Source of the DNA: a bacterium
GTDB lineage: Bacteria > Pseudomonadota > Alphaproteobacteria > Rhodobacterales > Rhodobacteraceae
DNA length: 64,000 nt
Reading direction: 5' to 3'
Assembly (NCBI GenBank): GCA_016124195.1
Contig: WGOE01000004.1
Span: 62,001-126,000 of the forward strand
Shown here: positions 1 to 64,000 of the stretch, one piece after another
How positions within the stretch are numbered: the first letter of the stretch is position 1
Layout: every line of letters starts with the position of its first letter
Program-made: the position numbers and the translations under genes
The notes under the pieces: generated by a model
The model's database searches: none
Seen by the model: the letters and a program-made list of their open reading frames with translations, nothing else
Told to the model about the DNA's origin: nothing

Positions 1-248
1 GGCCGCCATGATGCGGTGCGCGTCATGGTGCGGGCTCTGGATCAGGCCGGCCACAAACTGCCCTTCTTTCCCGAACCGGTGTCGATCACCGTGACCGGCG
101 CGGGGCGGCGGATCGGCCCGGGCTTCGTGCCGTTGCGCGCGGGCTCGACCGGCTTCTGGGTCCAGGCCACCGGCCCCGGAGAGATTACCATCACTGTCAG
201 CAGTGACCGGCTCGGCGTGTCGGTCACCCAGATCATCGCGGAGGACGC

Positions 249-252
<4 letters not shown>
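1..252 (+). CDS. C-terminal fragment of a glycoside hydrolase (probably family 2)
   Basis: The reading frame is open from base 1, so only the last 83 residues or so of the protein are visible. They form a beta-rich stretch ([17 protein letters not shown], then [19 protein letters not shown]) resembling the C-terminal immunoglobulin-like domain of family 2 beta-galactosidases. No catalytic residues are in view, so the substrate cannot be judged. The stop codon overlaps the start of the sugar-type ABC ATPase gene by four bases (ATGA), which suggests translational coupling and a shared sugar-use operon whose other genes lie upstream of the window. The family call rests on general resemblance and on this context. 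Confidence 0.6.
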
Positions 253-1319
<1,067 letters not shown>

Positions 1320-1326
1320 CTTTCCC

Positions 1327-1380
1327 TTCATCCAGGTAAAAATACTCCACGGGGAGCGCGAGGGGTGTGAAACCCCTCGC
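1327..1380 (+). repeat. Intergenic element A, copy 1 (TTCATCCAGG...ATACTCC plus GTGAA-loop hairpin)
   Basis: The element starts with TTCATCCAGG and AAAATACTCCACGGGG and ends in a perfect nine-pair hairpin, GCGAGGGGT / ACCCCTCGC, with loop GTGAA (1358-1380). It lies in the sense direction eight bases after the ABC gene stop. Other copies with hairpins are at 14491, 33588 and 40679. The stem sequence differs between copies while pairing is kept. Confidence 0.8.
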
Positions 1381-1479
1381 TGGCGCGCGCATTATCGGGC
1401 GCCTCCCCTTTCCATTTGCTACTCGCGCCCCTATAGCGAAGGTACGGGATACCCCCGTGGCCCTGCTTGAAAGCCCCCG

Positions 1480-2637
1480 ATGCGCACCATCTCCACGACC
1501 GAAGATCTCGCCGCCTTCTGCGCCCTGGCCAAGACCCAGCCCTATGTCACGATCGACACCGAATTTCTGCGCGAGCGCACCTTCTGGTCCAAGCTCTGCC
1601 TGATCCAGATGGCACTGCCCGGCAAGGATGGCGAGGCGGTGCTGGTCGACCCGATCGAAGGCGCGCAGATGTCGCTGGAGCCGATCTACGACCTCTTCCG
1701 CCACACGGCGACGGTCAAGGTGTTCCACGCCGCCCGCCAGGACCTCGAAATCTTTTTCGTCGAGGGCAATGTCTTTCCGGTGCCGCTGTTTGACACCCAG
1801 ATCGCCGCCATGGTCTGCGGCTTTGGTGAACAGGTCGGCTATGAGACGCTGGTCAAAAAGATCGCCAAGGCCGATCTCGACAAGACCTCGCGGTTCACCG
1901 ACTGGTCGCGCCGGCCGCTGACGCAGGCCCAGGCCGAATATGCGGTGGCCGATGTGACCCATCTGCGCCAGATCTACGAATGGCTTTCGACCCAGATCGC
2001 CAAGACCAATCGGCAGGCCTGGGTCGCCGAGGAACTGGGCATCCTTCTGGACCCTGAAACCTATACGACCCGGCCGGAAGAGGCCTGGATGCGGATCAAG
2101 ACCCGCACCACTTCAGGCCGTTTTCTGGCCGTGGTCAAGGAACTCGCCCGCTTCCGCGAGACCTATTGCCAAAGCCACAACATCCCCCGCGCCCGGGTGA
2201 TGAAGGACGACGCACTCTTGGAACTGGCCTCGACCCGGCCGACCAACCTGGAAGAACTGGGCCGTTCTCGGCTGTTGATGCGCGAGGGCCGCAAGGCCGA
2301 TATCGCCGATGGGATCCTCGCCGCCATCAAGGCCGGGATGGAGATGAAGCCCGAGGACATGCCGCGCCCCGATGTCAGCCGCGACCAGTTGCAGGTCAAT
2401 CCGGCCCTGGCCGATCTGTTGCGCGTGCTCCTGAAGGCGAAATCCGAAAGCCTGGGTGTCGCCGCGCGGCTGATCGCTTCGTCCTCGGACCTGGATGCCA
2501 TCGCGGCGGGGCAACGCGATGTGGCGCCCTTGTCGGGCTGGCGGGCCGAGGCCTTTGGCGATGACGCCCTGCGGCTTTGCCGGGGCGAGATAGCCCTGTC
2601 GGCCAAGGGCAACGAAGTGCGGGTGGTCCGGGTCTGA
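1480..2637 (+). CDS. rnd: Ribonuclease D
   Basis: This 385-residue 3'-5' exoribonuclease should trim the 3' ends of tRNA precursors in the cytoplasm. The DEDDy exonuclease domain fills the N-terminal half: motif I is TIDTEFLRE at about residues 24-32, the second acidic site is in FHAARQDLEIF, and motif III is in YAVADVTHL. An HRDC-type nucleic-acid-binding domain follows at roughly 205-285. Length is normal for alphaproteobacterial RNase D. The gene stands alone between the sugar-transport operon and a convergent lipoprotein gene. Confidence 0.93.
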   Translation: MRTISTTEDLAAFCALAKTQPYVTIDTEFLRERTFWSKLCLIQMALPGKDGEAVLVDPIEGAQMSLEPIYDLFRHTATVKVFHAARQDLEIFFVEGNVFPVPLFDTQIAAMVCGFGEQVGYETLVKKIAKADLDKTSRFTDWSRRPLTQAQAEYAVADVTHLRQIYEWLSTQIAKTNRQAWVAEELGILLDPETYTTRPEEAWMRIKTRTTSGRFLAVVKELARFRETYCQSHNIPRARVMKDDALLELASTRPTNLEELGRSRLLMREGRKADIADGILAAIKAGMEMKPEDMPRPDVSRDQLQVNPALADLLRVLLKAKSESLGVAARLIASSSDLDAIAAGQRDVAPLSGWRAEAFGDDALRLCRGEIALSAKGNEVRVVRV

Positions 2638-2755
2638 TCCGGCATGGCGACAAGACAGCCGTCCCGATCCGGGCAGGCAGCGCATCGCCGTCCCGACCGG
2701 ACCTTACCTGACCTGACCGGGCAAGCGGTTCACCGTTTCTCTGCCCGCGCCGGCT

Positions 2756-3211
2756 TTAGCGGTGCGCGCTCATCGCGTTTTGCGCGCCGCGGACCTCGAT
2801 GGCGCGCACGTCCTGCAGCTTGTAATCGGTCAGGCTGGTGGCGACGGTCACCTCGCGCGAGGGCTGGGTTCCGGCCGGGGCAGGGGTCTTGGGCGGGGCG
2901 ATGCGGAATTCGAACACCAGCTGGCCGGCCTTGTCATCCGGCACTTCGACCAGCGAGGCGTTCCAGAAGCCTTGGGTCGGCGGCACGCCCGTGGCACGCA
3001 CAAGGGCGCCGCCCGGATAGGGCTCGACCTTCAGGGTGATGACTTGTGCCACCAGACCGCGCGGATCGACCGGCGGGGTGTAAAAGGCAACCGGTGTACC
3101 CTGTCGCGGATGGTGACCGAACCAGTTGAGCGGATTGAGCCTCGATTTGCCCAGACCGCAGCCCGCGAGGCCCAGCCCCACCACCGTCACCAAGATCAGC
3201 GCCCGCTTCAT
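2756..3211 (-). CDS. Putative outer-membrane or periplasmic lipoprotein, function unknown
   Basis: The protein has about 151 residues when started at the ATG at 3211, which follows a good ribosome site (GGAGGAC); the ORF-track start 19 codons upstream adds a sequence that would bury the signal peptide. The N-terminus MKRALILVTVVGLGLAGCG is a lipoprotein signal with a lipobox LAGC. The remainder includes VVAQVITLKVEPYPGGALVRATGVPPTQGFW-like beta-rich sequence with no catalytic motif I recognise. It is probably a conserved Rhodobacteraceae lipoprotein. It converges on rnd. Confidence 0.8.
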   Translation of the reverse strand: MKRALILVTVVGLGLAGCGLGKSRLNPLNWFGHHPRQGTPVAFYTPPVDPRGLVAQVITLKVEPYPGGALVRATGVPPTQGFWNASLVEVPDDKAGQLVFEFRIAPPKTPAPAGTQPSREVTVATSLTDYKLQDVRAIEVRGAQNAMSAHR

Positions 3212-3408
3212 GCTTGTCCTCCGCTTGCCCTCCTTCGGTAGCCCAAGCCGAGGCTTTTGAAAAGCCATGGCTTTACCTTCGTCCTGTCCAAGGCTAAAGC
3301 CTGTCGGGCAAAGGCAAGGCCGGCTTCACCGCAAGACGCGCCCAGGGCCAGGCGCCAGCCTTTGCCGAGCCTGACAGGTTAACGGTCAGGACCACGAGGA
3401 GAAAACCC

Positions 3409-3816
3409 ATGGCCACGCAAGCCTTCGAAGACATCGCAGACACGTTCGAATTCCTGGGTGACTGGGAAGACCGCTATCGCCATGTCATCGAATTGGGCAA
3501 GGCGATGCCGGCGCTGGACGACAGTTTCAAGGTGCCCGCGCTGAAGGTGCAGGGCTGCGCAAGCCAGGTCTGGCTGCGTCCGGTGATCGAGGATGGCCGG
3601 TTCGACTTTCAGGGCGACAGCGATGCGATGATCGTGCGCGGCCTGATCGCCGTGCTGCATGCGCTTTATGCCGGGCTGACGCTGCCCGAGGTGCTGGCTG
3701 TCGATGCGCCGGCTGCCCTCGCCCGGCTTGGGCTGAACGATCATCTGTCGGCGCAACGGTCCAACGGGCTGCGCGCGATGGTCGAACGCATCCGCAAGGT
3801 CGCGGCCGAAGCCTGA
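3409..3816 (+). CDS. SufE family cysteine desulfuration protein
   Basis: This 135-residue protein matches SufE along its whole length. SufE accepts persulfide sulfur from the cysteine desulfurase SufS and stimulates iron-sulfur cluster assembly. The sulfur-accepting cysteine is C50 in VQGCASQVW, and the C-terminal helical part NDHLSAQRSNGLRAMVERIR is typical. No suf operon genes lie nearby, so this is an orphan copy, as is often the case. A REP palindrome fills most of the short gap to the convergent DUF427 gene. Confidence 0.92.
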   Translation: MATQAFEDIADTFEFLGDWEDRYRHVIELGKAMPALDDSFKVPALKVQGCASQVWLRPVIEDGRFDFQGDSDAMIVRGLIAVLHALYAGLTLPEVLAVDAPAALARLGLNDHLSAQRSNGLRAMVERIRKVAAEA

Positions 3817-3824
3817 GGGCGGAA

Positions 3825-3847
3825 GATGGGCAGATTGCCCATCCTAC
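3825..3847 (-). repeat. REP element, copy 1
   Basis: Read on the minus strand this is GTAG followed by the palindrome GATGGGC-AAT-CTGCCCATC. It sits between the convergent stops of the sufE-like and DUF427 genes. A tetranucleotide head with an imperfect hairpin is the usual form of RAYT-linked REPs, and a RAYT gene lies at 9272-9847. Confidence 0.85.
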
Positions 3848-3852
3848 CTCAT

Positions 3853-4179
3853 TCAGACCGTTTCGACCGTGACGGCCGGATAGAAGGCCAGATGGCCGGC
3901 TATGGCCGCCACGCTGTCCAGCGGCGTCTCGTAGGACCAGACCACATTGTCGAGCCCGGCCACCGAAAAATAGCTGGCCTGACCCTTCCACGGGCAGGTC
4001 GAGGCGCGCGGGGTCGGGGTGAAAAGCGTCATGTCCATGTCGGCGCGCGGCACGTAAAGCACCGGACCATGGCCGGCCTCTTCCAGGATCACGGCAGCCC
4101 CGGTTTGCCCCAGCACAAGATCGCCCACACGCACCCTGTAACGGCCGGGCGCCGGTTTGATATGGATCGGAAGTCCCAT
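3853..4179 (-). CDS. DUF427 domain protein
   Basis: This 108-residue protein has the beta-rich pattern of DUF427: VLYVPRADMDMTLF, then CPWKGQASYFSVAG and VWSYETP. The fold is known but no firm biochemical role is established. Its ATG shares one base with the TGA of the upstream peptidase gene (TGATG), so the two are probably translated together. It has no signal peptide and should be cytoplasmic. Confidence 0.9.
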   Translation of the reverse strand: MGLPIHIKPAPGRYRVRVGDLVLGQTGAAVILEEAGHGPVLYVPRADMDMTLFTPTPRASTCPWKGQASYFSVAGLDNVVWSYETPLDSVAAIAGHLAFYPAVTVETV

Positions 4180-5963
4180 CAGATCACCTCACAGGCCGCT
4201 TTTGCCCAAGCCAGTGCGAAAGGCGAAAGCCGCGGCCCCAGCTTTGCCAGCACCTCTGCGTGATAGGCGTTGATCCAGGCGCGCTCTCCGGGCGCCAGCA
4301 TGTCGGTCAGGATCAGGCGGCGGTCGAAGGGCGCGAAGGTCAGGGTTTCAAAGGCCAGCTGATCGCGCTTGTCGCCAAGACTTTCCGCCTCGCGCACCAC
4401 GATCAGGTTTTCCAGCCGGATGCCGAATTCGCCTTCGCGGTAATAGCCAGGTTCGTTGGACAGGATCATCCCGGGTTCCAGCGCAACGTCGCTGACCCGG
4501 CTCAGGCGTTGCGGGCCCTCGTGCACCGACAGGAAGGCGCCCACGCCGTGGCCGGTGCCATGGTTGAAATCCTGCCCGGCAAGCCAAAGGTTGTAGCGCG
4601 CCAGAGGGTCCAGATCGCGCCCGGCGAGGCCCCGCGGCCAGCGCGCACGGCTGATGGCGATCATGCCCTGCAAGACGCGGGTATAGCATTCACGCGCCTC
4701 TTGCCCCGGATCGCCCACCGCCACTGTGCGAGTTATATCGGTCGTTCCGTCCAGATACTGCGCGCCCGAATCGACCAGCAGCAGCTCATTCTGCCCGATG
4801 GAGCGGTTGCTGGCCTCGGTCACGCGGTAATGCATGATGGCGCCATTCGGCCCCGCACCGCAGATCGTGTCGAAAGAGATGTCATGCAGGGCGTTGGTCG
4901 CGCGGCGAAAACCTTCCAGCGCGCTGACCACGGCAATCTCGGTCAGGCCGCCTTTGGGGGTGCGATCGTCGAGCCAGGCGAGGAACTCCACCACCGCGGC
5001 GCCGTCGCGCAGATGGGCCACCCGCATGCCTTCGATCTCGGCCGCCGATTTGCAGGCCTTGGGCAGGCGGCAGGGGTCGTCGCCCCAGACCACCTCGGCG
5101 ACCAGATGCGATACGGCGAGGGGTGCCGTCGTCTTGTCGATGCGGACCGGCCCCTCCAGCGCCTGCAGGGCCGTGGCAAAGTCGGCCGAGGGGCGCAGGG
5201 CCACCCCGTCGCCCAGATGCGCGCGCACCTGCGCATCCAGTTTCGCCGGGTCCACGAAGAGGACCACGCCGCCATCGGCCTGCAATATGGCAAAGGCCTG
5301 CAGGACCGGGTTCTTTGGCACATCGGCGCCGCGAATGTTCAAGAGCCAGCAGATCGAGTCGGGCAGCGTCAGCACCGCCGCCGTCTGCCCTGCCTTGCGC
5401 AGGACAGCCGCCAGACGTTCGCGCTTGGACAGGGCACTTTCCCCCGCCAGCGCCTCGGGATGGGCAAAGGCCCGCCCGACCGGCGCCGCCGGCTGGTCCG
5501 GCCAGATCGCATCGACCAGATTGCCGGACGCCTTCAGGCTGACCGCCGAACCGGCGAGCGCCGCCTCGATCTTTTCGATTTCATCAGCGGTATGCAGCCA
5601 GGGGTCATAGCCCACCACACCCGCGGCCAAATGCTCGGCGATCCAGGGTCCCGGCTTGACCTCTGGCCAGGGCACCGGCGTGAAATGCGCCAGATCGACC
5701 TGACCCTTGACCTGCGTGCGATAGCGCCCGTCGATGAAGACCCCCGCCACATCGGGCAAGACGATGCAGAACCCGGCCGATCCGGTGAAGCCGGTCAGCC
5801 ATTGCAAGCGCTCGTCCCTGGCCGCGACATATTCGCCCTGATGCGCATCGGCGCGCGGCACGATAAAGCCGGCCAGCCCCGCCTCGGCCGCCGCTGCGCG
5901 CAAGGCTGCAAGCCGTCCCGGTCCCTGAGAAGGCGAAGCATGGCTGTCAAAGGTCTGAAACAT
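4179..5963 (-). CDS. Xaa-Pro aminopeptidase (aminopeptidase P, M24B)
   Basis: The chosen ATG at 5963 gives MFQTFDSHASPSQG and about 594 residues; the 46-codon extension in the track has no family similarity. The enzyme should release N-terminal residues that precede proline. It has the three-part form of the larger aminopeptidase P type: two creatinase-like N-terminal domains, then a pita-bread catalytic domain. Metal ligands are visible as VDSGAQYLDGTTDITRT (two Asp), GTGHGVGAFLSVHEGP (His), ILSNEPGYY (Glu) and GIRLENL (Glu). The gene lies 70 bases after cobT on the same strand. Confidence 0.93.
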   Translation of the reverse strand: MFQTFDSHASPSQGPGRLAALRAAAAEAGLAGFIVPRADAHQGEYVAARDERLQWLTGFTGSAGFCIVLPDVAGVFIDGRYRTQVKGQVDLAHFTPVPWPEVKPGPWIAEHLAAGVVGYDPWLHTADEIEKIEAALAGSAVSLKASGNLVDAIWPDQPAAPVGRAFAHPEALAGESALSKRERLAAVLRKAGQTAAVLTLPDSICWLLNIRGADVPKNPVLQAFAILQADGGVVLFVDPAKLDAQVRAHLGDGVALRPSADFATALQALEGPVRIDKTTAPLAVSHLVAEVVWGDDPCRLPKACKSAAEIEGMRVAHLRDGAAVVEFLAWLDDRTPKGGLTEIAVVSALEGFRRATNALHDISFDTICGAGPNGAIMHYRVTEASNRSIGQNELLLVDSGAQYLDGTTDITRTVAVGDPGQEARECYTRVLQGMIAISRARWPRGLAGRDLDPLARYNLWLAGQDFNHGTGHGVGAFLSVHEGPQRLSRVSDVALEPGMILSNEPGYYREGEFGIRLENLIVVREAESLGDKRDQLAFETLTFAPFDRRLILTDMLAPGERAWINAYHAEVLAKLGPRLSPFALAWAKAACEVI

Positions 5964-5970
5964 GGCGTCC

Positions 5971-6000
5971 CTTAATCCAGGTGTAACTACTCTCGCGGGG
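5971..6000 (+). repeat. Intergenic element A, degenerate half copy
   Basis: The string CTTAATCCAGG followed by an ACTACTC and a GCGGGGG run resembles the first half of element A. It carries no clean GTGAA-loop hairpin. It fills the gap between cobT and the peptidase gene and runs antisense to both. Confidence 0.4.
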
Positions 6001-6033
6001 GCAGGGTGAGAGCATCTCTGCGGACCGGAGGTC

Positions 6034-7902
6034 TCAGGCCACGCGCCGCCCCTTGAAGGCCCTCTCGCGCTTTTTGGCATCGACCTCGAACAGGCTCGCA
6101 AGCTGTTCGGTCATGGCCCCCGCCAATTGTTCGGCATCGGTGATGGTCACGGCGCGCTGGTAATAGCGCGTCACGTCATGGCCGATGCCGATGGCGATCA
6201 GCTCCACCGCCCGGCGCTTTTCGACCATGGCGATCACGTCGCGCAGGTGCTTTTCCAGGAAATTCGCCGGATTGACCGACAGCGTGCTGTCATCGACCGG
6301 CGCCCCGTCCGAGATCACCATCAGCACCTTGCGCGCCTCGTTCCGCGCGATCAGGCGGCGATGCGCCCATTCCAGCGCCTCGCCGTCGATGTTCTCTTTC
6401 AGGAGGCCCTCTTTCATCATCAGGCCAAGGTTCGGCCTGACCCTGCGCCACGGCGCATCGGCGGATTTGTAGATGATGTGGCGCAGATCGTTCAGCCGCC
6501 CCGGACCGGCCGGCCGCCCCGCCGCGAGCCATTTTTCGCGGCTCTGCCCGCCCTTCCAGGCGCGCGTGGTGAAGCCGAGGATCTCGACCTTGACCGAACA
6601 CCGTTCCAGCGTGCGCGCCAACACGTCGGCGCAGATCGCGGCGATGGAAATCGGCCGTCCCCGCATCGATCCGGAATTGTCCAGAAGCAGCGTCACGCAG
6701 GTGTCGCGGAACTCGGTATCCTTTTCCTGCTTGAAGCTGAGCGGCGTGGTCGGATTGGCCACGACCCGCGCCAGACGGCCAGCGTCCAGCGTGCCCTCTT
6801 CCAGATCGAACAGCCACGACCGGTTCTGCTGCGCCTGCAGGCGGCGCTGCAGCTTGTTGGCCAGACGCGAGACGGCGCCCTTCAAAGGTTCCAGCTGCTG
6901 GTCGAGATAGGCGCGCAGGCGTTCGAGTTCGGCCGGTTCGGCCAGATCCTCGGCGCGGATCTCTTCGTCGAATTCCGTGGTAAAGGCGTTGTACAGCGGG
7001 TCTGCGGCCGAATGGGGTGCAGGGGGCGGCGGCTCCAGCGGCGCCTCGCCCTCGGGCAGTTCGGCTTCTTCGCCCTGTTCCTGGTCCGAGGTCTCGTCCA
7101 TCGTGACTTCGGCTTGGGACTGGTCGGGCTCGTCCTCCTGGCTCTGTTCAGGCGAGGCTTCGGATTCCTCGCTTTCCTGCTGTTCGCTGCCGGTCTCTTC
7201 GGGCGTGTCCTCGCGGTCGTCCTCGCCGGTATCGTCCTGCGGGTCTTCCTGATCGGGGTCGTCGCCCAGTTGGTCGCCATAGCCGAGGTCGGCGATCACC
7301 TTGCGCGCCATGCGGGCGAAGGCCTGCTGATCGGCCAGCACATCGCCCAGGTTTTCCAGCGTACCTGTCGCCTGTTCCTCGATGAAGCCGCGCCAGAGGT
7401 CCATCACATGCTGCGCGGATTTCGGCAGATCGCGCCCGGTCGCCAGATGCCGCACCAGATAGCCCGCCGCCACCGGCAAGGGCGCCTCAGAGGCCGATGT
7501 GATCTGGCCATAGCCCTTGCGGTCGGCCTCATGCGCGATCTTGGCGTCGATGTTGGTGGCCGTGCCCGGCATGGCGCGGGCGCCCACCGCCTCGCAGCGC
7601 GCGGTTTCCATCGCCTCGAAGATTTCCTTGGCCAGCGCCCCGGTCGGCGCGTATTTCGCGGCCACCGCATCGTCGTGATAGCGCCGCTTCAACGCAAAGG
7701 CATCAGCCGTGCCGCGCGCCAAGAGAACCTCGTCCCGCGTCATGCGGCGGCTGACCTGCGGCAGGCGCATGCCCTCGCGGTTCATCCCCGCCGGATCGAC
7801 CGAATAGGTCACCGTCATTTCGGGATCGTCGGCCATCGTGCGCGTCGCATCGGCGAGCGCTTTCTTGAAAGGATCAGCGGGGTTGTCGAGAGGTTTGCTC
7901 AT
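6034..7902 (-). CDS. cobT: Cobaltochelatase subunit CobT
   Basis: CobT is part of the ATP-dependent CobN-CobS-CobT complex that inserts cobalt into hydrogenobyrinic acid a,c-diamide in the aerobic cobalamin pathway. The 622-residue protein has the expected N-terminal helical region, a long acidic low-complexity linker (about residues 211-292), and a C-terminal von Willebrand A domain with a MIDAS motif DNSGSMRG at 408-415. Its partner cobS is at 10684. The two genes are separated here by five genes, including the RAYT-REP locus, although they are neighbours in many relatives. Confidence 0.96.
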
Positions 7903-8099
7903 GGCGGCAGAGTGTCATTCCTCGGCGCGAAGGGCAAGATGCCGGCAGCCAGCGCCCGCATGCGCGCAGGCAAATTTGTGACTGGCCTGTACAATACCGC
8001 ACACTCGCCGCGCGCAATACAGGAATTGAGGTGGGGGCGGGCCTGGGATTAGCTCTCCGTCATCGTTTGCCACGCACCGCAATCTGAAGGAACCAGAGC

Positions 8100-8684
8100 A
8101 TGACCAAACCGAAAATCGCCCTCATCATCGGCTCGACCCGCGCCACGCGTTTCGCCGATATCCCGGCCCAGTGGATGCTGGCGCAGGCCCAGGCCCGCGA
8201 CGACATGGAGGTCGAACTGGTCGACCTGCGCGACTTTGACCTGCCACTGTTCAACGAAATGGCCTCGAACCTGTGGATGCCCTCGTCGGACGCCCGTGCC
8301 GTGGCCTGGCAGAAGAAGATCGGCGCGTTCGATGGCTACATCTTCGTGGTGGCCGAATACAACCGCTCGATCACCGGGGCGCTGAAGAACGCGCTTGACC
8401 AGGCCTATGTCGAATGGAACCACAAGCCGATGGCAGCCTTTGCCTATGGCTCGGTCGGCGGTACGCGTGCGCTGGAGCATCTGCGCAACATCGCGGTCGA
8501 ACTGCAGATGGTTCCGGTGCGCAATGCGGTCCACCTTGGGATGGGCGATTTCTTCAAGGTCCATCCCGGCATGGGCGGTTCGGGCAAGATCGCCGATGTG
8601 GAGGCCAATCTTCTGCCGGCGGCGAAGGCCACGCTGGATGATCTGGTCTGGTGGTCCAAGGCGACCATGGCCGCCCGGGCCTGA
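8100..8684 (+). CDS. NADPH-dependent FMN reductase family protein
   Basis: This 194-residue protein has the flavodoxin-like fold of NADPH:FMN and quinone reductases. The phosphate-binding loop is GSTRATRFADIPAQWM near the N-terminus, and YNRSITGALKNALDQAY is the second flavin-contact segment. It probably reduces FMN or quinones in the cytoplasm; the physiological acceptor cannot be read from sequence. It is a single gene followed by a clear hairpin terminator. Confidence 0.88.
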   Translation: MTKPKIALIIGSTRATRFADIPAQWMLAQAQARDDMEVELVDLRDFDLPLFNEMASNLWMPSSDARAVAWQKKIGAFDGYIFVVAEYNRSITGALKNALDQAYVEWNHKPMAAFAYGSVGGTRALEHLRNIAVELQMVPVRNAVHLGMGDFFKVHPGMGGSGKIADVEANLLPAAKATLDDLVWWSKATMAARA

Positions 8685-8709
8685 GGTTTCGCCCTATTTC
8701 GAAGGTATC

Positions 8710-8733
8710 GGGGGGCAAGGGTGCCCCCCTTTC
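8710..8733 (+). terminator. Intrinsic terminator after the FMN reductase gene
   Basis: The stem GGGGGGCA / TGCCCCCC with loop AGGG (8710-8729) is followed by TTTC. It lies 26 bases after the reductase stop and abuts the stop of the convergent gene. Confidence 0.75.
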
Positions 8734-9124
8734 AACTGAGCAACAGGGCCGTGCAACCCGCCAGTTGGCGCTGCGCCTGCGCCCAAGCCCAGGCGGCGCG
8801 GTCCCTCTGCCCGAAACGGGCCAGTTCCAACAGTTGCGCCTCTGCCACCTTGGCCTGCAGGCGCAGGTCCATGGCCCGGATCTCGGCCCCCGCCGGCATC
8901 GCGGCTGCCAAAAGGTCGGCCATCTGATCGCGGCGCTTTTCGGTTGCGTCGGACTGCGGGTCCTGCACCAGCCATTGATATTCCATCAGCGCCGAAAGCC
9001 GCCCGGTGCAGACGGCAAAAAGCTGGAAAGCTCCGGGAGAGCCGGCGCCTTCGGCCCGCAAGCCTTGTGCCGGCGCCGCAAGAGCCAGACAAAGGCCGAG
9101 GATCCGTGTTCGCAGATTGCCCAT
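8732..9124 (-). CDS. Small secreted protein of unknown function
   Basis: The 130-residue product starts with a signal peptide (MGNLRTRILGLCLALAAPAQGLRA) and continues as a mostly helical, alanine-rich protein with a few cysteines (FAVCTGRL and QLAGCTALL) that could form a disulfide in the periplasm. I do not recognise the family. It is convergent with the FMN reductase gene, and a REP lies upstream. Confidence 0.75.
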   Translation of the reverse strand: MGNLRTRILGLCLALAAPAQGLRAEGAGSPGAFQLFAVCTGRLSALMEYQWLVQDPQSDATEKRRDQMADLLAAAMPAGAEIRAMDLRLQAKVAEAQLLELARFGQRDRAAWAWAQAQRQLAGCTALLLS

Positions 9125-9200
9125 GGCGGCATCTTGTCGCTCAAATCATGTGGAACGCCTTAAGCAGCGGGACGATGACGGTTTTTGCCCTGGCGGGTCA

Positions 9201-9224
9201 GCATGGGCCGATGGCCCATCCTAC
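9201..9224 (-). repeat. REP element, copy 2 (downstream flank of the RAYT gene)
   Basis: On the minus strand it reads GTAG-GATGGGCC-ATC-GGCCCAT, a variant of the family palindrome with a slightly altered stem. It is 47 bases past the RAYT stop and is inverted with respect to the copy at 10017, so the transposase gene is bracketed by REPs. Confidence 0.85.
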
Positions 9225-9271
9225 CGCGGAGCGGCCGTGCAATCGAGATCGGGCCGGGCAGGTCGCGCGCC

Positions 9272-9847
9272 TCAGGCCGCGTCGGGCTGCGGCAGGCGTG
9301 CGGCCTCCGGCAGGGGTTTGGCCTCGGGCAGGCGTTCGGCTGGCGGCGGCGGGCGCAGGCGGGCCAGTTCGGCCGCCTCTGAAATCCGGCCCCGGGCGAA
9401 GCTGGAATAGGGCCAGAGTGCAGGCGCCGCAACCAGGCCATGGCGCACCGGGTTCATTTCGCAATGATCCAGCGCGCGGCGGAATTCCTCTGGGTTGCGG
9501 ATGGCATGTTCGTAGAAGCGGCGCTGCCAGATACCCTTTTCCCGCTTGTCGGCAAGGCTTTGGCGGGGGCGGCCCTGATCCGGAATGGCATGCGAGAAGC
9601 GCGCCTTGATGCCGCGCCAGCGTTCGCTGTACCACACGCCGCCCTCAGGCTCTGTCCAGACCGCGTGCAGATGATCGGGCAGCACCACCATGGCATGGCA
9701 GGTGACCGGATAGTCCTGCACGGTCCGGGCATAGGCGTAGCGCAGGCTTTCGATATGGTCGGTCAGCAGGGTATCGCCGCGCCGCTCCAGCCGGACGGTG
9801 AAGAAATAGGTGGCACCGGGGATGAGAAGGCGGCGATATTGGGTCAT
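9272..9847 (-). CDS. REP-associated tyrosine transposase (RAYT)
   Basis: The 191-residue protein belongs to the Y1/IS200-like HUH transposases that bind and cut REP hairpins. The metal-binding HUH site is HLH at residues 59-61 (in VVLPDHLHAVW), and the likely catalytic tyrosine is Y112 in WQRRFYEHAIRNPEEF, the usual RAYT pattern. MNPVRHGLV near 131-139 is also typical. A proline-rich tail from about residue 163 onward is extra. All catalytic residues are present, so the enzyme may be active. Oppositely oriented REPs lie on both sides, and further copies are scattered through the window. Confidence 0.93.
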   Translation of the reverse strand: MTQYRRLLIPGATYFFTVRLERRGDTLLTDHIESLRYAYARTVQDYPVTCHAMVVLPDHLHAVWTEPEGGVWYSERWRGIKARFSHAIPDQGRPRQSLADKREKGIWQRRFYEHAIRNPEEFRRALDHCEMNPVRHGLVAAPALWPYSSFARGRISEAAELARLRPPPPAERLPEAKPLPEAARLPQPDAA

Positions 9848-9993
9848 GCCGGCAGGGTGCGGCAGATTGGTTAAGGAAGGGTTGACGATCTGGCCGAGCC
9901 TGAGGCGCGCGGTCCAGCCGCGTCAAACCTCCCCCCACCCCCGGCGCCCGCGACAGGGGCGCCGAAACAGGCGGATTTCGCGCACAGCCGACA

Positions 9994-10464
9994 TCAGGGC
10001 GCGCCGGAGGATTTGGGTAGGATGGGCAATCTGCCCATCGTGCCGGCAAGGATGGCGCACCAGTCGGGATGCCTGTGGCCCCGATAAGGCCGCGCGAGCG
10101 GAGAGGCGAGCATGGACGCCGCCACGTCTTGCCCAGCAATCTCCACATCGGCCAGATCGCGACCATAGCGGTCGCGGCCTGCAAACCGCACCCTGGTGAC
10201 CGGGCCAGCGGCTGCGATGGCGCGCATCAGGTCGGACGCCCGCTCGCCTGCCACCCGTTCCGCCTCACAACGCGGATGAAAGATTTCGGGCGTATCATAG
10301 CCCAGCAGACGGACCTTGTGGCGCGCGCCATTGCAGGTCAGGTGGACCGTGTCGCCATCGACGATGCGTGTGACGCTGCAACCGCCTGCATCGGGCACCT
10401 CTGCCTTGCAGGCCGCGAACAACAGCCCAAGGCCGACCAGAAGCCAAAGCGCAAGTCCTCGCAT
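9994..10464 (-). CDS. Thermonuclease (SNase) family lipoprotein with a REP-encoded C-terminus
   Basis: The 156-residue protein begins with a membrane or lipoprotein signal (MRGLALWLLVGLGLLFAAC) and carries the staphylococcal-nuclease fold: VDGDTVHL, RLLGYDTPE and RDRYGRDLADV include the calcium ligands and both catalytic arginines plus the glutamate. It probably cuts nucleic acid outside the cytoplasm. After HPDWCAI the frame enters a REP palindrome (10017-10039), so the tail TMGRLPILPKSSGAP comes from repeat DNA. The REP therefore seems to have replaced the original end of the gene without destroying the core domain. Confidence 0.88.
   Translation of the reverse strand: MRGLALWLLVGLGLLFAACKAEVPDAGGCSVTRIVDGDTVHLTCNGARHKVRLLGYDTPEIFHPRCEAERVAGERASDLMRAIAAAGPVTRVRFAGRDRYGRDLADVEIAGQDVAASMLASPLARPYRGHRHPDWCAILAGTMGRLPILPKSSGAP
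10017..10039 (+). repeat. REP element, copy 3 (upstream flank of RAYT, inside the nuclease gene)
   Basis: GTAG is followed by GATGGGC-AAT-CTGCCCATC in plus orientation. It lies 170 bases upstream of the RAYT start and encodes part of the C-terminal tail of the SNase-family protein on the other strand. Confidence 0.88.
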
Positions 10465-10683
10465 GTTCCACCCGATCCGACAGACGCCATGTCTGACAGC
10501 GCTATCGGGTCAAACGGGGGCTTGGCCAAGGCCAGGAAAGGGCAAATCGCGAGAGTTTTAGCCGATCCGCATCGACCACCACAGGTCAGGCAGAGACCCC
10601 GTTGCCACCCTTCCACGCATCCAGCACAGCGCGCGATGGCTCTGCCTTGGCGGGGCCAGGGACGAAGATGAGTGCCGCAGCCC

Positions 10684-11658
10684 TCACTTCATCGCCATGC
10701 TCGCAGCACTTTCGGGCAGTTCCTCGCCAAAGCAGCGCTGGTAGAACTCGGCCACGGTCTGACGCTCCAACTCGTCGCATTTGTTGAGGAAAGACAGCCG
10801 GAAGGCATAGCCCACATTGCGGAAGATCTCGGCGTTTTGCGCCCAGTTCAGCACGGTGCGCGGCGACATCACGGTCGAGAGATCGCCGTTCATGAAGGCG
10901 GTCCGGGTCAGGTCGGCCACGGTCACCATCTGGCTGATCGTCTTGCGGCCTTTCTCGGTGTTGTAATGCGGCGACTTGGCCAGAACGATGGCGGCCTCGG
11001 CGTCGTGGCTCAGATAGTTCAGCGTGGCCACCAGCGACCAGCGGTCCATCTGGGCCTGGTTGATCTGCTGGGTGCCGTGGTAAAGCCCCGTCGTGTCGCC
11101 CAGACCGACCGTGTTGGCGGTGGCGAACAGGCGGAAATAGGGGCTCGGCGTGATGATCTCGTTCTGATCGAGAAGCGTCAGCTTGCCGTCATGTTCCAAG
11201 ACGCGCTGGATGACGAACATGACGTCCGGGCGGCCGGCGTCATATTCGTCGAAGACGATGGCCACGTTGTTGCGCAGGGCCCAAGGCAGGATGCCCTCGT
11301 GGAATTCAGTCACCTGCATGCCGTCGCGCAGCTTGATGGCGTCCTTGCCGATAAGGTCGATCCGGCTGATATGGCTGTCAAGGTTGACCCGCACGCAGGG
11401 CCAGTTCAGCCGCGCCGCGACCTGCTCGATATGGGTGGATTTGCCCGTGCCGTGATAGCCCTGGATCATCACCCGGCGGTTATAGGCAAAGCCCGCCAGG
11501 ATCGCGAGCGTCGTGTCGGGATCGAACTTGTAGGTCGGGTCCACCTCGGGCACGCGGTCGGTGCGGTCGGCAAAGCCCTTGACCTTCATGTCGGTGTCAA
11601 TCCCGAAGACCTCGCGGACAGAGATCTCTTCGGTGGGTTTCACAGCAATATCCAGCAT
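10684..11658 (-). CDS. cobS: Cobaltochelatase subunit CobS
   Basis: CobS is the AAA+ ATPase subunit that drives cobalt insertion together with CobT and CobN. The ATG at 11658 gives [20 protein letters not shown], matching the family start, and a 324-residue protein; the 63 further codons in the track are non-homologous and reach into the divergent methyltransferase gene. Walker A is GYHGTGKST at residues 67-75, Walker B is in [13 protein letters not shown], and arginine-rich sensor segments follow. The J-domain gene and bolA lie further upstream, an order common in Rhodobacteraceae, here interrupted by two genes. Confidence 0.96.
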
Positions 11659-11788
11659 CGTTTTCGGCCCATTTGGTTGCGTCTCATCTGTGAACCATAT
11701 GGCGCGGCGCTGCAAGAGGGCGAGCGGCCCGTGATCCGGCGCCGCCTCGCAGGACAACCGTTTACACAGGCTTGGGCTGCGGCTAACC

Positions 11789-12628
11789 ATGGCGCATACA
11801 ATGCCAAATTCCGGTGCTTTGATCGCTTCGCAATATACAGCCAACACCTATCAGGCCCTGCGCCAGATCATGGCACGGCCCGACGACACCAAGGAATTGG
11901 TTGCGGCGCTGCGGCTTTTGGCAAAATGGCGGGGCGGGATGGTGGCCAATACCATCGCCGCGCGTTCGGGCACGCGGGTTCTGGGCGGGCCATTCGCGGG
12001 GATGGACTGCGGGGCAGGGGTGGCGGAAGGATCGCGCAGTGCGCGGCTTTTGGGCTGCTATGAGGCCACGCTCGCCCCGGTCATCGAAGAGATCGTCGCC
12101 CGTGCCTATCCTCTGGTCATCGATATCGGTTCGGCCGAGGGTTATTACGCTGTCGGTCTGGCCCGGCGCATGCCGCTGAGCCGGATCCTGGCGCGCGACC
12201 AGGACCCGCAGGCCCAGAAACTGTGCAGTGCGCTTGCGGCACTGAACGGGGTGGCCGACAGGGTCGAGGTAGCGGGCCTGTTCCGTCATGCCGATTTCGC
12301 CCGAGCGCTCGATCAGCCCACGGTCGTCCTCTGCGACATCGAGGGCGCCGAGGTCGATCTGCTGGACCCGCAAAAGGCGCCGGGTCTTCTGGCCGCCGAT
12401 ATCCTTGTCGAATGCCACGATTGCCTTACCCCCGGGATCACCCTGCTGTTGAGCGAAAGGTTCGCCGCCAGCCACGAGATCTGCCGCATCGACCGTGGAC
12501 TGCAGGACGCGACCCTGCCGCCCTGGATGGAAGAATTATCCGACCTCGACCGCCTGCTCGCCCTGTGGGAATGGCGCTCGGGCCCGACCCCCTGGCTCTG
12601 GATGCGCCACAAAGGACCGACCCCGTGA
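11789..12628 (+). CDS. SAM-dependent methyltransferase (class I fold)
   Basis: The 279-residue cytoplasmic protein has a Rossmann-type methyltransferase core: motif I is [18 protein letters not shown], an acidic motif II follows in [13 protein letters not shown], and [14 protein letters not shown] fits the post-I strand. The substrate is unknown. Its stop overlaps the GTG of the following glycosyltransferase gene by four bases, so it probably acts on a glycan or glycan precursor in the same pathway. It is divergent from cobS. Confidence 0.82.
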
Positions 12629-14286
12629 CCGAACGTGCCAATGCCGCCATCTTCTACGCCTCCGACGGCTACCGGCCCGACGCCAAGGGCATCAACGGCC
12701 GCCGGGTCGCGGGCGAATCCTTCCTGCGCGGCTTTCTCAAGCATGGCGAGGTGGAGGAATTCGTCATCCTGACCAAATCCGCATCCGAGGCGAACGAGGT
12801 CACCGAACTTGCCACCGCGACCCGCCCCGACAAGGCGCTGCGCGCTGTGGGCCTGGTGCGGCCGCAGGCCATCGCCCCGGTCGAGGCGCTCTATTACCCG
12901 GCCGCCAATATCTCGGGCGAGGCCTGGCGGCGGGCCGATCACGGCTCGGGCGCCTGGGCGATCTGCGGGGTCACGCATACCACCTCGACCCCCGGCATCA
13001 TGCAGGGCCTCTTCGATCTGCGCATGGCGCCGCTGATGGAATGGGACGCGGTGATCTGCACCTCGCGCGCGGTGCAGGGCGCCGTGCAGACCCAGATGGA
13101 CCTGATCGACAACCACATCCGCCACCGTTTCCGGACCGAGCCGCCGCCGCGGCCGATGTTCCCGGTGATCCCCCTGGGCGTTCACACCGAGGCCTTTGCC
13201 CGCGACGCCGCCGCCCGGGCCGACCTGCGCGCCCAACTGGGCGCAGCCGAGCGCGACGTGGTCTTCGCCACCATCGCGCGCCTCTCGCCGCACGAGAAAT
13301 TCGACCCGGTGCCGATCTATATCGCGATGCATGCGGCCGCGCGCGAATTGCCGGCCGGCGTCAAGTTGCATGTGGTCATGTGCGGCATCTTCCGCCAGCC
13401 CTATGCCCGCAAGGTTTTCGAGGAGAGCGCGGCCCGCCTGATGCCCGATGTGGGCTTTCTGATCCTCGATGGCAACAAGGCCGAGGATCGCAAGGCCGCG
13501 CTTTCGGGCGCCGACGTGTTCCTCTTCATGATCGACAACATTCAGGAGACCTTTGGCCTCGCCCCGCTTGAAGGCATGGCCGCGGGGCTTCCGGTCCTCG
13601 CCTCGGATTGGGACGGGCTGAAGGACACTGTCGTGCCAGAGGTCGGCTTGCGGGTCACCTCGCGCATGCTCGGTCCGCATCACCATGTCAACGAAAGCCT
13701 GCGGCTGCAGGGCGGTGTTGACGACTACACCCAATATTGCGCCGCGGTCTCGGCGATGACCGAACTCGACATGGTCGACATGAAGGCCAAGATCCTCGCG
13801 CTGGCCAGCAACCCCGACCTGCGGGCCCGGATGGGGGCCGCGGCCCAACGCCATGTGCGGGACCATTACGACTGGAAGGCGGTCATCCCGCAGATGCAGG
13901 CGCTCTGGGCCGAACAGATCGCGGCCAAGACCGCGGCGCGGGCCAGGTCCTTCCGCATCCCGGCCTATTGCCTGCCGGTCAGCCCGTCGCCGAGCCTTTT
14001 GTTTGCCGGCTACCCATCCGCCACCGCCACCCTCCTGCAAGAGCGTTTCCACGCGCCTGACCGCAGCGGCCTCGCCCCCCTGGACGAGGTCCTGGCCCTG
14101 CGCAACTACCAGGGCCTGAACCGGACCTTCGCCGACCCCGCCCAAATCGCCGTGGTCTACGCCGCCGTGCAGTCCGGCAAGAGCCGTGTGGTCGAGATCT
14201 GCGAAGCCACCAGAATGCGCGAGGCCTTTGTCGAACGCGTGCTCATGTGGCTCCTGAAATACGATTTCATCCGCCGCACCGACTGA
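12625..14286 (+). CDS. Glycosyltransferase (GT4/group 1 type), GTG start
   Basis: Starting at the GTG at 12625 gives [16 protein letters not shown] and 553 residues; the track begins 134 codons earlier inside the methyltransferase gene. The N-terminal half looks like an acceptor-binding Rossmann domain. The donor-binding half has VIPLGVHTEAF, FATIARLSPHEKFD and the retaining-enzyme motif ETFGLAPLEGMAAGLPVLASDWDG (quoted in parts: QETFGLAPLEGMAAG). A further 100 residues after the GT core are a C-terminal extension with no motif I recognise. The pair probably makes or decorates a surface polysaccharide. Confidence 0.85.
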   Translation: MTERANAAIFYASDGYRPDAKGINGRRVAGESFLRGFLKHGEVEEFVILTKSASEANEVTELATATRPDKALRAVGLVRPQAIAPVEALYYPAANISGEAWRRADHGSGAWAICGVTHTTSTPGIMQGLFDLRMAPLMEWDAVICTSRAVQGAVQTQMDLIDNHIRHRFRTEPPPRPMFPVIPLGVHTEAFARDAAARADLRAQLGAAERDVVFATIARLSPHEKFDPVPIYIAMHAAARELPAGVKLHVVMCGIFRQPYARKVFEESAARLMPDVGFLILDGNKAEDRKAALSGADVFLFMIDNIQETFGLAPLEGMAAGLPVLASDWDGLKDTVVPEVGLRVTSRMLGPHHHVNESLRLQGGVDDYTQYCAAVSAMTELDMVDMKAKILALASNPDLRARMGAAAQRHVRDHYDWKAVIPQMQALWAEQIAAKTAARARSFRIPAYCLPVSPSPSLLFAGYPSATATLLQERFHAPDRSGLAPLDEVLALRNYQGLNRTFADPAQIAVVYAAVQSGKSRVVEICEATRMREAFVERVLMWLLKYDFIRRTD

Positions 14287-14490
14287 AGCCGCATGGCAAG
14301 CCGACGCATGGTTCAAATCATGCGGCCCGACCGACCCCAGCCGATCAACCCCCGCCGATCGACCCGAGCCGACCGATCCCAGCCGATCTCCCTTGCGCCG
14401 ATCTCCCCGGTACGGCCGGAAATCCTGCGCCGCCCCGGGGATAAAACCCGCAAGCCGCTACTTTCTCCAATCCTGATTGCTCTTTGCAGC
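14287..14490. other. Intergenic stretch with degenerate CCGATC repeats
   Basis: Between the convergent glycosyltransferase and J-domain genes there is a C-rich run in which CCGATC recurs five times (near 14341, 14355, 14373, 14383 and 14398) at uneven spacing of about 10-18 bases. No ORF with coding character and no convincing hairpin is seen in it before element A begins. Confidence 0.5.
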
Positions 14491-14530
14491 ACTACTCCAC
14501 GGGAGGTCCGGAGGGTGTGAAACCCTCCGG
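14491..14530 (+). repeat. Intergenic element A, copy 2 (hairpin copy)
   Basis: ACTACTCCACGGGAGGT is followed by the perfect nine-pair hairpin CCGGAGGGT / ACCCTCCGG with loop GTGAA. The TTCATCCAGG head is not recognisable here. It lies about 205 bases after the glycosyltransferase stop, in the same sense. Confidence 0.75.
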
Positions 14531-14567
14531 CGCCCGTGCAGGTCGCAAGAGCGCAGGACCGGCGCCA

Positions 14568-15200
14568 TCACTCCTTGAAGTAGCGGCTGTCCTTGATCTG
14601 GTCCCAGGCCCAGACGACTTGCTGCAGACGCTCTTCGTCAGACCGGTCGCCGCCGTTCATGTCGGGATGCAGGTCCTTCACCAGGCTCTTGTACTGCTTG
14701 CGGATCTCGGTCTTGGTCCAGGTGTCGCGGGCGTCCATTATTTCCAGCGCCTTGCGCTCGGTCGGCGGCAGCTTGCGCGTCGCGTTCGAGGTGGTGGGCG
14801 CCTTGCTCTGCGTGCCCTTGTCACCCAGGATGTCCATGGGGTCGTTCACCCCCAGTCGCGCCCAGGACCGCCCATCGTCCTTGCGGCTGAAGGGGGTGGT
14901 CTCACGCTCCCACAGGCGGTCCTTGTCCAGCAGTTTCTGGAATTCCTCGTCGGTGGCAGCGCCGAAGAAGTTCCACTTCAGGTTGTATTCGCGCACATGA
15001 TCGCGACAGAACCAGAAGAACTCGTTCAGATGGTCGGGCGATTTCGGGGCGCGGTAGGCGCCCTTTTCGCGGCAGCCGGGGTAATCGCAGGCGCGATTGG
15101 CGTGTTCAGAGGCACCCGACATGCCGCGACGGCCCGTCTTGCGCTTCGCCTTGTCGGAAGAAACACGAATATCGAACTCAAACGGGGGGCGATTTGACAT
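14568..15200 (-). CDS. J-domain (DnaJ-like) protein
   Basis: The 210-residue protein starts at the ATG at 15200; the GTG one codon earlier is less likely. The J-domain is at the C-terminus, unlike canonical DnaJ: WTKTEIRKQYKSLVKDLHPD contains the HPD motif that stimulates DnaK, followed by LQQVVWAWDQIKDSRYF. The N-terminal part has conserved cysteines (ACDYPGCREKGAYRAP and WFCRDH) that could bind a metal. It is probably a specialised Hsp70 co-chaperone of unknown client. It lies back to back with bolA. Confidence 0.92.
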   Translation of the reverse strand: MSNRPPFEFDIRVSSDKAKRKTGRRGMSGASEHANRACDYPGCREKGAYRAPKSPDHLNEFFWFCRDHVREYNLKWNFFGAATDEEFQKLLDKDRLWERETTPFSRKDDGRSWARLGVNDPMDILGDKGTQSKAPTTSNATRKLPPTERKALEIMDARDTWTKTEIRKQYKSLVKDLHPDMNGGDRSDEERLQQVVWAWDQIKDSRYFKE

Positions 15201-15271
15201 CACGGGGCCTTTCCGACTCGGGGCGTCAAGAATAGGGGATTTGGCAGCAAGTTGAAGGGGGTCATGTGAAA

Positions 15272-15523
15272 ATGGCGATAAAGGACGAAATCGAGGCGCG
15301 CTTGCGCGAGGCCTTTGCCGTGACCGCGCTGGATGTGGTCAACGAAAGCCACCGTCATGCCGGCCATGCCGGCGATGACGGTTCGGGTGAGAGCCACTTC
15401 GCCGTGTCGCTGCGCGCGCCCGAATTATCCGCGATGAGCCGGCTTGCCCGCCACCGGGCCGTGCAGGGGGCCCTCGGCGACATCAACACGCGGGTTCACG
15501 CCCTCTCGCTCGACATCGGCTGA
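15272..15523 (+). CDS. BolA family protein
   Basis: The 83-residue product from the ATG at 15272 (MAIKDEIEARLREAF) is a BolA domain: LDVVNESHRHAGHAG is the conserved loop with histidines that can ligate an iron-sulfur cluster with a monothiol glutaredoxin. A GTG six bases earlier is an alternative start; the ribosome site AAGGGGG suits the ATG at ten bases. BolA proteins act in iron regulation and stress morphology. A hairpin of the GATTTTTC family follows ten bases after the stop. Confidence 0.9.
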   Translation: MAIKDEIEARLREAFAVTALDVVNESHRHAGHAGDDGSGESHFAVSLRAPELSAMSRLARHRAVQGALGDINTRVHALSLDIG

Positions 15524-15525
15524 CC

Positions 15526-15655
15526 GGCCCGCGATTTTTCTGCGAAAAATCAGACCTGCCGCGGCGAAGCGCCCGACCTTGCCCGTCCGCGTTGGAAGCC
15601 GTCGATCGACAAGGCGCAGCCCAAGTCTCGATTCTTCGCAGAAGAATCGCGGGCC
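15526..15655. repeat. Inverted pair of GATTTTTC-type hairpins (family B, copies 1 and 2)
   Basis: Two small hairpins, GATTTTTCTGCGAAAAATC (15533-15551) and GATTCTTCGCAGAAGAATC (15630-15648), face each other between the convergent stops of bolA and glcB. Each is preceded on its own strand by GGCCCGC, so they form a 26-base inverted repeat around a 78-base core. The T-A pair in one stem is C-G in the other, a compensatory change. They may end transcription of the two genes. Confidence 0.7.
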
Positions 15656-15666
15656 GCGCCCGCGCC

Positions 15667-17811
15667 TCAACCCTGTGCCTTGCGCTGCAGGCGACGGGCA
15701 TGCAGGATCGGCTCGGTATAGCCCGAAGGCTGGCGGCGCCCCTGAAACACCAGATCGTGCGCCGCAAGATAGGCGATGCCGTTGAAGGCCGGCGCCATCG
15801 GCACATAAGCCGCATCGCCCGCGTTCTGCCGGTCCACCAGCGCCGCCATCTTCTGCAACGCCTGTTCCACTTGATCCGGTGTCACCACGCCATGATGCAG
15901 CCAATTGGCGATATGTTGCGAGGAAATCCGGCAGGTGGCGCGGTCCTCCATCAGGCCCACGTCGTTGAGGTCCGGCACTTTGGAACAGCCGACGCCCTGA
16001 TCGATCCAGCGCACCACATAGCCCAGGATGCCCTGCGCGTTGTTTTCCACCTCGCGCAGGATCTGCGCCTCGGTCCAGCGCCGATAGCTCGCGGTCGGAA
16101 TCTCCAGCAGGGTTTCGACATAGGCGCGCCGCCCGCCTGCCGCCAGACGCCTTTGCACAGCAAAGACGTCGATCTTGTGGTAATGCAGCGCATGCAGGAT
16201 GGCCGCAGTGGGCGAGGGCACCCAGGCGCAATTCGCCCCCGCCTTGGGATGCTCGATCTTCTGTTCCAGCATGGCGGCCATCAGGTCGGGCGCCGCCCAC
16301 ATGCCCTTGCCGATCTGCGCCCGCCCCGACAACCCGCATTCCAGCCCGATGTCGACATTCTGGTTCTCGTAAGCCCCGATCCAGGACTTGCGCTTGATGA
16401 AGTCCTTGCGGCTGAAGGGGCCGGCCTCCATCGAGGTGTGGATCTCGTCGCCGGTCCGGTCCAGAAAGCCCGTATTGATGAAGGCCACACGGTGCCGCGC
16501 CGCCCGGATGCACTCCTTGAGATTGACCGAGGTGCGCCGCTCTTCGTCCATCACGCCGATCTTGACGGTATGCCGCGGCAGACCCAGAAAATCCTCGACC
16601 CAGCCGAAAACCGCATCGGCAAAGGCCACTTCCTCTGGCCCGTGCATCTTGGGTTTGACCACATAGACCGAGCCCTGATGCGAATTGCGCAGGCCCGCGC
16701 TCCGCAACAGGTCGTGCTTGGCGATCAGCACGGTCAGGGCGGCATCCATCAGGCCCTCGAACACTTCGTGACCGTCGCGGTCGAGGATGGCCGGGTTGGT
16801 CATCAGATGGCCCACATTGCGGATCCACAGCAGAGCCCGGCCCTTAAGCGTCAGCGTGCCGCCATCCGGCGCGGTGAAGGCGCGGTCCTCGTTCAGGCGG
16901 CGGGTGATCTTGCGGCCGGCCTTTTCCAGATCGGCCGTCAGGCTGCCCTGCATCAGGCCCAGCCAGTTGGCATAGGCTGCCACCTTGTCCTCGGCATCGA
17001 CGCAGGCGACCGAATCCTCGCAATCCATGATGGCCGAGACAGCACTTTCCAGCACGATGTCGGCCAAGAGCGCCTGATCGCGCGATCCGATCGGATGGGC
17101 GCGGTCGAACACCAGTTCGACATGCAGGCCGTTGTTGCACAGCAAGACCGAATCCGGGGCCTTGGGATTGCCCTTGTAGCCCACGAATTTCTCGGGGCTC
17201 ACCAGCGGCAGGTCATCGACCAGCAGGACACCGTCCTTGATGGCATAACGGCGCGCGTCGGCATGGCTGGTGCCCGTGATCGGAAAGGCCTCGTCCAGAA
17301 AGACCCGGGCGCGCGCCACGACCCGCGCGCCGCGGCCGCGGTCATAGCCGCCCGCGGGGGCCGGGCTGCCCATCGCATCCGTGCCGTAAAAGGCGTCGTA
17401 AAGACTGCCCCAGCGCGCATTGGCGGCATTGAGCGCGTAGCGCGCATTGGTGATCGGCACCACCAGCTGCGGCCCCGGGATAGAGGCGATTTCGGGGTCC
17501 ACCCCGGCGGTGTCGATCTGGAAGGCCGGCCCCTCGGGCAAAAGATAGCCGATCTCGCGCAGGAAGGCGGCATAGGCGTCCGGGTCATGCGGCGTGTTGC
17601 GATGGCTCAGATGCCAGGCGTCGATCCGGGCCTGCAGATCGTCACGCCGCGCCAGCAGGGCCCGGTTCTTCGGCCCCATCTCATGCACCAGCGCGGACAG
17701 CCCGGCCCAGAACGCCCCGGCCTCCACCCCTGATCCCGGCAGGGCCTGATCCTCCACGAAACGGGCCAGACAGTCTTCGACCTGAAGATCGGCGCGGGCG
17801 ACACGAGCCAT
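15667..17811 (-). CDS. glcB: Malate synthase G
   Basis: The 714-residue enzyme condenses glyoxylate with acetyl-CoA to malate in the cytoplasm and is monomeric G-type by length. The catalytic barrel is evident: [40 protein letters not shown], and the acid-base aspartate in [36 protein letters not shown] near residue 120 is also typical. The ATG at 17811 follows a GGGAG ribosome site. No isocitrate lyase gene is in the window. Confidence 0.97.
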
Positions 17812-17997
17812 GACAATTCTCCCTCTAAGGCCGGGATATCAGACAGGAAGAACGCCCCGACTGCAAGCGACAGCCCAGGGCAATTGCCGGGCAATCCCCA
17901 GAAGCACCCTCAACCAATTCGGAAAGGCCCGGCCCTGGCTCATCCAGACAAGACGACGCCCGAGCGGCCGGTCCGGCGGCACCTCGTGGCGGGACGG

Positions 17998-20235
17998 CTA
18001 AAGCTTCAACCCGGCGAGATAGTCCATCAGGGCGCCCCGCACGTTTTCCTCGCCCCGCTCGCGGGCCGCATCCATCGCGGCGCGCGCCGCCCCCAGATCG
18101 GCCACCCGCAGCAAGGCCTTGACCGGCCCGATCGAGGCCGGACGCATCGACAGCACCCGCAGCCCCATCGCGGCAAAGGCCAGCGCCTCGATCGGCCGCC
18201 CGGCATCTTCGCCGCAATAGGACAGCTTGGTGCCAAACGGTGCGCAGCGCCGCACGATATGGTCGATCAGTTCCAGAAACGACACGTTCAACACGTCATA
18301 GCGCTTGCGCACCCGTTCATTCTCGCGGTCGGCGGCAAAGAAGAACTGTTTCAGGTCATTGCCGCCGATCGAGATGAAATCGGCCAGCCGGAAGAATTCG
18401 TCGGGTGCAAAGGCCAGCGAGGGCGTCTCGAGCATGGCACCGATCTTGAGGTCCTTGGGCACCGTGTGGCCCAGGCTCTTTTCGCGGTGGATCTCGCGCA
18501 GGACATGGCTGCGCGCCGCCTTGAACTCGCCGAACTCGCTGATGAAGGGGAACATGACATGCAGATCGCGTCCGCCCGACGCGCGCAGCAGTGCCTGAAG
18601 CTGCATGCGCAGCACGCCCGGCTTGTCGAGCCCGACCCGGATCGCCCGCCACCCCATCGCAGGGTTGGGTTCGTCATTGGGCTTCATATAGGGCAGGACC
18701 TTGTCCGACCCGATGTCGAGCGTGCGGAATGCCACCGGCCGGCCCTTGGCCGCATCCATCACGCGGGCGTAAAGCGTGGCCAGTTCCGAACGCTGCGGCA
18801 TCTTGTTGCGGATCAGGAACTGCAACTCGGTGCGAAAGAGGCCGACCCCCTCGGCGCCCGATCCCACGAGCGAGGGCAGATCGGCCATGAGCCCGGCATT
18901 CATCAGCAGTTCCACCCGCGCCCCGTCGGTCGTCAGCGCCGGCAGGTCGCGCAGGCTGGCGTAGCGCTTTTGCGCCTCGGCCTGCATGGCGATCTTGTCG
19001 CGGAAGGACCGCGAGATCGTCTCTTCCGGCCGCAGATGCACGATGCCCTGATCGCCATCGACCAGGATGGCATTGCCGTTCAGCGCGTCCGTGATGATGC
19101 CCTTGGCATGGATGACCATCGGGATGGCCAGGGCGCGCGCCACGACCGCGGCGTGGCTGCCGACCGAGCCTTCCTCCAGCACGACGCCCTTCAGGCGGCG
19201 GCCATAGTCCAGCAGTTCGGCCGGCCCGATGTTGCGCGCCACCAGTACCGGGTCTTCGGGCATCGCGGCGCCGGTGTCGCGGCCCTGGCCGGTCAGGATG
19301 CGCAAGAGCCGGTTCGACAGGTCGTCCAGGTCATGCAGGCGTTCGCGCAGATAGGCGTCCTCGACCTGTTCCAGCCGGTTCCGCGCGGTGGACTGTTCCT
19401 TTTCCACAGCGGCCTCGGCCGACAGGCCGCGCTGGATGTCTTCCTCCATCCGGCGCAGCCAGCCGCGCGAATGGGCGAACATCCGGTAGGCTTCCAGCAC
19501 CGCCTTCTGTTCCTTGTCGAGACTTTCGGCCGCCAGCAGATCATCGACCGACACGCGCAATTCGCCCACCGCCTCGCGGATCCGGTCGATCTCGGTCAGG
19601 GGGTCGTCGGCGACCGGGTTCGTCACCACGACGCGCGGTTCATGCAGCCAGACATGGCCCTCGGCCGCGCCCTCCTGCCCGCAGGTGCCGCGAAACATGA
19701 TCGGCTGACGGTGCAGTGCCAGACCGTTGTCGCCGCCAAAGGCGCCCAGTTCAGCCATCTCTGCCAGCACCATCGCCACGACTTCGATGGCGTCGATGTC
19801 GTCCTCGGTATAGATGCGGGCGTCCTTGGATTGCAGGACGAGGACGCCAAGCCGCTCCCCGACCCGCTGGATCGGCACGCCCAGAAACGAGGAATAGATC
19901 TCTTCCCCCGTCTCAGGCATGAAACGAAAGCCCTTTTCGGCCGGCGCATTGGCCGTGTTGACCGGCTGGCCCAGGCGCGCCACCCGGCCCACCAGACCTT
20001 CGCCCAGCTTCATCCGTGTCTTGTGGACGGCTTCCTTCTTCAGCCCCTCGGTCGCACAAAGTTCCAGCGTCTCGGGGTCGCGGAAAAGGTAGATCGAGCA
20101 GACCTCGGTCCCCATCGAATCCGCGATGATATGGGTGATGCGGTCCAGCCGGTCCTGCCCGTGGTCGGGCATGCCCAGGACATCGCGCAGGCGGCGCAAG
20201 AGCTTGCGGCTGTCGCTTTCCTTCCGTTCGCCCAT
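17998..20235 (-). CDS. ptsP: Phosphoenolpyruvate-protein phosphotransferase PtsP (enzyme I Ntr)
   Basis: This 745-residue protein starts best at the ATG at 20235 (MGERKESDSRKLLRRL), which follows a G-rich ribosome site. An N-terminal GAF domain (about residues 20-160) is followed by the PTS enzyme I module: the phosphorylated histidine lies in GSVGSHAAVVARALAIP, and the PEP-binding barrel has GVGLFRTELQFL, FRTLDIGSDK and ISIGGNDLKQFFF. It starts the nitrogen phosphotransfer chain to NPr and EIIA-Ntr, which regulates rather than imports. The other chain members are not in the window. Confidence 0.96.
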   Translation of the reverse strand: MGERKESDSRKLLRRLRDVLGMPDHGQDRLDRITHIIADSMGTEVCSIYLFRDPETLELCATEGLKKEAVHKTRMKLGEGLVGRVARLGQPVNTANAPAEKGFRFMPETGEEIYSSFLGVPIQRVGERLGVLVLQSKDARIYTEDDIDAIEVVAMVLAEMAELGAFGGDNGLALHRQPIMFRGTCGQEGAAEGHVWLHEPRVVVTNPVADDPLTEIDRIREAVGELRVSVDDLLAAESLDKEQKAVLEAYRMFAHSRGWLRRMEEDIQRGLSAEAAVEKEQSTARNRLEQVEDAYLRERLHDLDDLSNRLLRILTGQGRDTGAAMPEDPVLVARNIGPAELLDYGRRLKGVVLEEGSVGSHAAVVARALAIPMVIHAKGIITDALNGNAILVDGDQGIVHLRPEETISRSFRDKIAMQAEAQKRYASLRDLPALTTDGARVELLMNAGLMADLPSLVGSGAEGVGLFRTELQFLIRNKMPQRSELATLYARVMDAAKGRPVAFRTLDIGSDKVLPYMKPNDEPNPAMGWRAIRVGLDKPGVLRMQLQALLRASGGRDLHVMFPFISEFGEFKAARSHVLREIHREKSLGHTVPKDLKIGAMLETPSLAFAPDEFFRLADFISIGGNDLKQFFFAADRENERVRKRYDVLNVSFLELIDHIVRRCAPFGTKLSYCGEDAGRPIEALAFAAMGLRVLSMRPASIGPVKALLRVADLGAARAAMDAARERGEENVRGALMDYLAGLKL

Positions 20236-20560
20236 CTGCCCCCCCAACTGCCAGCGCCAGAGCCTGGCCACTCGATCCCGGTCAAGACCCGCCGTCTGGC
20301 GCCTTTATCGCCGCCTTCGGCCGGTTAAGAAAGGGGCAGGCAAGCAGATTTTCCACGCCATGACGTGAAACCTGCGAGGCCGGCAAAGGCCCACCGCTTT
20401 TTGCCCGGGATTTGAGCGGCATTTGGGCCTCGCAATCGGCGGACCAGGCAGGGGCACCCGATTGATTTTGCGATCGAGGAGGGCTAGGATCGGCTATCAG
20501 GTCCGCTGCCGGGTCCGTTCCGCGTCAGGCGCGATCACGTCTTGGAAGGGCAGCTTTTCG
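20236..20560. other. Divergent intergenic region between ptsP and a secreted-protein gene
   Basis: This 325-base gap holds the upstream regions of two divergent genes. Apart from a sigma-70-like promoter for the rightward gene I see no repeat, hairpin of note or small ORF. Confidence 0.6.
20463..20491 (+). promoter_or_regulatory. Possible sigma-70 promoter for the 20561 gene
   Basis: TTGATT and TAGGAT are separated by exactly 17 bases, giving a plausible -35/-10 pair with a transcription start near 20498 and a leader of about 60 bases. Confidence 0.4.
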
Positions 20561-21298
20561 ATGATGAAACGGGACATGCTGCACCTTGTTCTTAACGCGC
20601 TGGCCTTGGCCGGGGCCCTTGCCCTGCCGGTGGCCAGCATGGCCAATGACGCCTCGGGATTTCCTTCGCAACAGCCGGATCAGGTGGATGGTGCTGCGGT
20701 TTGGTCCGGGGCGCGCCTGATCCTCGCGCAATACACCGGAGGAACCGACGGCACGGGTGGCCAGGGTTATGGCGGCGGCGAAAAGTCGGACCACGAGGGC
20801 TCTGGCCACATGCCGGTGGCCGGTCCGGTCCCGATGGCCCCCGATGCCGACGGGATATCGCCGGAGGCGACGGCCGCGCTCGTCGCGGCGCTGAATGCGG
20901 GGACCGAGTTCTGCCAGAACCTGCGCAACCCCGCCTACAATGTCGATTGTCTGAGCTATGAATATTGGCAATCGGCCCAGGCGCTGCCCAAGACCGGTGG
21001 CTATGCCGATGCAAGGAAGGCCCTGCTGGATGCGGCGGAAAAGCTGCACAATCTGGCGGTTGCCAACCGCGACCGAAGCCAGCCGGCCGCGCGGGGCCGC
21101 GTTGGCAAGACGAGCACCAGCCGGCCCCTGACGCCGGTGCGCGACGTCGCGGCTGTCAATGCCCAGGCTGCGGTCATCGTGCATGACACCAATCTGGTGC
21201 TGTTGCGATCGAGCAGCGGGTCGAACCAGCGCAGGCTCGCCTACAGCCAGATCGCCGCCGTGGTCAATTCGACCAAGGTCCTGCTGCGATCAAGCTGA
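20561..21298 (+). CDS. Secreted protein of unknown function
   Basis: The ATG at 20561 follows GGAAGGG at ten bases and gives a signal peptide (MMKRDMLHLVLNALALAG...) and 245 residues. The mature protein has a glycine-rich low-complexity stretch (TGGTDGTGGQGYGGGE), a helical middle with two cysteines (FCQNLRNPAYNVDCLSYEYW), and a C-terminus in which the string LLRSS occurs twice. It is probably periplasmic or extracellular. I recognise no domain. Confidence 0.75.
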   Translation: MMKRDMLHLVLNALALAGALALPVASMANDASGFPSQQPDQVDGAAVWSGARLILAQYTGGTDGTGGQGYGGGEKSDHEGSGHMPVAGPVPMAPDADGISPEATAALVAALNAGTEFCQNLRNPAYNVDCLSYEYWQSAQALPKTGGYADARKALLDAAEKLHNLAVANRDRSQPAARGRVGKTSTSRPLTPVRDVAAVNAQAAVIVHDTNLVLLRSSSGSNQRRLAYSQIAAVVNSTKVLLRSS

Positions 21299-21344
21299 GG
21301 CCGGCGCGGTGGGCCCACCCGCCGCCTTCCGGCCCCGCAGGCGT

Positions 21345-22607
21345 TCAGTTGCCCGCCTTGTCGAGGTCGAAGGCGTCGTGCAGCGCCTGAACCGCAAGTT
21401 CCATGTACTTGCGGTCGATGAGGACCGAGATCTTGATCTCGGAGGTCGTGATCACCTTGATGTTCACATTCTCGGCGGCCAGCGCGGAAAACATCTTGGC
21501 GGCCACACCGGCGTGCGACCGCATCCCGATGCCCACGACCGAGATCTTGGCGACATCGCTGTCGGTGATCAGCTGCGCATAGGCGAATTTGCCGGCGGCC
21601 TGCGCGTCCTCGATCGCCTTCCTCGCCCGGATCACCTGATTGGTCGGGCAGGAAAAGGTCATGTCGGTATAGGCGCGCTTGTCGGTCGGGTCGTCATGCT
21701 CCGAGATGTTCTGCACGATCATGTCGACGTTCACGCCCGCATCGGCCAGGGGCCCGAAGATCGCGGCGGCGATGCCGGGGCGGTCCTCGACCCGGACCAG
21801 GGTCATCTTCGCTTCATCGCGGCTGAAGGCCACGCCAGAGACGACTTTCGATTCCATGATTTCATCCTCGTCGCAGACCAGAGTTCCGGAGTTTTCATCG
21901 GTATCCTCGAACGAGGACAGCACGCGCAGCCGCACCTTGTAGCGCATCGCCAGTTCGACCGACCGGGTTTGCAGGACCTTGGCGCCCAGCGAGGCCAGTT
22001 CCAGCATCTCCTCGAAGGCGATCTTGTCCAGCTTGCGCGCCTTTTCCGACACGCGCGGATCGGTGGTATAGACGCCATCCACATCGGTGTAGATGTCGCA
22101 GCGTTCGGCGCCAAAGGCCGCGGCAAAGGCCACTGCGGTGGTGTCGGACCCGCCGCGCCCCAGCGTGGTGATGCGGCCTTCGGGGCTGACCCCCTGAAAA
22201 CCCGCGACCACGGCGACCTTGAAGCCCTCGGCGAACTTGGCGTCGATATGGTCGCGCGGGATGCTGACAAAGCGGGCCGAGGAATGGGCCGAGGTCGTGT
22301 TGATCGGCACCTGCCAGCCCTGCCAGGACCGCGCCGGCACGCCCATCTCCTGCAGGCGGAGCGCCATGAGGCCGGCGGTCACATTCTCGCCCGAGGCCAC
22401 GACCGCGTCATATTCGCGGGCGTCGTACAGTTTCGAGGTGCCCTCGACCCAGCCCACCAGTTCATTCGTCTTGCCCGACATGGCCGAGACGATGACGATC
22501 ACGTCATAGCCGCGCGCGACCTCTGCCTGCACCTTTTTCGCGGCGTTCTCGATGCGCGACAGGTCCGCGACCGAAGTCCCCCCGAATTTCATCACCAGAA
22601 GTGGCAT
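21345..22607 (-). CDS. lysC: Aspartate kinase
   Basis: The 420-residue enzyme phosphorylates aspartate, the first step toward lysine, threonine and methionine. The amino-acid kinase domain opens with VMKFGGTSVADLSRIENAA and contains TTLGRGGSDTTAVAFAAAF; two ACT domains fill the C-terminal 160 residues (VVGIGMRSHAGVAAKMFSAL is part of one) and imply feedback control. Single-gene unit with an AAGGAC ribosome site. metZ, at 31 kb, belongs to a branch of the same amino-acid family. Confidence 0.97.
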   Translation of the reverse strand: MPLLVMKFGGTSVADLSRIENAAKKVQAEVARGYDVIVIVSAMSGKTNELVGWVEGTSKLYDAREYDAVVASGENVTAGLMALRLQEMGVPARSWQGWQVPINTTSAHSSARFVSIPRDHIDAKFAEGFKVAVVAGFQGVSPEGRITTLGRGGSDTTAVAFAAAFGAERCDIYTDVDGVYTTDPRVSEKARKLDKIAFEEMLELASLGAKVLQTRSVELAMRYKVRLRVLSSFEDTDENSGTLVCDEDEIMESKVVSGVAFSRDEAKMTLVRVEDRPGIAAAIFGPLADAGVNVDMIVQNISEHDDPTDKRAYTDMTFSCPTNQVIRARKAIEDAQAAGKFAYAQLITDSDVAKISVVGIGMRSHAGVAAKMFSALAAENVNIKVITTSEIKISVLIDRKYMELAVQALHDAFDLDKAGN

Positions 22608-22778
22608 GGTCTGCGTCCTTCGCCCCGCCCATTCAAAACCGGCTGCTTCATAGCAGAAGCAAGGGCAGGGGCAAGCGGCGGCCCTTTGCGAATTTACCGT
22701 GACAGTGCAGGCAGCGCTGATCCGGGCGAAGGCCGATGCGGGAGGCCACAGGTTTGCGCCAGATGGCCCCGGCCCGCG

Positions 22779-24044
22779 TCACGACAGGGCGCGCCAGCCG
22801 ATGTCGCCGCGGCAGAAGCCTTCCGGCCAGTCGAGGTGATCCAGCATCGCGTAGGCCCGGTTGCGCGCCTCGGCCAGCGAGGCGCCGCGGGCGGTGATGT
22901 TCAGGACCCGCCCGCCATTGGCAAGGATGCGGCCCTCGCGCTCGACGGTGCCGGCGTGAAAGCACATGTGGCGGCTGTCCTCGGGCAGGCGTTTCAGGCC
23001 GTGGATGACCGAGCCGCGCGCATAGGCGCCCGGATAGCCCCTGGCGGCCATCACCACGGTCAGGGCGTGGTCGTCGGCCCAGTTGACGCGGGCCTCCGCC
23101 AGCCGGCCTTCGACGCAGGCGAGCAGCAGGTCGAGCACCTGCGCCCCGAGCCGCATCATCAGGACCTGACATTCCGGGTCGCCGAAGCGGGCATTGTATT
23201 CGACAAGACGGGCGCGGCCCTCCTTGATCATCAGGCCCGCGTAAAGCACCCCCTGATAGGGCGTGCCGCGCCGGGCCATCTCGCGGATGGTGGGTAGCAC
23301 GATCTCGGCCATGGCCTGGGCCTGCACCGCCTCGGTCAGCACCGGGGCAGGGGAATAGGCGCCCATGCCGCCGGTGTTGGGGCCGGTGTCGCCGTCGAAG
23401 GCGCGCTTGTGGTCCTGGGCGGTTCCGATGGGCAGGGCGTTGATCCCGTCGGTGAGGACGAAGAACGAGGCCTCCTCGCCGGTCATGAACTCTTCGATGA
23501 CGACCTCTGCCCCGGCGGCGCCGAACTCGCCGCCGAACATGTCGTCGATGGCGGCCAGGGCTTCGGCCTCGGTCACGGCCACGATGACGCCCTTGCCCGC
23601 GGCGAGACCATCGGCCTTGACGACGATCGGCGCGCCTTGGGCGCGGATGTGGGCGCGGGCGGCGGCGCTGTCGGTGAAGCGGGCATAGGCGGCGGTGGGC
23701 GCGCCGCAGGCATCGCAGATTTCCTTGGTGAAGGATTTGGAGGCTTCCAGCTTTGCTGCGTCCGCGCTTGGCCCGAAGGTCAGGATGCCCGCCGCGCGCG
23801 CGGCATCGGCCACACCTGCAGCCAGGGGGGCCTCGGGGCCTATGATGACGAAATCCACCGCGTTTTCGGCGCAAAAGGCCACGACCGCGGCACCGTCAAG
23901 GATGTCGATGGCGGCCACTTCGGCCAGTTGGGCGATGCCCGCATTGCCGGGGGCCACGATCAGCCGGTCGGTGCGCGGGTTCTGCTTGACCGCCCAGGCC
24001 AGGCTGTGCTCGCGCCCGCCGCTGCCGAGGATGAGGATATTCAT
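22779..24044 (-). CDS. purD: Phosphoribosylamine-glycine ligase
   Basis: PurD joins glycine to phosphoribosylamine, the second step of purine synthesis. The 421-residue protein begins MNILILGSGGREHSLAWA, the typical N-terminus, and has the ATP-grasp pieces PIVVKADGLAAGKGVIVA, IEEFMTGEEASFFVLTDG and VEYNARFGDPECQ. It is divergent from xseA, and the intergenic region contains a REP. Confidence 0.97.
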   Translation of the reverse strand: MNILILGSGGREHSLAWAVKQNPRTDRLIVAPGNAGIAQLAEVAAIDILDGAAVVAFCAENAVDFVIIGPEAPLAAGVADAARAAGILTFGPSADAAKLEASKSFTKEICDACGAPTAAYARFTDSAAARAHIRAQGAPIVVKADGLAAGKGVIVAVTEAEALAAIDDMFGGEFGAAGAEVVIEEFMTGEEASFFVLTDGINALPIGTAQDHKRAFDGDTGPNTGGMGAYSPAPVLTEAVQAQAMAEIVLPTIREMARRGTPYQGVLYAGLMIKEGRARLVEYNARFGDPECQVLMMRLGAQVLDLLLACVEGRLAEARVNWADDHALTVVMAARGYPGAYARGSVIHGLKRLPEDSRHMCFHAGTVEREGRILANGGRVLNITARGASLAEARNRAYAMLDHLDWPEGFCRGDIGWRALS

Positions 24045-24109
24045 GGCTGCCCCCCGTGTGGCCTATGGATTGAGGCGTCATAGTCGCGGGGCGGTGGGCT
24101 TGCAAGGAA

Positions 24110-24132
24110 GATGGGCAGATTGCCCATCCTAC
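24110..24132 (-). repeat. REP element, copy 4
   Basis: On the minus strand it reads GTAG then GATGGGC-AAT-CTGCCCATC. It lies 66 bases upstream of purD and 117 upstream of xseA, in a shared divergent promoter region. This position is unusual, since REPs favour gene ends. Confidence 0.85.
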
Positions 24133-24248
24133 CCCTCGGCCGGCCTTGCGCGCCGGATTGGCCGGGTCGTGGGCCGGCCGCGCTTTACGCCTTCGGCGCG
24201 GGTCATTGCCACATTGCACAGGCCGGCGTTCTTTGGCATCAAGGCTCC

Positions 24249-25817
24249 ATGTCCCTCTTTGAAGATGATGACCCGCCCGCCCGCCCCGGCAATGCGCCCG
24301 ATTATACCGTGTCCGAGCTGTCCGGCGCGGTCAAACGGGTGATCGAGGGGGAATTCGGCCTGATCCGCGTGCGCGGCGAGGTGGGCCGGGTATCGCGCCC
24401 GGCCTCTGGGCATCTGTACTTTGCGCTAAAAGATGACCGCGCCACGCTGGATGCGGTCGCCTGGAAGGGCCAGGTCGCCCGGATGCAGCTGCGCCCGGAA
24501 GAGGGGATGGAGGTCGTGGCCACCGGCCGGATGACGACCTTCCCCGGCCAGTCGAAATACCAGATGATCGTCGAGGACGTGGCGCTGGCCGGCGCCGGCG
24601 CCCTGATGGCGTTGTTGGAAAAGCGCAAGGCCGCGCTGCAGGCCGAGGGGCTGTTCGATGCCGCGCGCAAGAAGCCCATTCCCTATCTGCCCCGGGTGAT
24701 CGGCGTCGTAACCTCGCCCTCGGGTGCGGTGATCCGCGACATCCTGCACCGCCTGCGCGACCGCTTTCCGCGCCATGTGCTGATCTGGCCGGTGGCGGTG
24801 CAGGGGCAGGCCTGCGCCTCCGAGGTCGCGGCGGCGATCCGCGGGTTCAACGCCATAGCGCCGGGCGGTCCTGTCCCACGCCCCGATCTGATCATCGTGG
24901 CGCGGGGCGGCGGCTCGCTCGAGGATCTGTGGGGCTTCAACGAAGAGGCGGTGGTGCGGGCGGCTGCGGCTTCAGTCATCCCCCTGATCTCGGCCGTGGG
25001 GCACGAGACGGATACGACGCTGATCGATTATGCCGCCGACCTGCGCGCACCCACACCGACAGCCGCGGCCGAAATGGCGGTGCCGGTGCGGGCCGATCTT
25101 CTGGCCACGCTGGCCGATCTGGACGCCCGAAAGGCGCGGGCCGCGCGCAACGGGCTGGACCGCCGGCTTCAGCGCCTGCGCGATCTGGCGCGCGCGCTGC
25201 CCCGGCTCGATGCCCTGCTGGCCGCGCCGCGCCAGCGCCACGATACGGCGGCACAGCGCCTGGGCGGCGCGCTGCAACTGGCCACCGCGCGCAAGCGCAG
25301 CCGGTTCGAGGCGCTGGCCGCCCCGCTGCGCCCGGCGCTTCTGGCCGGGCTGATCCAGCGCGGCCAGGAACGGATCGCCCGGCAGGCCGTGGCGCTTGAC
25401 ACCCGCGCCGAGCGCACGCTCGACCGGGCGCGCGCGCTGGCCGACAAATGGGCCTCGCGCCTTGCACCGGCACTGGCCCGCCTGATCGCCTCGGGCGCGC
25501 GCGACATCGCACAGGGGGAGGACCGGCTGGCCCGCCTGGCGCTGCGGCTGGACGCGGCGTCCGCCAAGCGCCTGACCGATCTGTCGAACCGGCTCGACGC
25601 GCTGGACCGCACACGCCTGACGCTCGGCTATACCGAAACGCTGCGGCGCGGCTATGCGGTGATCCGGGGCGATGGCGCCGTGGTCACGACGAGGGCCCAG
25701 GCTGAAAAGGCCACGACCATCGAGATCGAATTCCAGGATGGCCGGCTGACCCCGCGCGCCTCCGCGAAGAAAGCCGCTTCGGCGCAAACCAAACCCTCTC
25801 AGGGCTCGCTCTTCTGA
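24249..25817 (+). CDS. xseA: Exodeoxyribonuclease VII large subunit
   Basis: The ATG at 24249 gives MSLFEDDDPPARPGNAPDYT and 522 residues; the 46-codon extension in the track begins inside a REP (MGRLPILP) and is spurious. The N-terminal OB-fold (SELSGAVKRVIEGEFGLIRVRGE in pieces) binds single-stranded DNA. The catalytic core has VVTSPSGAVIRDILHRL, RGGGSLEDLWGFNEE and AVGHETDTTL. A long helical domain then forms the stalk that binds the small subunit XseB. The enzyme degrades single-stranded DNA in repair. Confidence 0.96.
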   Translation: MSLFEDDDPPARPGNAPDYTVSELSGAVKRVIEGEFGLIRVRGEVGRVSRPASGHLYFALKDDRATLDAVAWKGQVARMQLRPEEGMEVVATGRMTTFPGQSKYQMIVEDVALAGAGALMALLEKRKAALQAEGLFDAARKKPIPYLPRVIGVVTSPSGAVIRDILHRLRDRFPRHVLIWPVAVQGQACASEVAAAIRGFNAIAPGGPVPRPDLIIVARGGGSLEDLWGFNEEAVVRAAAASVIPLISAVGHETDTTLIDYAADLRAPTPTAAAEMAVPVRADLLATLADLDARKARAARNGLDRRLQRLRDLARALPRLDALLAAPRQRHDTAAQRLGGALQLATARKRSRFEALAAPLRPALLAGLIQRGQERIARQAVALDTRAERTLDRARALADKWASRLAPALARLIASGARDIAQGEDRLARLALRLDAASAKRLTDLSNRLDALDRTRLTLGYTETLRRGYAVIRGDGAVVTTRAQAEKATTIEIEFQDGRLTPRASAKKAASAQTKPSQGSLF

Positions 25818-25822
25818 TCCCG

Positions 25823-25843
25823 TTCATCCAGGCAAAAATACTC
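25823..25843 (+). repeat. Intergenic element A, half copy after xseA
   Basis: TTCATCCAGG and CAAAAATACTC repeat the first half of element A six bases after the xseA stop, in the sense direction. The GTGAA hairpin is absent. Confidence 0.65.
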
Positions 25844-25904
25844 AAGAACGCCCGTGCCACCGGACGGCGGCATCAGACCCGGGCCTGATCTGGCCAGGGG
25901 CCGC

Positions 25905-26351
25905 CTAGACGCCGACCTTCGGCCCCGGGCATTGCATGGGCTGGCTGGTCTGCGCCACTTCGGACAGCGAGGACATGCCACCGCCCATGAACATGGCCAC
26001 CAGACCGCCAGAGCCCAGATAGAACTGCCAGCAACTTTCATCGGGGTTGTCGGTATAGCTGAAGCAGATCTGCGGCCGGTTGTCGGGGCCGACAGTCTCT
26101 TTCCAGGTGCCGTATTCGCAGGGCTGGTCGGTGAAGGCCCAGATCACCTGCCGGCCGGGCAGATATTCCTCTTGCCCCCAGACCTTGCCGCTTTCGGCAT
26201 AGGTCAGGGTCTTGCCGGCGGCATAGGCTTCGAACTCGCTGGCGTTCAAGGGGGTCCCCAGCGCGGAAGTGTCGGGTGGGGCGCCCGCGCCGGGCGGGTC
26301 GGCCAAGGCGGGCAGGGGAAGCAGACTCAGAGCAAGCAGAAAGCGTTTCAT
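25905..26351 (-). CDS. Secreted protein of unknown function
   Basis: The 148-residue protein has a signal peptide (MKRFLLALSLLPLPALA) and a mature part with three cysteines (CEYGTW, ICFSYTDNPDESCW) and a further one at PMQCPGP, probably disulfide bonded in the periplasm. The segment FEAYAAGKTLTYAESGKVWGQE recurs, as far as I recall, in uncharacterised Rhodobacteraceae proteins, but I cannot assign a family. It is convergent with xseA. Confidence 0.75.
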   Translation of the reverse strand: MKRFLLALSLLPLPALADPPGAGAPPDTSALGTPLNASEFEAYAAGKTLTYAESGKVWGQEEYLPGRQVIWAFTDQPCEYGTWKETVGPDNRPQICFSYTDNPDESCWQFYLGSGGLVAMFMGGGMSSLSEVAQTSQPMQCPGPKVGV

Positions 26352-26387
26352 GGCATCACTTTGCCCAAGGCCGGGGGCAAAAGCCAG

Positions 26388-27416
26388 TCACAGCTTGGCG
26401 ATGCCGACCCGTGCCAGCGCGGGTTTCATCCGCAGCCGCCACAGGGGCGGGTACAGCGCCACAAGGCAGGCGAGCGGCAGGGGCCAGGGCAGAACTGGCG
26501 CGGCCTCTTCCAGCCTCAGGTTCGGAAAGGGCCGCTGCGGGTGGACATGGTGATCCGAGTGGCGCGGCGCGTTCAGCATCAGCGCCGCCGAAAACCAGTG
26601 CGGCGCATTCCAGCTGTGCGCCTGGCCCACGGGCTCCACCCGCCCCGCCGCAACCGCCCGCCTGAGCCCGTAATGCTGCACGTAATCCGACAACAGGACC
26701 TGAGCCCCGAAATGCAGCCCGAAGCCCAGCCAGACCAGAACCCCCGCCACGCCCGCCAGGAGGCCGCCTAGCGCAAGGCCCGCCAGCGCAAGCGCCGCAT
26801 AGGCCGGATAGGGCGTGACCCCGCTGCCGCGCCGCAGGGCACGTTCGGCCACAAGGCCCGCGCGCAGGCTTTCAGGCCAGGCGCGGACCAGGAAGCGGTA
26901 ATAGCCCTCGCCCGCCGCGGCGGTGTTGGGATCGAGCCCGGTTGCCACATGACGGTGATGCACCAGCCGGTGGGCCGAGGCGTGATGCCCGAAAAGCAGC
27001 ACCCCATAGACCGCGACCCCCAGCCCGTGCAGGGCGCGGCCCGGCCGGTGGATCAATTCATGCGCCGCCGGATGCGCCACCTGACCGAACCACAGGCCCC
27101 CGGCCAGAAAGAGGGCGAGGCGCTGGTTCAATGGCATCTCGCCCGGCCCCGCCACGCTGTGCACCAGAACAGGCAAAGCGATCAGGGCGCCGGCCCCCAG
27201 CACAGCCAGCAACAGATCGGCGGCAGGAAACTCGCGGTCTTCGGTCGCCTCATCTCCGGACAGGCGAGGCACCAAGGCATCAACCAGAACCGGGGCCAGC
27301 GTCATCATGGCCAAAGCCGCCCAGACCCAGGCCCCGCCCCACAGGCACGCGAGCCCCAGCACCGCCAGGGGGAGGGTGGTGGCCAGTGTGAAAAGCATCA
27401 TGGGCCTCATCATCAT
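26388..27416 (-). CDS. AlkB-type membrane hydroxylase (alkane monooxygenase / fatty acid desaturase superfamily)
   Basis: This 342-residue inner-membrane protein has several hydrophobic segments and the histidine boxes of non-haem di-iron hydroxylases: HELIHR, HRLVHHRH and HSDHHVHP, plus DYVQHYGLRR, which is the AlkB NYxQHYGL-type box. It probably oxidises an alkyl chain using a rubredoxin or ferredoxin. The ORF track extends far upstream, but that part is antisense to ftsY. Several adjacent ATGs (27416, 27413, 27410, 27401, 27398) compete for the start and none has a strong ribosome site. Confidence 0.88.
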   Translation of the reverse strand: MMMRPMMLFTLATTLPLAVLGLACLWGGAWVWAALAMMTLAPVLVDALVPRLSGDEATEDREFPAADLLLAVLGAGALIALPVLVHSVAGPGEMPLNQRLALFLAGGLWFGQVAHPAAHELIHRPGRALHGLGVAVYGVLLFGHHASAHRLVHHRHVATGLDPNTAAAGEGYYRFLVRAWPESLRAGLVAERALRRGSGVTPYPAYAALALAGLALGGLLAGVAGVLVWLGFGLHFGAQVLLSDYVQHYGLRRAVAAGRVEPVGQAHSWNAPHWFSAALMLNAPRHSDHHVHPQRPFPNLRLEEAAPVLPWPLPLACLVALYPPLWRLRMKPALARVGIAKL

Positions 27417-27647
27417 GCCGGATGATTTAGGCCATGCAGTACCCAAGGGGAATGGCAGCCCGGCCGTGGTCCTTGCTTTTTGCGCGCGCCCGGCTTTGGT
27501 CCATGGCGCTTCCGCCCCGCACCTCCGCTCCGCGCTTCCGCCCTGAAATTCCGAACTGCGCGCACCGCCCGCAGGGCCGCGACACGGCCCGCGCTTGCAT
27601 CCGCGCGCCGGCCGGCCTAGGTGAGGGCAAACCAAAGAGGCCCGCGC

Positions 27648-28652
27648 ATGTCCTTCTTCAAGAAGCTGAAAGACAAGCTCTTCCGTTCCTCCGACAAGAT
27701 CGGCGAGGGGCTGGAGGCTTTGGTCTCGGATGACAGCGCGCAGGCGCCCTCGGCCGCCGAACGGCCCGCCGCCGAAAAACCCGGTCTGATCGGCCGCCTT
27801 CTGGGCCGCGAAGAGGGGCGCCGCGTCGTCGATGACGCGATGCTGGAAAGCCTCGAGGAATTGCTGATCCAGTCCGACATGGGCGTCGATACCGCGCTGC
27901 GGGTCACGGCCAACATCGCCGAGGGGCGTCTGGGCAAGCGCATCTCGACCGACGAGCTGAAAGAGGCGCTGGCCGGCGAGATCGCCCGCATCATGGAGCC
28001 GGTGGCGCGCCCCTTGCCGCTTTACCCGCAAAAGCCGCAGGTCGTGCTGGTGGTGGGGGTCAACGGTTCGGGCAAGACGACGACGATCGGCAAACTCGCC
28101 AGCCAGTTCAAGGTGGCGGGCAAATCGGTGGTGATCGCGGCCGGCGACACGTTCCGCGCGGCGGCGGTGGAACAGTTGCAGGTCTGGGGCCAGCGCGCGG
28201 GCGTCCCGGTCCTGACCGCGCCCGAGGGGTCCGACCCCGCAAGCCTCGCCTATGACGCGCTGACCAAGGCGCAGGCCGAGGGCGCCGACCTTCTGATGAT
28301 CGACACCGCAGGCCGCCTGCAGAACCGCGCCGACCTGATGGAGGAACTGGCCAAGATCGTCCGCGTCCTGCGCAAGAAGGACCCGAGTGCCCCGCACAAC
28401 ACCCTGTTGGTGCTGGACGCCACCACCGGGCAGAACGCGCTGACCCAGGTCGAGATCTTTCGCAAGATCGCCGATGTCTCGGGCCTCGTGATGACCAAGC
28501 TTGACGGCACGGCGCGCGGCGGGGTGCTGGTGGCGCTGGCCGACAAGTTCGGCCTGCCGATCCATGCCATCGGCGTGGGCGAGCAGATCGACGACCTCGC
28601 CCCCTTTGACCCGCAGGACTTTGCCAACGCGCTGGTCGGACGCGACGCGTGA
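27648..28652 (+). CDS. ftsY: Signal recognition particle receptor FtsY
   Basis: FtsY docks ribosome-SRP complexes at the inner membrane. The ATG at 27648 follows AAAGAGG and gives MSFFKKLKDKLFRSSDKIGE, an amphipathic membrane-targeting helix, and 334 residues. The NG GTPase has G1 GVNGSGKTTTIGKLA, DTAGRLQNRADL and TKLDGTARGGVL. The acidic A domain of enterobacterial FtsY is nearly absent, as is usual in this group. It heads an apparent operon with a DMT transporter and yciB. Confidence 0.96.
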   Translation: MSFFKKLKDKLFRSSDKIGEGLEALVSDDSAQAPSAAERPAAEKPGLIGRLLGREEGRRVVDDAMLESLEELLIQSDMGVDTALRVTANIAEGRLGKRISTDELKEALAGEIARIMEPVARPLPLYPQKPQVVLVVGVNGSGKTTTIGKLASQFKVAGKSVVIAAGDTFRAAAVEQLQVWGQRAGVPVLTAPEGSDPASLAYDALTKAQAEGADLLMIDTAGRLQNRADLMEELAKIVRVLRKKDPSAPHNTLLVLDATTGQNALTQVEIFRKIADVSGLVMTKLDGTARGGVLVALADKFGLPIHAIGVGEQIDDLAPFDPQDFANALVGRDA

Positions 28653-28658
28653 TCTGAG

Positions 28659-29558
28659 ATGACCGCCTGGCTTCTGTCCCTGGTCGGCACGCCGGCCGGC
28701 CATCACCTTGCCATCGGTCTGGCGCTGTTGGCGGCGGTGCTGCATGCGCTTTTCGGCGCGCTGCAGAAGGGGCGCGACGATCCCTGGCTGTCGCGCGCCG
28801 CGATCGACGCGAGCTATGGGCTGATGGCACTGCCCTTCGTGCTGTTCGTCGTGCCCTGGCCCGAGCCGCGGATGTGGCCGATCTTTGCCGGAGCCGTCGT
28901 GATCCATGCCGGATATAAAAGCGTGCAGGCCATGACCTATGTGCGCGCGCCCTATACCGTGGTCTATCCGGTGGTACGCGGCACCGGGCCCTTCTTCACC
29001 GTGCTGTTTGCCGGCGCGGTCTTTGGCGAGTATTACGGCACGCTGCAATGGCTGGGCCTTGCGCTCCTGGTTGCGGGGATCTTCGGGCTTGCGGCCCATT
29101 CCCTCTGGCAGTTGGGCGACCGCGCGGCGAGCCTTTTGCCGGCGCTGGGTCTGGCCTTTGTCACGGGCGGCTTCGTGGCGCTTTACACGACCTATGACGC
29201 CTGGGGCATCCGGGCGGCGGCCGACCCTTTCACTTTTCTGGCCTGGTTCTTCCTGCTCGACAGCTTTTTCATTCCGGCACTGACCTGGCGGCGCTGGTCG
29301 GGGCTGCCCGCCCATCGCATCGCCCCTTTGGTCAGGCGCGGCGTTCTGGGGGCGATCGTGGCCTATTTCTCGTTCGGCTCGGTCATGATGGCGACGCGGC
29401 TGGACAACGTGGGCGAGGCTGCGGCCCTGCGCGAAACCTCGACCGTGTTTGCGGCCTTGATCGGCAGGCTGGTTCTGGGCGAGAAGGTGGGGCCGCTGCG
29501 CGGCGCCCTGATGGGATTGATCGCACTGGGTGCGGTCGTGATGGAGGGAACCAGATGA
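28659..29558 (+). CDS. DMT superfamily (EamA-type) transporter
   Basis: The 299-residue protein has about ten hydrophobic segments in two related halves, as in drug/metabolite transporters; FFTVLFAGAVFGEYYGTLQWLG in the first half and FAALIGRLVLGEKVG in the second are the matching EamA signatures. The substrate is unknown. It starts six bases after ftsY and its stop overlaps the yciB start by four bases (ATGA), so the three genes are co-translated. Confidence 0.88.
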   Translation: MTAWLLSLVGTPAGHHLAIGLALLAAVLHALFGALQKGRDDPWLSRAAIDASYGLMALPFVLFVVPWPEPRMWPIFAGAVVIHAGYKSVQAMTYVRAPYTVVYPVVRGTGPFFTVLFAGAVFGEYYGTLQWLGLALLVAGIFGLAAHSLWQLGDRAASLLPALGLAFVTGGFVALYTTYDAWGIRAAADPFTFLAWFFLLDSFFIPALTWRRWSGLPAHRIAPLVRRGVLGAIVAYFSFGSVMMATRLDNVGEAAALRETSTVFAALIGRLVLGEKVGPLRGALMGLIALGAVVMEGTR

Positions 29559-30193
29559 GCGATCCGAAGGCCAAGGGCCCCGGGACCTATGACAACCGGC
29601 TGAAACTGGCGCTGGAATATGCCCCGCTCGTGCTGTTCATGCTGGGCTACTGGTTTCTCAAGGACAAGAGCCTGACGCTGGGCGGGCAGACCTATTCGGG
29701 GTTCATCGTCTCGACCGCGGTTTTCGTGGTGGTCTTCGTGATCTCGATCTTTGGCCTCTGGCGGCTGACCGGGCGGATCGCGCCGATGCAGATCATCACG
29801 CTGGTCGTGGTGCTGTTCATGGGCGGGCTGACGGTGTGGTTCAACGACCCGCATTTCATCAAGATGAAGCCGACGATCATCTATGTCTTCTTCGCGGCGG
29901 CGCTGGGGGTGGGTCTCTTGCAGGGCAAATCCTATCTGCGGCTGGTGATGGAGGATGCGCTGCCGATGCAGGCCGAGGGCTGGATGATCCTGACGCGGCG
30001 CATCGCGGTGTTCTTTGCCGGCCTTGCCGTCCTGAACGAGATCGTCTGGCGCAATTTCAGCGACGGCACCTGGGTGATGTTCAAGGCGGTCGGGCTGACG
30101 CTGGCCATGTTCCTGTTTCTCTTGACCCAGGCCAGGTTGCTGGAACGCTATGCCACCCAAAATGCGGAGCCCGCCCCGAAAGACAAAGGCTGA
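29555..30193 (+). CDS. yciB: Inner membrane-spanning protein YciB (IspZ family)
   Basis: The 212-residue polytopic protein matches the septation-protein A/YciB family: LALEYAPLVLFMLGYWF, then FGLWRLTGRIAPMQIIT, DPHFIKMKPTIIYVFFA and LNEIVWRNFSDGTWVMFK. In enterobacteria it affects envelope integrity and division; the mechanism is not settled. Linkage with ftsY is common in alphaproteobacteria. Confidence 0.93.
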   Translation: MSDPKAKGPGTYDNRLKLALEYAPLVLFMLGYWFLKDKSLTLGGQTYSGFIVSTAVFVVVFVISIFGLWRLTGRIAPMQIITLVVVLFMGGLTVWFNDPHFIKMKPTIIYVFFAAALGVGLLQGKSYLRLVMEDALPMQAEGWMILTRRIAVFFAGLAVLNEIVWRNFSDGTWVMFKAVGLTLAMFLFLLTQARLLERYATQNAEPAPKDKG

Positions 30194-30281
30194 TCGCAAT
30201 TCGGTCACATCTCCGCCTGAATTGCGCGGCAGCCTCAATCCTGAGGTCTGCTGGCGCGGCGCAGTAGGGGGGCACCGGGAC

Positions 30282-30914
30282 ATGCTTGACGAAATCTTCG
30301 TGACGATGCGGGCTTTCGTGGCCCTGTTCCAGCGCGGCGGCCGTCTGCCCTGGACCATCCTGATGCCCTTGCTGGTCATGGGCTTTTCCTGGCCGCTGCT
30401 GCGGGTTGTGCTGCCGTCCGAGCGCGAGGCCTTCATGTTCGCCTTCATGCTCGCCATGGGGCTGCGCTTCGTTCTGGCGGCGGACAGCACGATCCAGCGC
30501 CTGCAAAGCCAGATCTCGGGGCGCACCGCGCTGATCATCCTTCTGCTCCTTGGTCCCGGGGTGCTGGGCCTGCTGATCTATTTCGGCGAGCCGATCTGGT
30601 GCCAGCGCTTCCTGAGCCTTTATTTCCTGATCTATGCCTGCCTCTACCTTCTGGATGTCGTAGATGGCCGCCATGCCATGGTGCGGTATTTCCTGTCGGG
30701 CGAGGGGCCCAAGGGGTCCGAGGCGATGATGGGTCGGGTAATGGCGATCTTTTACCTGACGCTGGTCCTGCTGAATGAAACGCTGATCCGGCAAACCTCG
30801 CTTTCGGTCTGGCTGATCTATTTCGGGCTGCTGCCGATCCTGTCGTGCCGGGTGCAGCTGGCGCTGGTGCGCACGGTCGAGGCCGCCCATGCCAATGGCT
30901 TTGGCCGGTTCTGA
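30282..30914 (+). CDS. Polytopic membrane protein of unknown function
   Basis: From the ATG at 30282 (MLDEIFVTMRAFVALF) the protein has 210 residues and about six transmembrane segments, for example LPWTILMPLLVMGFSWPLL and ALIILLLLGPGVLGLLIYFG. The earlier start in the track overlaps yciB and is unlikely. No transporter or enzyme motif is recognised. It may be the last gene of the ftsY operon; a family B hairpin follows 12 bases after its stop. Confidence 0.75.
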   Translation: MLDEIFVTMRAFVALFQRGGRLPWTILMPLLVMGFSWPLLRVVLPSEREAFMFAFMLAMGLRFVLAADSTIQRLQSQISGRTALIILLLLGPGVLGLLIYFGEPIWCQRFLSLYFLIYACLYLLDVVDGRHAMVRYFLSGEGPKGSEAMMGRVMAIFYLTLVLLNETLIRQTSLSVWLIYFGLLPILSCRVQLALVRTVEAAHANGFGRF

Positions 30915-30926
30915 GGCACAGCTTGC

Positions 30927-30945
30927 GATTTTTCTGCGAAAAATC
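30927..30945 (+). repeat. GATTTTTC-type hairpin (family B, copy 3)
   Basis: GATTTTTCTGCGAAAAATC is a perfect eight-pair stem with a TGC loop, placed 12 bases after the stop of the preceding membrane-protein gene. It may act as a terminator, although it has no separate U-tract. Confidence 0.7.
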
Positions 30946-30981
30946 CGCTTCCGGTCGCCTTTGCGCGGGCCCTGGCGCGGC

Positions 30982-31008
30982 TTGACCTTGCTGCGTGACA
31001 GCGATAAG
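30982..31008 (+). promoter_or_regulatory. Possible promoter for the metZ leader
   Basis: TTGACC and GATAAG are 15 bases apart, a short spacing, and would start transcription near 31015, immediately before the SAM-II aptamer. Confidence 0.35.
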
Positions 31009-31015
31009 CACGGGG

Positions 31016-31072
31016 CCGTGGCGATTTGTTACCGGATTGCGGGCCACGTTAAACACGCCGCTAAAAAGGTCA
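31016..31072 (+). ncRNA. SAM-II riboswitch aptamer
   Basis: The leader of metZ has every part of the SAM-II (metA motif) consensus in order: P1 stem CGTGGC (31017-31022) with GCCACG (31043-31048), between them GATTTGTTACC and GGATTGC, then GTTAAAC and GCTAAAAAGG. The loop bases ACC can pair with GGT at 31068-31070 to form the pseudoknot. SAM-II switches normally lower expression of methionine synthesis genes when S-adenosylmethionine is plentiful, which agrees with metZ downstream. It is absent from the ORF track because it is non-coding. Confidence 0.88.
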
Positions 31073-31100
31073 GGGCGTCTTCGCGCACCTCCCCCTCCTT

Positions 31101-31136
31101 GCCGGTTCCGCAGATCGCGCGCGCTTGGAGACCGGC
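31101..31136 (+). promoter_or_regulatory. Probable Shine-Dalgarno-sequestering hairpin of the metZ riboswitch
   Basis: GCCGGTTCC (31101-31109) can pair with GGA-G-ACCGGC (31127-31136) with one bulged base. The ribosome site TTGGAG (31125-31130) of metZ would be buried in this stem, which ends three bases before the ATG. This would be an expression platform acting on translation. The pairing is seen in the sequence; the switching role is inferred. Confidence 0.55.
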
Positions 31137-31138
31137 AG

Positions 31139-32320
31139 ATGAGCAAAGACTGGAACACCCGCACCAAACTCGTGCATGAAGGCAGCCGCCGCAGCCAATA
31201 TGGCGAGATGGCCGAGGCGATCTTTCTGACCCAGGGCTTTGCCTATCCCGATGCCGAATCCGCCGAGGCGCGCTTCATCAAGGCGGGAGAAGACGAATTC
31301 GTCTATGCCCGCTATGGCAACCCCACGACGCGGATGTTCGAAGAGCGGATCGCGGCGCTGGAGGGCACCGAGGACGCCTTTGCCACCGCCAGCGGCATGG
31401 CGGCGGTGTCGGGGGCGCTGACCTCGATGCTCAAGGCGGGCGATCATGTGGTGGCCTCGCGCGCGCTGTTCGGGTCGTGCCTTTACATCCTGGAAGAGGT
31501 GCTGACGCGCTACGGCGTCAATGTGACCTTCGTGGACGGCGCCGATCTTGACCAATGGCGCGCGGCGGTCTGGCCGGGCACCAAGGCCGTCTTTTTCGAA
31601 AGCATGTCGAACCCGACGCTGGAACTGGTCGACATCCGTGCCGTGGCCGAGATTGCCCATGCCGGCGGCGCGCTGGTGGTGGTGGACAATGTCTTCGCCA
31701 CGCCGATCTTTTCCAAGGCGGTCGAGCAGGGCGCCGATGTGGTGGTCTATTCCACCACGAAACATATCGACGGGCAGGGCCGCGCCCTGGGCGGCGTGGT
31801 TTGCGGCACGCGGGATTTCATCCGCAAGACGCTGGAACCCTACATGAAGCACACCGGCGGATCGATCTCGCCGTTTTCGGCCTGGCTCATGCTGAACGGC
31901 ATGGTGACGCTGGACCTGCGCTGCCGGGCGATGGCAGAGGCGGCGCGCGAGGTGGCCCAGGCGCTGGAGGGGGATGCGCGAATCTCCAAGGTGATCTATC
32001 CTGAACTCGCAAGCCATCCGCAGCACGATCTGGCCATGGCGCAGATGGGGTCGGGCGGCACATTGGTGACCTTTGACCTCAAGGGCGGCAAGGAGGCCGC
32101 CTTCCGCTTCATGAATGCGCTGAAGATCATCAAGATCTCGAACAATCTGGGCGATGCCAAGTCGATCGCCACCCATCCGGCCACCACGACCCATCAGCGG
32201 TTGCCGGCCGATCAGAAGGCCAAGCTGGGCATCACGCCCGGCCTGATCCGGCTGTCGGTCGGGCTGGAGGATACCGCGGACCTGATCGCCGATCTGCGGG
32301 CGGGGCTCGATGCGATCTGA
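31139..32320 (+). CDS. metZ: O-succinylhomoserine sulfhydrylase
   Basis: MetZ makes homocysteine from O-succinylhomoserine and sulfide by PLP chemistry. The ATG at 31139 gives MSKDWNTRTKLVHEGSRRSQ and 393 residues; the 48-codon extension in the track would run through the riboswitch. Family features include QGFAYPDAESAEARF, EFVYARYGNPTTRMFE, and the PLP lysine in VYSTTKHIDGQGR. The SAM-II aptamer upstream independently supports a methionine role over cystathionine synthase activity. Confidence 0.95.
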   Translation: MSKDWNTRTKLVHEGSRRSQYGEMAEAIFLTQGFAYPDAESAEARFIKAGEDEFVYARYGNPTTRMFEERIAALEGTEDAFATASGMAAVSGALTSMLKAGDHVVASRALFGSCLYILEEVLTRYGVNVTFVDGADLDQWRAAVWPGTKAVFFESMSNPTLELVDIRAVAEIAHAGGALVVVDNVFATPIFSKAVEQGADVVVYSTTKHIDGQGRALGGVVCGTRDFIRKTLEPYMKHTGGSISPFSAWLMLNGMVTLDLRCRAMAEAAREVAQALEGDARISKVIYPELASHPQHDLAMAQMGSGGTLVTFDLKGGKEAAFRFMNALKIIKISNNLGDAKSIATHPATTTHQRLPADQKAKLGITPGLIRLSVGLEDTADLIADLRAGLDAI

Positions 32321-32350
32321 AACCCGGTGAGCCCGGGTGCGACCTTGCGT

Positions 32351-32381
32351 CACCGGCCCGCGGAAAAGCCCCGGGCCGGTG
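32351..32381 (+). terminator. Hairpin terminator after metZ
   Basis: CACCGGCCCG pairs perfectly with CGGGCCGGTG over ten bases with an 11-base loop, starting 30 bases after the metZ stop. No U-tract follows, so it may pause or protect the 3' end instead of terminating fully. Confidence 0.6.
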
Positions 32382-32487
32382 ATCCGCAGACGGAACCGGT
32401 TCGTAATACGTCGGTACAGTTTGGTACTTGGGGCTGCCGCCCTATATGCCAGACCAAGCGACATCATTCGGATAAGGAAGCCCGCCC

Positions 32488-33576
32488 ATGAACATCCATG
32501 ATCCCGAGTTTACCCGCAAACCGGGCCGCGAGGAGGCATTGGCCGCTCTGGCAACGCTGAAGCTCTGGGCGGACCGCGCCTCGGAGGCCGATATCGTGGC
32601 GCTGGATCCCTCGATCGGTTCGCTGATCGGTGGCGGCTATCCGGTGATGAGCCGCGATTATCCGGAAAGCTTCGCGGTGGATGCGGCCTACAAGGACAGC
32701 CTGCCCGACCTGCAGAACGGGCCGGCCAGCCTGATCGTGGGCGCCAAGCAGGTCATCCAGCATGTCGGCATTTCGAATTTCCGCCTGCCGATCCGCTACC
32801 GCACCCGCGATGCTGGAGAAGTGATGCTGGAAACCTCGGTCACCGGCACCGTCAGCCTCGAGGCGGAAAAGAAGGGCATCAACATGAGCCGCATCATGCG
32901 GTCTTTCTATGTGCATGCCGAAAGGGAATTTTCCTTCCAGGTGATCGAACACGCGCTGGAAGATTACAAGCGCGACCTGGGCTCGTTCGACGCGCGCATC
33001 CAGATGCGGTTTTCCTTCCCGGTCAAGGTGGACAGCCTGCGGTCCGGTCTGTCGGGCTGGCAGTATTATGACATCGCGCTGGAACTGGTCGACACCGCCG
33101 GAGTGCGCAAGCGGATCGTGCATCTGGATTTCGTCTATTCCTCGACCTGCCCCTGTTCGCTGGAACTGTCCGAACATGCCCGCCGCACGCGGGGCCAACT
33201 GGCCACGCCGCATTCGCAACGCTCGGTCGCGCGGATCTCGGTCGAGGTGGTGGGCGAACAGGTGCTGTGGTTCGAGGACCTGATCGACCTCGCCCGCGCC
33301 GGCGTGCCGACCGAAACGCAAGTGATGGTCAAGCGCGAGGATGAGCAGGCCTTTGCCGAACTGAACGCCGCCAATCCGATCTTTGTCGAGGATGCGGCGC
33401 GCAGCTTCTGCGCCGCCTTGCAGGGCTGCGATCTGATCCGCGACTTCCGCATCGTGGCGAGCCACCAGGAAAGCCTGCACAGCCATGACGCGGTGTCGGT
33501 CCTGACCGAAGGCCCAACCTTTGCCGCCGAAAGCCTGGACCCGCGGCTGTTCGCGAGCCTTTATCACGTGGGCTGA
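32488..33576 (+). CDS. folE2: GTP cyclohydrolase I type IB (FolE2)
   Basis: FolE2 converts GTP to dihydroneopterin triphosphate, the first step of folate synthesis, without the strict zinc need of FolE. The 362-residue protein shows the family features PIRYRTRDAGEVMLE, HAEREFSFQVIEH and the metal-site cysteine in SSTCPCSLELSEHARRT. A ribosome site GATAAGGAAG precedes the ATG. folB and folP lie close by on the other strand. A palindrome GAACCGGTTC at 32393-32402 and a pair of GGTAC repeats lie upstream, but I see no clear Zur box. Confidence 0.95.
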   Translation: MNIHDPEFTRKPGREEALAALATLKLWADRASEADIVALDPSIGSLIGGGYPVMSRDYPESFAVDAAYKDSLPDLQNGPASLIVGAKQVIQHVGISNFRLPIRYRTRDAGEVMLETSVTGTVSLEAEKKGINMSRIMRSFYVHAEREFSFQVIEHALEDYKRDLGSFDARIQMRFSFPVKVDSLRSGLSGWQYYDIALELVDTAGVRKRIVHLDFVYSSTCPCSLELSEHARRTRGQLATPHSQRSVARISVEVVGEQVLWFEDLIDLARAGVPTETQVMVKREDEQAFAELNAANPIFVEDAARSFCAALQGCDLIRDFRIVASHQESLHSHDAVSVLTEGPTFAAESLDPRLFASLYHVG

Positions 33577-33587
33577 GGCGGACAGCG

Positions 33588-33642
33588 CCGGAGGGTTTCA
33601 CACCCTCCGGACCTCCCGTGGAGTATTTTGGCCTGAATGAAG
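33588..33642 (-). repeat. Intergenic element A, copy 3
   Basis: On the minus strand it reads TTCATTCAGG, CCAAAATACTCCACGGGAGGT and then the perfect hairpin CCGGAGGGT / ACCCTCCGG with loop GTGAA. It begins 11 bases after the glmM stop in the same sense and fills the gap to the convergent folE2. Confidence 0.8.
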
Positions 33643-33652
33643 GGGGCGCGCG

Positions 33653-34999
33653 TCAGACGGCGGCGGCTTCGACCGCGCCCACGATCTCGGCCACGACATC
33701 GGAAAGAAGCGCCGGGTCCTCGCATTCGGCCATGACGCGGATCAGGGGTTCGGTGCCGGATTTGCGGATCAGGATGCGGCCCTTGCCAGAGATGCGGGCC
33801 TCGTTGGCAGCGATCGTCTGGCGGACCGAGGCCGCCTCAAGCGGCTTGGCGCCGGCGGCAAAACGCACATTCTGCAAAAGCTGCGGAACGGTTTCGAACT
33901 GGTCGACAAGGCGGCTTGCCGGCTGGCCGGTGCGCGCCATTTCCGCAAGGAACTGCAGGCCGGCGATCAGCCCGTCGCCGGTGGTGGCGTAGTCGGTCAT
34001 CACGATATGGCCCGATTGCTCGCCGCCAAGGTTCCAGCCGCCGCGCCGCATCGCCTCCACGACATAGCGGTCGCCTACGGCGGTACGTTCCAGCCGCAGC
34101 CCGCGCCGGGTCAGAAAGCGTTCGAGGCCGAGGTTCGACATCACGGTCGCCACCAGCGTGCCGCCTTTGAGCCGGCCCTCTTCGGCCCAGCGGTCGGCCA
34201 AAAGCGCCATGATCTGATCGCCATCGGCAACGCGGCCGGTCTCGTCCAGGATCATCACCCGGTCGGCATCACCGTCAAGCGAGATGCCCATATGCGCCCC
34301 ATGCGCCACTACGGCCTCGGCCGCGGTCCGGGTATAGGTGGAGCCGACATGGTCGTTGATATTGGTGCCGTTCGGGGTGACGCCGACCGGAATGACCTCG
34401 GCCCCCAGTTCCCACAGGACCTCGGGCGCGGCCCGGTAGGCGGCACCGTTGGCGCAGTCGATCACGACCTTGAGCCCTTCGAGCGTGCGGCCGGACGGGA
34501 AGGTGGTTTTGACGAATTCCTGATAGCGGCCGCGGCCATCCTCGATCCGCTTGGCGCGGCCGATCCGTTCGGGGGCGGCGGGGATGATTTCGCCCGCCAC
34601 GATGGCCTCGATCTCGGCCTCGGCCTCGTCCGAAAGCTTGAAACCATCGGGCCCGAAGAACTTGATGCCGTTGTCCTGGTGCGGGTTGTGGCTGGCCGAG
34701 ATCATCACGCCAAGATCGGCGCGCATCGACCGGGTGAGGAACCCCACCGCCGGGGTCGGCACCGGACCGAGGAGGAGGACATTCATGCCGGTCGAGGTCA
34801 GGCCCGCGGTCAGCGCGTTCTCCAGCATGTAGCCGGAGAGCCGCGTGTCCTTGCCGATCACCACGCGGTGCGCCGAAGAGCCCTCGCGCCGGAAATAGCG
34901 CCCGGCGGCGGCGCCGAGCCGCAGCGCCATCTCGGCCGTCATGGGATGGCTGTTGGCGCGGCCCCGCACGCCATCGGTGCCAAACAATTTGCGGGTCAT
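33653..34999 (-). CDS. glmM: Phosphoglucosamine mutase
   Basis: GlmM interconverts glucosamine-6-phosphate and glucosamine-1-phosphate for UDP-GlcNAc and cell-wall synthesis. The 448-residue protein begins [19 protein letters not shown]; the phosphoserine loop is [19 protein letters not shown], the metal loop is [11 protein letters not shown], and the sugar and phosphate loops are GGEQSGHI and [14 protein letters not shown]. Its ATG overlaps the folP stop by four bases and is preceded by a strong AGGAGGGG ribosome site. Confidence 0.97.
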
Positions 35000-36024
35000 G
35001 CCGCCCCTCCTGTGGTGCAGGCCTGCCAGAGCGACAGGGCCTGCCGTGTCTCGGTCACGTCATGGACGCGGATCATCTGGACGCCTTGCGCCACGCCCCA
35101 CAGCGCCACGGCGAGCGAGCCGGGCATGCGCCGCGCGGCCTCGGCCTCGGCGCCGATCGTGCCGATGAAGCGCTTGCGCGAGGCGCCGAGCAGGACCGGC
35201 AGACCAAGGTCGTGAAACAGCGACAGGCGCTGCAACAGGGCAAGGTTATGGGTCAAGGTCTTGCCAAAGCCGATGCCGGGGTCGATGGCGATGCGGTCGT
35301 GGGCGATGCCCGCAGCCTCGGCCTCGGCCACGCGGGTGGCCAGCGCGTCATAGACATCCAACAGCACATCGTCATAGCGCGGATCGTCCTGCATCGTGGC
35401 AGGGGTGGCAATCGAATGCATCAGGATGACGGGCGCGGCGCTTTCCGCGACCAGCGCCGCCATGCCCTTGTCGAACTGCAAGGCGGTCACGTCATTGACC
35501 CATGAGGCCCCGGCCTGCAGGGCTGCGCGGGCCACACCGGCCTTGCGCGTGTCGATGGAAATGGGCAGGTCGAGCCCGCCCTCGCGCAGCGCGCCGATCA
35601 CCGGGGCCGTGCGCAGGGTTTCCTCATCGACCGAAACCTCCGCCGCCCCCGGCCGCGTGCTTTCGCCGCCGATGTCAAGGATGTCGGCGCCCGAAGCCAT
35701 CATCCGCGCCTGCATCACCGCGGCCTCGGGCTTCAGGAACAGCCCGCCATCGGAAAAGCTGTCTGGCGTGACGTTCAAGATGCCCATGATCCGCGGCCGA
35801 TCAAGGCTCAGCCCGCCGAAATCCGGCCGGGGCGCGCAAAGCCTGTCGCGCGCGGCCGCGTCCAGGTCAGAGGCCGCCACGATCCGCGGCTCGGTCCCGC
35901 GCCGCAGCACTTCGACGCGGTCGAACCAGCAGGCCCCGCCCGCAAGGGGCAATGCCCCCGCCGGCCGTTCCACATCGCTCATTGCGATCGGTCGCAGGTA
36001 GTCGCGCAATCGGGCGTCCTTCAT
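34996..36024 (-). CDS. folP: Dihydropteroate synthase
   Basis: FolP joins p-aminobenzoate to dihydropterin pyrophosphate and is the sulfonamide target. Of its 342 residues, the TIM-barrel enzyme occupies about residues 75-335: [53 protein letters not shown] and [12 protein letters not shown]. The first 75 or so residues are a non-catalytic extension that I think is common in this family of bacteria. The start codon lies inside an antisense half copy of element A. It is co-translated with glmM, a pairing seen in many bacteria. Confidence 0.96.
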
Positions 36025-36060
36025 TCAGGTCCAAATACTCCGCGGGCGCCTTGGGGGCGC
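36020..36060 (+). repeat. Intergenic element A, half copy overlapping the folP start
   Basis: TTCATTCAGG and CCAAATACTCCGCGGG match the element head, followed by a small GC-rich hairpin, GCGCC / GGCGC, instead of the GTGAA one. It is antisense to the folB-folP transcript, and the CAT within TTCAT is the folP start codon. Confidence 0.55.
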
Positions 36061-36132
36061 AATGCTCCCGGCTGGTCCGCCATCACTGGCTTGCGGAGTA
36101 TGCGCAACGCCCGCGGCCAGCAAGAGCCGCCG

Positions 36133-37041
36133 TCAGCCCTGTTCCACCGTCACGCGGCTTCCTGCCGGCAATGCAACAGTTCCGTGAACGATCAGCCGTT
36201 CGGCCGCCATCGTCTCGGCCAGCCACAGCGCCAGCACCACCGGGTCGCGCGATTGCGGCCCGTCGGTGGCATCCAGCACCATCTTGGACGGCGCCCAGAC
36301 CAGTATCTGGCCGCGTTTCACCGCCCAGTCGATCTCGGTCCGGGTCGCCATCACCACGCAGCGCGGATCGCGTGCGGCCAGAACCCAGGCGTTCTGTTCG
36401 ATGGCCAGCAGGTCCACGCGGCGCTGCGTGGGCTTGTGGCCGGTCTGCGGCCGTGCCTCGTCGGGCAGGCCCACGGTCAGGATCACCGGCTGCCCGCGCG
36501 CGGCCCAGGCATCCAGCCGCGCGCCAAGGTCGGGCGCCACGATCGCCGCATTGTCCAGAAAGATCACCAGGGGATGCAGCGCAGCCTCTTGCCCGTCCTG
36601 GCCCACGACCTGCAAGGCCGCCTCGGCACGCGAGCGCACGATCTCGACCCCCAGCTTGTAGGGCCCGATGTCGAGCTTTTCGATGCGCACGAAGGCCCGC
36701 ATCGCCTGCGGCTCGGCCAGGATACGCTCGGCCACCCGTTCGGCCAGCGTCTCCAAGAGGTTCAGCCGTTCGGCGGCGAGTTCGGTGGCAATCGCCTCGG
36801 TCAGCCGGTCGTAACTGAGGATGCGGTCCACATCGTCGTTCAGGGGCTGCGGCGTTGGCCGCACCTCGACCACGATGTTGAACATTACGCGCTGGGTATG
36901 GCCGCGCTCTTTCTGAAAGGCGCCGATATCGACCTCGACGACATGGTCGCGCAGAGAGATCCGGTCGCGCGGGTCGGCGCTGGCCGAGGCAAGGCTGCGC
37001 TCTTCGGGATGGGCAAAGGCCAGGCTTATGTCAGAGATCAT
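36133..37041 (-). CDS. folB: Dihydroneopterin aldolase fused to a C-terminal extension (possible degenerate kinase-like domain)
   Basis: FolB turns dihydroneopterin into hydroxymethyl-dihydropterin for folate synthesis. The ATG at 37041 gives 302 residues, over twice a normal FolB. Residues 28-138 are the aldolase: VVEVDIGAFQKERGHTQRV, LLETLAERVAERIL and the catalytic lysine in RIEKLDIGP. Residues from about 155 to 300 form a separate region ending SRDPVVLALWLAETMAAERLIV, which recalls the ATP-side motif of amino-acid-kinase proteins (SxDxxAxxLAxxLxAxRLIL). That similarity is my inference. It sits upstream of folP and glmM in one probable operon. Confidence 0.88.
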   Translation of the reverse strand: MISDISLAFAHPEERSLASASADPRDRISLRDHVVEVDIGAFQKERGHTQRVMFNIVVEVRPTPQPLNDDVDRILSYDRLTEAIATELAAERLNLLETLAERVAERILAEPQAMRAFVRIEKLDIGPYKLGVEIVRSRAEAALQVVGQDGQEAALHPLVIFLDNAAIVAPDLGARLDAWAARGQPVILTVGLPDEARPQTGHKPTQRRVDLLAIEQNAWVLAARDPRCVVMATRTEIDWAVKRGQILVWAPSKMVLDATDGPQSRDPVVLALWLAETMAAERLIVHGTVALPAGSRVTVEQG

Positions 37042-37135
37042 CGGGCTCCCCTGATGGAACGGGGCCAGACTAGCGTCTGACCCCGCCTGTGCCATGCCTG
37101 AAGCCGACCGCTTGTGCAAGCAGAGCGCCCTGCCG

Positions 37136-37798
37136 CTACAAGGCCGTTCGGTAGAACAGATGTCCGCCGATCGCCGCCGTCTCGACCACATGGCCCCAGT
37201 TGGGCCGAGACCAGCGCGCGTGAAAGTAGGTGGCGCCCAGGGTCAGGGCCCGCGGCGCGCCATCCAGCATCACGCGGGCGATGCGGCCGGCGCGGTCCGC
37301 GGATTCGGGATTGCGCATGTCATCGGCCACACCGTCGCAGATATAGGAAAAGGCGCAGGCCCCGCCACCCGCGGCATGCACCACGCCGCAGACCGAATTC
37401 GGAAAACCGGGCGCATCGACGCGGTTGAGGATCACTTCGGCCACCGCAAACTGGCCGGGCAGGGCCTCGCCCCGGGCCTCGAAATAGATGGCGCGGCGCA
37501 GGCAATCCCATTGCGCATCGCCCGCAGGTGCAGGCAAGCTGGCCAGCCAGCTTTCCGAATAGGGCAGAGCGGCCCCCGTGGTCTTGCCCGAGGGTTCGGG
37601 CCCCTTGGCCAGGGCCGCAAGCTGCGCCTCTGGCATGGCGTTCACCGTGTCATGTTCCGCCCCGAACAAAGAGGCGAATTGCGCCCCCATGAGCAGGCTC
37701 GGACTGTTGGACTGGCTCACCGTCACATCGGCGAAGGCCGCGCCCGTCAGGACGGTCATGGCCACGGCGGCCAGCGTCCGGCAGAGGTGCAAGCGCAT
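37136..37798 (-). CDS. SleB/CwlJ-type cell wall hydrolase
   Basis: The 220-residue protein has a signal peptide (MRLHLCRTLAAVAMTVLTGAAFA) and a C-terminal Hydrolase_2 domain: AIYFEARGE contains the likely catalytic glutamate, and VAEVILNRVDAPGFPNSVCGVV, CAFSYICDG and GATYFHARWSRPNWGHV follow. In spore formers this family opens the cortex; in alphaproteobacteria it probably remodels peptidoglycan in the periplasm. The residues between about 25 and 105 look like a linker. Confidence 0.9.
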   Translation of the reverse strand: MRLHLCRTLAAVAMTVLTGAAFADVTVSQSNSPSLLMGAQFASLFGAEHDTVNAMPEAQLAALAKGPEPSGKTTGAALPYSESWLASLPAPAGDAQWDCLRRAIYFEARGEALPGQFAVAEVILNRVDAPGFPNSVCGVVHAAGGGACAFSYICDGVADDMRNPESADRAGRIARVMLDGAPRALTLGATYFHARWSRPNWGHVVETAAIGGHLFYRTAL

Positions 37799-37920
37799 TG
37801 TCTACTGTTCCCGGTTGTTTCCCCACGACGCCCGGTGTCCGTTCTGGACCTGTCGCGACGTCGAAGAAGCGGGCTAATGGCCAACCGGGGGGGCGGTCTA
37901 CCCGCGTGGCCAAAATATCA

Positions 37921-37951
37921 CGGAATCCGCGACATCTTGCGCGGATTTCCG
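37921..37951 (-). terminator. Probable terminator of the glyQ-glyS-PPDK-like operon
   Basis: CGGAATCCGCG and CGCGGATTTCCG pair with a single bulge. Read on the minus strand the hairpin is followed by TGATATTTTGG. It lies 63 bases after the stop of the PPDK-like gene. The neighbouring 37954-38016 stretch is AT-rich, with a small GAAACT / AGTTTC hairpin, and probably also holds the SleB gene promoter. Confidence 0.55.
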
Positions 37952-38013
37952 CCGAAACTCTTAAGTTTCTACTTTAGCAACGATTCATAAGAACATGATA
38001 TTGTGGTCTAAAA

Positions 38014-40560
38014 CTACTTATCCACACGATCGGCCAATGCCAGATGAGCCGCCGCAAGCCGTGCCAAAGGCACCCGATAGGGCGAACAAGACACGTAATC
38101 GAAGCCTGCCTTGCGACAGAACTCGATTGATTCGGGGTTGCCACCGTGTTCTCCGCAGATCGACAAAGTCAAGTCCGCACGGGTCGCACGACCGCGTTCC
38201 GCCCCGATATGCAAGAGTTCGCCCACGCCTTCGACATCAAGGCTGAGGAAAGGATCTTCGGGAAAAACCCCCTGGCTGACATAGGTCGACATGAAGCGCC
38301 CGGCATCGTCGCGGCTGAGGCCATAGGTCATCTGCGTCAGGTCATTGGTGCCAAAGGACAGGAAGGCCGCGTGCTGGGCGATCTCGCCCGCGCGCAGGGC
38401 GGCGCGCGGGGTTTCGACCATGACCCCGAGCCTGTAGTCGAAGTTCACTCCGGTCTTGACCCGCACCGCTGCTGCCACGGCGTCGATATTGGTCTTGATC
38501 AACTCGACCTCGCGCTTGGCCGAGACGAGGGGGATCATGATCTCGGGCACCACCTTGGCGCCGGCCTTGCCGATTTCGACCGTGGCCTCAAAGATGGCGC
38601 GGGCCTGCATGTCGTAGATTTCCGGCAGCACCACGCCCAGACGGACGCCACGCATACCCAGCATGGGGTTGGCCTCCGACAGGGCCTCGGCGCGGCGTGT
38701 CACCTCGGACAGCGGGCGGTCGAGCGCCTCGGCCAGTTCGCGCAGGCCCTCGCGGCTGTGCGGCAGGAATTCGTGCAGCGGCGGATCGAAGAGGCGGATA
38801 CAGACCGGAAGCCCCTGCATGATGCTGAAAAGCTGGACAAAGTCCGCGCGCTGCATCGGCAGAAGCCGGGCGAGTGCCGCGGCCCGGTCCTGCGGCGTAT
38901 TGGCAAAGATCATCTCGCGCATCACCACAAGGCGGTCTTCGTCAAAGAACATATGCTCGGTGCGGCAGAGGCCGATGCCCTGCGCCTCGAACCGGCGCGC
39001 GGTGATGGCATCGGCGGGCGTGTCGGCATTGGCGCGCACGCCGATGTCGCGCACCGCGTCGGCCCAGGACAGAAGCTTGCGGAAGGCATCGTCCAGCGCC
39101 GCCGCCAGCATCACGGCAGAACCGGCCAGCACCTCGCCCGTGGTGCCGTCGATGGTGATCTGATCGCCTTCCTGGAAGACGCGGCCATCCGGCGCGGTGA
39201 TCTTTTTCTCTTTGCTGTCAAGGCGCAAGCCAGAGGCGCCCACGACGCAGGGCACGCCGATGCCGCGCGCGATCACAGCGGCGTGGCTCGTCGTGCCGCC
39301 GCGCTCGGTCAGGACACCCGCCGCCGAATGCATGCCGCGGATGTCTTCGGGCTGGGTTTCGCGCCGGCAGAGGATGCAGGCCTCGCCCCGCGCCGCCGCC
39401 GCCTGAGCCGCCGCCGAGGAAAACACGATCCGCCCCGTCGCCGCCCCCGGCGAGGCCGCGATCCCCTTGGCCACCACATCGCGTGGCGCGCGCGGGTCGA
39501 CCTGCGGGTGCAAAAGCTCGGTCAGGCTGCGCGGTTCGACCCGCAGGATCGCATCTTCCCGGGTGATGATCTGGTCATCGGCCAGCGCCACCGCGATGCG
39601 CAGGCCTGCGCGGGCCGAGCGTTGCACCTTGACCGCGTCGATCACCGACAAGAGCCCGTCCTCGATGGTGAATTCGATCTGCATCTCTTCACGCAGGCGG
39701 GCGCGGCAGGCGGCGCCATAGGCGATCAGATCGGCAAAAAGGGTCGGCGACAGATCCTCAAGCGAGATGCCACGCGGATCGCGGGTCAGGTAGAGCGCGT
39801 CGTTCTCCTTCAACGCGGCGCGGCCCTGGGCCTGACCCAGATAGCGCCCGGTGATCTGCGGCAGGCCGGTGACGGGATCGACGAACTGGATCACCCCGGC
39901 GCCAGAGAGGCCCTGGCCGATACCCTGCGCCATTTCCTGCACGACCAGGCCCAGGGCGGCTTCGGCCGGCGCACCCTTGGCCTGGCGCAAGAGGCGCGCC
40001 GAGGTGCCCTCCCAGGCGCGGGCCATCGAGCGCAGCACCTCGGTCAACTGGCGCGCCGGGTCTTCGGGGAAGGGCTCGTCCATCTCGTGTTCATAGGTGC
40101 GCAGCGCCTCGCGCAGGGCTATGGTCCCGTTGGGGCCGCCTTCGAATAGGTCGGGGTCCAGGCGCGCGACATGGGTGGCATAGGCGGTCACAAAGCGCAG
40201 GTAGAGCGCATCGGCGGCCGACTGGCCATGCGTGGCCTTGAGCGCCTTGTGCCGGGCCGCGTTCATGCCGACGTTGAGGATGGTGCCCGGCCCGCCCCAG
40301 TTCGGATTGGCCGGCGAAGGGCGCACCGAGACAAGCGGTTGCGGGCCAAAGCAGGCGAGGATTCCGGCCGTGTCGACCGCGGTGCCCTGGGCTATCGCGC
40401 GCACGGTGGCTGCGGGCAGGGCCACGGTGCGCGGCACGGGCAGGTCAAGCCGGATCAGGCGCTGCAGGCATTTGGCCCGCCAGCCATGCGCTTCGGCCTT
40501 CATCTGGGCCGTGGGCGTGATCTCGGCATAGTCACTGGGGGGTTGCACGACATTCTGCAC
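38014..40560 (-). CDS. Pyruvate phosphate dikinase-like PEP-utilising enzyme, GTG start
   Basis: From the GTG at 40560, which follows AAAGG, the protein has 848 residues. The C-terminal two thirds match PPDK well: the phosphohistidine domain TERGGTTSHAAVIARGIGVP and the PEP barrel (GIGLCRTEHMFFD, MRGVRLGVVLPEIYDMQ, LSFGTNDLTQMTYG and SICGEHGGNPESIEFC). The N-terminal ATP-grasp part is divergent: SVRPSPANPNWGGPGTILNVG replaces the usual SVRSGAR...MPGMMDTVLNLG. Whether it makes PEP from pyruvate, ATP and phosphate is therefore open. It is downstream of glyS. Confidence 0.85.
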   Translation of the reverse strand: MQNVVQPPSDYAEITPTAQMKAEAHGWRAKCLQRLIRLDLPVPRTVALPAATVRAIAQGTAVDTAGILACFGPQPLVSVRPSPANPNWGGPGTILNVGMNAARHKALKATHGQSAADALYLRFVTAYATHVARLDPDLFEGGPNGTIALREALRTYEHEMDEPFPEDPARQLTEVLRSMARAWEGTSARLLRQAKGAPAEAALGLVVQEMAQGIGQGLSGAGVIQFVDPVTGLPQITGRYLGQAQGRAALKENDALYLTRDPRGISLEDLSPTLFADLIAYGAACRARLREEMQIEFTIEDGLLSVIDAVKVQRSARAGLRIAVALADDQIITREDAILRVEPRSLTELLHPQVDPRAPRDVVAKGIAASPGAATGRIVFSSAAAQAAAARGEACILCRRETQPEDIRGMHSAAGVLTERGGTTSHAAVIARGIGVPCVVGASGLRLDSKEKKITAPDGRVFQEGDQITIDGTTGEVLAGSAVMLAAALDDAFRKLLSWADAVRDIGVRANADTPADAITARRFEAQGIGLCRTEHMFFDEDRLVVMREMIFANTPQDRAAALARLLPMQRADFVQLFSIMQGLPVCIRLFDPPLHEFLPHSREGLRELAEALDRPLSEVTRRAEALSEANPMLGMRGVRLGVVLPEIYDMQARAIFEATVEIGKAGAKVVPEIMIPLVSAKREVELIKTNIDAVAAAVRVKTGVNFDYRLGVMVETPRAALRAGEIAQHAAFLSFGTNDLTQMTYGLSRDDAGRFMSTYVSQGVFPEDPFLSLDVEGVGELLHIGAERGRATRADLTLSICGEHGGNPESIEFCRKAGFDYVSCSPYRVPLARLAAAHLALADRVDK

Positions 40561-40678
40561 TGCGGCGCCTTTCGTTTGCGCGCGCAGGATATACGTTGTG
40601 CCGCGTGGTGCAAGCGCGGGGTGGGGCTTTCTTGCGGTTGGGCCCTGGTGCAGAGGCCGGCCCGATGCCTCGCGAAGA

Positions 40679-40732
40679 GCGGGGGTTTCACACCCCCGCA
40701 CCCCCGTGGAGGTATTTTCGCCTGGATGAAGG
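40679..40732 (-). repeat. Intergenic element A, copy 4
   Basis: On the minus strand it reads TTCATCCAGGCGAAAATACCTCC, a G-rich run, then hairpin GCGGGGGT / ACCCCCGC with loop GTGAA. It lies 55 bases after the glyS stop in the same sense. The stem differs from the other copies at several paired positions. (Motif quoted in parts: TTCATCCAGG, CGAAAATACCTCC.). Confidence 0.8.
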
Positions 40733-40786
40733 GGGGGGCGGGCGTTCGGGCGGGATTGCCAGGCTTTGTACGGATCGGGATGTGGG

Positions 40787-43072
40787 TCAGCCCTCGATCC
40801 GGGTCAGGTCGGCCACGCCCGAGCAGATGGCGCGGATGCGGTGCAGAAGGTTCAGGCGGTTGCGGCGGATCACCGGGTTGTCGGTGTTGATCTGCACCGC
40901 CTCGAAGAAGGCGTCGATCGGCGCGCGCAGGGCGGCCATGGCCCACATCGCCTCGTTGAAGTCTTCGCGGGCGACGGCGGGGGCGATGGTGGCCTCAGCC
41001 AGGTCGAGCTTGTGGAAGAGGTCGCGCTCTTCCGCCGTTTCGGCGAACTTGATGTCGGCACCGTAGGAATATTCCACGCCGTCCTTCTGTTCGGCCTGGG
41101 TAAGGATGGTGTTGGCGCGCTTGAAGCCGGCGAGCAGGTTCGGCCCGTCTTCGGTCTTGAGGAACGCCGCCAGCGCCTCTGCCCGCTTGACGAGGAGGGT
41201 GAGGTCGTCATTGCCGGCCATGGCAAGGCAGGCGTCGATCAGGTCGTGGCGGATGCCCTGGTCCTTGAGATAGACCTTGAGGCGGTCGTGGAAGAAGGAG
41301 AGGAGGTCGTTTGTGAGTTCCGGGCTCCCTGAAACGATGCTTTTTCTGAGTTGCTCAATTTGGTCTTCAGGCGCGCTTCCATAGGAGCTATAGCCCTGAA
41401 AGTTGTGCAAGATCTTCTCAGCAGCGGAGAAGTCAATCCAGCCATCTTTTGTTCGCAATGACCTGCGGTACAACTCTAGGTCATTTGGCTCAAAGTCAAA
41501 CGCAAACGGACGTGCGTAGATTTCAACGAAATTGTCGCCCCGAGTTTGGGTAAGCCCAGTGGCAAAGGTTCCCCTTAGGTTAACCCGCGACCCATTCCCC
41601 AACACCAACCGAATAACCCCCAGCGCCGCCCGGCGCAGCGCGAAGGGGTCTTTGCTCCCGGTGGGTTTCTCGTCAATCGCCCAGAAGCCGGTCAGGGTGT
41701 CGATCTTGTCGGCCAGGGCCACGGCGATGCTGACCGGGTCGGTGGGGACAGTGTCGGACGGGCCCAGGGGGGCGTAGTGGTCGCGGGCGGCGAGGGCTAC
41801 GGGTTCGGGCAGGCCGGCGGCGCGGGCGTAGTACATGCCCATCAGGCCTTGCAGTTCGGGGAACTCGCCCACCATGGCAGAGCGGAGGTCGGCCTTGGCC
41901 ACGCGGGCGGCCTGAGCGGCAAGGGCGGGGTCGGCGTCCACGAGGTGGGCGATGTGTTCGGCCAGCGCCGCGATGCGGTCGATCCGGTCGGCCTGGCTGC
42001 CCAGCTTGTTGTGGAAGGTCACGGATTTCAGACCGCCGAGCCACTCGGTCATGCCGGCCTTGGCCACGCGCAGGTCATTCTCCCAGAAGAACCGCGCGTC
42101 GCTGAGGCGGGCGGACAGTACCTTCTGGTTGCCCTTGAGGATCGTCGCGCCATGGTCGGCAGTTTCGGTATTGGCCACGGTGATGAAGCCCTCGATCCGG
42201 CCCGAGCGCGGGTTCCTGACCGAGAAGAATTTCTGATGTTCACGCATGCTGGTCTGCAGGACCTCGGGCGGCAGGTGCAGGAAATCCTCGGCGATGCGGC
42301 CCATCAAGGGGACCGGCCATTCGACAAGGCCCGCAACCTCGGTCAGAAGGGCGCGGTCCTCGACCACCTCGAGCCCCGCCGCGAAGGCGAGGTTCTGCGC
42401 GCCCTGCCAGATGGCGGCCTCGCGTTCGGCGGCATCCAGAACGACATGGGCGCGCTTGAGCTTCACCACATAGTCGTCGAACGAGGTGACGGCAAAGCGG
42501 GCGGGGGCGAGGAAGCGGTGGCCGGCGGTGGTGTTGGCGGCCTCGATCCCGTCGACCGTGAGGGGGACGACGGTGGCGCCGGCCTCGTCAATCAGCAGGC
42601 ACAGGATGGAATGGAGCGGACGGACCCAGCGCAGCGCACCCGCGCCCCAGCGCATCGACTTGGGCCAGGGGAAGGTGCGGATCGTGGCGTCCAGCACTTC
42701 GGCCACGATCTGGGCGGCCTTGCGGCCGGGCTTTTCCACCACGGCAAAGAGGGTGACGCCGCCCTTTTTATCCTCGCGCCGTTCCAGCTGGTCGAGCGTC
42801 AGGCCGGTCGCGCGCAGAAAGCCGTCGATGGCGGCGGCGGGGGCGTCGGCGCGCGGGCCCTTGCGTTCCTCGCGCAGGGCGCGGCTTTCGGCCGTCAGGC
42901 CGTCGATCGTCAGCGTCAGGCGGCGCGGCGTCGAAAAGGCGCCGGCCGAGGCATAGGTCAGCCCGGCCTCGACAAGGCCGTCGGTGACCATTTTCTTCAG
43001 ATCCTCCCGGGCCTTGGCCTGCATGCGGGCCGGGATTTCCTCGGAGAAGAGTTCAATCAGAAGGTCGGGCAT
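40787..43072 (-). CDS. glyS: Glycine-tRNA ligase beta subunit with an atypical internal segment
   Basis: GlyS is the beta subunit of the bacterial alpha2beta2 glycyl-tRNA synthetase. At 761 residues it is about 70 longer than many GlyS proteins. The start MPDLLIELFSEEIPARMQ, the SVTFHNKLGSQADRI region, KIDTLTGFW, SKDPFALRRAALGVIRL and DRLKVYLKDQGIRHDLIDA are all standard. Between the last two, about 80 residues (NFVEIYARPFAFDFEPNDL and so on) are encoded by DNA of about 49% GC, against the much higher GC around it. The frame is intact. The ATG directly follows the stop of the small upstream gene. Confidence 0.95.
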   Translation of the reverse strand: MPDLLIELFSEEIPARMQAKAREDLKKMVTDGLVEAGLTYASAGAFSTPRRLTLTIDGLTAESRALREERKGPRADAPAAAIDGFLRATGLTLDQLERREDKKGGVTLFAVVEKPGRKAAQIVAEVLDATIRTFPWPKSMRWGAGALRWVRPLHSILCLLIDEAGATVVPLTVDGIEAANTTAGHRFLAPARFAVTSFDDYVVKLKRAHVVLDAAEREAAIWQGAQNLAFAAGLEVVEDRALLTEVAGLVEWPVPLMGRIAEDFLHLPPEVLQTSMREHQKFFSVRNPRSGRIEGFITVANTETADHGATILKGNQKVLSARLSDARFFWENDLRVAKAGMTEWLGGLKSVTFHNKLGSQADRIDRIAALAEHIAHLVDADPALAAQAARVAKADLRSAMVGEFPELQGLMGMYYARAAGLPEPVALAARDHYAPLGPSDTVPTDPVSIAVALADKIDTLTGFWAIDEKPTGSKDPFALRRAALGVIRLVLGNGSRVNLRGTFATGLTQTRGDNFVEIYARPFAFDFEPNDLELYRRSLRTKDGWIDFSAAEKILHNFQGYSSYGSAPEDQIEQLRKSIVSGSPELTNDLLSFFHDRLKVYLKDQGIRHDLIDACLAMAGNDDLTLLVKRAEALAAFLKTEDGPNLLAGFKRANTILTQAEQKDGVEYSYGADIKFAETAEERDLFHKLDLAEATIAPAVAREDFNEAMWAMAALRAPIDAFFEAVQINTDNPVIRRNRLNLLHRIRAICSGVADLTRIEG
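41341..41580 (-). other. Low-GC patch inside glyS
   Basis: By hand count 117 of these 240 bases are G or C (49%), in clear contrast with the flanking coding DNA. Codon choice changes too, with many A/T-ending codons. The reading frame of glyS continues through it without interruption. It coincides with the extra segment in the protein. Confidence 0.75.
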
Positions 43073-43579
43073 TTATTCCTCCGCTCCGGTATCGGCGGGC
43101 GAGTTCGGCGACAGCTGGGTCCAGGCATAGGCCTTGCCATCGGGGAACACGGCGACAACGCGGTCGAATTCGACATGGTTGGAATTGGGAACGATATCGG
43201 CCTGGCCGAGGAAGGCCACCGCCTCGCCGGTTGCCAGCGCCTCGGTGATCTTGCCCGCGTCAAAGCAGGAAAACCACGAGGGCGCATTGAGCGGCGTGGC
43301 CTTGTCATAGACCTTGTAGGCCTCGGTCAGGGTGGCCAGGCTGATCTGGCTGGTAAAGCAGGCGCGAAACCGCAAGGGCGAAGAGGTGGAGTCGATGCCT
43401 TGCAGGTCCTTGACCGGGATCGCCTCGGGGGTGGGCGAGGTCAGGGGCGTCAGCAGGATCTCGGCGCCGGGCGTGAAGGCCGCGGGCTGGTAATAGGCAT
43501 ATTCCTGCAGCCAATAGCCGCCAAAGCCTGCGATGGCCGCGATCAGCACGATGGAGCCCGCCACGATCTTGCCATTCAC
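43073..43579 (-). CDS. Small membrane-anchored protein between glyQ and glyS (probably DUF6446), GTG start
   Basis: The GTG at 43579 overlaps the glyQ stop by four bases (GTGA) and gives 168 residues beginning [23 protein letters not shown], a single N-terminal membrane anchor. The rest ([42 protein letters not shown]) is probably periplasmic with two cysteines. Its stop is immediately followed by the glyS ATG. I recall this gene, probably DUF6446, at the same place in other Rhodobacteraceae. Its function and any tie to glycyl-tRNA synthesis are unknown. Confidence 0.8.
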
Positions 43580-44517
43580 GCCGTCACCTCGGCATCGCGC
43601 CCGGCTTCGGTCAGGCGGAAGGCATCGGCGCATTTCTTGGCCAGCGCGCGGACCCGGCCGATATAGGCCTGACGTTCGGTGACCGAAATCACGCCGCGCG
43701 CGTCCAGCAGGTTGAAGAGGTGGCTGGCCTTGATGCACTGGTCATAGGCCGGATGGGCCATGATGATGCGCTTGCCCGATTTGGGGTCCTCGGGGGCAAA
43801 GTCCAGCAGGCGCTGGCATTCGGCCTCGGCATCCTCGAAATGGCGCAGCAGCATCTCGGTGCTGGCGCCGTCGAAGTTGTGGCGGGAATATTCTTCCTCG
43901 GTCTGGCGGAAGATGTCGCCATAGGTCAGGGCAATCGGCGCCTGCGGGTCGTTGAAGGGCATGTTCATCACATGGTCGATGCCCAGCACATACATGGCCA
44001 GCCGTTCCAGACCATAGGTCAATTCGCCCGAAACCGGCCGGCAATCATGGCCGCCGACCTGCTGGAAATAGGTGAACTGCGACACTTCCATCCCGTCGCA
44101 CCAGATCTCCCATCCCAGGCCCCAGGCGCCAAGGGTGGGGCTTTCCCAGTCATCCTCGACAAAGCGGATGTCGTGCAGGGCGGGGTCAAGGCCGATGGCG
44201 CGCAGGGATCCAAGGTAAAGGTCCTGCAGGTTGGGCGGCGAGGGTTTGATGATGACCTGATACTGATAATAGTGCTGCAGGCGGTTTGGGTTTTCGCCAT
44301 AGCGCCCGTCAGTCGGCCGGCGCGAGGGCTGCACATAGGCCGCGGCCCAGGGTTTCGTGCCAAGGCTGCGCAGGGTGGTGGCCGGGTGGAAGGTGCCGGC
44401 GCCGACCTCCATGTCATAGGGTTGCAGGATGGCGCAGCCTTGCGCGGCCCAATAGGATTGCAGGCGCAGGATGATCTCCTGAAAGCTGCGGGGCGGGTTT
44501 GGGGCGGTGGCGGTCAT
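43576..44517 (-). CDS. glyQ: Glycine-tRNA ligase alpha subunit
   Basis: GlyQ carries the catalytic class II core of glycyl-tRNA synthetase. The protein has 313 residues from the ATG at 44517, which is six bases from AGAGG; the ATG at 44520 is too close to it. Motifs are standard: [58 protein letters not shown] and [21 protein letters not shown] (given in parts). It heads the glyQ - small protein - glyS - PPDK-like operon. Confidence 0.97.
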
Positions 44518-44711
44518 CATGGGCCTCTGGTCAATGCGCCTTCTCCATAGGCAAGGCCGCGGAGAGGGTCAATGTCACCCACCGGCCAGCCGGGCCGTTT
44601 TTGCCACAATGAGCGGGTGCAAGCCCTTGCGGCTTTGCGCGTGTCGGGCGACAGTCTGTCAGGGCCGGGGTTCCCCGCGCCGCGCCCGCGCGGGGCACTG
44701 AGGAAAGGATC

Positions 44712-46559
44712 ATGGGTACGATGCGGATTTGGAGTTTGGTATTCGGGCTCTTGGCCCTGATGATGGCAGGTCCCGGTGTGGCACAGCAGGCAGGTTCCTG
44801 GGTCCAGGTCGAGGCGCAGCCGGATCTGCGCACCGCGACCGACCGGGCACGGGCCTATGCTGCGACCTTTCCGCAGGTCCAGGGCTATAAACTCCGGTCC
44901 GGCTGGTTTGCCATCGCCATCGGCCCTATGTCGCCGGCCGAGGCGCAGGCCGATCTGGGCACGCTGTCCGGCCAGGGCCGCGTGCCGGCCGACAGTTTCG
45001 TGACCGACGGCGCCAATTTCCGCGACCAGTTCTGGCCAGAGCCAGCTTCGGCCACCGACACCGCCCCGGCGCCCGCAACCGAGGCGCCTGCGCCGCAAGC
45101 CCCCATGCCGCAAACCCCCGCGCCTCAGGTCCCCGCACCTGGCACCGCGGCTGCCGGATCTGCGACCTCTGACACCGCGATGGCGGCCAATGCCGCGCCG
45201 GTCCCCGCGCCCGAAGCGCCGCCAGAGACCCTGCGCGACGCGCGCGCCGCCGAGGCCCAGCTTGCGCCGACAGACCGGCAGGACCTGCAGACGGCCCTCA
45301 AATGGTTCGGCTTTTACGACGGCAAGATCGACGGCAGTTTTGGCGCGGGCACCCGCAATTCGATGGCGGCCTGGCAAAGCGCGAAAGGCTTCGATCCGAC
45401 GGGCGTGCTGACCACCGCACAGCGCAAGGCCCTGATGGAGGGCTACAAGGGCGAGGAGGCCGCCTTCGGCTTTGAAACCGTGACCGAGGCGGAATCGGGC
45501 ATCGAGATCACTCTGCCGATGGCGATGCTGAGTTTTGACCGCTATACGCCGCCCTTCGCGCGCTATCAGGCCAGGGATGGCTCTGGCCTGACCGCGATGC
45601 TGATTTCGGAACCCGGGACCAAGGCCAGTCTCGCCGGACTTTACGAGGTGCTTCAGACGCTCGACATCGTGCCGCCGGGGGGCGAGCGCACTCTGGGCGA
45701 GACGTCGTTCACGATCCACAGCCGCAATGACACCATCGAAACCCAAGCCTATGTCACCATCGCGGGCAACAATGTGAAGGGCTATCTTCTGTCGTGGAAC
45801 GTGGCGCTTTCGGACCGCATGCAGCGGGTCTTGCCACTGGTGCAATCCTCGTTCCGCTCGACCGGAGAGAAGGCGCTGGACCCGGGGCTGGTGCCGCTGG
45901 ATGAAGCGGTGCGGCGCGGTCTTCTGGCCGGGCTGGATGTCAAGAAGCCGCGGCTGTCGCGGTCGGGCTTTTTCATCGACGACAAGGGAACGGTGCTGAC
46001 GACCTCGGCGGCGGTGGACCAATGCGGACATGTCACGCTGGAACATGATCTGGCGGCGCGGGTCAGCTTTGAGGACAAGGCCAAAGGGATTGCGGTCCTG
46101 ACCCCCGAGGCGCCTCTGGCGCCGGTGGCGGTCGCTGGCTTTGCCAGCAGCCCTTCGGCGCCGGGGACCGAGATTGCTGTCTCGGGCTATTCCTATCAGG
46201 GACGCCTGCCAGCCTCGGTGCTGACGCGCGGCACGCTGGAAGAGGCGCAGGGGCTGAACGGCGAGCCCGGCCTGGCGCGGCTGACGCTGCGCGCCATGGA
46301 TGGCGATGCGGGCGGCCCGGTGCTGGATGGCAGCGGGGCGGTCGTGGGCATGCTGCTGGCGCCGGACCCGGCGTCGGGCCGCGACCTGCCGCCCGGCGTG
46401 GTCTTTGCCGCCACCGCGGCGGAGTTGTCGCAGGTGCTGACCGACCCGCAAGGCCCGGCGCTGACGCTGAAGGCGGCGATGCCCGCGGCCAAGGCCACGC
46501 CCGACGCGTTGAACGCGGCCGCCCGGGGGATGACCGTGCTGGTGTCCTGCTGGGAGTGA
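44712..46559 (+). CDS. Secreted peptidoglycan-binding protein with an inactive trypsin-like domain
   Basis: The 615-residue protein has a signal peptide, an N-terminal SPOR-like region (GSWVQVEAQPDLRTATDRA, about 28-100), a Pro/Ala linker (about 110-185), a PG_binding_1 domain (LQTALKWFGFYDGKIDGSFG) near 190-250, a middle region and a C-terminal trypsin-like fold from about 415. In that fold all three catalytic positions look lost: VLTTSAAV has A433 where TNAHVV has His, KGIAVL replaces the usual NDLALL Asp, and GDAGGP has A533 for the nucleophile Ser. It may act as a binding or scaffolding protein at the cell wall. Confidence 0.85.
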   Translation: MGTMRIWSLVFGLLALMMAGPGVAQQAGSWVQVEAQPDLRTATDRARAYAATFPQVQGYKLRSGWFAIAIGPMSPAEAQADLGTLSGQGRVPADSFVTDGANFRDQFWPEPASATDTAPAPATEAPAPQAPMPQTPAPQVPAPGTAAAGSATSDTAMAANAAPVPAPEAPPETLRDARAAEAQLAPTDRQDLQTALKWFGFYDGKIDGSFGAGTRNSMAAWQSAKGFDPTGVLTTAQRKALMEGYKGEEAAFGFETVTEAESGIEITLPMAMLSFDRYTPPFARYQARDGSGLTAMLISEPGTKASLAGLYEVLQTLDIVPPGGERTLGETSFTIHSRNDTIETQAYVTIAGNNVKGYLLSWNVALSDRMQRVLPLVQSSFRSTGEKALDPGLVPLDEAVRRGLLAGLDVKKPRLSRSGFFIDDKGTVLTTSAAVDQCGHVTLEHDLAARVSFEDKAKGIAVLTPEAPLAPVAVAGFASSPSAPGTEIAVSGYSYQGRLPASVLTRGTLEEAQGLNGEPGLARLTLRAMDGDAGGPVLDGSGAVVGMLLAPDPASGRDLPPGVVFAATAAELSQVLTDPQGPALTLKAAMPAAKATPDALNAAARGMTVLVSCWE

Positions 46560-46588
46560 CAGCGCCGGATCGCTGCCCTGTGAATGAG

Positions 46589-46611
46589 GTAGGATGGGCA
46601 ATCTGCCCATC
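46589..46611 (+). repeat. REP element, copy 5
   Basis: GTAG followed by GATGGGC-AAT-CTGCCCATC in plus orientation, 30 bases after the stop of the preceding gene. With the inverted copy at 46671 it forms a BIME-like pair. Confidence 0.85.
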
Positions 46612-46670
46612 TTGGGCGGTGCCGGTCGGCTGGGTGCGGTCACCTGGGGGCGGTCTGCCGGGGCCGGTCA

Positions 46671-46714
46671 GCATGGGCAGATTGCCCATCCTGCCAAAAT
46701 GCCCATCCTGCCAA
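46671..46714 (-). repeat. REP element, copy 6, with partial duplication
   Basis: On the minus strand it reads GCAG (instead of GTAG), then GATGGGC-AAT-CTGCCCAT. The adjoining sequence repeats CCAAAATGCCCATCCTG, a partial extra copy of the tail. It is inverted relative to copy 5. Confidence 0.75.
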
Positions 46715-46747
46715 AATGAAGAAGGGCGCCCTGTGCAGGCGCCCTTT

Positions 46748-47341
46748 TCATGCGATATCGTGACCTTGCGGCGCGCGCTTGCGGCCGGTGATCATGGCGC
46801 GCACCAGGTTTTCGCGGTGCCTGACGCTGGCCAGAGCAACGCCGCCCAGATGCCCGAGGATCAGCAGGATCATCGCATCCGCGATCAGCCCGTGCAGGCT
46901 TGATACCCAATCGACCCCGTAGAAGGTGTCGGTATACTGCATCCAGCCCGTCACGCCGAGGCCGAGCACCCCGGACATCAAGGCCAGAACCATGGCCCCC
47001 CCGGCAGGATTATGCCCGATGTAGCGCGCCTCCTGTCCGGTCAGGATCGACCGCACATAGCCCATCACCGTGCGCGGCCCGCGCACAAAGCTGGAAAATC
47101 GCGCATACCGCGTGCCGGCAAAGCCCCAGATCAGCCGCAAGAGGATCAGCCCGCTCGCCGCATAGCCGACCCAGGCATGCAGATCCTCGGCTTCGTTCGC
47201 GCTGAACCAGGCCGTGAAAAATCCCGCGACAAGGCTCCAGTGAAACAGCCGTACCAGCGGATCCCAGACGCGCGTCAGCTTGGGGGAACGCGCGTCTGGG
47301 GCGGCCGGCAGGGGGAGATCAGCCCTCACCAGCTTCGGCAT
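46748..47341 (-). CDS. Cytochrome b561-type membrane protein
   Basis: The 197-residue protein has four transmembrane segments with the haem-ligand histidines of the cytochrome b561 / Ni-Fe hydrogenase b-subunit family: VRLFHWSLVAGFFTAWF, DLHAWVGYAASGLILLRLIWG, VSSLHGLIADAMILLILGHL. It probably carries electrons between the quinone pool and a periplasmic acceptor. It starts 23 bases inside the upstream secreted-protein gene, so the two are co-transcribed. Confidence 0.9.
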   Translation of the reverse strand: MPKLVRADLPLPAAPDARSPKLTRVWDPLVRLFHWSLVAGFFTAWFSANEAEDLHAWVGYAASGLILLRLIWGFAGTRYARFSSFVRGPRTVMGYVRSILTGQEARYIGHNPAGGAMVLALMSGVLGLGVTGWMQYTDTFYGVDWVSSLHGLIADAMILLILGHLGGVALASVRHRENLVRAMITGRKRAPQGHDIA

Positions 47342-47615
47342 TGGCGACCGGCTCCAGAGTTTCGGCGTTGAAGCCGAGCGTGCTCTTCTTGCCTTTCGCG
47401 TCTTTGGTATAGGCCTCGTAGCAGCCCTTTTCGGTCTTGATCTTGACGACGGTCAGGCCCTGGCCTTTCAGGAGGGCGATCAGGTCCGACTTGGGCTTGA
47501 AGGACGAAGCCGCGGATTTCGAGCAGGTGACGGCGGGCGCAGTGGCCGTGGTGCCGGCGAAGGCGGGAGCTGCCAGCGCGAGGGCGAGGGCTGCGACGGT
47601 GATCTTGGCGAACAT
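47319..47615 (-). CDS. Small secreted PepSY-like protein
   Basis: From the ATG at 47615 the product has 98 residues: a signal peptide (MFAKITVAALALALAAPAFA) and a mature domain with DLIALLKGQGLTVVKIKTEKGCYEAYTKDAKGKK (given as the parts DLIALLKGQGLTVVKIKTEK and GCYEAYTKDAKGKK), which looks like a PepSY domain. Two cysteines may pair. PepSY proteins encoded beside a cytochrome b561 are a recurrent arrangement. Its upstream region shares a motif with the next small gene. Confidence 0.8.
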   Translation of the reverse strand: MFAKITVAALALALAAPAFAGTTATAPAVTCSKSAASSFKPKSDLIALLKGQGLTVVKIKTEKGCYEAYTKDAKGKKSTLGFNAETLEPVANAEAGEG

Positions 47616-47704
47616 GAGGGTACTCCGGCTGTTCAGATAGGGTTTCTTCAGGCCTCGCGGGGACGATCTGATGTCGTGTCGCTTGCCTGCCGCCGTCCTA
47701 GGGG

Positions 47705-47728
47705 GCGAACCTGACACTTGTCTGAACG
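47705..47728 (-). promoter_or_regulatory. Shared regulatory motif upstream of the PepSY-like gene
   Basis: On the minus strand it contains GTTCAGA, about six bases, then GTCAGGTT. The same arrangement is found at 48153. The half-sites TTCAG and TCAGG are about 11 bases apart, like a direct repeat for an OmpR-family regulator. It is about 90 bases before the start codon. Confidence 0.55.
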
Positions 47729-47780
47729 ATCCTGCAGGATGCGACACGAAGCGGTGATCAACGGGCGATGGGCGCCGATG

Positions 47781-47825
47781 CGGCCGCCCGCGAAATGAAA
47801 CAGGCCGGGAGAGGATCCCGGCCTG
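47781..47825 (-). terminator. Intrinsic terminator after the 70-residue secreted-protein gene
   Basis: CAGGCCGGGA and TCCCGGCCTG pair perfectly over ten bases with loop GAGGA or its complement. On the minus strand the stem is followed by TTTCATTTCG. It lies 35 bases past the stop. Confidence 0.8.
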
Positions 47826-47860
47826 TCGTTCCTGTCTGATGCGGTCAACGCGGCTGAGGA

Positions 47861-48073
47861 TCAATCCTCCTCGGTTTCGCCGGATTCATCCTCGGACCCG
47901 GTGGCGGGCTGGATGTTGGTGCCGAGCTTCAAGGCCTTGACCGGCGGGCAGGTGCTGGTCGCCGAGGCCGCGCAGGGCGTCTCGGTTCCCGAGGAAATCG
48001 TGGCGGTGGATTGGGCCAGCGCGGGCAGCGCCATAGCAAGCGCCAAAGCGGCAAGGCCAAGTTTTGCGAACAT
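47861..48073 (-). CDS. Very small secreted protein of unknown function
   Basis: The 70-residue product begins with a signal peptide nearly identical in style to its neighbour (MFAKLGLAALALAMALPALA), followed by about 50 residues with two cysteines (TPCAASATSTCPP) and an acidic tail (GSEDESGETEED). It has its own terminator and the same upstream motif as the PepSY-like gene. The ORF-track start 63 codons upstream is not supported. It may be a secreted partner of the PepSY-like protein. Confidence 0.72.
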   Translation of the reverse strand: MFAKLGLAALALAMALPALAQSTATISSGTETPCAASATSTCPPVKALKLGTNIQPATGSEDESGETEED

Positions 48074-48433
48074 GATGCGTCTCCTGAAATGTGAAAGGGC
48101 CCCGCAACCCGGCAAATCCTGCGCCGGATCGTGGCAAGGTCTGATTAAGGAGCAAACCTGACGCGGATCTGAACAGAGCCACCGGGGGATGGGGGTGGAA
48201 GGGCCGGGGCCTTTCCTGTCGCATGGGCGGATCGCCCCGCGCGAGACACGCTGGAACCTCATGCATTTCCCGAATGCGAGGCCGATCGAAAAGACGCGGT
48301 TCAGATTTTGTCGGAGACCAGCCGCCGCTGACTTGCGCCAGAATGGCCATGAGCAAGACGCGGAACCGAGACCAAAGCCTCGCGCAGCGTCCGGGATGGG
48401 GCGGCAGGGTGTCCACCGCCCCGAAACATTCGA
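48074..48433. other. Intergenic region between ilvC and the small secreted-protein gene
   Basis: This 360-base gap has the upstream regulatory motif at 48153-48175 near its left end. I find no coding ORF, repeat copy or strong terminator hairpin for ilvC in the rest of it. Confidence 0.6.
48153..48175 (-). promoter_or_regulatory. Shared regulatory motif upstream of the 70-residue secreted-protein gene
   Basis: On the minus strand it reads GTTCAGA, then about six variable bases, then GTCAGGTT, matching the motif at 47705 with the same spacing (plus strand: AACCTGAC...TCTGAAC). It is about 82 bases before the start codon. Confidence 0.55.
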
Positions 48434-49548
<1,115 letters not shown>

Positions 49549-49579
49549 ATGCGCGGATTGAGAGGTTTGCGAAGAATTC

Positions 49580-50038
49580 ATGTCCTTGGACGAAACGGAC
49601 CGGCGCATCTTGCGCCACTATCTGGCCGAGCCGGACCTGCCGCGCGCGGTCCTGGCCGAACGGTCGGGTGTGACACCGGCGACGTTGTGGCGCCGGATCG
49701 AAGCGTTGCGGGCCGCCGGGGTCCTGCAGGGGCTGCATGCCGTGGTGGACTGGCGCAAGCTTGGCTACGAGGTCGAGGTTTCCTTGCGCTTCAGCCTGGA
49801 CAAGACCAATCCGCGCGCCTTCGACGAGTTCATCTCGGCTGCGAGGAATGTGCCGGAAGTCATTGGAATCGAAACATTCCTCGGCCGTGTCGATGTGCGG
49901 CTCAACGTGATTGCCCGCGACATGGCGCATTATCAGGAGGTTTACCGCACCCGCATCCTCGCCCTGCCGCATATTGCCGAGTTGGATGCGCTGATGCTGA
50001 TTTCAACGCTCAAGGATGGCGAGGGTTTGCCGCTGTGA
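49580..50038 (+). CDS. Lrp/AsnC family transcriptional regulator 1
   Basis: The 152-residue protein has an N-terminal winged helix-turn-helix (DETDRRILRHYLAEPDLPRA then SGVTPATLWRRIEALRAAGV) and a C-terminal RAM ligand-binding domain (PEVIGIETFLGRVDVRLNVIARD). Lrp/AsnC proteins sense amino acids and often control neighbouring genes, so ilvC is a natural target. Its stop overlaps the start of a second regulator by four bases. Confidence 0.92.
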   Translation: MSLDETDRRILRHYLAEPDLPRAVLAERSGVTPATLWRRIEALRAAGVLQGLHAVVDWRKLGYEVEVSLRFSLDKTNPRAFDEFISAARNVPEVIGIETFLGRVDVRLNVIARDMAHYQEVYRTRILALPHIAELDALMLISTLKDGEGLPL

Positions 50039-50493
50039 TCGACCTCGATGACATCGACCGGGCCATGCTGCGTGCGCTGGTGCGCGATGGCGGGATTTCG
50101 GCGGGGGAACTGGGGCGGCGGCTTGGTCTGTCGCAGCCGGCCGCCTGGCGTCGGCAGAAGCGACTGGAGGAGGCCGGCATCCTCAAGGGCCTGCGGCTGG
50201 AGGTCGACCGCACCGCCCTGGGCTTTGGTGTCACGGTCTTTCTTGGGGTCAAATTGGCCGCCAAGGGCCTGGTCTCGCTGGAAGATTTCGAACGTGCGGT
50301 GACGGCGATCCCCGAGGTGCAGGTTGTGCAGCATGTGCTGGGCCTCTTCGACTATCGCCTGCGTGTCGTGGCCCGCGACATCGCCGATTTCGAACGCGTG
50401 CTGCGCCGCCGGATCATGACCTTGCCGGGGGTCGGCAATGTCGAGGCCAATGTGCTTTTGACCGAAGAGCGCCGGTCGGGGCCGATCGGCTGA
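50035..50493 (+). CDS. Lrp/AsnC family transcriptional regulator 2, GTG start
   Basis: The GTG at 50035 overlaps the previous stop (GTGA) and gives another 152-residue Lrp/AsnC protein: IDLDDIDRAMLRALVRDGG, the helix-turn-helix LGLSQPAAWRRQKRLEEAGI and a RAM domain (PEVQVVQHVLGLFDYRLRVV). The ORF track starts it too early, inside the first regulator. Equal lengths and co-translation suggest the two form mixed oligomers. Confidence 0.9.
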   Translation: MIDLDDIDRAMLRALVRDGGISAGELGRRLGLSQPAAWRRQKRLEEAGILKGLRLEVDRTALGFGVTVFLGVKLAAKGLVSLEDFERAVTAIPEVQVVQHVLGLFDYRLRVVARDIADFERVLRRRIMTLPGVGNVEANVLLTEERRSGPIG

Positions 50494-50572
50494 CCCTTTG
50501 GCCGGACCTGACGATTTTGGTGGTTGACCGCCCGAAACCTGCGCTAGGTTTGGTCAAACAATGGAGATCGCC

Positions 50573-51709
50573 ATGAAACTGCCGCATGATCACATCGACC
50601 CGGACGGGCTGCAAGAATTCTCGGTCGTGTTCACCGACCGCTCGCTCAACCACATGTCGCAGCGGTTTCAAGGCGTCATGCGTGAGGTGTCGAGCCTGCT
50701 GAAAGAGGTCTACCACGGCACCGCAACCGCGCTGGTGCCGGGCGGCGGCACCTATGCGATGGAGGCCGTGGCGCGGCAGTTCGGCCAGGGCAAGTCCTTG
50801 ATCGTGCGGAACGGCTGGTTCTCGTATCGCTGGACACAGATCTTCGAGGCAGGTGGATTTGCCAAGGAAAGCCATGTGATCATGGCAGAGCGCAGGGGGG
50901 CAGACGCCACCGCCCCCTTCGCGCCGCCGCCGATCGAAGAGGTCGTGGCCAAAATCCACGCGCTGCGCCCCGATGCGGTCTTTGCGCCGCATGTGGAAAC
51001 CTCGGCCGGGATCATCCTGCCGGACGACTACATCACCTCGATGGCCACCGCGGCGCATGAGGTGGGGGCGCTGATGGTGCTGGATTGCATCGCCTCGGGC
51101 TGCATCTGGGTCGATATGGCGGCGACCGGGGTGGATGTGCTGATTTCGGCGCCGCAGAAGGGCTGGTCGGCCTCGCCCGCCGCGGGGATCGTGGTGATGA
51201 GCCCGCGGGCCGAGGCGCGGCTGGCCGAGACCGCCTCGAACTCCTTCGCGCTGGATCTGAAGAAGTGGCGCGCGATGATGGCGGCCTATGAGGCAGGCGG
51301 CCATGCCTACCACGCCACGATGCCCACCGATGCGATCCTGGGCCTGCGCGATGCGATGCGCGAAACCCGGGCGATGGGGTTTGCCGAGGCCAAGGCGGCG
51401 CAATGGCTGCTGGGGCGGTCGGTGCGGGCCATGCTGGTGCAGCGCGGCGTGACTTCGGTTGCGGCCGAGGGCTTTCAGGCGCCCGGTGTCGTGGTCAGCT
51501 ATACCGGCGATCCCGACATCCAGAACGGGTCGAAGTTCCGCGCGGCAGGCTATCAGATCGCGGCCGGCGTGCCCTTGCAGGTCGGCGAGGGGGCCGAGTT
51601 CCGCACCTTCCGTCTGGGGCTTTTCGGTCTGGACAAACTCAAGGATGTCACCGCAACGCTGGAACGTCTGACAGCGGCTCTGGACGCCGCCTTGCCAGCC
51701 GCGGCGTGA
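50573..51709 (+). CDS. Class V PLP-dependent aminotransferase
   Basis: The 378-residue cytoplasmic enzyme (ATG at 50573 after GGAGAT) belongs to fold-type I class V, the group of alanine-glyoxylate and serine-glyoxylate aminotransferases. Visible features are LVPGGGTYAMEAVARQFG, VETSAGIILPDDY, the aspartate in GALMVLDCIASG, and the PLP lysine in ISAPQKGWSASPAAG. Substrates cannot be fixed from sequence. It lies downstream of the two Lrp regulators, which could also control it. Confidence 0.87.
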   Translation: MKLPHDHIDPDGLQEFSVVFTDRSLNHMSQRFQGVMREVSSLLKEVYHGTATALVPGGGTYAMEAVARQFGQGKSLIVRNGWFSYRWTQIFEAGGFAKESHVIMAERRGADATAPFAPPPIEEVVAKIHALRPDAVFAPHVETSAGIILPDDYITSMATAAHEVGALMVLDCIASGCIWVDMAATGVDVLISAPQKGWSASPAAGIVVMSPRAEARLAETASNSFALDLKKWRAMMAAYEAGGHAYHATMPTDAILGLRDAMRETRAMGFAEAKAAQWLLGRSVRAMLVQRGVTSVAAEGFQAPGVVVSYTGDPDIQNGSKFRAAGYQIAAGVPLQVGEGAEFRTFRLGLFGLDKLKDVTATLERLTAALDAALPAAA

Positions 51710-51720
51710 TTTTCCGGCCT

Positions 51721-51770
51721 GCGCGCCCGGTTTGGGCCGCGCAGGCTCCGCCGGGAGTATTTGGGCAAAG
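51721..51770. repeat. Hairpin plus element A half copy between convergent genes
   Basis: A GC-rich hairpin GCGCGCCC / GGGCCGCGC (51721-51741, one bulge) follows 11 bases after the aminotransferase stop. Next to it, the minus-strand string CAAATACTCCCGGCGGAGC resembles the element A core, in sense after the convergent UbiH gene. Confidence 0.5.
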
Positions 51771-51822
51771 CGCAATGGGGATTTTGGTCCCTGTGCTGGC
51801 GCCATAGGCTTGTCCCGCCGGG

Positions 51823-53019
51823 TCAGCGCAGCCCCAAGCCCGCCCGCATCAGGGTGCGCCGGATCGGGGTCAGCCCGTGCAAGGCATTGAGGCCAAGCGC
51901 GCGCAAATCGCGCAGCAGTGGCGCCTCGGCCATCGAGGCGCGGTTGAGCGCGTCGATGCCCAGCACCCGGGCGGTTACTTCGGGATGGCGCCGGCGGTGA
52001 TAGGCCTCCAGCATCGCGCTGCCGCCCAGGCCATCAGGATTGTCGCGCGCAAGGTACAGCAGGGCTGCAAGGTCCGCGAGGCTCATGTTCAGGCCCTGCG
52101 CGCCGATCGGCGGGACGACATGCGCCGCCTCGGCCATCAGGGCCAGCCGCTCGCCCGACATGCGGTGCGCGATCTGGGCGATCATCGGCCAGACCATCCG
52201 CCTTGAGGCCAGGGTCAGCGGGCCCAGGATCAGGCAGGAGCGCGCGTTGATTTCCGCCTCGAAAGCAGCGTCGGGCAGGGCGGCCAGCCGCAGGGCCTCG
52301 GGGGCGCGCTCCATCCAGACCACGGCAGAGGCGGGCATGCCATTCAGATCGGGCAGCGGGACCAGCGTGAAAGGCCCGCCCGAACGGTGGATTTCGGTCG
52401 AGATGTTCTGGTGCGGCACCTTGTGGGTCACCGCGAAGGTCAGTGCCTTTTGCCCGTAGCGCAGTGTCCTGACCCCGATGCCGGAAGCCTGCCGCATGGT
52501 AGAATTGCGCCCGTCAGCCGCGATCACCAGCCGCGTCTCGACGACGGAATGGTCGGACAGGGTGACCAGCGCCGTGTCTTGCCGGGTCAGGATCGCCGTT
52601 GTGGCAAGGCCGGGCAGGAAGGTGACATTCGGCAATTCGGCCAGACGCGCCAGCATCTCGCGCCGCAAAAGCCAGTTGGGCAGGTTGTAGCCGAAGGGCA
52701 GGTCCGACAGTTCCGAAGAGTCGAAGTCCTTGATGTAGCGCGGTTCCTCGGTCTTGCCGCCGGCATCGACGATGCGCATGACCTGAAGCGCCGCCGCATG
52801 GGGCCGAAGGCGCGCCCAGAGGCCCGCCGCTTCGAGCACGGCGACCGAGGGGGTCAGGAAGGCCGTGGTGCGCAGATCCGCGCCGGGGGCGGTGGCCTCG
52901 GTCACCGGCGGGCTCGGCTCGACACAGATCACCGAAAACCCGGCCGCGCCGAAGGCTGCCGCTGCGGTCAAGCCGGCGACGCCGCCGCCGGAAATCATTA
53001 TGTCTGTGGTCTTGCGCAT
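51823..53019 (-). CDS. UbiH/UbiF family FAD-dependent hydroxylase
   Basis: The 398-residue flavoprotein starts at the ATG at 53019, five bases from GGAGG. The FAD-binding start is DIMISGGGVAGLTAAAAFG, the middle motif is VIAADGRNSTMRQASG, and the C-terminal GD-type motif is replaced by LALMAEAAHVVPPIGAQGLNMSLADLAAL. The family hydroxylates the ring of ubiquinone precursors with oxygen and NADPH electrons; which position is unclear. GD in the third motif is AE here, a small oddity. Confidence 0.88.
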   Translation of the reverse strand: MRKTTDIMISGGGVAGLTAAAAFGAAGFSVICVEPSPPVTEATAPGADLRTTAFLTPSVAVLEAAGLWARLRPHAAALQVMRIVDAGGKTEEPRYIKDFDSSELSDLPFGYNLPNWLLRREMLARLAELPNVTFLPGLATTAILTRQDTALVTLSDHSVVETRLVIAADGRNSTMRQASGIGVRTLRYGQKALTFAVTHKVPHQNISTEIHRSGGPFTLVPLPDLNGMPASAVVWMERAPEALRLAALPDAAFEAEINARSCLILGPLTLASRRMVWPMIAQIAHRMSGERLALMAEAAHVVPPIGAQGLNMSLADLAALLYLARDNPDGLGGSAMLEAYHRRRHPEVTARVLGIDALNRASMAEAPLLRDLRALGLNALHGLTPIRRTLMRAGLGLR

Positions 53020-53079
53020 GTCAGCCTCCGTCATGGCCTATCTAGGGCGGACTGGCGGAAAAGCGAAGCCGGTTTGGCC

Positions 53080-53304
53080 TCAGGGCCGCGAGATGGCGAC
53101 GATAAGTCCCAGCATCACCGGCACCATGGCCAGAGCGGTCAGGGTCAGCGCGACCAGGCCCCAGATCTTCACGGCCAGGACCAGCGCCGTCAGCATGATG
53201 ACCAGGACATACCAGATCAGGTCGATGTCCTTTTCCACCGCACGGGTCACCGGCCCGACGACGGGAATGGCATAAAAGAGGCGGGCGGGCAGGGATTGCG
53301 ACAT
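53080..53304 (-). CDS. Small membrane protein
   Basis: The ATG at 53304 gives 74 residues with two closely spaced hydrophobic helices (DLIWYVLVIMLTALVLAVKI and LVALTLTALAMVPVMLGLIV). It lies between a HAD nucleotidase gene and the UbiH gene on the same strand. The function is unknown. Confidence 0.7.
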   Translation of the reverse strand: MSQSLPARLFYAIPVVGPVTRAVEKDIDLIWYVLVIMLTALVLAVKIWGLVALTLTALAMVPVMLGLIVAISRP

Positions 53305-53366
53305 TGCGGTCAACTCGGGACTCGTGGAAGGTCTATGCTGCATTGCAGCAAAAGCCGCCGCCCCCG

Positions 53367-54008
53367 TCAAATCACTTTGCCGAGAAAGCCGGTCAGGTCA
53401 TCGGTATGGTGATGGATATGCAGGGATTTCAGGGCTTTGGGCGCCACATGCACGGTGCGCATGCCCATGGCATGGGGCGCTGCAAGGTTGCGGGCATCAT
53501 CTTCGAACATGGCGGCCGCGCCCGGGTTCAGGCCGTCCGCGGCGAAGACGGCCTCGAAGGCGGCGCGTTCGGGTTTGGGCAGGAATCCTGCGTTTTCAAT
53601 GCCGTAGACGGCATCAAACAGGCCCGAAAGCCCGCGGGCCGCCAGCACCTTGCGGGCATAGGGCACGCAGGCATTGGTATAGACGATGCGGCGCCCCGGC
53701 AGGGCCGCTATGGCCTGCGCAAGATCCGGGTCCTGCGGCAGAATCGAAAAGTCGATGTCATGCACCTCGTCCAGATAGGGGGCGGGGTCGATCCGATGCT
53801 CGCGCATCAGCCCGGCCAGCGTGGTGCCATAGGTGTCCCAATAGTGCTGGCGCAGCCGGTTCGCCTCGGTCCGCGCCACGCCAAGGGTGCGCATGACATA
53901 GCCGGTCATCCTGACCTCGATCTGGTCGAACAGCCGGTGCTGCGGCGGATAAAGCGTGTTGTCGAGGTCGAAGACCCAGGTGGTGACATGTCTGAACTGG
54001 TCGCGCAT
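53367..54008 (-). CDS. HAD-superfamily pyrimidine 5'-nucleotidase
   Basis: The 213-residue protein is an SDT1/PHM8-type HAD phosphatase. The nucleophile motif is VFDLDNTLYPP, motif II is IVYTNACVPYARKVL, the lysine is in GFLPKPERAAF, and motif IV is MFEDDARNL. It probably dephosphorylates pyrimidine mononucleotides in the cytoplasm. It is divergent from the GntR gene. Confidence 0.9.
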   Translation of the reverse strand: MRDQFRHVTTWVFDLDNTLYPPQHRLFDQIEVRMTGYVMRTLGVARTEANRLRQHYWDTYGTTLAGLMREHRIDPAPYLDEVHDIDFSILPQDPDLAQAIAALPGRRIVYTNACVPYARKVLAARGLSGLFDAVYGIENAGFLPKPERAAFEAVFAADGLNPGAAAMFEDDARNLAAPHAMGMRTVHVAPKALKSLHIHHHTDDLTGFLGKVI

Positions 54009-54105
54009 GGGGTAAAGCCTAGCGGGCGGGCGGTGGCTTGTCGATAGGGGGGCGGGGCGCTAGGGTCGGCGGGCCGGCGTGAGGACCGGCGCAAAGAGGG
54101 ACGAC

Positions 54106-54729
54106 ATGGCGAAGGATGCCTATACGCTGATCCTTGAGGCGATCGAGGCGGGTTTTTTCAAGCCCGGCGACCGGCTGGTGGAATCCGAACTGGCCGAACG
54201 CTTTGGCGTCAGCCGGACCCCGGTGCGCGAGGCGTTGCAGCGGCTGGAGACCCAGGCCATGCTGACGCGGGACGGGCGCAGCCTGATCGTGGCCTCGCTG
54301 GATCACAACCAGTTGTCCGAACTTTATGCGGTGCGTACCGAGCTTGAAGGGCTGGCGGCGCGCCATGCGACCGAAGAGGAACTGCGCGTGCTGCGCTCGA
54401 TGGTGGAGGAAGACCGCGCGCTCTTGGGCGGCGATCCCCGCGCGCTGAGCCGGGCCAACAAGCGGTTTCACAAGCAGATCCATCTGGCCAGCCACAACCG
54501 CTTTCTGGTGCAGCAACTGGATCTGGTGCACCGCTCGATGGCGCTGATGGCCAACACGTCCTTTGCCGCCGAGGGCCGCGACGGGCCGGCGCTGGACGAA
54601 CACGCCCGCATCGTCGCCGCCATCGAGGCGCGCGATGGCGAGGCGGCCTATGCGGCGCTGAAGGCCCATATCTCCAAGGCCTTCGAGACGCGGCTGCGCG
54701 TCGATGCCGGAGAGTTGCGCGTCAGATAA
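54106..54729 (+). CDS. GntR family regulator with FCD domain
   Basis: The ATG at 54106 follows AAAGAGGG and gives 207 residues. An N-terminal winged helix (LVESELAERFGVSRTPVREA, ALQRLETQAML) is followed by an FCD ligand-binding domain with likely metal ligands (ANKRFHKQIHLASHN and DEHARIVAAIEARDGE). FadR-type regulators of this kind sense organic acids. Nothing nearby identifies its target; it faces the glycosyltransferase gene. Confidence 0.9.
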   Translation: MAKDAYTLILEAIEAGFFKPGDRLVESELAERFGVSRTPVREALQRLETQAMLTRDGRSLIVASLDHNQLSELYAVRTELEGLAARHATEEELRVLRSMVEEDRALLGGDPRALSRANKRFHKQIHLASHNRFLVQQLDLVHRSMALMANTSFAAEGRDGPALDEHARIVAAIEARDGEAAYAALKAHISKAFETRLRVDAGELRVR

Positions 54730-54741
54730 GGCGGGGCCGTA

Positions 54742-56661
54742 TCAATGCAGGGCGCCGTGGGTGGTCTTGTCCCAATAGAAGGGCCTGTGCAGCATCTCCC
54801 ATCCGGCCTTGTAGGCGGCAAAGGCCTGCAGCGGGAAATACAGGATCAAGGTCGGCACCCAGAGCACCGAAAGCCTGTGGCCCGAACGTTTCAGCCCCAG
54901 CACGCCGATGGCGATGTTCACGATCTCGCAGGCCATGAAGAGGCTGGTCATCAGGCCCATGGTCTGCGGACTGATCAGGCCGCTCAGGGGATGGCCGAGG
55001 CCCAGGAAGAAGCTCCACATCGACCACAGAAGCGGCGCCAGCAGCGCCTGGCTCAGGCTTCCCAGAAACAGGATCTGGAACCCGGCGAAGGCCCGCGGGC
55101 CAAGCTCGCGGTAGAGCCGGACCGGTTCGCGCATATGGGTCAGGTAGGTCATCATGTAGCCCTTGATCCAGCGCGACCTTTGCTTGACCCAGGGCAGGCC
55201 GAGGCAGTTCGCCTCTTCCAGCGTGGTCGAGGGCAGAATCTCGGTCCGGTAGCCGTGACGGGCAAGGCGCATGCCCAGATCGGCATCCTCGGTCACGTTA
55301 TAGGCGTCCCAGCCGCCGAGCGATTCAAGGATCTCGCGCCGGAAGAACAGCGTCGTGCCACCCAGCGGCAAAGGCAGGCCAAGCCGTTCGAGCCCCGGCA
55401 GCACCACGCGGAACCAACTGGCGTATTCGATGGTGAAGCAGCGCGCCAGCCAGTTCTTGGACGGGTTGTAGAAATCGAGCGCGCCCTGCAGGCAGGCAAC
55501 CTGCGGGCCGCGTTGGGCAAAGCGGTCGACCACCTTGCGGATCTGGTCGGGCGCCGGCGCGTCCTCGGCGTCATAGACGCCCACGATCGAGCCCCGGCAT
55601 TGGGTCAGCCCGAAGTTGAGCGCGCGCGGCTTGGTCTTGACCCGCCCGGCGGGCACCACCACGACGCGCATCCAGCCGGGCAGATCGGCACGCGCCAGCG
55701 CATGGCGGGTCAGGTGGTCCTCTTCCTCGACAACCAGCATGATATCCAGAAGATCGCGCGGATAATCCAGCTTTCCCAAGCGGTTGACCAATCGGCTCGC
55801 GATGTTGCTTTCGCGGTAAAGCGCCACCATGATCGACACGACCGGCAGGCGGGCCAGAGTCGCAGCGCGGGCGGAATCGGCGGGCGGCCGGCGCATGGCC
55901 GCGAAAAGGGCCGCCGCCTTCATCCCGGTCGACAGGATCAGCGTGAAGACCGCCCAGATCGTCAGCACGGCAAGGATCGGCCGCAGCGCCAGGATCGAGA
56001 TCAGTCCGGCCGCCCCCAGAAGGCGCAGGGTGGCCGGGCTGGCCTTGCGATAGCCGCGGCAGCTTTGATCCAGCGCGACCCGGGTTTCCGCGGCCCGCGC
56101 CATCGTCACGCCGCGTGCGGCGAGGATCGCCTGCTCGATCCAGCGGGCGGGGGCGAGGCTGGGCAGGACAGGGCCAAAGACCCGCTCCAGCCGCAACCTG
56201 TGGCGGCTGAACGCCGCGGGGTCGGCGGCGGCGATGACGGTGGCATGGCCCAGATTGCGCAGGGGCAGCAGTTGTTCGGACAGGCAGAACACCGGATCGA
56301 GCCGGTCGATCAGTCTTGGGTCGGGGGTGATCGACAGGTCTGCCGGGCCGATCCCGGTCAACCGGTGCAGGGCGGCGTAAAGCGGCGCCTCGGCCACCAG
56401 ACCGTGATCCAGCAGCAGATCGGTCATCCGGCTGCCGGGGCGTTCCGAATGACGCGCCAGCGCCTGCAACAGGGCATGCGGGGCCAGAACCCCTTCGCGC
56501 AGAAGGTGGATCGCCAGACGTTCGTCCGCCTCGGGGATCTGCGGTGCAGCGACCGGAACGCTCTGCGGCACGAAAGGGTGCAGCACCCGCTGACCGGGCA
56601 CATAGGCCCGGGCGTGCCCCGGATCCGCCTGCAAATCTGCCTGTCGCGCGAGGATCGACAT
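54742..56661 (-). CDS. MshEN domain-glycosyltransferase family 2 fusion, membrane bound
   Basis: The 639-residue protein has an N-terminal region with two 24-residue motifs of the MshEN c-di-GMP-binding type, RLAIHLLREGVLAPHALLQA (from residue 48) and RMTDLLLDHGLVAEAPLYAA (from 78). A transmembrane stretch follows (about 210-250), then a processive GT2 domain: KTKPRALN, YDAEDAPAPDQ, TEDADLGMRLARHG and the QxxRW motif QRSRWIKG, then three or four C-terminal membrane helices. E. coli NfrB joins the same domains in the other order. It probably makes a surface polysaccharide in response to c-di-GMP. Confidence 0.85.
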   Translation of the reverse strand: MSILARQADLQADPGHARAYVPGQRVLHPFVPQSVPVAAPQIPEADERLAIHLLREGVLAPHALLQALARHSERPGSRMTDLLLDHGLVAEAPLYAALHRLTGIGPADLSITPDPRLIDRLDPVFCLSEQLLPLRNLGHATVIAAADPAAFSRHRLRLERVFGPVLPSLAPARWIEQAILAARGVTMARAAETRVALDQSCRGYRKASPATLRLLGAAGLISILALRPILAVLTIWAVFTLILSTGMKAAALFAAMRRPPADSARAATLARLPVVSIMVALYRESNIASRLVNRLGKLDYPRDLLDIMLVVEEEDHLTRHALARADLPGWMRVVVVPAGRVKTKPRALNFGLTQCRGSIVGVYDAEDAPAPDQIRKVVDRFAQRGPQVACLQGALDFYNPSKNWLARCFTIEYASWFRVVLPGLERLGLPLPLGGTTLFFRREILESLGGWDAYNVTEDADLGMRLARHGYRTEILPSTTLEEANCLGLPWVKQRSRWIKGYMMTYLTHMREPVRLYRELGPRAFAGFQILFLGSLSQALLAPLLWSMWSFFLGLGHPLSGLISPQTMGLMTSLFMACEIVNIAIGVLGLKRSGHRLSVLWVPTLILYFPLQAFAAYKAGWEMLHRPFYWDKTTHGALH

Positions 56662-56938
56662 TCTGCCCCCTTGGACCGGCGCGGCCCAACCGGGGCACTT
56701 TCACCGGCCAAAGGTTAAGACGGTCTTAACGAACTGGCTCAAAGTCGCGCGATTGCGCCCTTTGCAGCGCGGTACTTCACAAAACCCGCAAGGCCGGCCC
56801 GGGTGCAAGGCCCACGCCCGCACCGGACCCGGTTGCCGATCCGTGTGAGCCTATGTGTGGTAGGGGCAGGGCAGCTGGCTTCGACGCGGCGGAGGGCCGG
56901 GGATCGACCGATTCGGCGCGCCGGATCGCAGCCCTGTC

Positions 56939-58096
56939 TCAGGCGGCACGGCGGGCGCGCATCGCTGCAGCGAAACGTTCGAACAGGTAATAGCTGTCCT
57001 GTGGGCCGGGCGAGGCCTCGGGGTGGTACTGCACGGAAAAGATCGGCTTGCCATCGACCGCAATGCCGCAGTTCGACCCGTCGAACAGGCTGACATGGGT
57101 TTCCGACACGCCCTTGGGCAGGGTCTGGCTGTCGACCGTGAAGCCGTGGTTCATCGAGGTGATCTCGACCTTGCCAGTGGTCAGGTCCTTGACCGGATGG
57201 TTGGCGCCGTGATGGCCGTGGTTCATCTTGACGGTGGTGGCGCCCAAGGCCAGCGCCAGCATCTGATGGCCAAGGCAGATGCCGAACAGGGGCAGGTCAG
57301 CCGCCAGAACGCCCTGGATCATCGGCACCGCATAGCTGCCTGTCGCCGCCGGATCGCCGGGGCCGTTGGACAGGAAAACGCCTTCGGGGTTCAACGCCAG
57401 CACATCTTCGGCCGTGGCGGTGGCGGGCAGGACGGTGACCTCGCAACCGGCCGAGGCGAGGCAGCGCAAGATGTTGCGCTTCGCACCATAGTCGATGGCC
57501 ACGACCCGCAGGCCCGTGCCCTCGCGCCGGGCATAGCCTTGCGGCCAGGCCCACCGCATCTCGTCCCAACGGTAGCTTTGCGTGCAGGAGACCTCTTTGG
57601 CCAGATCAAGGCCGACCAGCCCCTTCCAGGCCCGGGCCTTGGCCACCAGCGCGCCGATGTCGAAAACCCCATCGGGGTTGTGCGCCAGCGCCACATGCGG
57701 CGCCCCCTGCTGGCGGATCGCCCGGGTAAGCCGCCGCGTATCGAGGCCGCCGATGCCGATCCGGCCCTTGGCCTTCATCCAGTCCAGAAGATCGCCAGTG
57801 GCGCGCCAGTTCGATGGCTCGGTCGGGTCCCATTTGACCACCATGCCGGCGGCGACGGGCAGGGCTGTCTCGTCATCCTCGGCCGTGGTGCCGGTGTTGC
57901 CGATATGGGGGAAGGTGAAGGTCACGACCTGGCCCGCATAGGACGGGTCGGTCATGATTTCCTGATAGCCGGTCATGGCGGTGTTGAAGACCAGTTCGGC
58001 CACCGTCTCGCCCGTGGCACCAAAGCCGCGGCCGAAGAAGAGGGTCCCGTCGGCCAGGGCGATGCAGGCGGTGGGCTTTTCGGTCGGGGTGGGCAT
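56939..58096 (-). CDS. carA: Carbamoyl-phosphate synthase small subunit
   Basis: CarA releases ammonia from glutamine for carbamoyl phosphate used in arginine and pyrimidine synthesis. The 385-residue protein has the N-terminal CPSase domain (LADGTLFFGRGFGATGETV, FNTAMTGYQEIMTDPSYAGQ) and the class I glutaminase: the nucleophile is in FGICLGHQMLALALG, and the His-Glu pair is in QYHPEASPGPQDSYYLFERF. carB is not in the window. A GGGAG site precedes the ATG. Confidence 0.97.
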   Translation of the reverse strand: MPTPTEKPTACIALADGTLFFGRGFGATGETVAELVFNTAMTGYQEIMTDPSYAGQVVTFTFPHIGNTGTTAEDDETALPVAAGMVVKWDPTEPSNWRATGDLLDWMKAKGRIGIGGLDTRRLTRAIRQQGAPHVALAHNPDGVFDIGALVAKARAWKGLVGLDLAKEVSCTQSYRWDEMRWAWPQGYARREGTGLRVVAIDYGAKRNILRCLASAGCEVTVLPATATAEDVLALNPEGVFLSNGPGDPAATGSYAVPMIQGVLAADLPLFGICLGHQMLALALGATTVKMNHGHHGANHPVKDLTTGKVEITSMNHGFTVDSQTLPKGVSETHVSLFDGSNCGIAVDGKPIFSVQYHPEASPGPQDSYYLFERFAAAMRARRAA

Positions 58097-58281
58097 GGGG
58101 CGACTCCCTCGTCAGGCGGGTGGCGGCAAACGGGCGGAACCTAAGGTGTGCGGGCGGCCGGGTCAAGGTCACGGGCAATTGAGAATATAACGTCAAATCA
58201 ATGGCTTGGATTTATGCGCTCCGGTTGCGGGTGGCGGGGCTTGCGGATAAGCTGGGCACCGGACGGAAAAAGGGGGCGGAA

Positions 58282-58734
58282 ATGACGCTGCGCGACAATC
58301 TGATGGCGGAAATCAAGGAGGCCATGAAGGCCAAGGCGGCTGAACGGCTGTCGGCGCTGCGGCTGATGCTGAACGGCTTGAAGGAGCGCGAGATTGCCCT
58401 GCGCGGCGAGGGTTCGGAAATCACTGCGGCCGACGAATTGGCGGTTCTGGCCAAGATGGTCAAGCAGCGCCAGGATTCGGTGAAGGTCTATCTGGAAGGC
58501 GCGCGGCAGGATCTGGCTGACAAGGAAAGCGCCGAGATCCGGGTGATCGAGGAATTCCTGCCCAAGCCCTTGAGCGCCTCCGAGATCGAGGCCGCCATCG
58601 GCGCTGCGGTGGCCGAGGTGGGCGCCACCTCGATCAAGGACATGGGCCGGGTGATGGCCGCCCTGAAGGCCAAGTACACTGGCCAGATGGATTTCGGCGC
58701 GGTGGGCGCCTTGATCAAGGCGCGGCTTGGCTGA
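58282..58734 (+). CDS. GatB/YqeY domain protein
   Basis: The ATG at 58282 gives 150 residues (MTLRDNLMAEIKEAMKAKAA). The whole protein is the YqeY fold related to the tail domain of the GatB amidotransferase: LRLMLNGLKEREI, VKQRQDSVKVYLEGARQDLA and IEEFLPKPLSASEIEAAI. A role in tRNA-dependent amidation is often suggested but not proven. It is divergent from carA, with a short AT-rich stretch near 58180-58200 between them. Confidence 0.93.
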   Translation: MTLRDNLMAEIKEAMKAKAAERLSALRLMLNGLKEREIALRGEGSEITAADELAVLAKMVKQRQDSVKVYLEGARQDLADKESAEIRVIEEFLPKPLSASEIEAAIGAAVAEVGATSIKDMGRVMAALKAKYTGQMDFGAVGALIKARLG

Positions 58735-58743
58735 AACACACGC

Positions 58744-59229
58744 CTAGTGCAATCTGGCCAGCCGCGCCTCGAGTTCCGGCTTGAGGGCGATGCGTTCGGC
58801 CACGGTCAGAAAGGCGCCGAGTTCCACCTCGCGGCCACTGCCGGACAGGGTCAGGTAGCTTGGCACCGGGCCCGCGGTGGCATGCAGGGTCAGACGCACC
58901 CAATGCGGGTTGGCCTCCCAGGTCTGGCGGCGCCTCGGACCGACGCGCACCAGTTCGATCCGGTCGGTATTCAGGGTCAGCGTCTCGGTGATGGCGCGGT
59001 CCTTGTGGTTGCGGTCAAGCGCCCACCAGATCCCGCCGAGAGCCGCCCCCAGGAAGGGCAACAGCATCCAGAGGCCGGGATGGCCGAGCTGGCTGAGCAG
59101 TGGCAGCAGGAACAGCGCGGCGGTAAGGCCGATGAAGACCACAAAGCCGCGCGGTGTCAGCGAGCGGTGCGGCCAGAGCGTCAGGCGCTGCGGTTCGTCG
59201 GAAGTTTCAGGGGACCAGCGATAGGGCAT
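58744..59229 (-). CDS. DUF2244 integral membrane protein
   Basis: The ATG at 59229 gives 161 residues (MPYRWSPETSDEPQRLTLWP), with two transmembrane helices (FVVFIGLTAALFLLPLL and LWMLLPFLGAALGGIWWAL) and a cytoplasmic beta-rich tail ending in the family motif REVELGAFLTVAERIAL. DUF2244 genes are often near haem-copper oxidase genes, as here beside ctaD, but the role is unknown. Confidence 0.9.
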   Translation of the reverse strand: MPYRWSPETSDEPQRLTLWPHRSLTPRGFVVFIGLTAALFLLPLLSQLGHPGLWMLLPFLGAALGGIWWALDRNHKDRAITETLTLNTDRIELVRVGPRRRQTWEANPHWVRLTLHATAGPVPSYLTLSGSGREVELGAFLTVAERIALKPELEARLARLH

Positions 59230-59480
59230 GATGGCGCAGGATAGTGTGAGCTTGCCGAAAGGGAAGTGGCGCGAAAACAGATAAATGCAGGCGCGTGCCA
59301 TCTTTGGCGGACATGAAGTGCCTTGTAATCTCTGCCGGAGTTTTCCTGCAAGTTACGATTTGGATTGAACTGGCATTCTGCCGGGGTGGCATAGGAAGAC
59401 AGCGCAATGGCCTGCGCCAGTCTGGAACATCAAGAGCCTCTTCAAGTACCGGCTCTCGCGGCCCTGATGCCCGGCAATGC

Positions 59481-59514
59481 AAAAGGGCCCCGGACTGTTC
59501 CGGGGCCCTCTTGT
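59481..59514 (-). terminator. Intrinsic terminator of ctaD
   Basis: AGGGCCCCGG and CCGGGGCCCT form a perfect ten-pair stem with a six-base loop, followed on the minus strand by TTTTGC. It lies 17 bases after the ctaD stop. The rest of the gap to the DUF2244 gene (59230-59480) shows no gene or repeat. Confidence 0.85.
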
Positions 59515-59527
59515 CATGTCGTCAGCG

Positions 59528-61198
59528 TCAATGCGCGTGGCTGTGGTCCCAGTCTTCCCGCTTGGGCAGCTGCTCGAACGTGTGTTCGGGCGGCGGGCAG
59601 GGCAGGGTCCATTCCAGCGTGTCGGCATATTCGTTCCAGTAGTTCTTCACGGTGATCTTCTTGCCGTAGAACAGCGAGTAGAAAATCACCACGATGAAGA
59701 ACACGAAGGACGCAAAGGACAGGAAGGCGCCGTAGGACGAGATCTTGTTCCAGTAGGCGAAGGCTTCCGGGTAGTCGATGTAGCGGCGCGGCATGCCTTG
59801 CCGACCCAGGAAGTGCTGCGGGAAGAAGGTCAGGTTGGCCCCGATGAACATCGCCCAGAAGTGCAGCTTGCCCGCCCATTCCGGATACTCGCGGCCCGAC
59901 ATCTTGCCGAACCAGAAGTAGATCCCGGCGAAGATGCCGAAGACGGCGCCAAGGCTCATCACATAGTGGAAGTGCGCCACGACGTAATAGGTGTCGTGAT
60001 ACAGACGGTCGACGGGCGCTTGCGAAAGCATGATGCCGGTCACACCGCCCACGGTGAAGAGGAACAGGAAGCCGAAGGCCCAGAGCATCGGCGTCTTGAA
60101 CTCGATCGAGCCGCCCCACATCGTGGCGATCCACGAGAAGACCTTCACCCCGGTCGGCACTGCGATGACCATGGTGGCCATCATGAAGTAGCTTTGCTGG
60201 GTCAGCGACATGCCGACCGTGTACATGTGGTGCGCCCAGACGACGAAGCCCAGCACCCCGATGGCGACCATCGCATAGACCATCGGCAGGTAACCGAAGA
60301 CCGGCTTCTTCGAGAAGGTCGCGATGACATGGCTGATGATGCCGAAGGCCGGGATCACGATGATATACACCTCCGGGTGGCCAAAGAACCACAGGATGTG
60401 CTGATAAAGGATCGGGTCGCCACCGCCGGCCGGGTCAAAGAAGGTCGTCCCGAAGTTGCGGTCGGTCAGCAGCATCGTGATCGCACCGGCCAGAACCGGC
60501 AGAGCCAGCAGGATCAGCCAGGCGGTCACGAAGATCGACCAGGCGAACAGCGGCACCTTGTGCATCGTCATGCCCGGCGCGCGCATGTTCAGGAAGGTCG
60601 TGATCATGTTGATCGCGCCCAGGATCGACGAAGCGCCCGACAGGTGGACGGCGAAAATCGCGAGGTCCATCGCATAGCCGTCCTCCTTGGAGGACAGCGG
60701 CGGGTAAAGCACCCAGCCAACGCCCGCGCCGTGTCCACCCTCGCCACCCGGCGCAAAGACCGACAGCACCGCAAGGGTCGAGCCGGCCACATACATCCAG
60801 TAGGACAGGTTGTTCATCCGCGGGAAGGCCATGTCCGGCGCACCGATGTGCAGCGGCATGAAGTAGTTGCCAAAGCCGCCGAACAGCGCCGGGATGACGA
60901 CGAAGAACATCATCAGGATGCCGTGGGCCGTGATCAGCACGTTGTACTGGTGCCCGTCCGGCGTGCAGGGCTGGCTCGCGTCGGCGAACAGCCGCAGGCC
61001 TTCCGCGCAGAAATACTGCACGCCCGGATTCATCAGTTCCAACCGCATGTAGACGGTGAACAGAACCGAAACGAAACCGACAAGACCGCCGGTAAAGAGG
61101 TAAAGGATTCCGATATCCTTGTGGTTCGTCGACATGAACCAGCGGGTGAAGAACCCTTTCTGCTCATGGTCGTGGCCATGGATGGCTGCGTCGGCCAT
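59528..61198 (-). CDS. ctaD: Cytochrome c oxidase subunit I (aa3 type)
   Basis: Subunit I holds the low-spin haem and the haem-copper oxygen reduction site in the inner membrane. The ATG at 61198 is six bases from GGGAG and gives 556 residues with a dozen membrane helices; the 125-codon extension in the track is spurious. Key residues: the low-spin haem ligand in [11 protein letters not shown], the Cu-B and cross-linked Tyr region [25 protein letters not shown] and [17 protein letters not shown]. The other oxidase subunits are elsewhere. Confidence 0.97.
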
Positions 61199-61443
61199 TG
61201 GCATCTCCCGTTTTATTGCCTCGATGAGACCGGGAGTCGCCCCCTGTCCCGCATGCCTTGGTTTAGTGTGGCCCGCGCGGCAGGGCAATGGCGGATATGT
61301 GCCGAAGCCCTGAAAAGACGGGCAAATGTGCCTGCCGGGGGGGTGAAGATGCGGCCGGTCTGCCCAAGCCTGCGGCAAGGCCGGCAGGGGCGCCCGCGTG
61401 ATGCGGCCCGTTGGCCGGGCCATCGGCCACGCCCGTCCGGCTG

Positions 61444-61565
61444 CGATCCTGCCCGTCCGCGATCCTGCCCGTCCGCGCTCCTGCCCGTCCGTGATCGTGC
61501 CAGTCCGTGATCGTGCCAGTCCGCGATCGTGCCAGTCCGCGATCGTGCCCGTCCGCGATCTGGCC
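61444..61565. repeat. Minisatellite, 16-base unit, about 7.6 copies
   Basis: The unit CGATCCTGCCCGTCCG repeats head to tail without spacers. Copies 1-2 are identical, 3 differs by one base, 4-7 carry GTG in place of CTG, three of them also CCAGT in place of CCCGT, and the eighth is partial. Each unit except the third contains GATC. Confidence 0.9.
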
Positions 61566-61590
61566 ACATACACTGCCGGACCGTCCGGCG

Positions 61591-61611
61591 CGGGGGCCGC
61601 CTTGGCCCCCG
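61591..61611 (-). terminator. Hairpin after cycA
   Basis: CGGGGGCC and GGCCCCCG pair over eight bases with a five-base loop, 12 bases past the cycA stop. No U-tract follows on the minus strand. Confidence 0.55.
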
Positions 61612-61623
61612 GCCCGTTTCAGA

Positions 61624-62049
61624 TCACTTCGCCGGGCCGACCGAGGCCAGGTAGGCCGCGACATCCTCGCCGCCAGTGGCCAGCTTGAAGGCCATCTTGG
61701 AATGGGCGCCCTCTTTCCCGGTCTTTTGCTTGAGCCAGGCCGTCGGATCGACGACATAGGCCGCCACCATCGCCTCGTCCCACTTGGTGCCGTCCGCGCC
61801 GGCGGCCACGATGTCATCGCCATATTTGAAATCCGGCAGGCTGCCGATCTGCCGGCCGATCACGCCGTACAGGTTGGGACCGATCTTGCCGCCCTTCTGG
61901 ATGGCCGTGCCATCGCTGCCGATGATCGAATGGCAGGCCTTGCATTTCTTGAAGACCTCCTCGCCGACCTTGGCATCGCCCGCAAGCGCGGGGGCGGCGA
62001 GGGCCAGGAGCGTGGCTGTGACAAGCAGTCCGGTGGAAAGCGGTTTCAT
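61624..62049 (-). CDS. cycA: Cytochrome c2 (c550 type)
   Basis: The 141-residue periplasmic electron carrier has a signal peptide (MKPLSTGLLVTATLLALAAPALA), the haem-binding CKACH motif, IGPNLYGVIGRQIG, FKYGDDIVAAG and the axial methionine in HSKMAFKLATGGEDVAAYL. It resembles Rhodobacter cytochrome c2 throughout. It would carry electrons from the bc1 complex to the oxidase, whose subunit I is the next gene, and to a photosynthetic reaction centre if one is present. Confidence 0.95.
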   Translation of the reverse strand: MKPLSTGLLVTATLLALAAPALAGDAKVGEEVFKKCKACHSIIGSDGTAIQKGGKIGPNLYGVIGRQIGSLPDFKYGDDIVAAGADGTKWDEAMVAAYVVDPTAWLKQKTGKEGAHSKMAFKLATGGEDVAAYLASVGPAK

Positions 62050-62061
62050 GGCGTCATACCT

Positions 62062-62102
62062 TCTGAAAAGAGACCGGGCCCTCCCGCAGGGCAGGCCCGG
62101 TC
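62062..62102 (-). terminator. Intrinsic terminator between lipB and cycA
   Basis: GACCGGGCC (62072-62080) and GGCCCGGTC (62094-62102) pair perfectly; on the minus strand TCTTTTCAG follows. It would end lipB transcription just before cycA. Confidence 0.75.
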
Positions 62103-62184
62103 AAGCGCGGTTCCTGATGCGAGCCTAGCGCAGCGACAAGGCGGGGGGCAAGATGGCTGAACGCCGTGCCGCAGCTTTGACCGG

Positions 62185-62844
62185 TCAGCCCGGGAAATGC
62201 CTGGGAAATTCGGCGATCAGCGCGGCGTCAAGGTCGGCCATGGTGACCGGCAGGCCCAGATCGACCAGCGAGGTCACGCCATGATCGCGGATGCCACAGG
62301 GCACGATGCCGGAGAAATCGCCGAGGTCGGGTTCGACGTTGATCGAGATGCCGTGAAAGCTGACCCAGCGCCTGAGCTTGACACCGATCGCGGCGATCTT
62401 GTCCTCGCGCACCGAACCGTCGGGGTTGGGCGCCTTGTCGGGCCTTGTGACCCAGACGCCGACCCGGCCACTGCGCCGCTCTCCCTTCACGCCAAAGGCG
62501 GCCAGCGTGCCGATCACCCAGTTTTCCAGATTGCAGACAAAGCGGCGCACGTCGCGGCCGCGCTGGTTGAGGTCGAGCATCGTATAGGCCACCCGCTGGC
62601 CCGGCCCGTGATAGGTGTATTGCCCGCCCCGCCCGGCGGCGTAGACCGGAAAGCGCCCCGGATCGGTCAGGTCCTCGATCCGGGCCGAGGTCCCGGCGGT
62701 GTACAGCGGCGGGTGCTCCAGCAGCCAGATGGCCTCGGGCGCGGTGCCGGCAGCGATTTCGGCCACCCGTGCCTCCATCGCGGCGAGGGTTTCGGGATAG
62801 GGCGCAAGGCCGGGCAGGTGGCTGATTTCGGGCGATTGGGACAT
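62185..62844 (-). CDS. lipB: Octanoyltransferase
   Basis: LipB transfers octanoate from acyl carrier protein to lipoate-dependent enzymes. From the ATG at 62844 it has 219 residues; a GTG nine codons earlier is possible. The active site is complete: [20 protein letters not shown], the lysine in [17 protein letters not shown] and the cysteine in [16 protein letters not shown]. lipA is not in the window. Confidence 0.96.
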
Positions 62845-62922
62845 GGGACAGTCAGCATGGGTTTCGAGCACGGCAAAGTTGTGCTAGCCTGAAAGCCATA
62901 TTCTTTTTGGTGGAGAATGAAA

Positions 62923-64000
62923 ATGAACAAGGCGACATCCCTCGCGGTTTGTTTCAGTCTGGCGCTCGCCCCGGCCCCGGTGTTTGCCAATGGCGGCGAT
63001 TTCCTGGGCGGGCTCATCGTCGGCGCCGTGGGCGCCACGATCATAAGCAACGCCAATCGCCATAGCACGACTCGGTATGGCTCGACGCGCTATGGCTCGA
63101 CAATGTCGGCGCCTGGTCGCGAGTCGAACCGCGAGGTGCAAAGCTCACTCAACTATTTCGGCTATGATGCCGGACCGGCGGACGGTGTGATGGGATCGCG
63201 CTCGCGCAACGCCGTGATGGCCTATCAGTCCCTGCTGGGCGATCCGATGACGGGCGATCTGAACGATTACGAACACACGATCCTGCTTTCAGCGTACAAT
63301 CGGGCGCTGGTCGGCGGACCCGATGTCGCGCAGGTGGTGCAGACCAGCCCGATGGGTGCGCGCGGGCTGATCCTGCAGCAACGCGATGCCATGGCCGGCG
63401 TACCTCAGTCGGCCGCGCCCTCGGCGGCAATCCAGCCTGCACCGCTTCCGCAAGGATCCGAGCCGGTTGCTGCGACGGGGTCGGCCCTGCCCAGCTTTGC
63501 CGGCGCCGGTCAGACCGAGGTCTCGCTGGCCTCGCATTGCAACAAGGTCAGCCTCCAGACCAATTCCAACGGCGGCTTTGTCACCGCCGCCACGATGAAG
63601 GATCCGGAGTTCGCACTGTCCGAACAATTCTGTCTGGCGCGGACCTATGCCATGTCGACGGCAGAGGATCTGCAGGCCAAGATCACCGGCTTCACCCCGC
63701 AGCAGATCCAGGACCAGTGCCTGGGCCTTGGCCCGGCGATGAAGGACGAACTGGCGGCGCTGTCGCTCAAGCCCGAGGCGGAAGTGCTGAGCGCCGTGCA
63801 ATCCTTTGCCATGTCCAGCAACATGCCCCCCGCCCAGTTGGTCTCGACCGCCAAGATCTGCCTCGGCGTCGGCTACCGGACCGACAACATGGATGTGGCC
63901 ATGGGCTCGGCTCTGCTTCTGACCGGGCTGGGGCAGAATGCCTATGCGGAACTTCTGGGCCACCATCTGTCGCTGGGCTTTGGCACCAGCCAGCGGCGCG
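62923..64000 (+). CDS. Secreted peptidoglycan-binding protein, cut by the window end
   Basis: This frame is open to base 64000 and is missing from the ORF track because no stop is reached. The ATG at 62923 is seven bases from GGAG; an ATG at 62917 is too close. At least 359 residues: a signal peptide (MNKATSLAVCFSLALAPAPVFA), a glycine-rich hydrophobic segment, a short repeat (TRYGSTRYGST), a PG_binding_1-like domain (VQSSLNYFGYDAGPADGVMG), a Pro/Ala linker, then a helical region with several cysteines. It is probably attached to the cell wall. The C-terminal function is not visible. Confidence 0.85.
   Translation, partial: MNKATSLAVCFSLALAPAPVFANGGDFLGGLIVGAVGATIISNANRHSTTRYGSTRYGSTMSAPGRESNREVQSSLNYFGYDAGPADGVMGSRSRNAVMAYQSLLGDPMTGDLNDYEHTILLSAYNRALVGGPDVAQVVQTSPMGARGLILQQRDAMAGVPQSAAPSAAIQPAPLPQGSEPVAATGSALPSFAGAGQTEVSLASHCNKVSLQTNSNGGFVTAATMKDPEFALSEQFCLARTYAMSTAEDLQAKITGFTPQQIQDQCLGLGPAMKDELAALSLKPEAEVLSAVQSFAMSSNMPPAQLVSTAKICLGVGYRTDNMDVAMGSALLLTGLGQNAYAELLGHHLSLGFGTSQRR

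Follow-up and report, generated by a model that had tools for sequence, protein, structure and literature searches.

The window, as we call the whole stretch of 64,000 nucleotides that was analysed, carries a RAYT gene (Table 1) between cobT (6034-7902) and cobS (10684-11847), adjoining FMN-reductase-like and nuclease-like genes; the names cobT, cobS and FMN-reductase-like were read off the translations and are presumed assignments. A preliminary description of the window had reported a RAYT at this place, and the ORF at 9272-9847(-) matched the NCBIfam profile REP_Tyr_transpos (NF047646), scoring 158 bits where 80 is the cut-off, and aligned with E. coli TnpAREP (4ER8) with an E value of 1.5e-35. 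The best PDB match of its AlphaFold model (mean pLDDT 86.7) in a fold search was again 4er8 (E 3.9e-16), and the protein has the sequence family of RAYTs, the TnpAREP fold and the HUH metal site. This site, previously noted as HLH, is H59-L-H61, with both histidines invariant in the orthologue alignment. In the 4ER8 alignment N132 is the equivalent of the E. coli metal ligand N119, the WQ motif is kept as W107/Q108, and E113/H114/R117 are the kept equivalents of E100/H101/R104, the residues of E. coli TnpAREP that contact GTAG (PMC6006769). A proline-rich tail of ~39 residues extends past the core. The own genome has one copy only of the cobT-cobS RAYT gene, cobT and/or cobS were kept as neighbours for every orthologue examined (in G156 and G159 the contig breaks off on one side), and the orthologue of G010, from another genus, has both; copy count and conserved neighbours are those of a single resident gene with vertical inheritance, as in RAYT / TnpAREP systems.

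Table 1 RAYT gene and REP copies in the window (positions counted from its first nucleotide)
Feature	Position	Strand	Remarks
RAYT gene	9272..9847	-	191 aa; REP_Tyr_transpos profile and alignment to 4ER8
REP copy, 46 bp past the RAYT stop codon	9202..9225	-	variant GGGCCATCGGCCC, last base G
REP copy before the RAYT start, inverted relative to the copy past the stop codon	10016..10039	+	
REP copy	3825..3848	-	slot filled in G157 and G151, orientation alike
REP copy	24110..24133	-	orthologous intergenic region in G151 without a recognisable REP
REP copy, left half of inverted pair	46588..46611	+	
REP copy, right half of inverted pair	46672..46695	-	head GCAG, last base G
Degenerate half REP	46701..46711	-	GCAGGATGGGC only

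The protein had been described as an apparently intact RAYT with Tyr112 as its catalytic residue. In the 4ER8 alignment Tyr112 falls opposite W99 of E. coli TnpAREP, and the position is Y, D, R, I or S among the ten genus orthologues, a free variation that rules out Tyr112 as the nucleophile. The catalytic Y115 aligns instead with His128, which the AlphaFold model places in helix 119-135, the predicted equivalent of the tyrosine-bearing helix of TnpAREP, and where the catalytic motif would read Y-x-x-x-N-P the window RAYT reads H128-C-E-M-N-P. Residue 128 is His in 10/10 orthologues of the genus; the window RAYT has no tyrosine between residues 112 and 147, and none is conserved in the His128 helix across the ten orthologues. 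With His in place of the catalytic tyrosine throughout the genus, the RAYT cannot be called intact as it had been described. Of 56 relatives taken from genome records, 49 have Tyr at the catalytic position and His occurs only in four records, all of the His clade. The G010 orthologue, which occupies the same cobS-cobT place, has Tyr and is sister to the His clade, and in a maximum-likelihood tree all His RAYTs form one clade next to it (support 100/99); as read from this tree, the replacement of Tyr by His is of one origin, before the split of the ten sampled species. Pairwise dN/dS inside the His clade is 0.13-0.41, indicating that the His-clade RAYT is under purifying selection. Judged by its sequence, the window gene is a RAYT by descent for which the activity label 'tyrosine transposase' should not be claimed. 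Further RAYT-like genes have Leu, Phe, Trp or Asp where the tyrosine would be (L061, L060, L046, L080 and L172), two of them (L060 and L061) still having GTAG REPs on their flanks. For its assessment of function, a large published survey (PMC6006769) retained sequences only if they had both motifs, and tyrosine-less RAYTs would drop out of it for that reason.

Compared with E. coli TnpAREP (4ER8; Bertels group 2 / Quentin subclass 2.2), the window RAYT is alike in fold, in the HUH site, WQ motif and equivalents of E100/H101/R104 and N119, in its flanking inverted GTAG REPs and in being a single resident gene, whereas it differs in having His for Tyr115, in not keeping Trp99, in a lengthened helix C-strand 4 loop, and in a REP that in the own genome is short, with a perfect stem and no bulge. 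It falls outside Quentin subclass 2.2 as defined by DHLH, WE, YIHYNP and a short insert between helix C and strand 4: DHLH is present and the insert exceeds that of 4ER8 by about 13 aa, but Y112/H128 stand where W99/Y115 would be.

The RAYT gene is indeed bracketed by oppositely oriented REPs, and the four further copies that had been listed lie where they were placed to within 1-2 bases, the last two forming an inverted pair with 60 bp between its halves (Table 1). The REP pattern gave 11 matches in the window (both strands of each palindrome counted) vs 0.10 expected by chance. The hairpins, previously called imperfect, are in most copies perfect, with an 8-bp stem, a 3-nt loop and no bulge. 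The REP at 10016-10039 extends over the end of the nuclease ORF (9994-10464(-)), where it codes for part of the C-terminus (MGRLPILP) and so supplies the last codons of this staphylococcal-nuclease-like gene. An Rfam search gave no match at the window REPs; the only Rfam match in the window, away from the REPs, is a SAM_alpha riboswitch at 31008-31085(+) (66.3 bits).

A scan of the draft genome (4.26 Mb, 18 contigs) found about 100 copies of the REP sequence GGTAGGATGGGCAATCTGCCCATC (REP A), with 100 exact heads GTAGGATGGGC vs 5 for the reversed control and 102 palindromes GATGGGC-N5-GCCCATC vs none. The full palindrome is recognisable at 99/100 exact heads, of which 92 have the standard loop and 7 a loop longer by one base; the remaining head has one arm mismatch. 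Ninety-six copies were extracted under one rule for alignment and location counts. All have a head followed by the palindrome, as expected of GTAG REPs (GTAG in 93, GCAG in 3), a single 24-mer is common to 55/96, and stem pair 13-17 covaries (A-T, C-G and G-C, plus one G-T). The copies make up 79 sites, comprising 62 single REPs and 17 inverted pairs in both arrangements, with a spacing of 10-171 bp that is not fixed. Only 15/96 copies lie inside predicted genes (84% outside), compared with 87.5% of random positions (p about 1e-57), the fractions being approximate as the gene calls came from a simple codon model of our own. Of the copies outside predicted genes, 40 lie in convergent, 36 in tandem and 5 in divergent gaps, compared with 16, 42 and 23 expected from the lengths of the gaps (p about 1e-11), and the nearest stop codon is at a median distance of 13 bp. 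The family is accordingly of high copy number, dispersed and extragenic, and the genome-wide search that had been proposed for it yielded the copies, the extragenic bias and the 17 paired sites given above.

In order to relate the REPs to the gene, REP heads and RAYTs were counted in 81 relatives (own genus, family and class; draft genomes). Heads numbered 100 in the own genome, 113 in G157, 116 in G156, 63 in G151, 55 in G159 and 33 in G010, and 0-4 in the other 75 genomes. All six of the REP-rich genomes (33-116 heads) hold an orthologous RAYT (65-100% identity), a gene present in 11 of the 81 genomes, and six of six would arise by chance with a probability of about 1e-6. The genus members without a RAYT orthologue (G150, G152, G158, G160 and G078) have no REP heads. 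Across the 81 genomes the palindrome is not frequent in relatives lacking the RAYT; had it been frequent there, this would have told against the proposal of a cognate REP family. Copy number, gene avoidance, inverted pairs and the six-of-six co-occurrence uphold that proposal. Five species (G153, G154, G155, G161 and G163) have kept a His-RAYT (60-70% identical) with only 0-2 REP heads, and no GTAG REP is recognisable beside their RAYT genes (L346:8776, L347:3398, L350:8182, L069:1480-1956 and L070:1501-1977). In view of these five, the RAYT is necessary, not sufficient, for REP abundance. They either lost or never had this REP family, and a tyrosine-less RAYT under purifying selection without it suggests a function apart from these REPs.

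Orthologous REP sites were called from flank matches. At least 51 of the 79 own sites are shared with G157, mostly in like orientation, counting the first 100 of the 113 G157 matches; 28 own sites were unmatched among the G157 matches listed. The flanks of the shared sites are about 81% identical, and at this level most REPs lie in intergenic DNA that cannot be aligned. At orthologous sites nearly all REP columns outside the variable positions are 95-100% identical between the own genome and G157, and the 3' arm of the REP lay outside the search pattern, so that its conservation is independent of the search. The variable stem pair was the same in 11/57 copies between the own genome and G157 (13.9 on shuffling) and in 40/48 between G157 and G151 (14.7 on shuffling; flanks 89%), both among the matches listed. 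The main variant goes by lineage, being AATCT in the own genome, CATTG/GATCC in G157 and G151, and GATTC in G156; the REPs of G157 and G151 have the own core, a last base that is mostly G, not C, and the loops CATTG, GATCC and AATCT. From these comparisons, REP sites last while their content changes species-wide, in a manner that independent point mutation does not explain, and slots are rewritten in place in lineages whose RAYT has no tyrosine: every lineage showing the rewriting carries the His form, fixed before their split. Conversion between REPs was proposed earlier for enterobacteria (Higgins 1988, cited in PMC3116915). The shared sites, at least 51, are kept either by selection or by copying. 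In G156 and G159 a long two-stem REP hairpin lies beside the cobT-cobS RAYT (L348:1638 and L349:590), keeping GTAGGATGGGCAGT and the lower stem with a variable upper stem.

That the REPs are decaying relics of a transposition that ended with the tyrosine is a reading we consider scarcely tenable. The lost tyrosine, the many shared sites and a degenerate REP copy beside the RAYT in G151 would agree with it, whereas the RAYTs of the species compared are separated by a dS of about 0.9-1.2, over which neutral relics would not stay intact palindromes. Neutral relics are excluded at these divergences because 99/100 exact heads keep the full palindrome, the non-variable positions are nearly all 95-100% identical at orthologous sites, and the hypothesis was rejected on the conserved 3' arm, which the search pattern did not contain.

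Ordinary active RAYT-REP transposition, in which REPs and inverted pairs would reach new sites by way of an intermediate bound covalently to the tyrosine, is likewise very improbable. It would account for the RAYT family match, the flanking inverted REPs, their copy number and co-occurrence with the RAYT across relatives, and for REP copies of which not all are common to the species compared; against it stand the age of most REP sites, His128 in 10/10 orthologues with no conserved tyrosine in that helix, and the reported inactivity of E. coli TnpAREP Y115F in strand transfer (PMC8266576). No polarised fresh insertion was demonstrated at the three sites examined, window 24110, C5:611630 and C5:484193. 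At window 24110 the G151 region has no REP, and divergence of its intergenic DNA prevents a junction from being read. The REP at C5:611630, unmatched in G157 and G151, is present in G156. At C5:484193, G157 and G151 carry a different GTAG palindrome, of the GGTGGGGT type, at the corresponding place after the stop codon; REP A in L011:1485-1515 against the GGTGGGGT-type palindrome in L363 and L364 represents exchange or drift between REP classes in place.

The options that are left are that REPs are kept up without tyrosine chemistry, that the His form is active, or that another RAYT acts. With somewhat more confidence than doubt, and reasoning from sequence comparison, we favour a domesticated REP-binding RAYT whose REPs are converted by host repair. 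The sequences show that a RAYT with a cognate GTAG-REP family was inherited vertically at the cobT-cobS locus of a genus of Rhodobacteraceae (probably Pseudorhodobacter), and that His took the place of its tyrosine in the ancestor of the ten sampled species, without loss of the metal site, of the GTAG-reading residues or of purifying selection. The His protein would be a putative REP-binding factor with no tyrosine-linked cut-and-rejoin transposition. The REPs remain in old intergenic slots near gene ends, with a conserved core and a species-specific stem variant; they would be retained as useful at gene ends and/or as putative binding sites of the RAYT, and would be homogenised by REP-to-REP copying (gene conversion or hairpin-templated repair), not mainly by insertion at new sites. 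Two observations weigh against the binder: REP binding is not obviously the job of the RAYT in the five REP-poor His species, and some of the 28 sites unmatched in the G157 listing may be new insertions, in which case transposition continued.

An active His form is possible, though we hold it to be unlikely. His128, or a water activated by it, would replace the tyrosine, and the protein would be a nickase that depends on metal and acts on REP hairpins; forming no stable link to the DNA, it would stimulate repair from another REP, by which variants are copied into existing slots and not inserted elsewhere. The retention of H59, H61, N132 and the GTAG-reading residues under purifying selection with an invariant His is consistent with such a nickase, as are the in-place, species-specific rewriting in lineages that all have the His form and the finding of no other RAYT in G151 or G159, the assemblies of which are 79-82% complete. 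It is weakened by that same incompleteness of the two supporting genomes and by the five species that hold the His form but hardly any REPs of this type, and we know of no HUH nuclease of the RAYT family with His as its nucleophile. It is a similarly tentative proposal that the HUH-family protein with His might still act on REP hairpins, and that the change from Tyr to His might have turned a transposase of REPs to new sites into a rewriter of existing slots, leading to genome-wide concerted evolution of a 24-bp element.

The own genome has a second RAYT, with Tyr, at C15:175559-176065, and G156 and G154 also hold other Tyr RAYTs, any of which might act in trans on the REP family with the His protein as a passenger. 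We regard this as improbable, as REP abundance tracks the cobT-cobS RAYT and not the other RAYTs, no other RAYT was found in G151 and G159 (79-82% complete assemblies), and the REP that flanks the second RAYT is a different one, GTAGGTCGGGG, which also makes mobilisation of REP A by this RAYT unlikely. With 17 matches vs 15 for the reversed control, GTAGGTCGGGG is a small family at most.

RAYTs have been called domesticated transposases, and the His clade bears on their role in the cell and on the dependence of REPs on catalysis. At an unchanged locus the gene carries Tyr in one genus but His in another, and of the His species half are rich in REPs while the others hold almost none, a natural experiment that parts REP binding from tyrosine chemistry. 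Transposition, selection and gene conversion can here be tested against one another as the means by which REPs are maintained.

Like other GTAG REP families (PMC3733652) and REPINs (PMC3116915), the present one has a GTAG head, a palindrome, about 100 copies, inverted pairs, and sites beside stop codons and between convergent genes. It differs from them in consisting mostly of single copies (62/79 sites) rather than pairs, and in having slots that are conserved between species with the stem variants rewritten. The 'orthogroups' of Nunvar 2013 (PMC3686654) are alike in having syntenic RAYTs with different REP classes, there among related strains, here long and two-stemmed in G156/G159 and short in the own genome, and differ in that the variants here were compared slot by slot and the RAYT has no tyrosine. 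Alphaproteobacterial systems had been said to be less described; this stands for Rhodobacteraceae, in which no report of GTAG REPs was found in the accessible literature, a gap that is not proof of novelty, and does not extend to Bradyrhizobium and Rhodopseudomonas, whose GTAG REPs have been described (PMC3733652).

REPs also occur inside RAYT genes. The second RAYT gene contains an in-frame inverted pair of the REP that flanks it, GTAGGTCGGGG (105 bp, 35 codons; L031:1480-2013(-)). In a survey of the family, 19/48 RAYT genes had GTAG hairpins; in 17 of these genes they sit in the helix C-strand 4 loop, against an expectation of 0.03 per gene. REPs within RAYT genes have been described in subclass 2.4 and in part of subclass 2.8 (PMC6006769), and the idea that internal REPs are new in kind was dropped, the literature having the phenomenon for these other subclasses. 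The second RAYT and 16 relatives resemble subclass 2.4 of Quentin 2018 (PMC6006769) in bearing GTAG REPs in frame inside the gene; in that subclass the insert lies between strand 3 and helix C, whereas here, in E. coli-like RAYTs, it follows helix C and precedes strand 4, and the window RAYT itself differs in having no internal REP. In some genes (L056, L057 and L083) the GTAG REP in the RAYT loop belongs to a family different from that of the flanking REPs.
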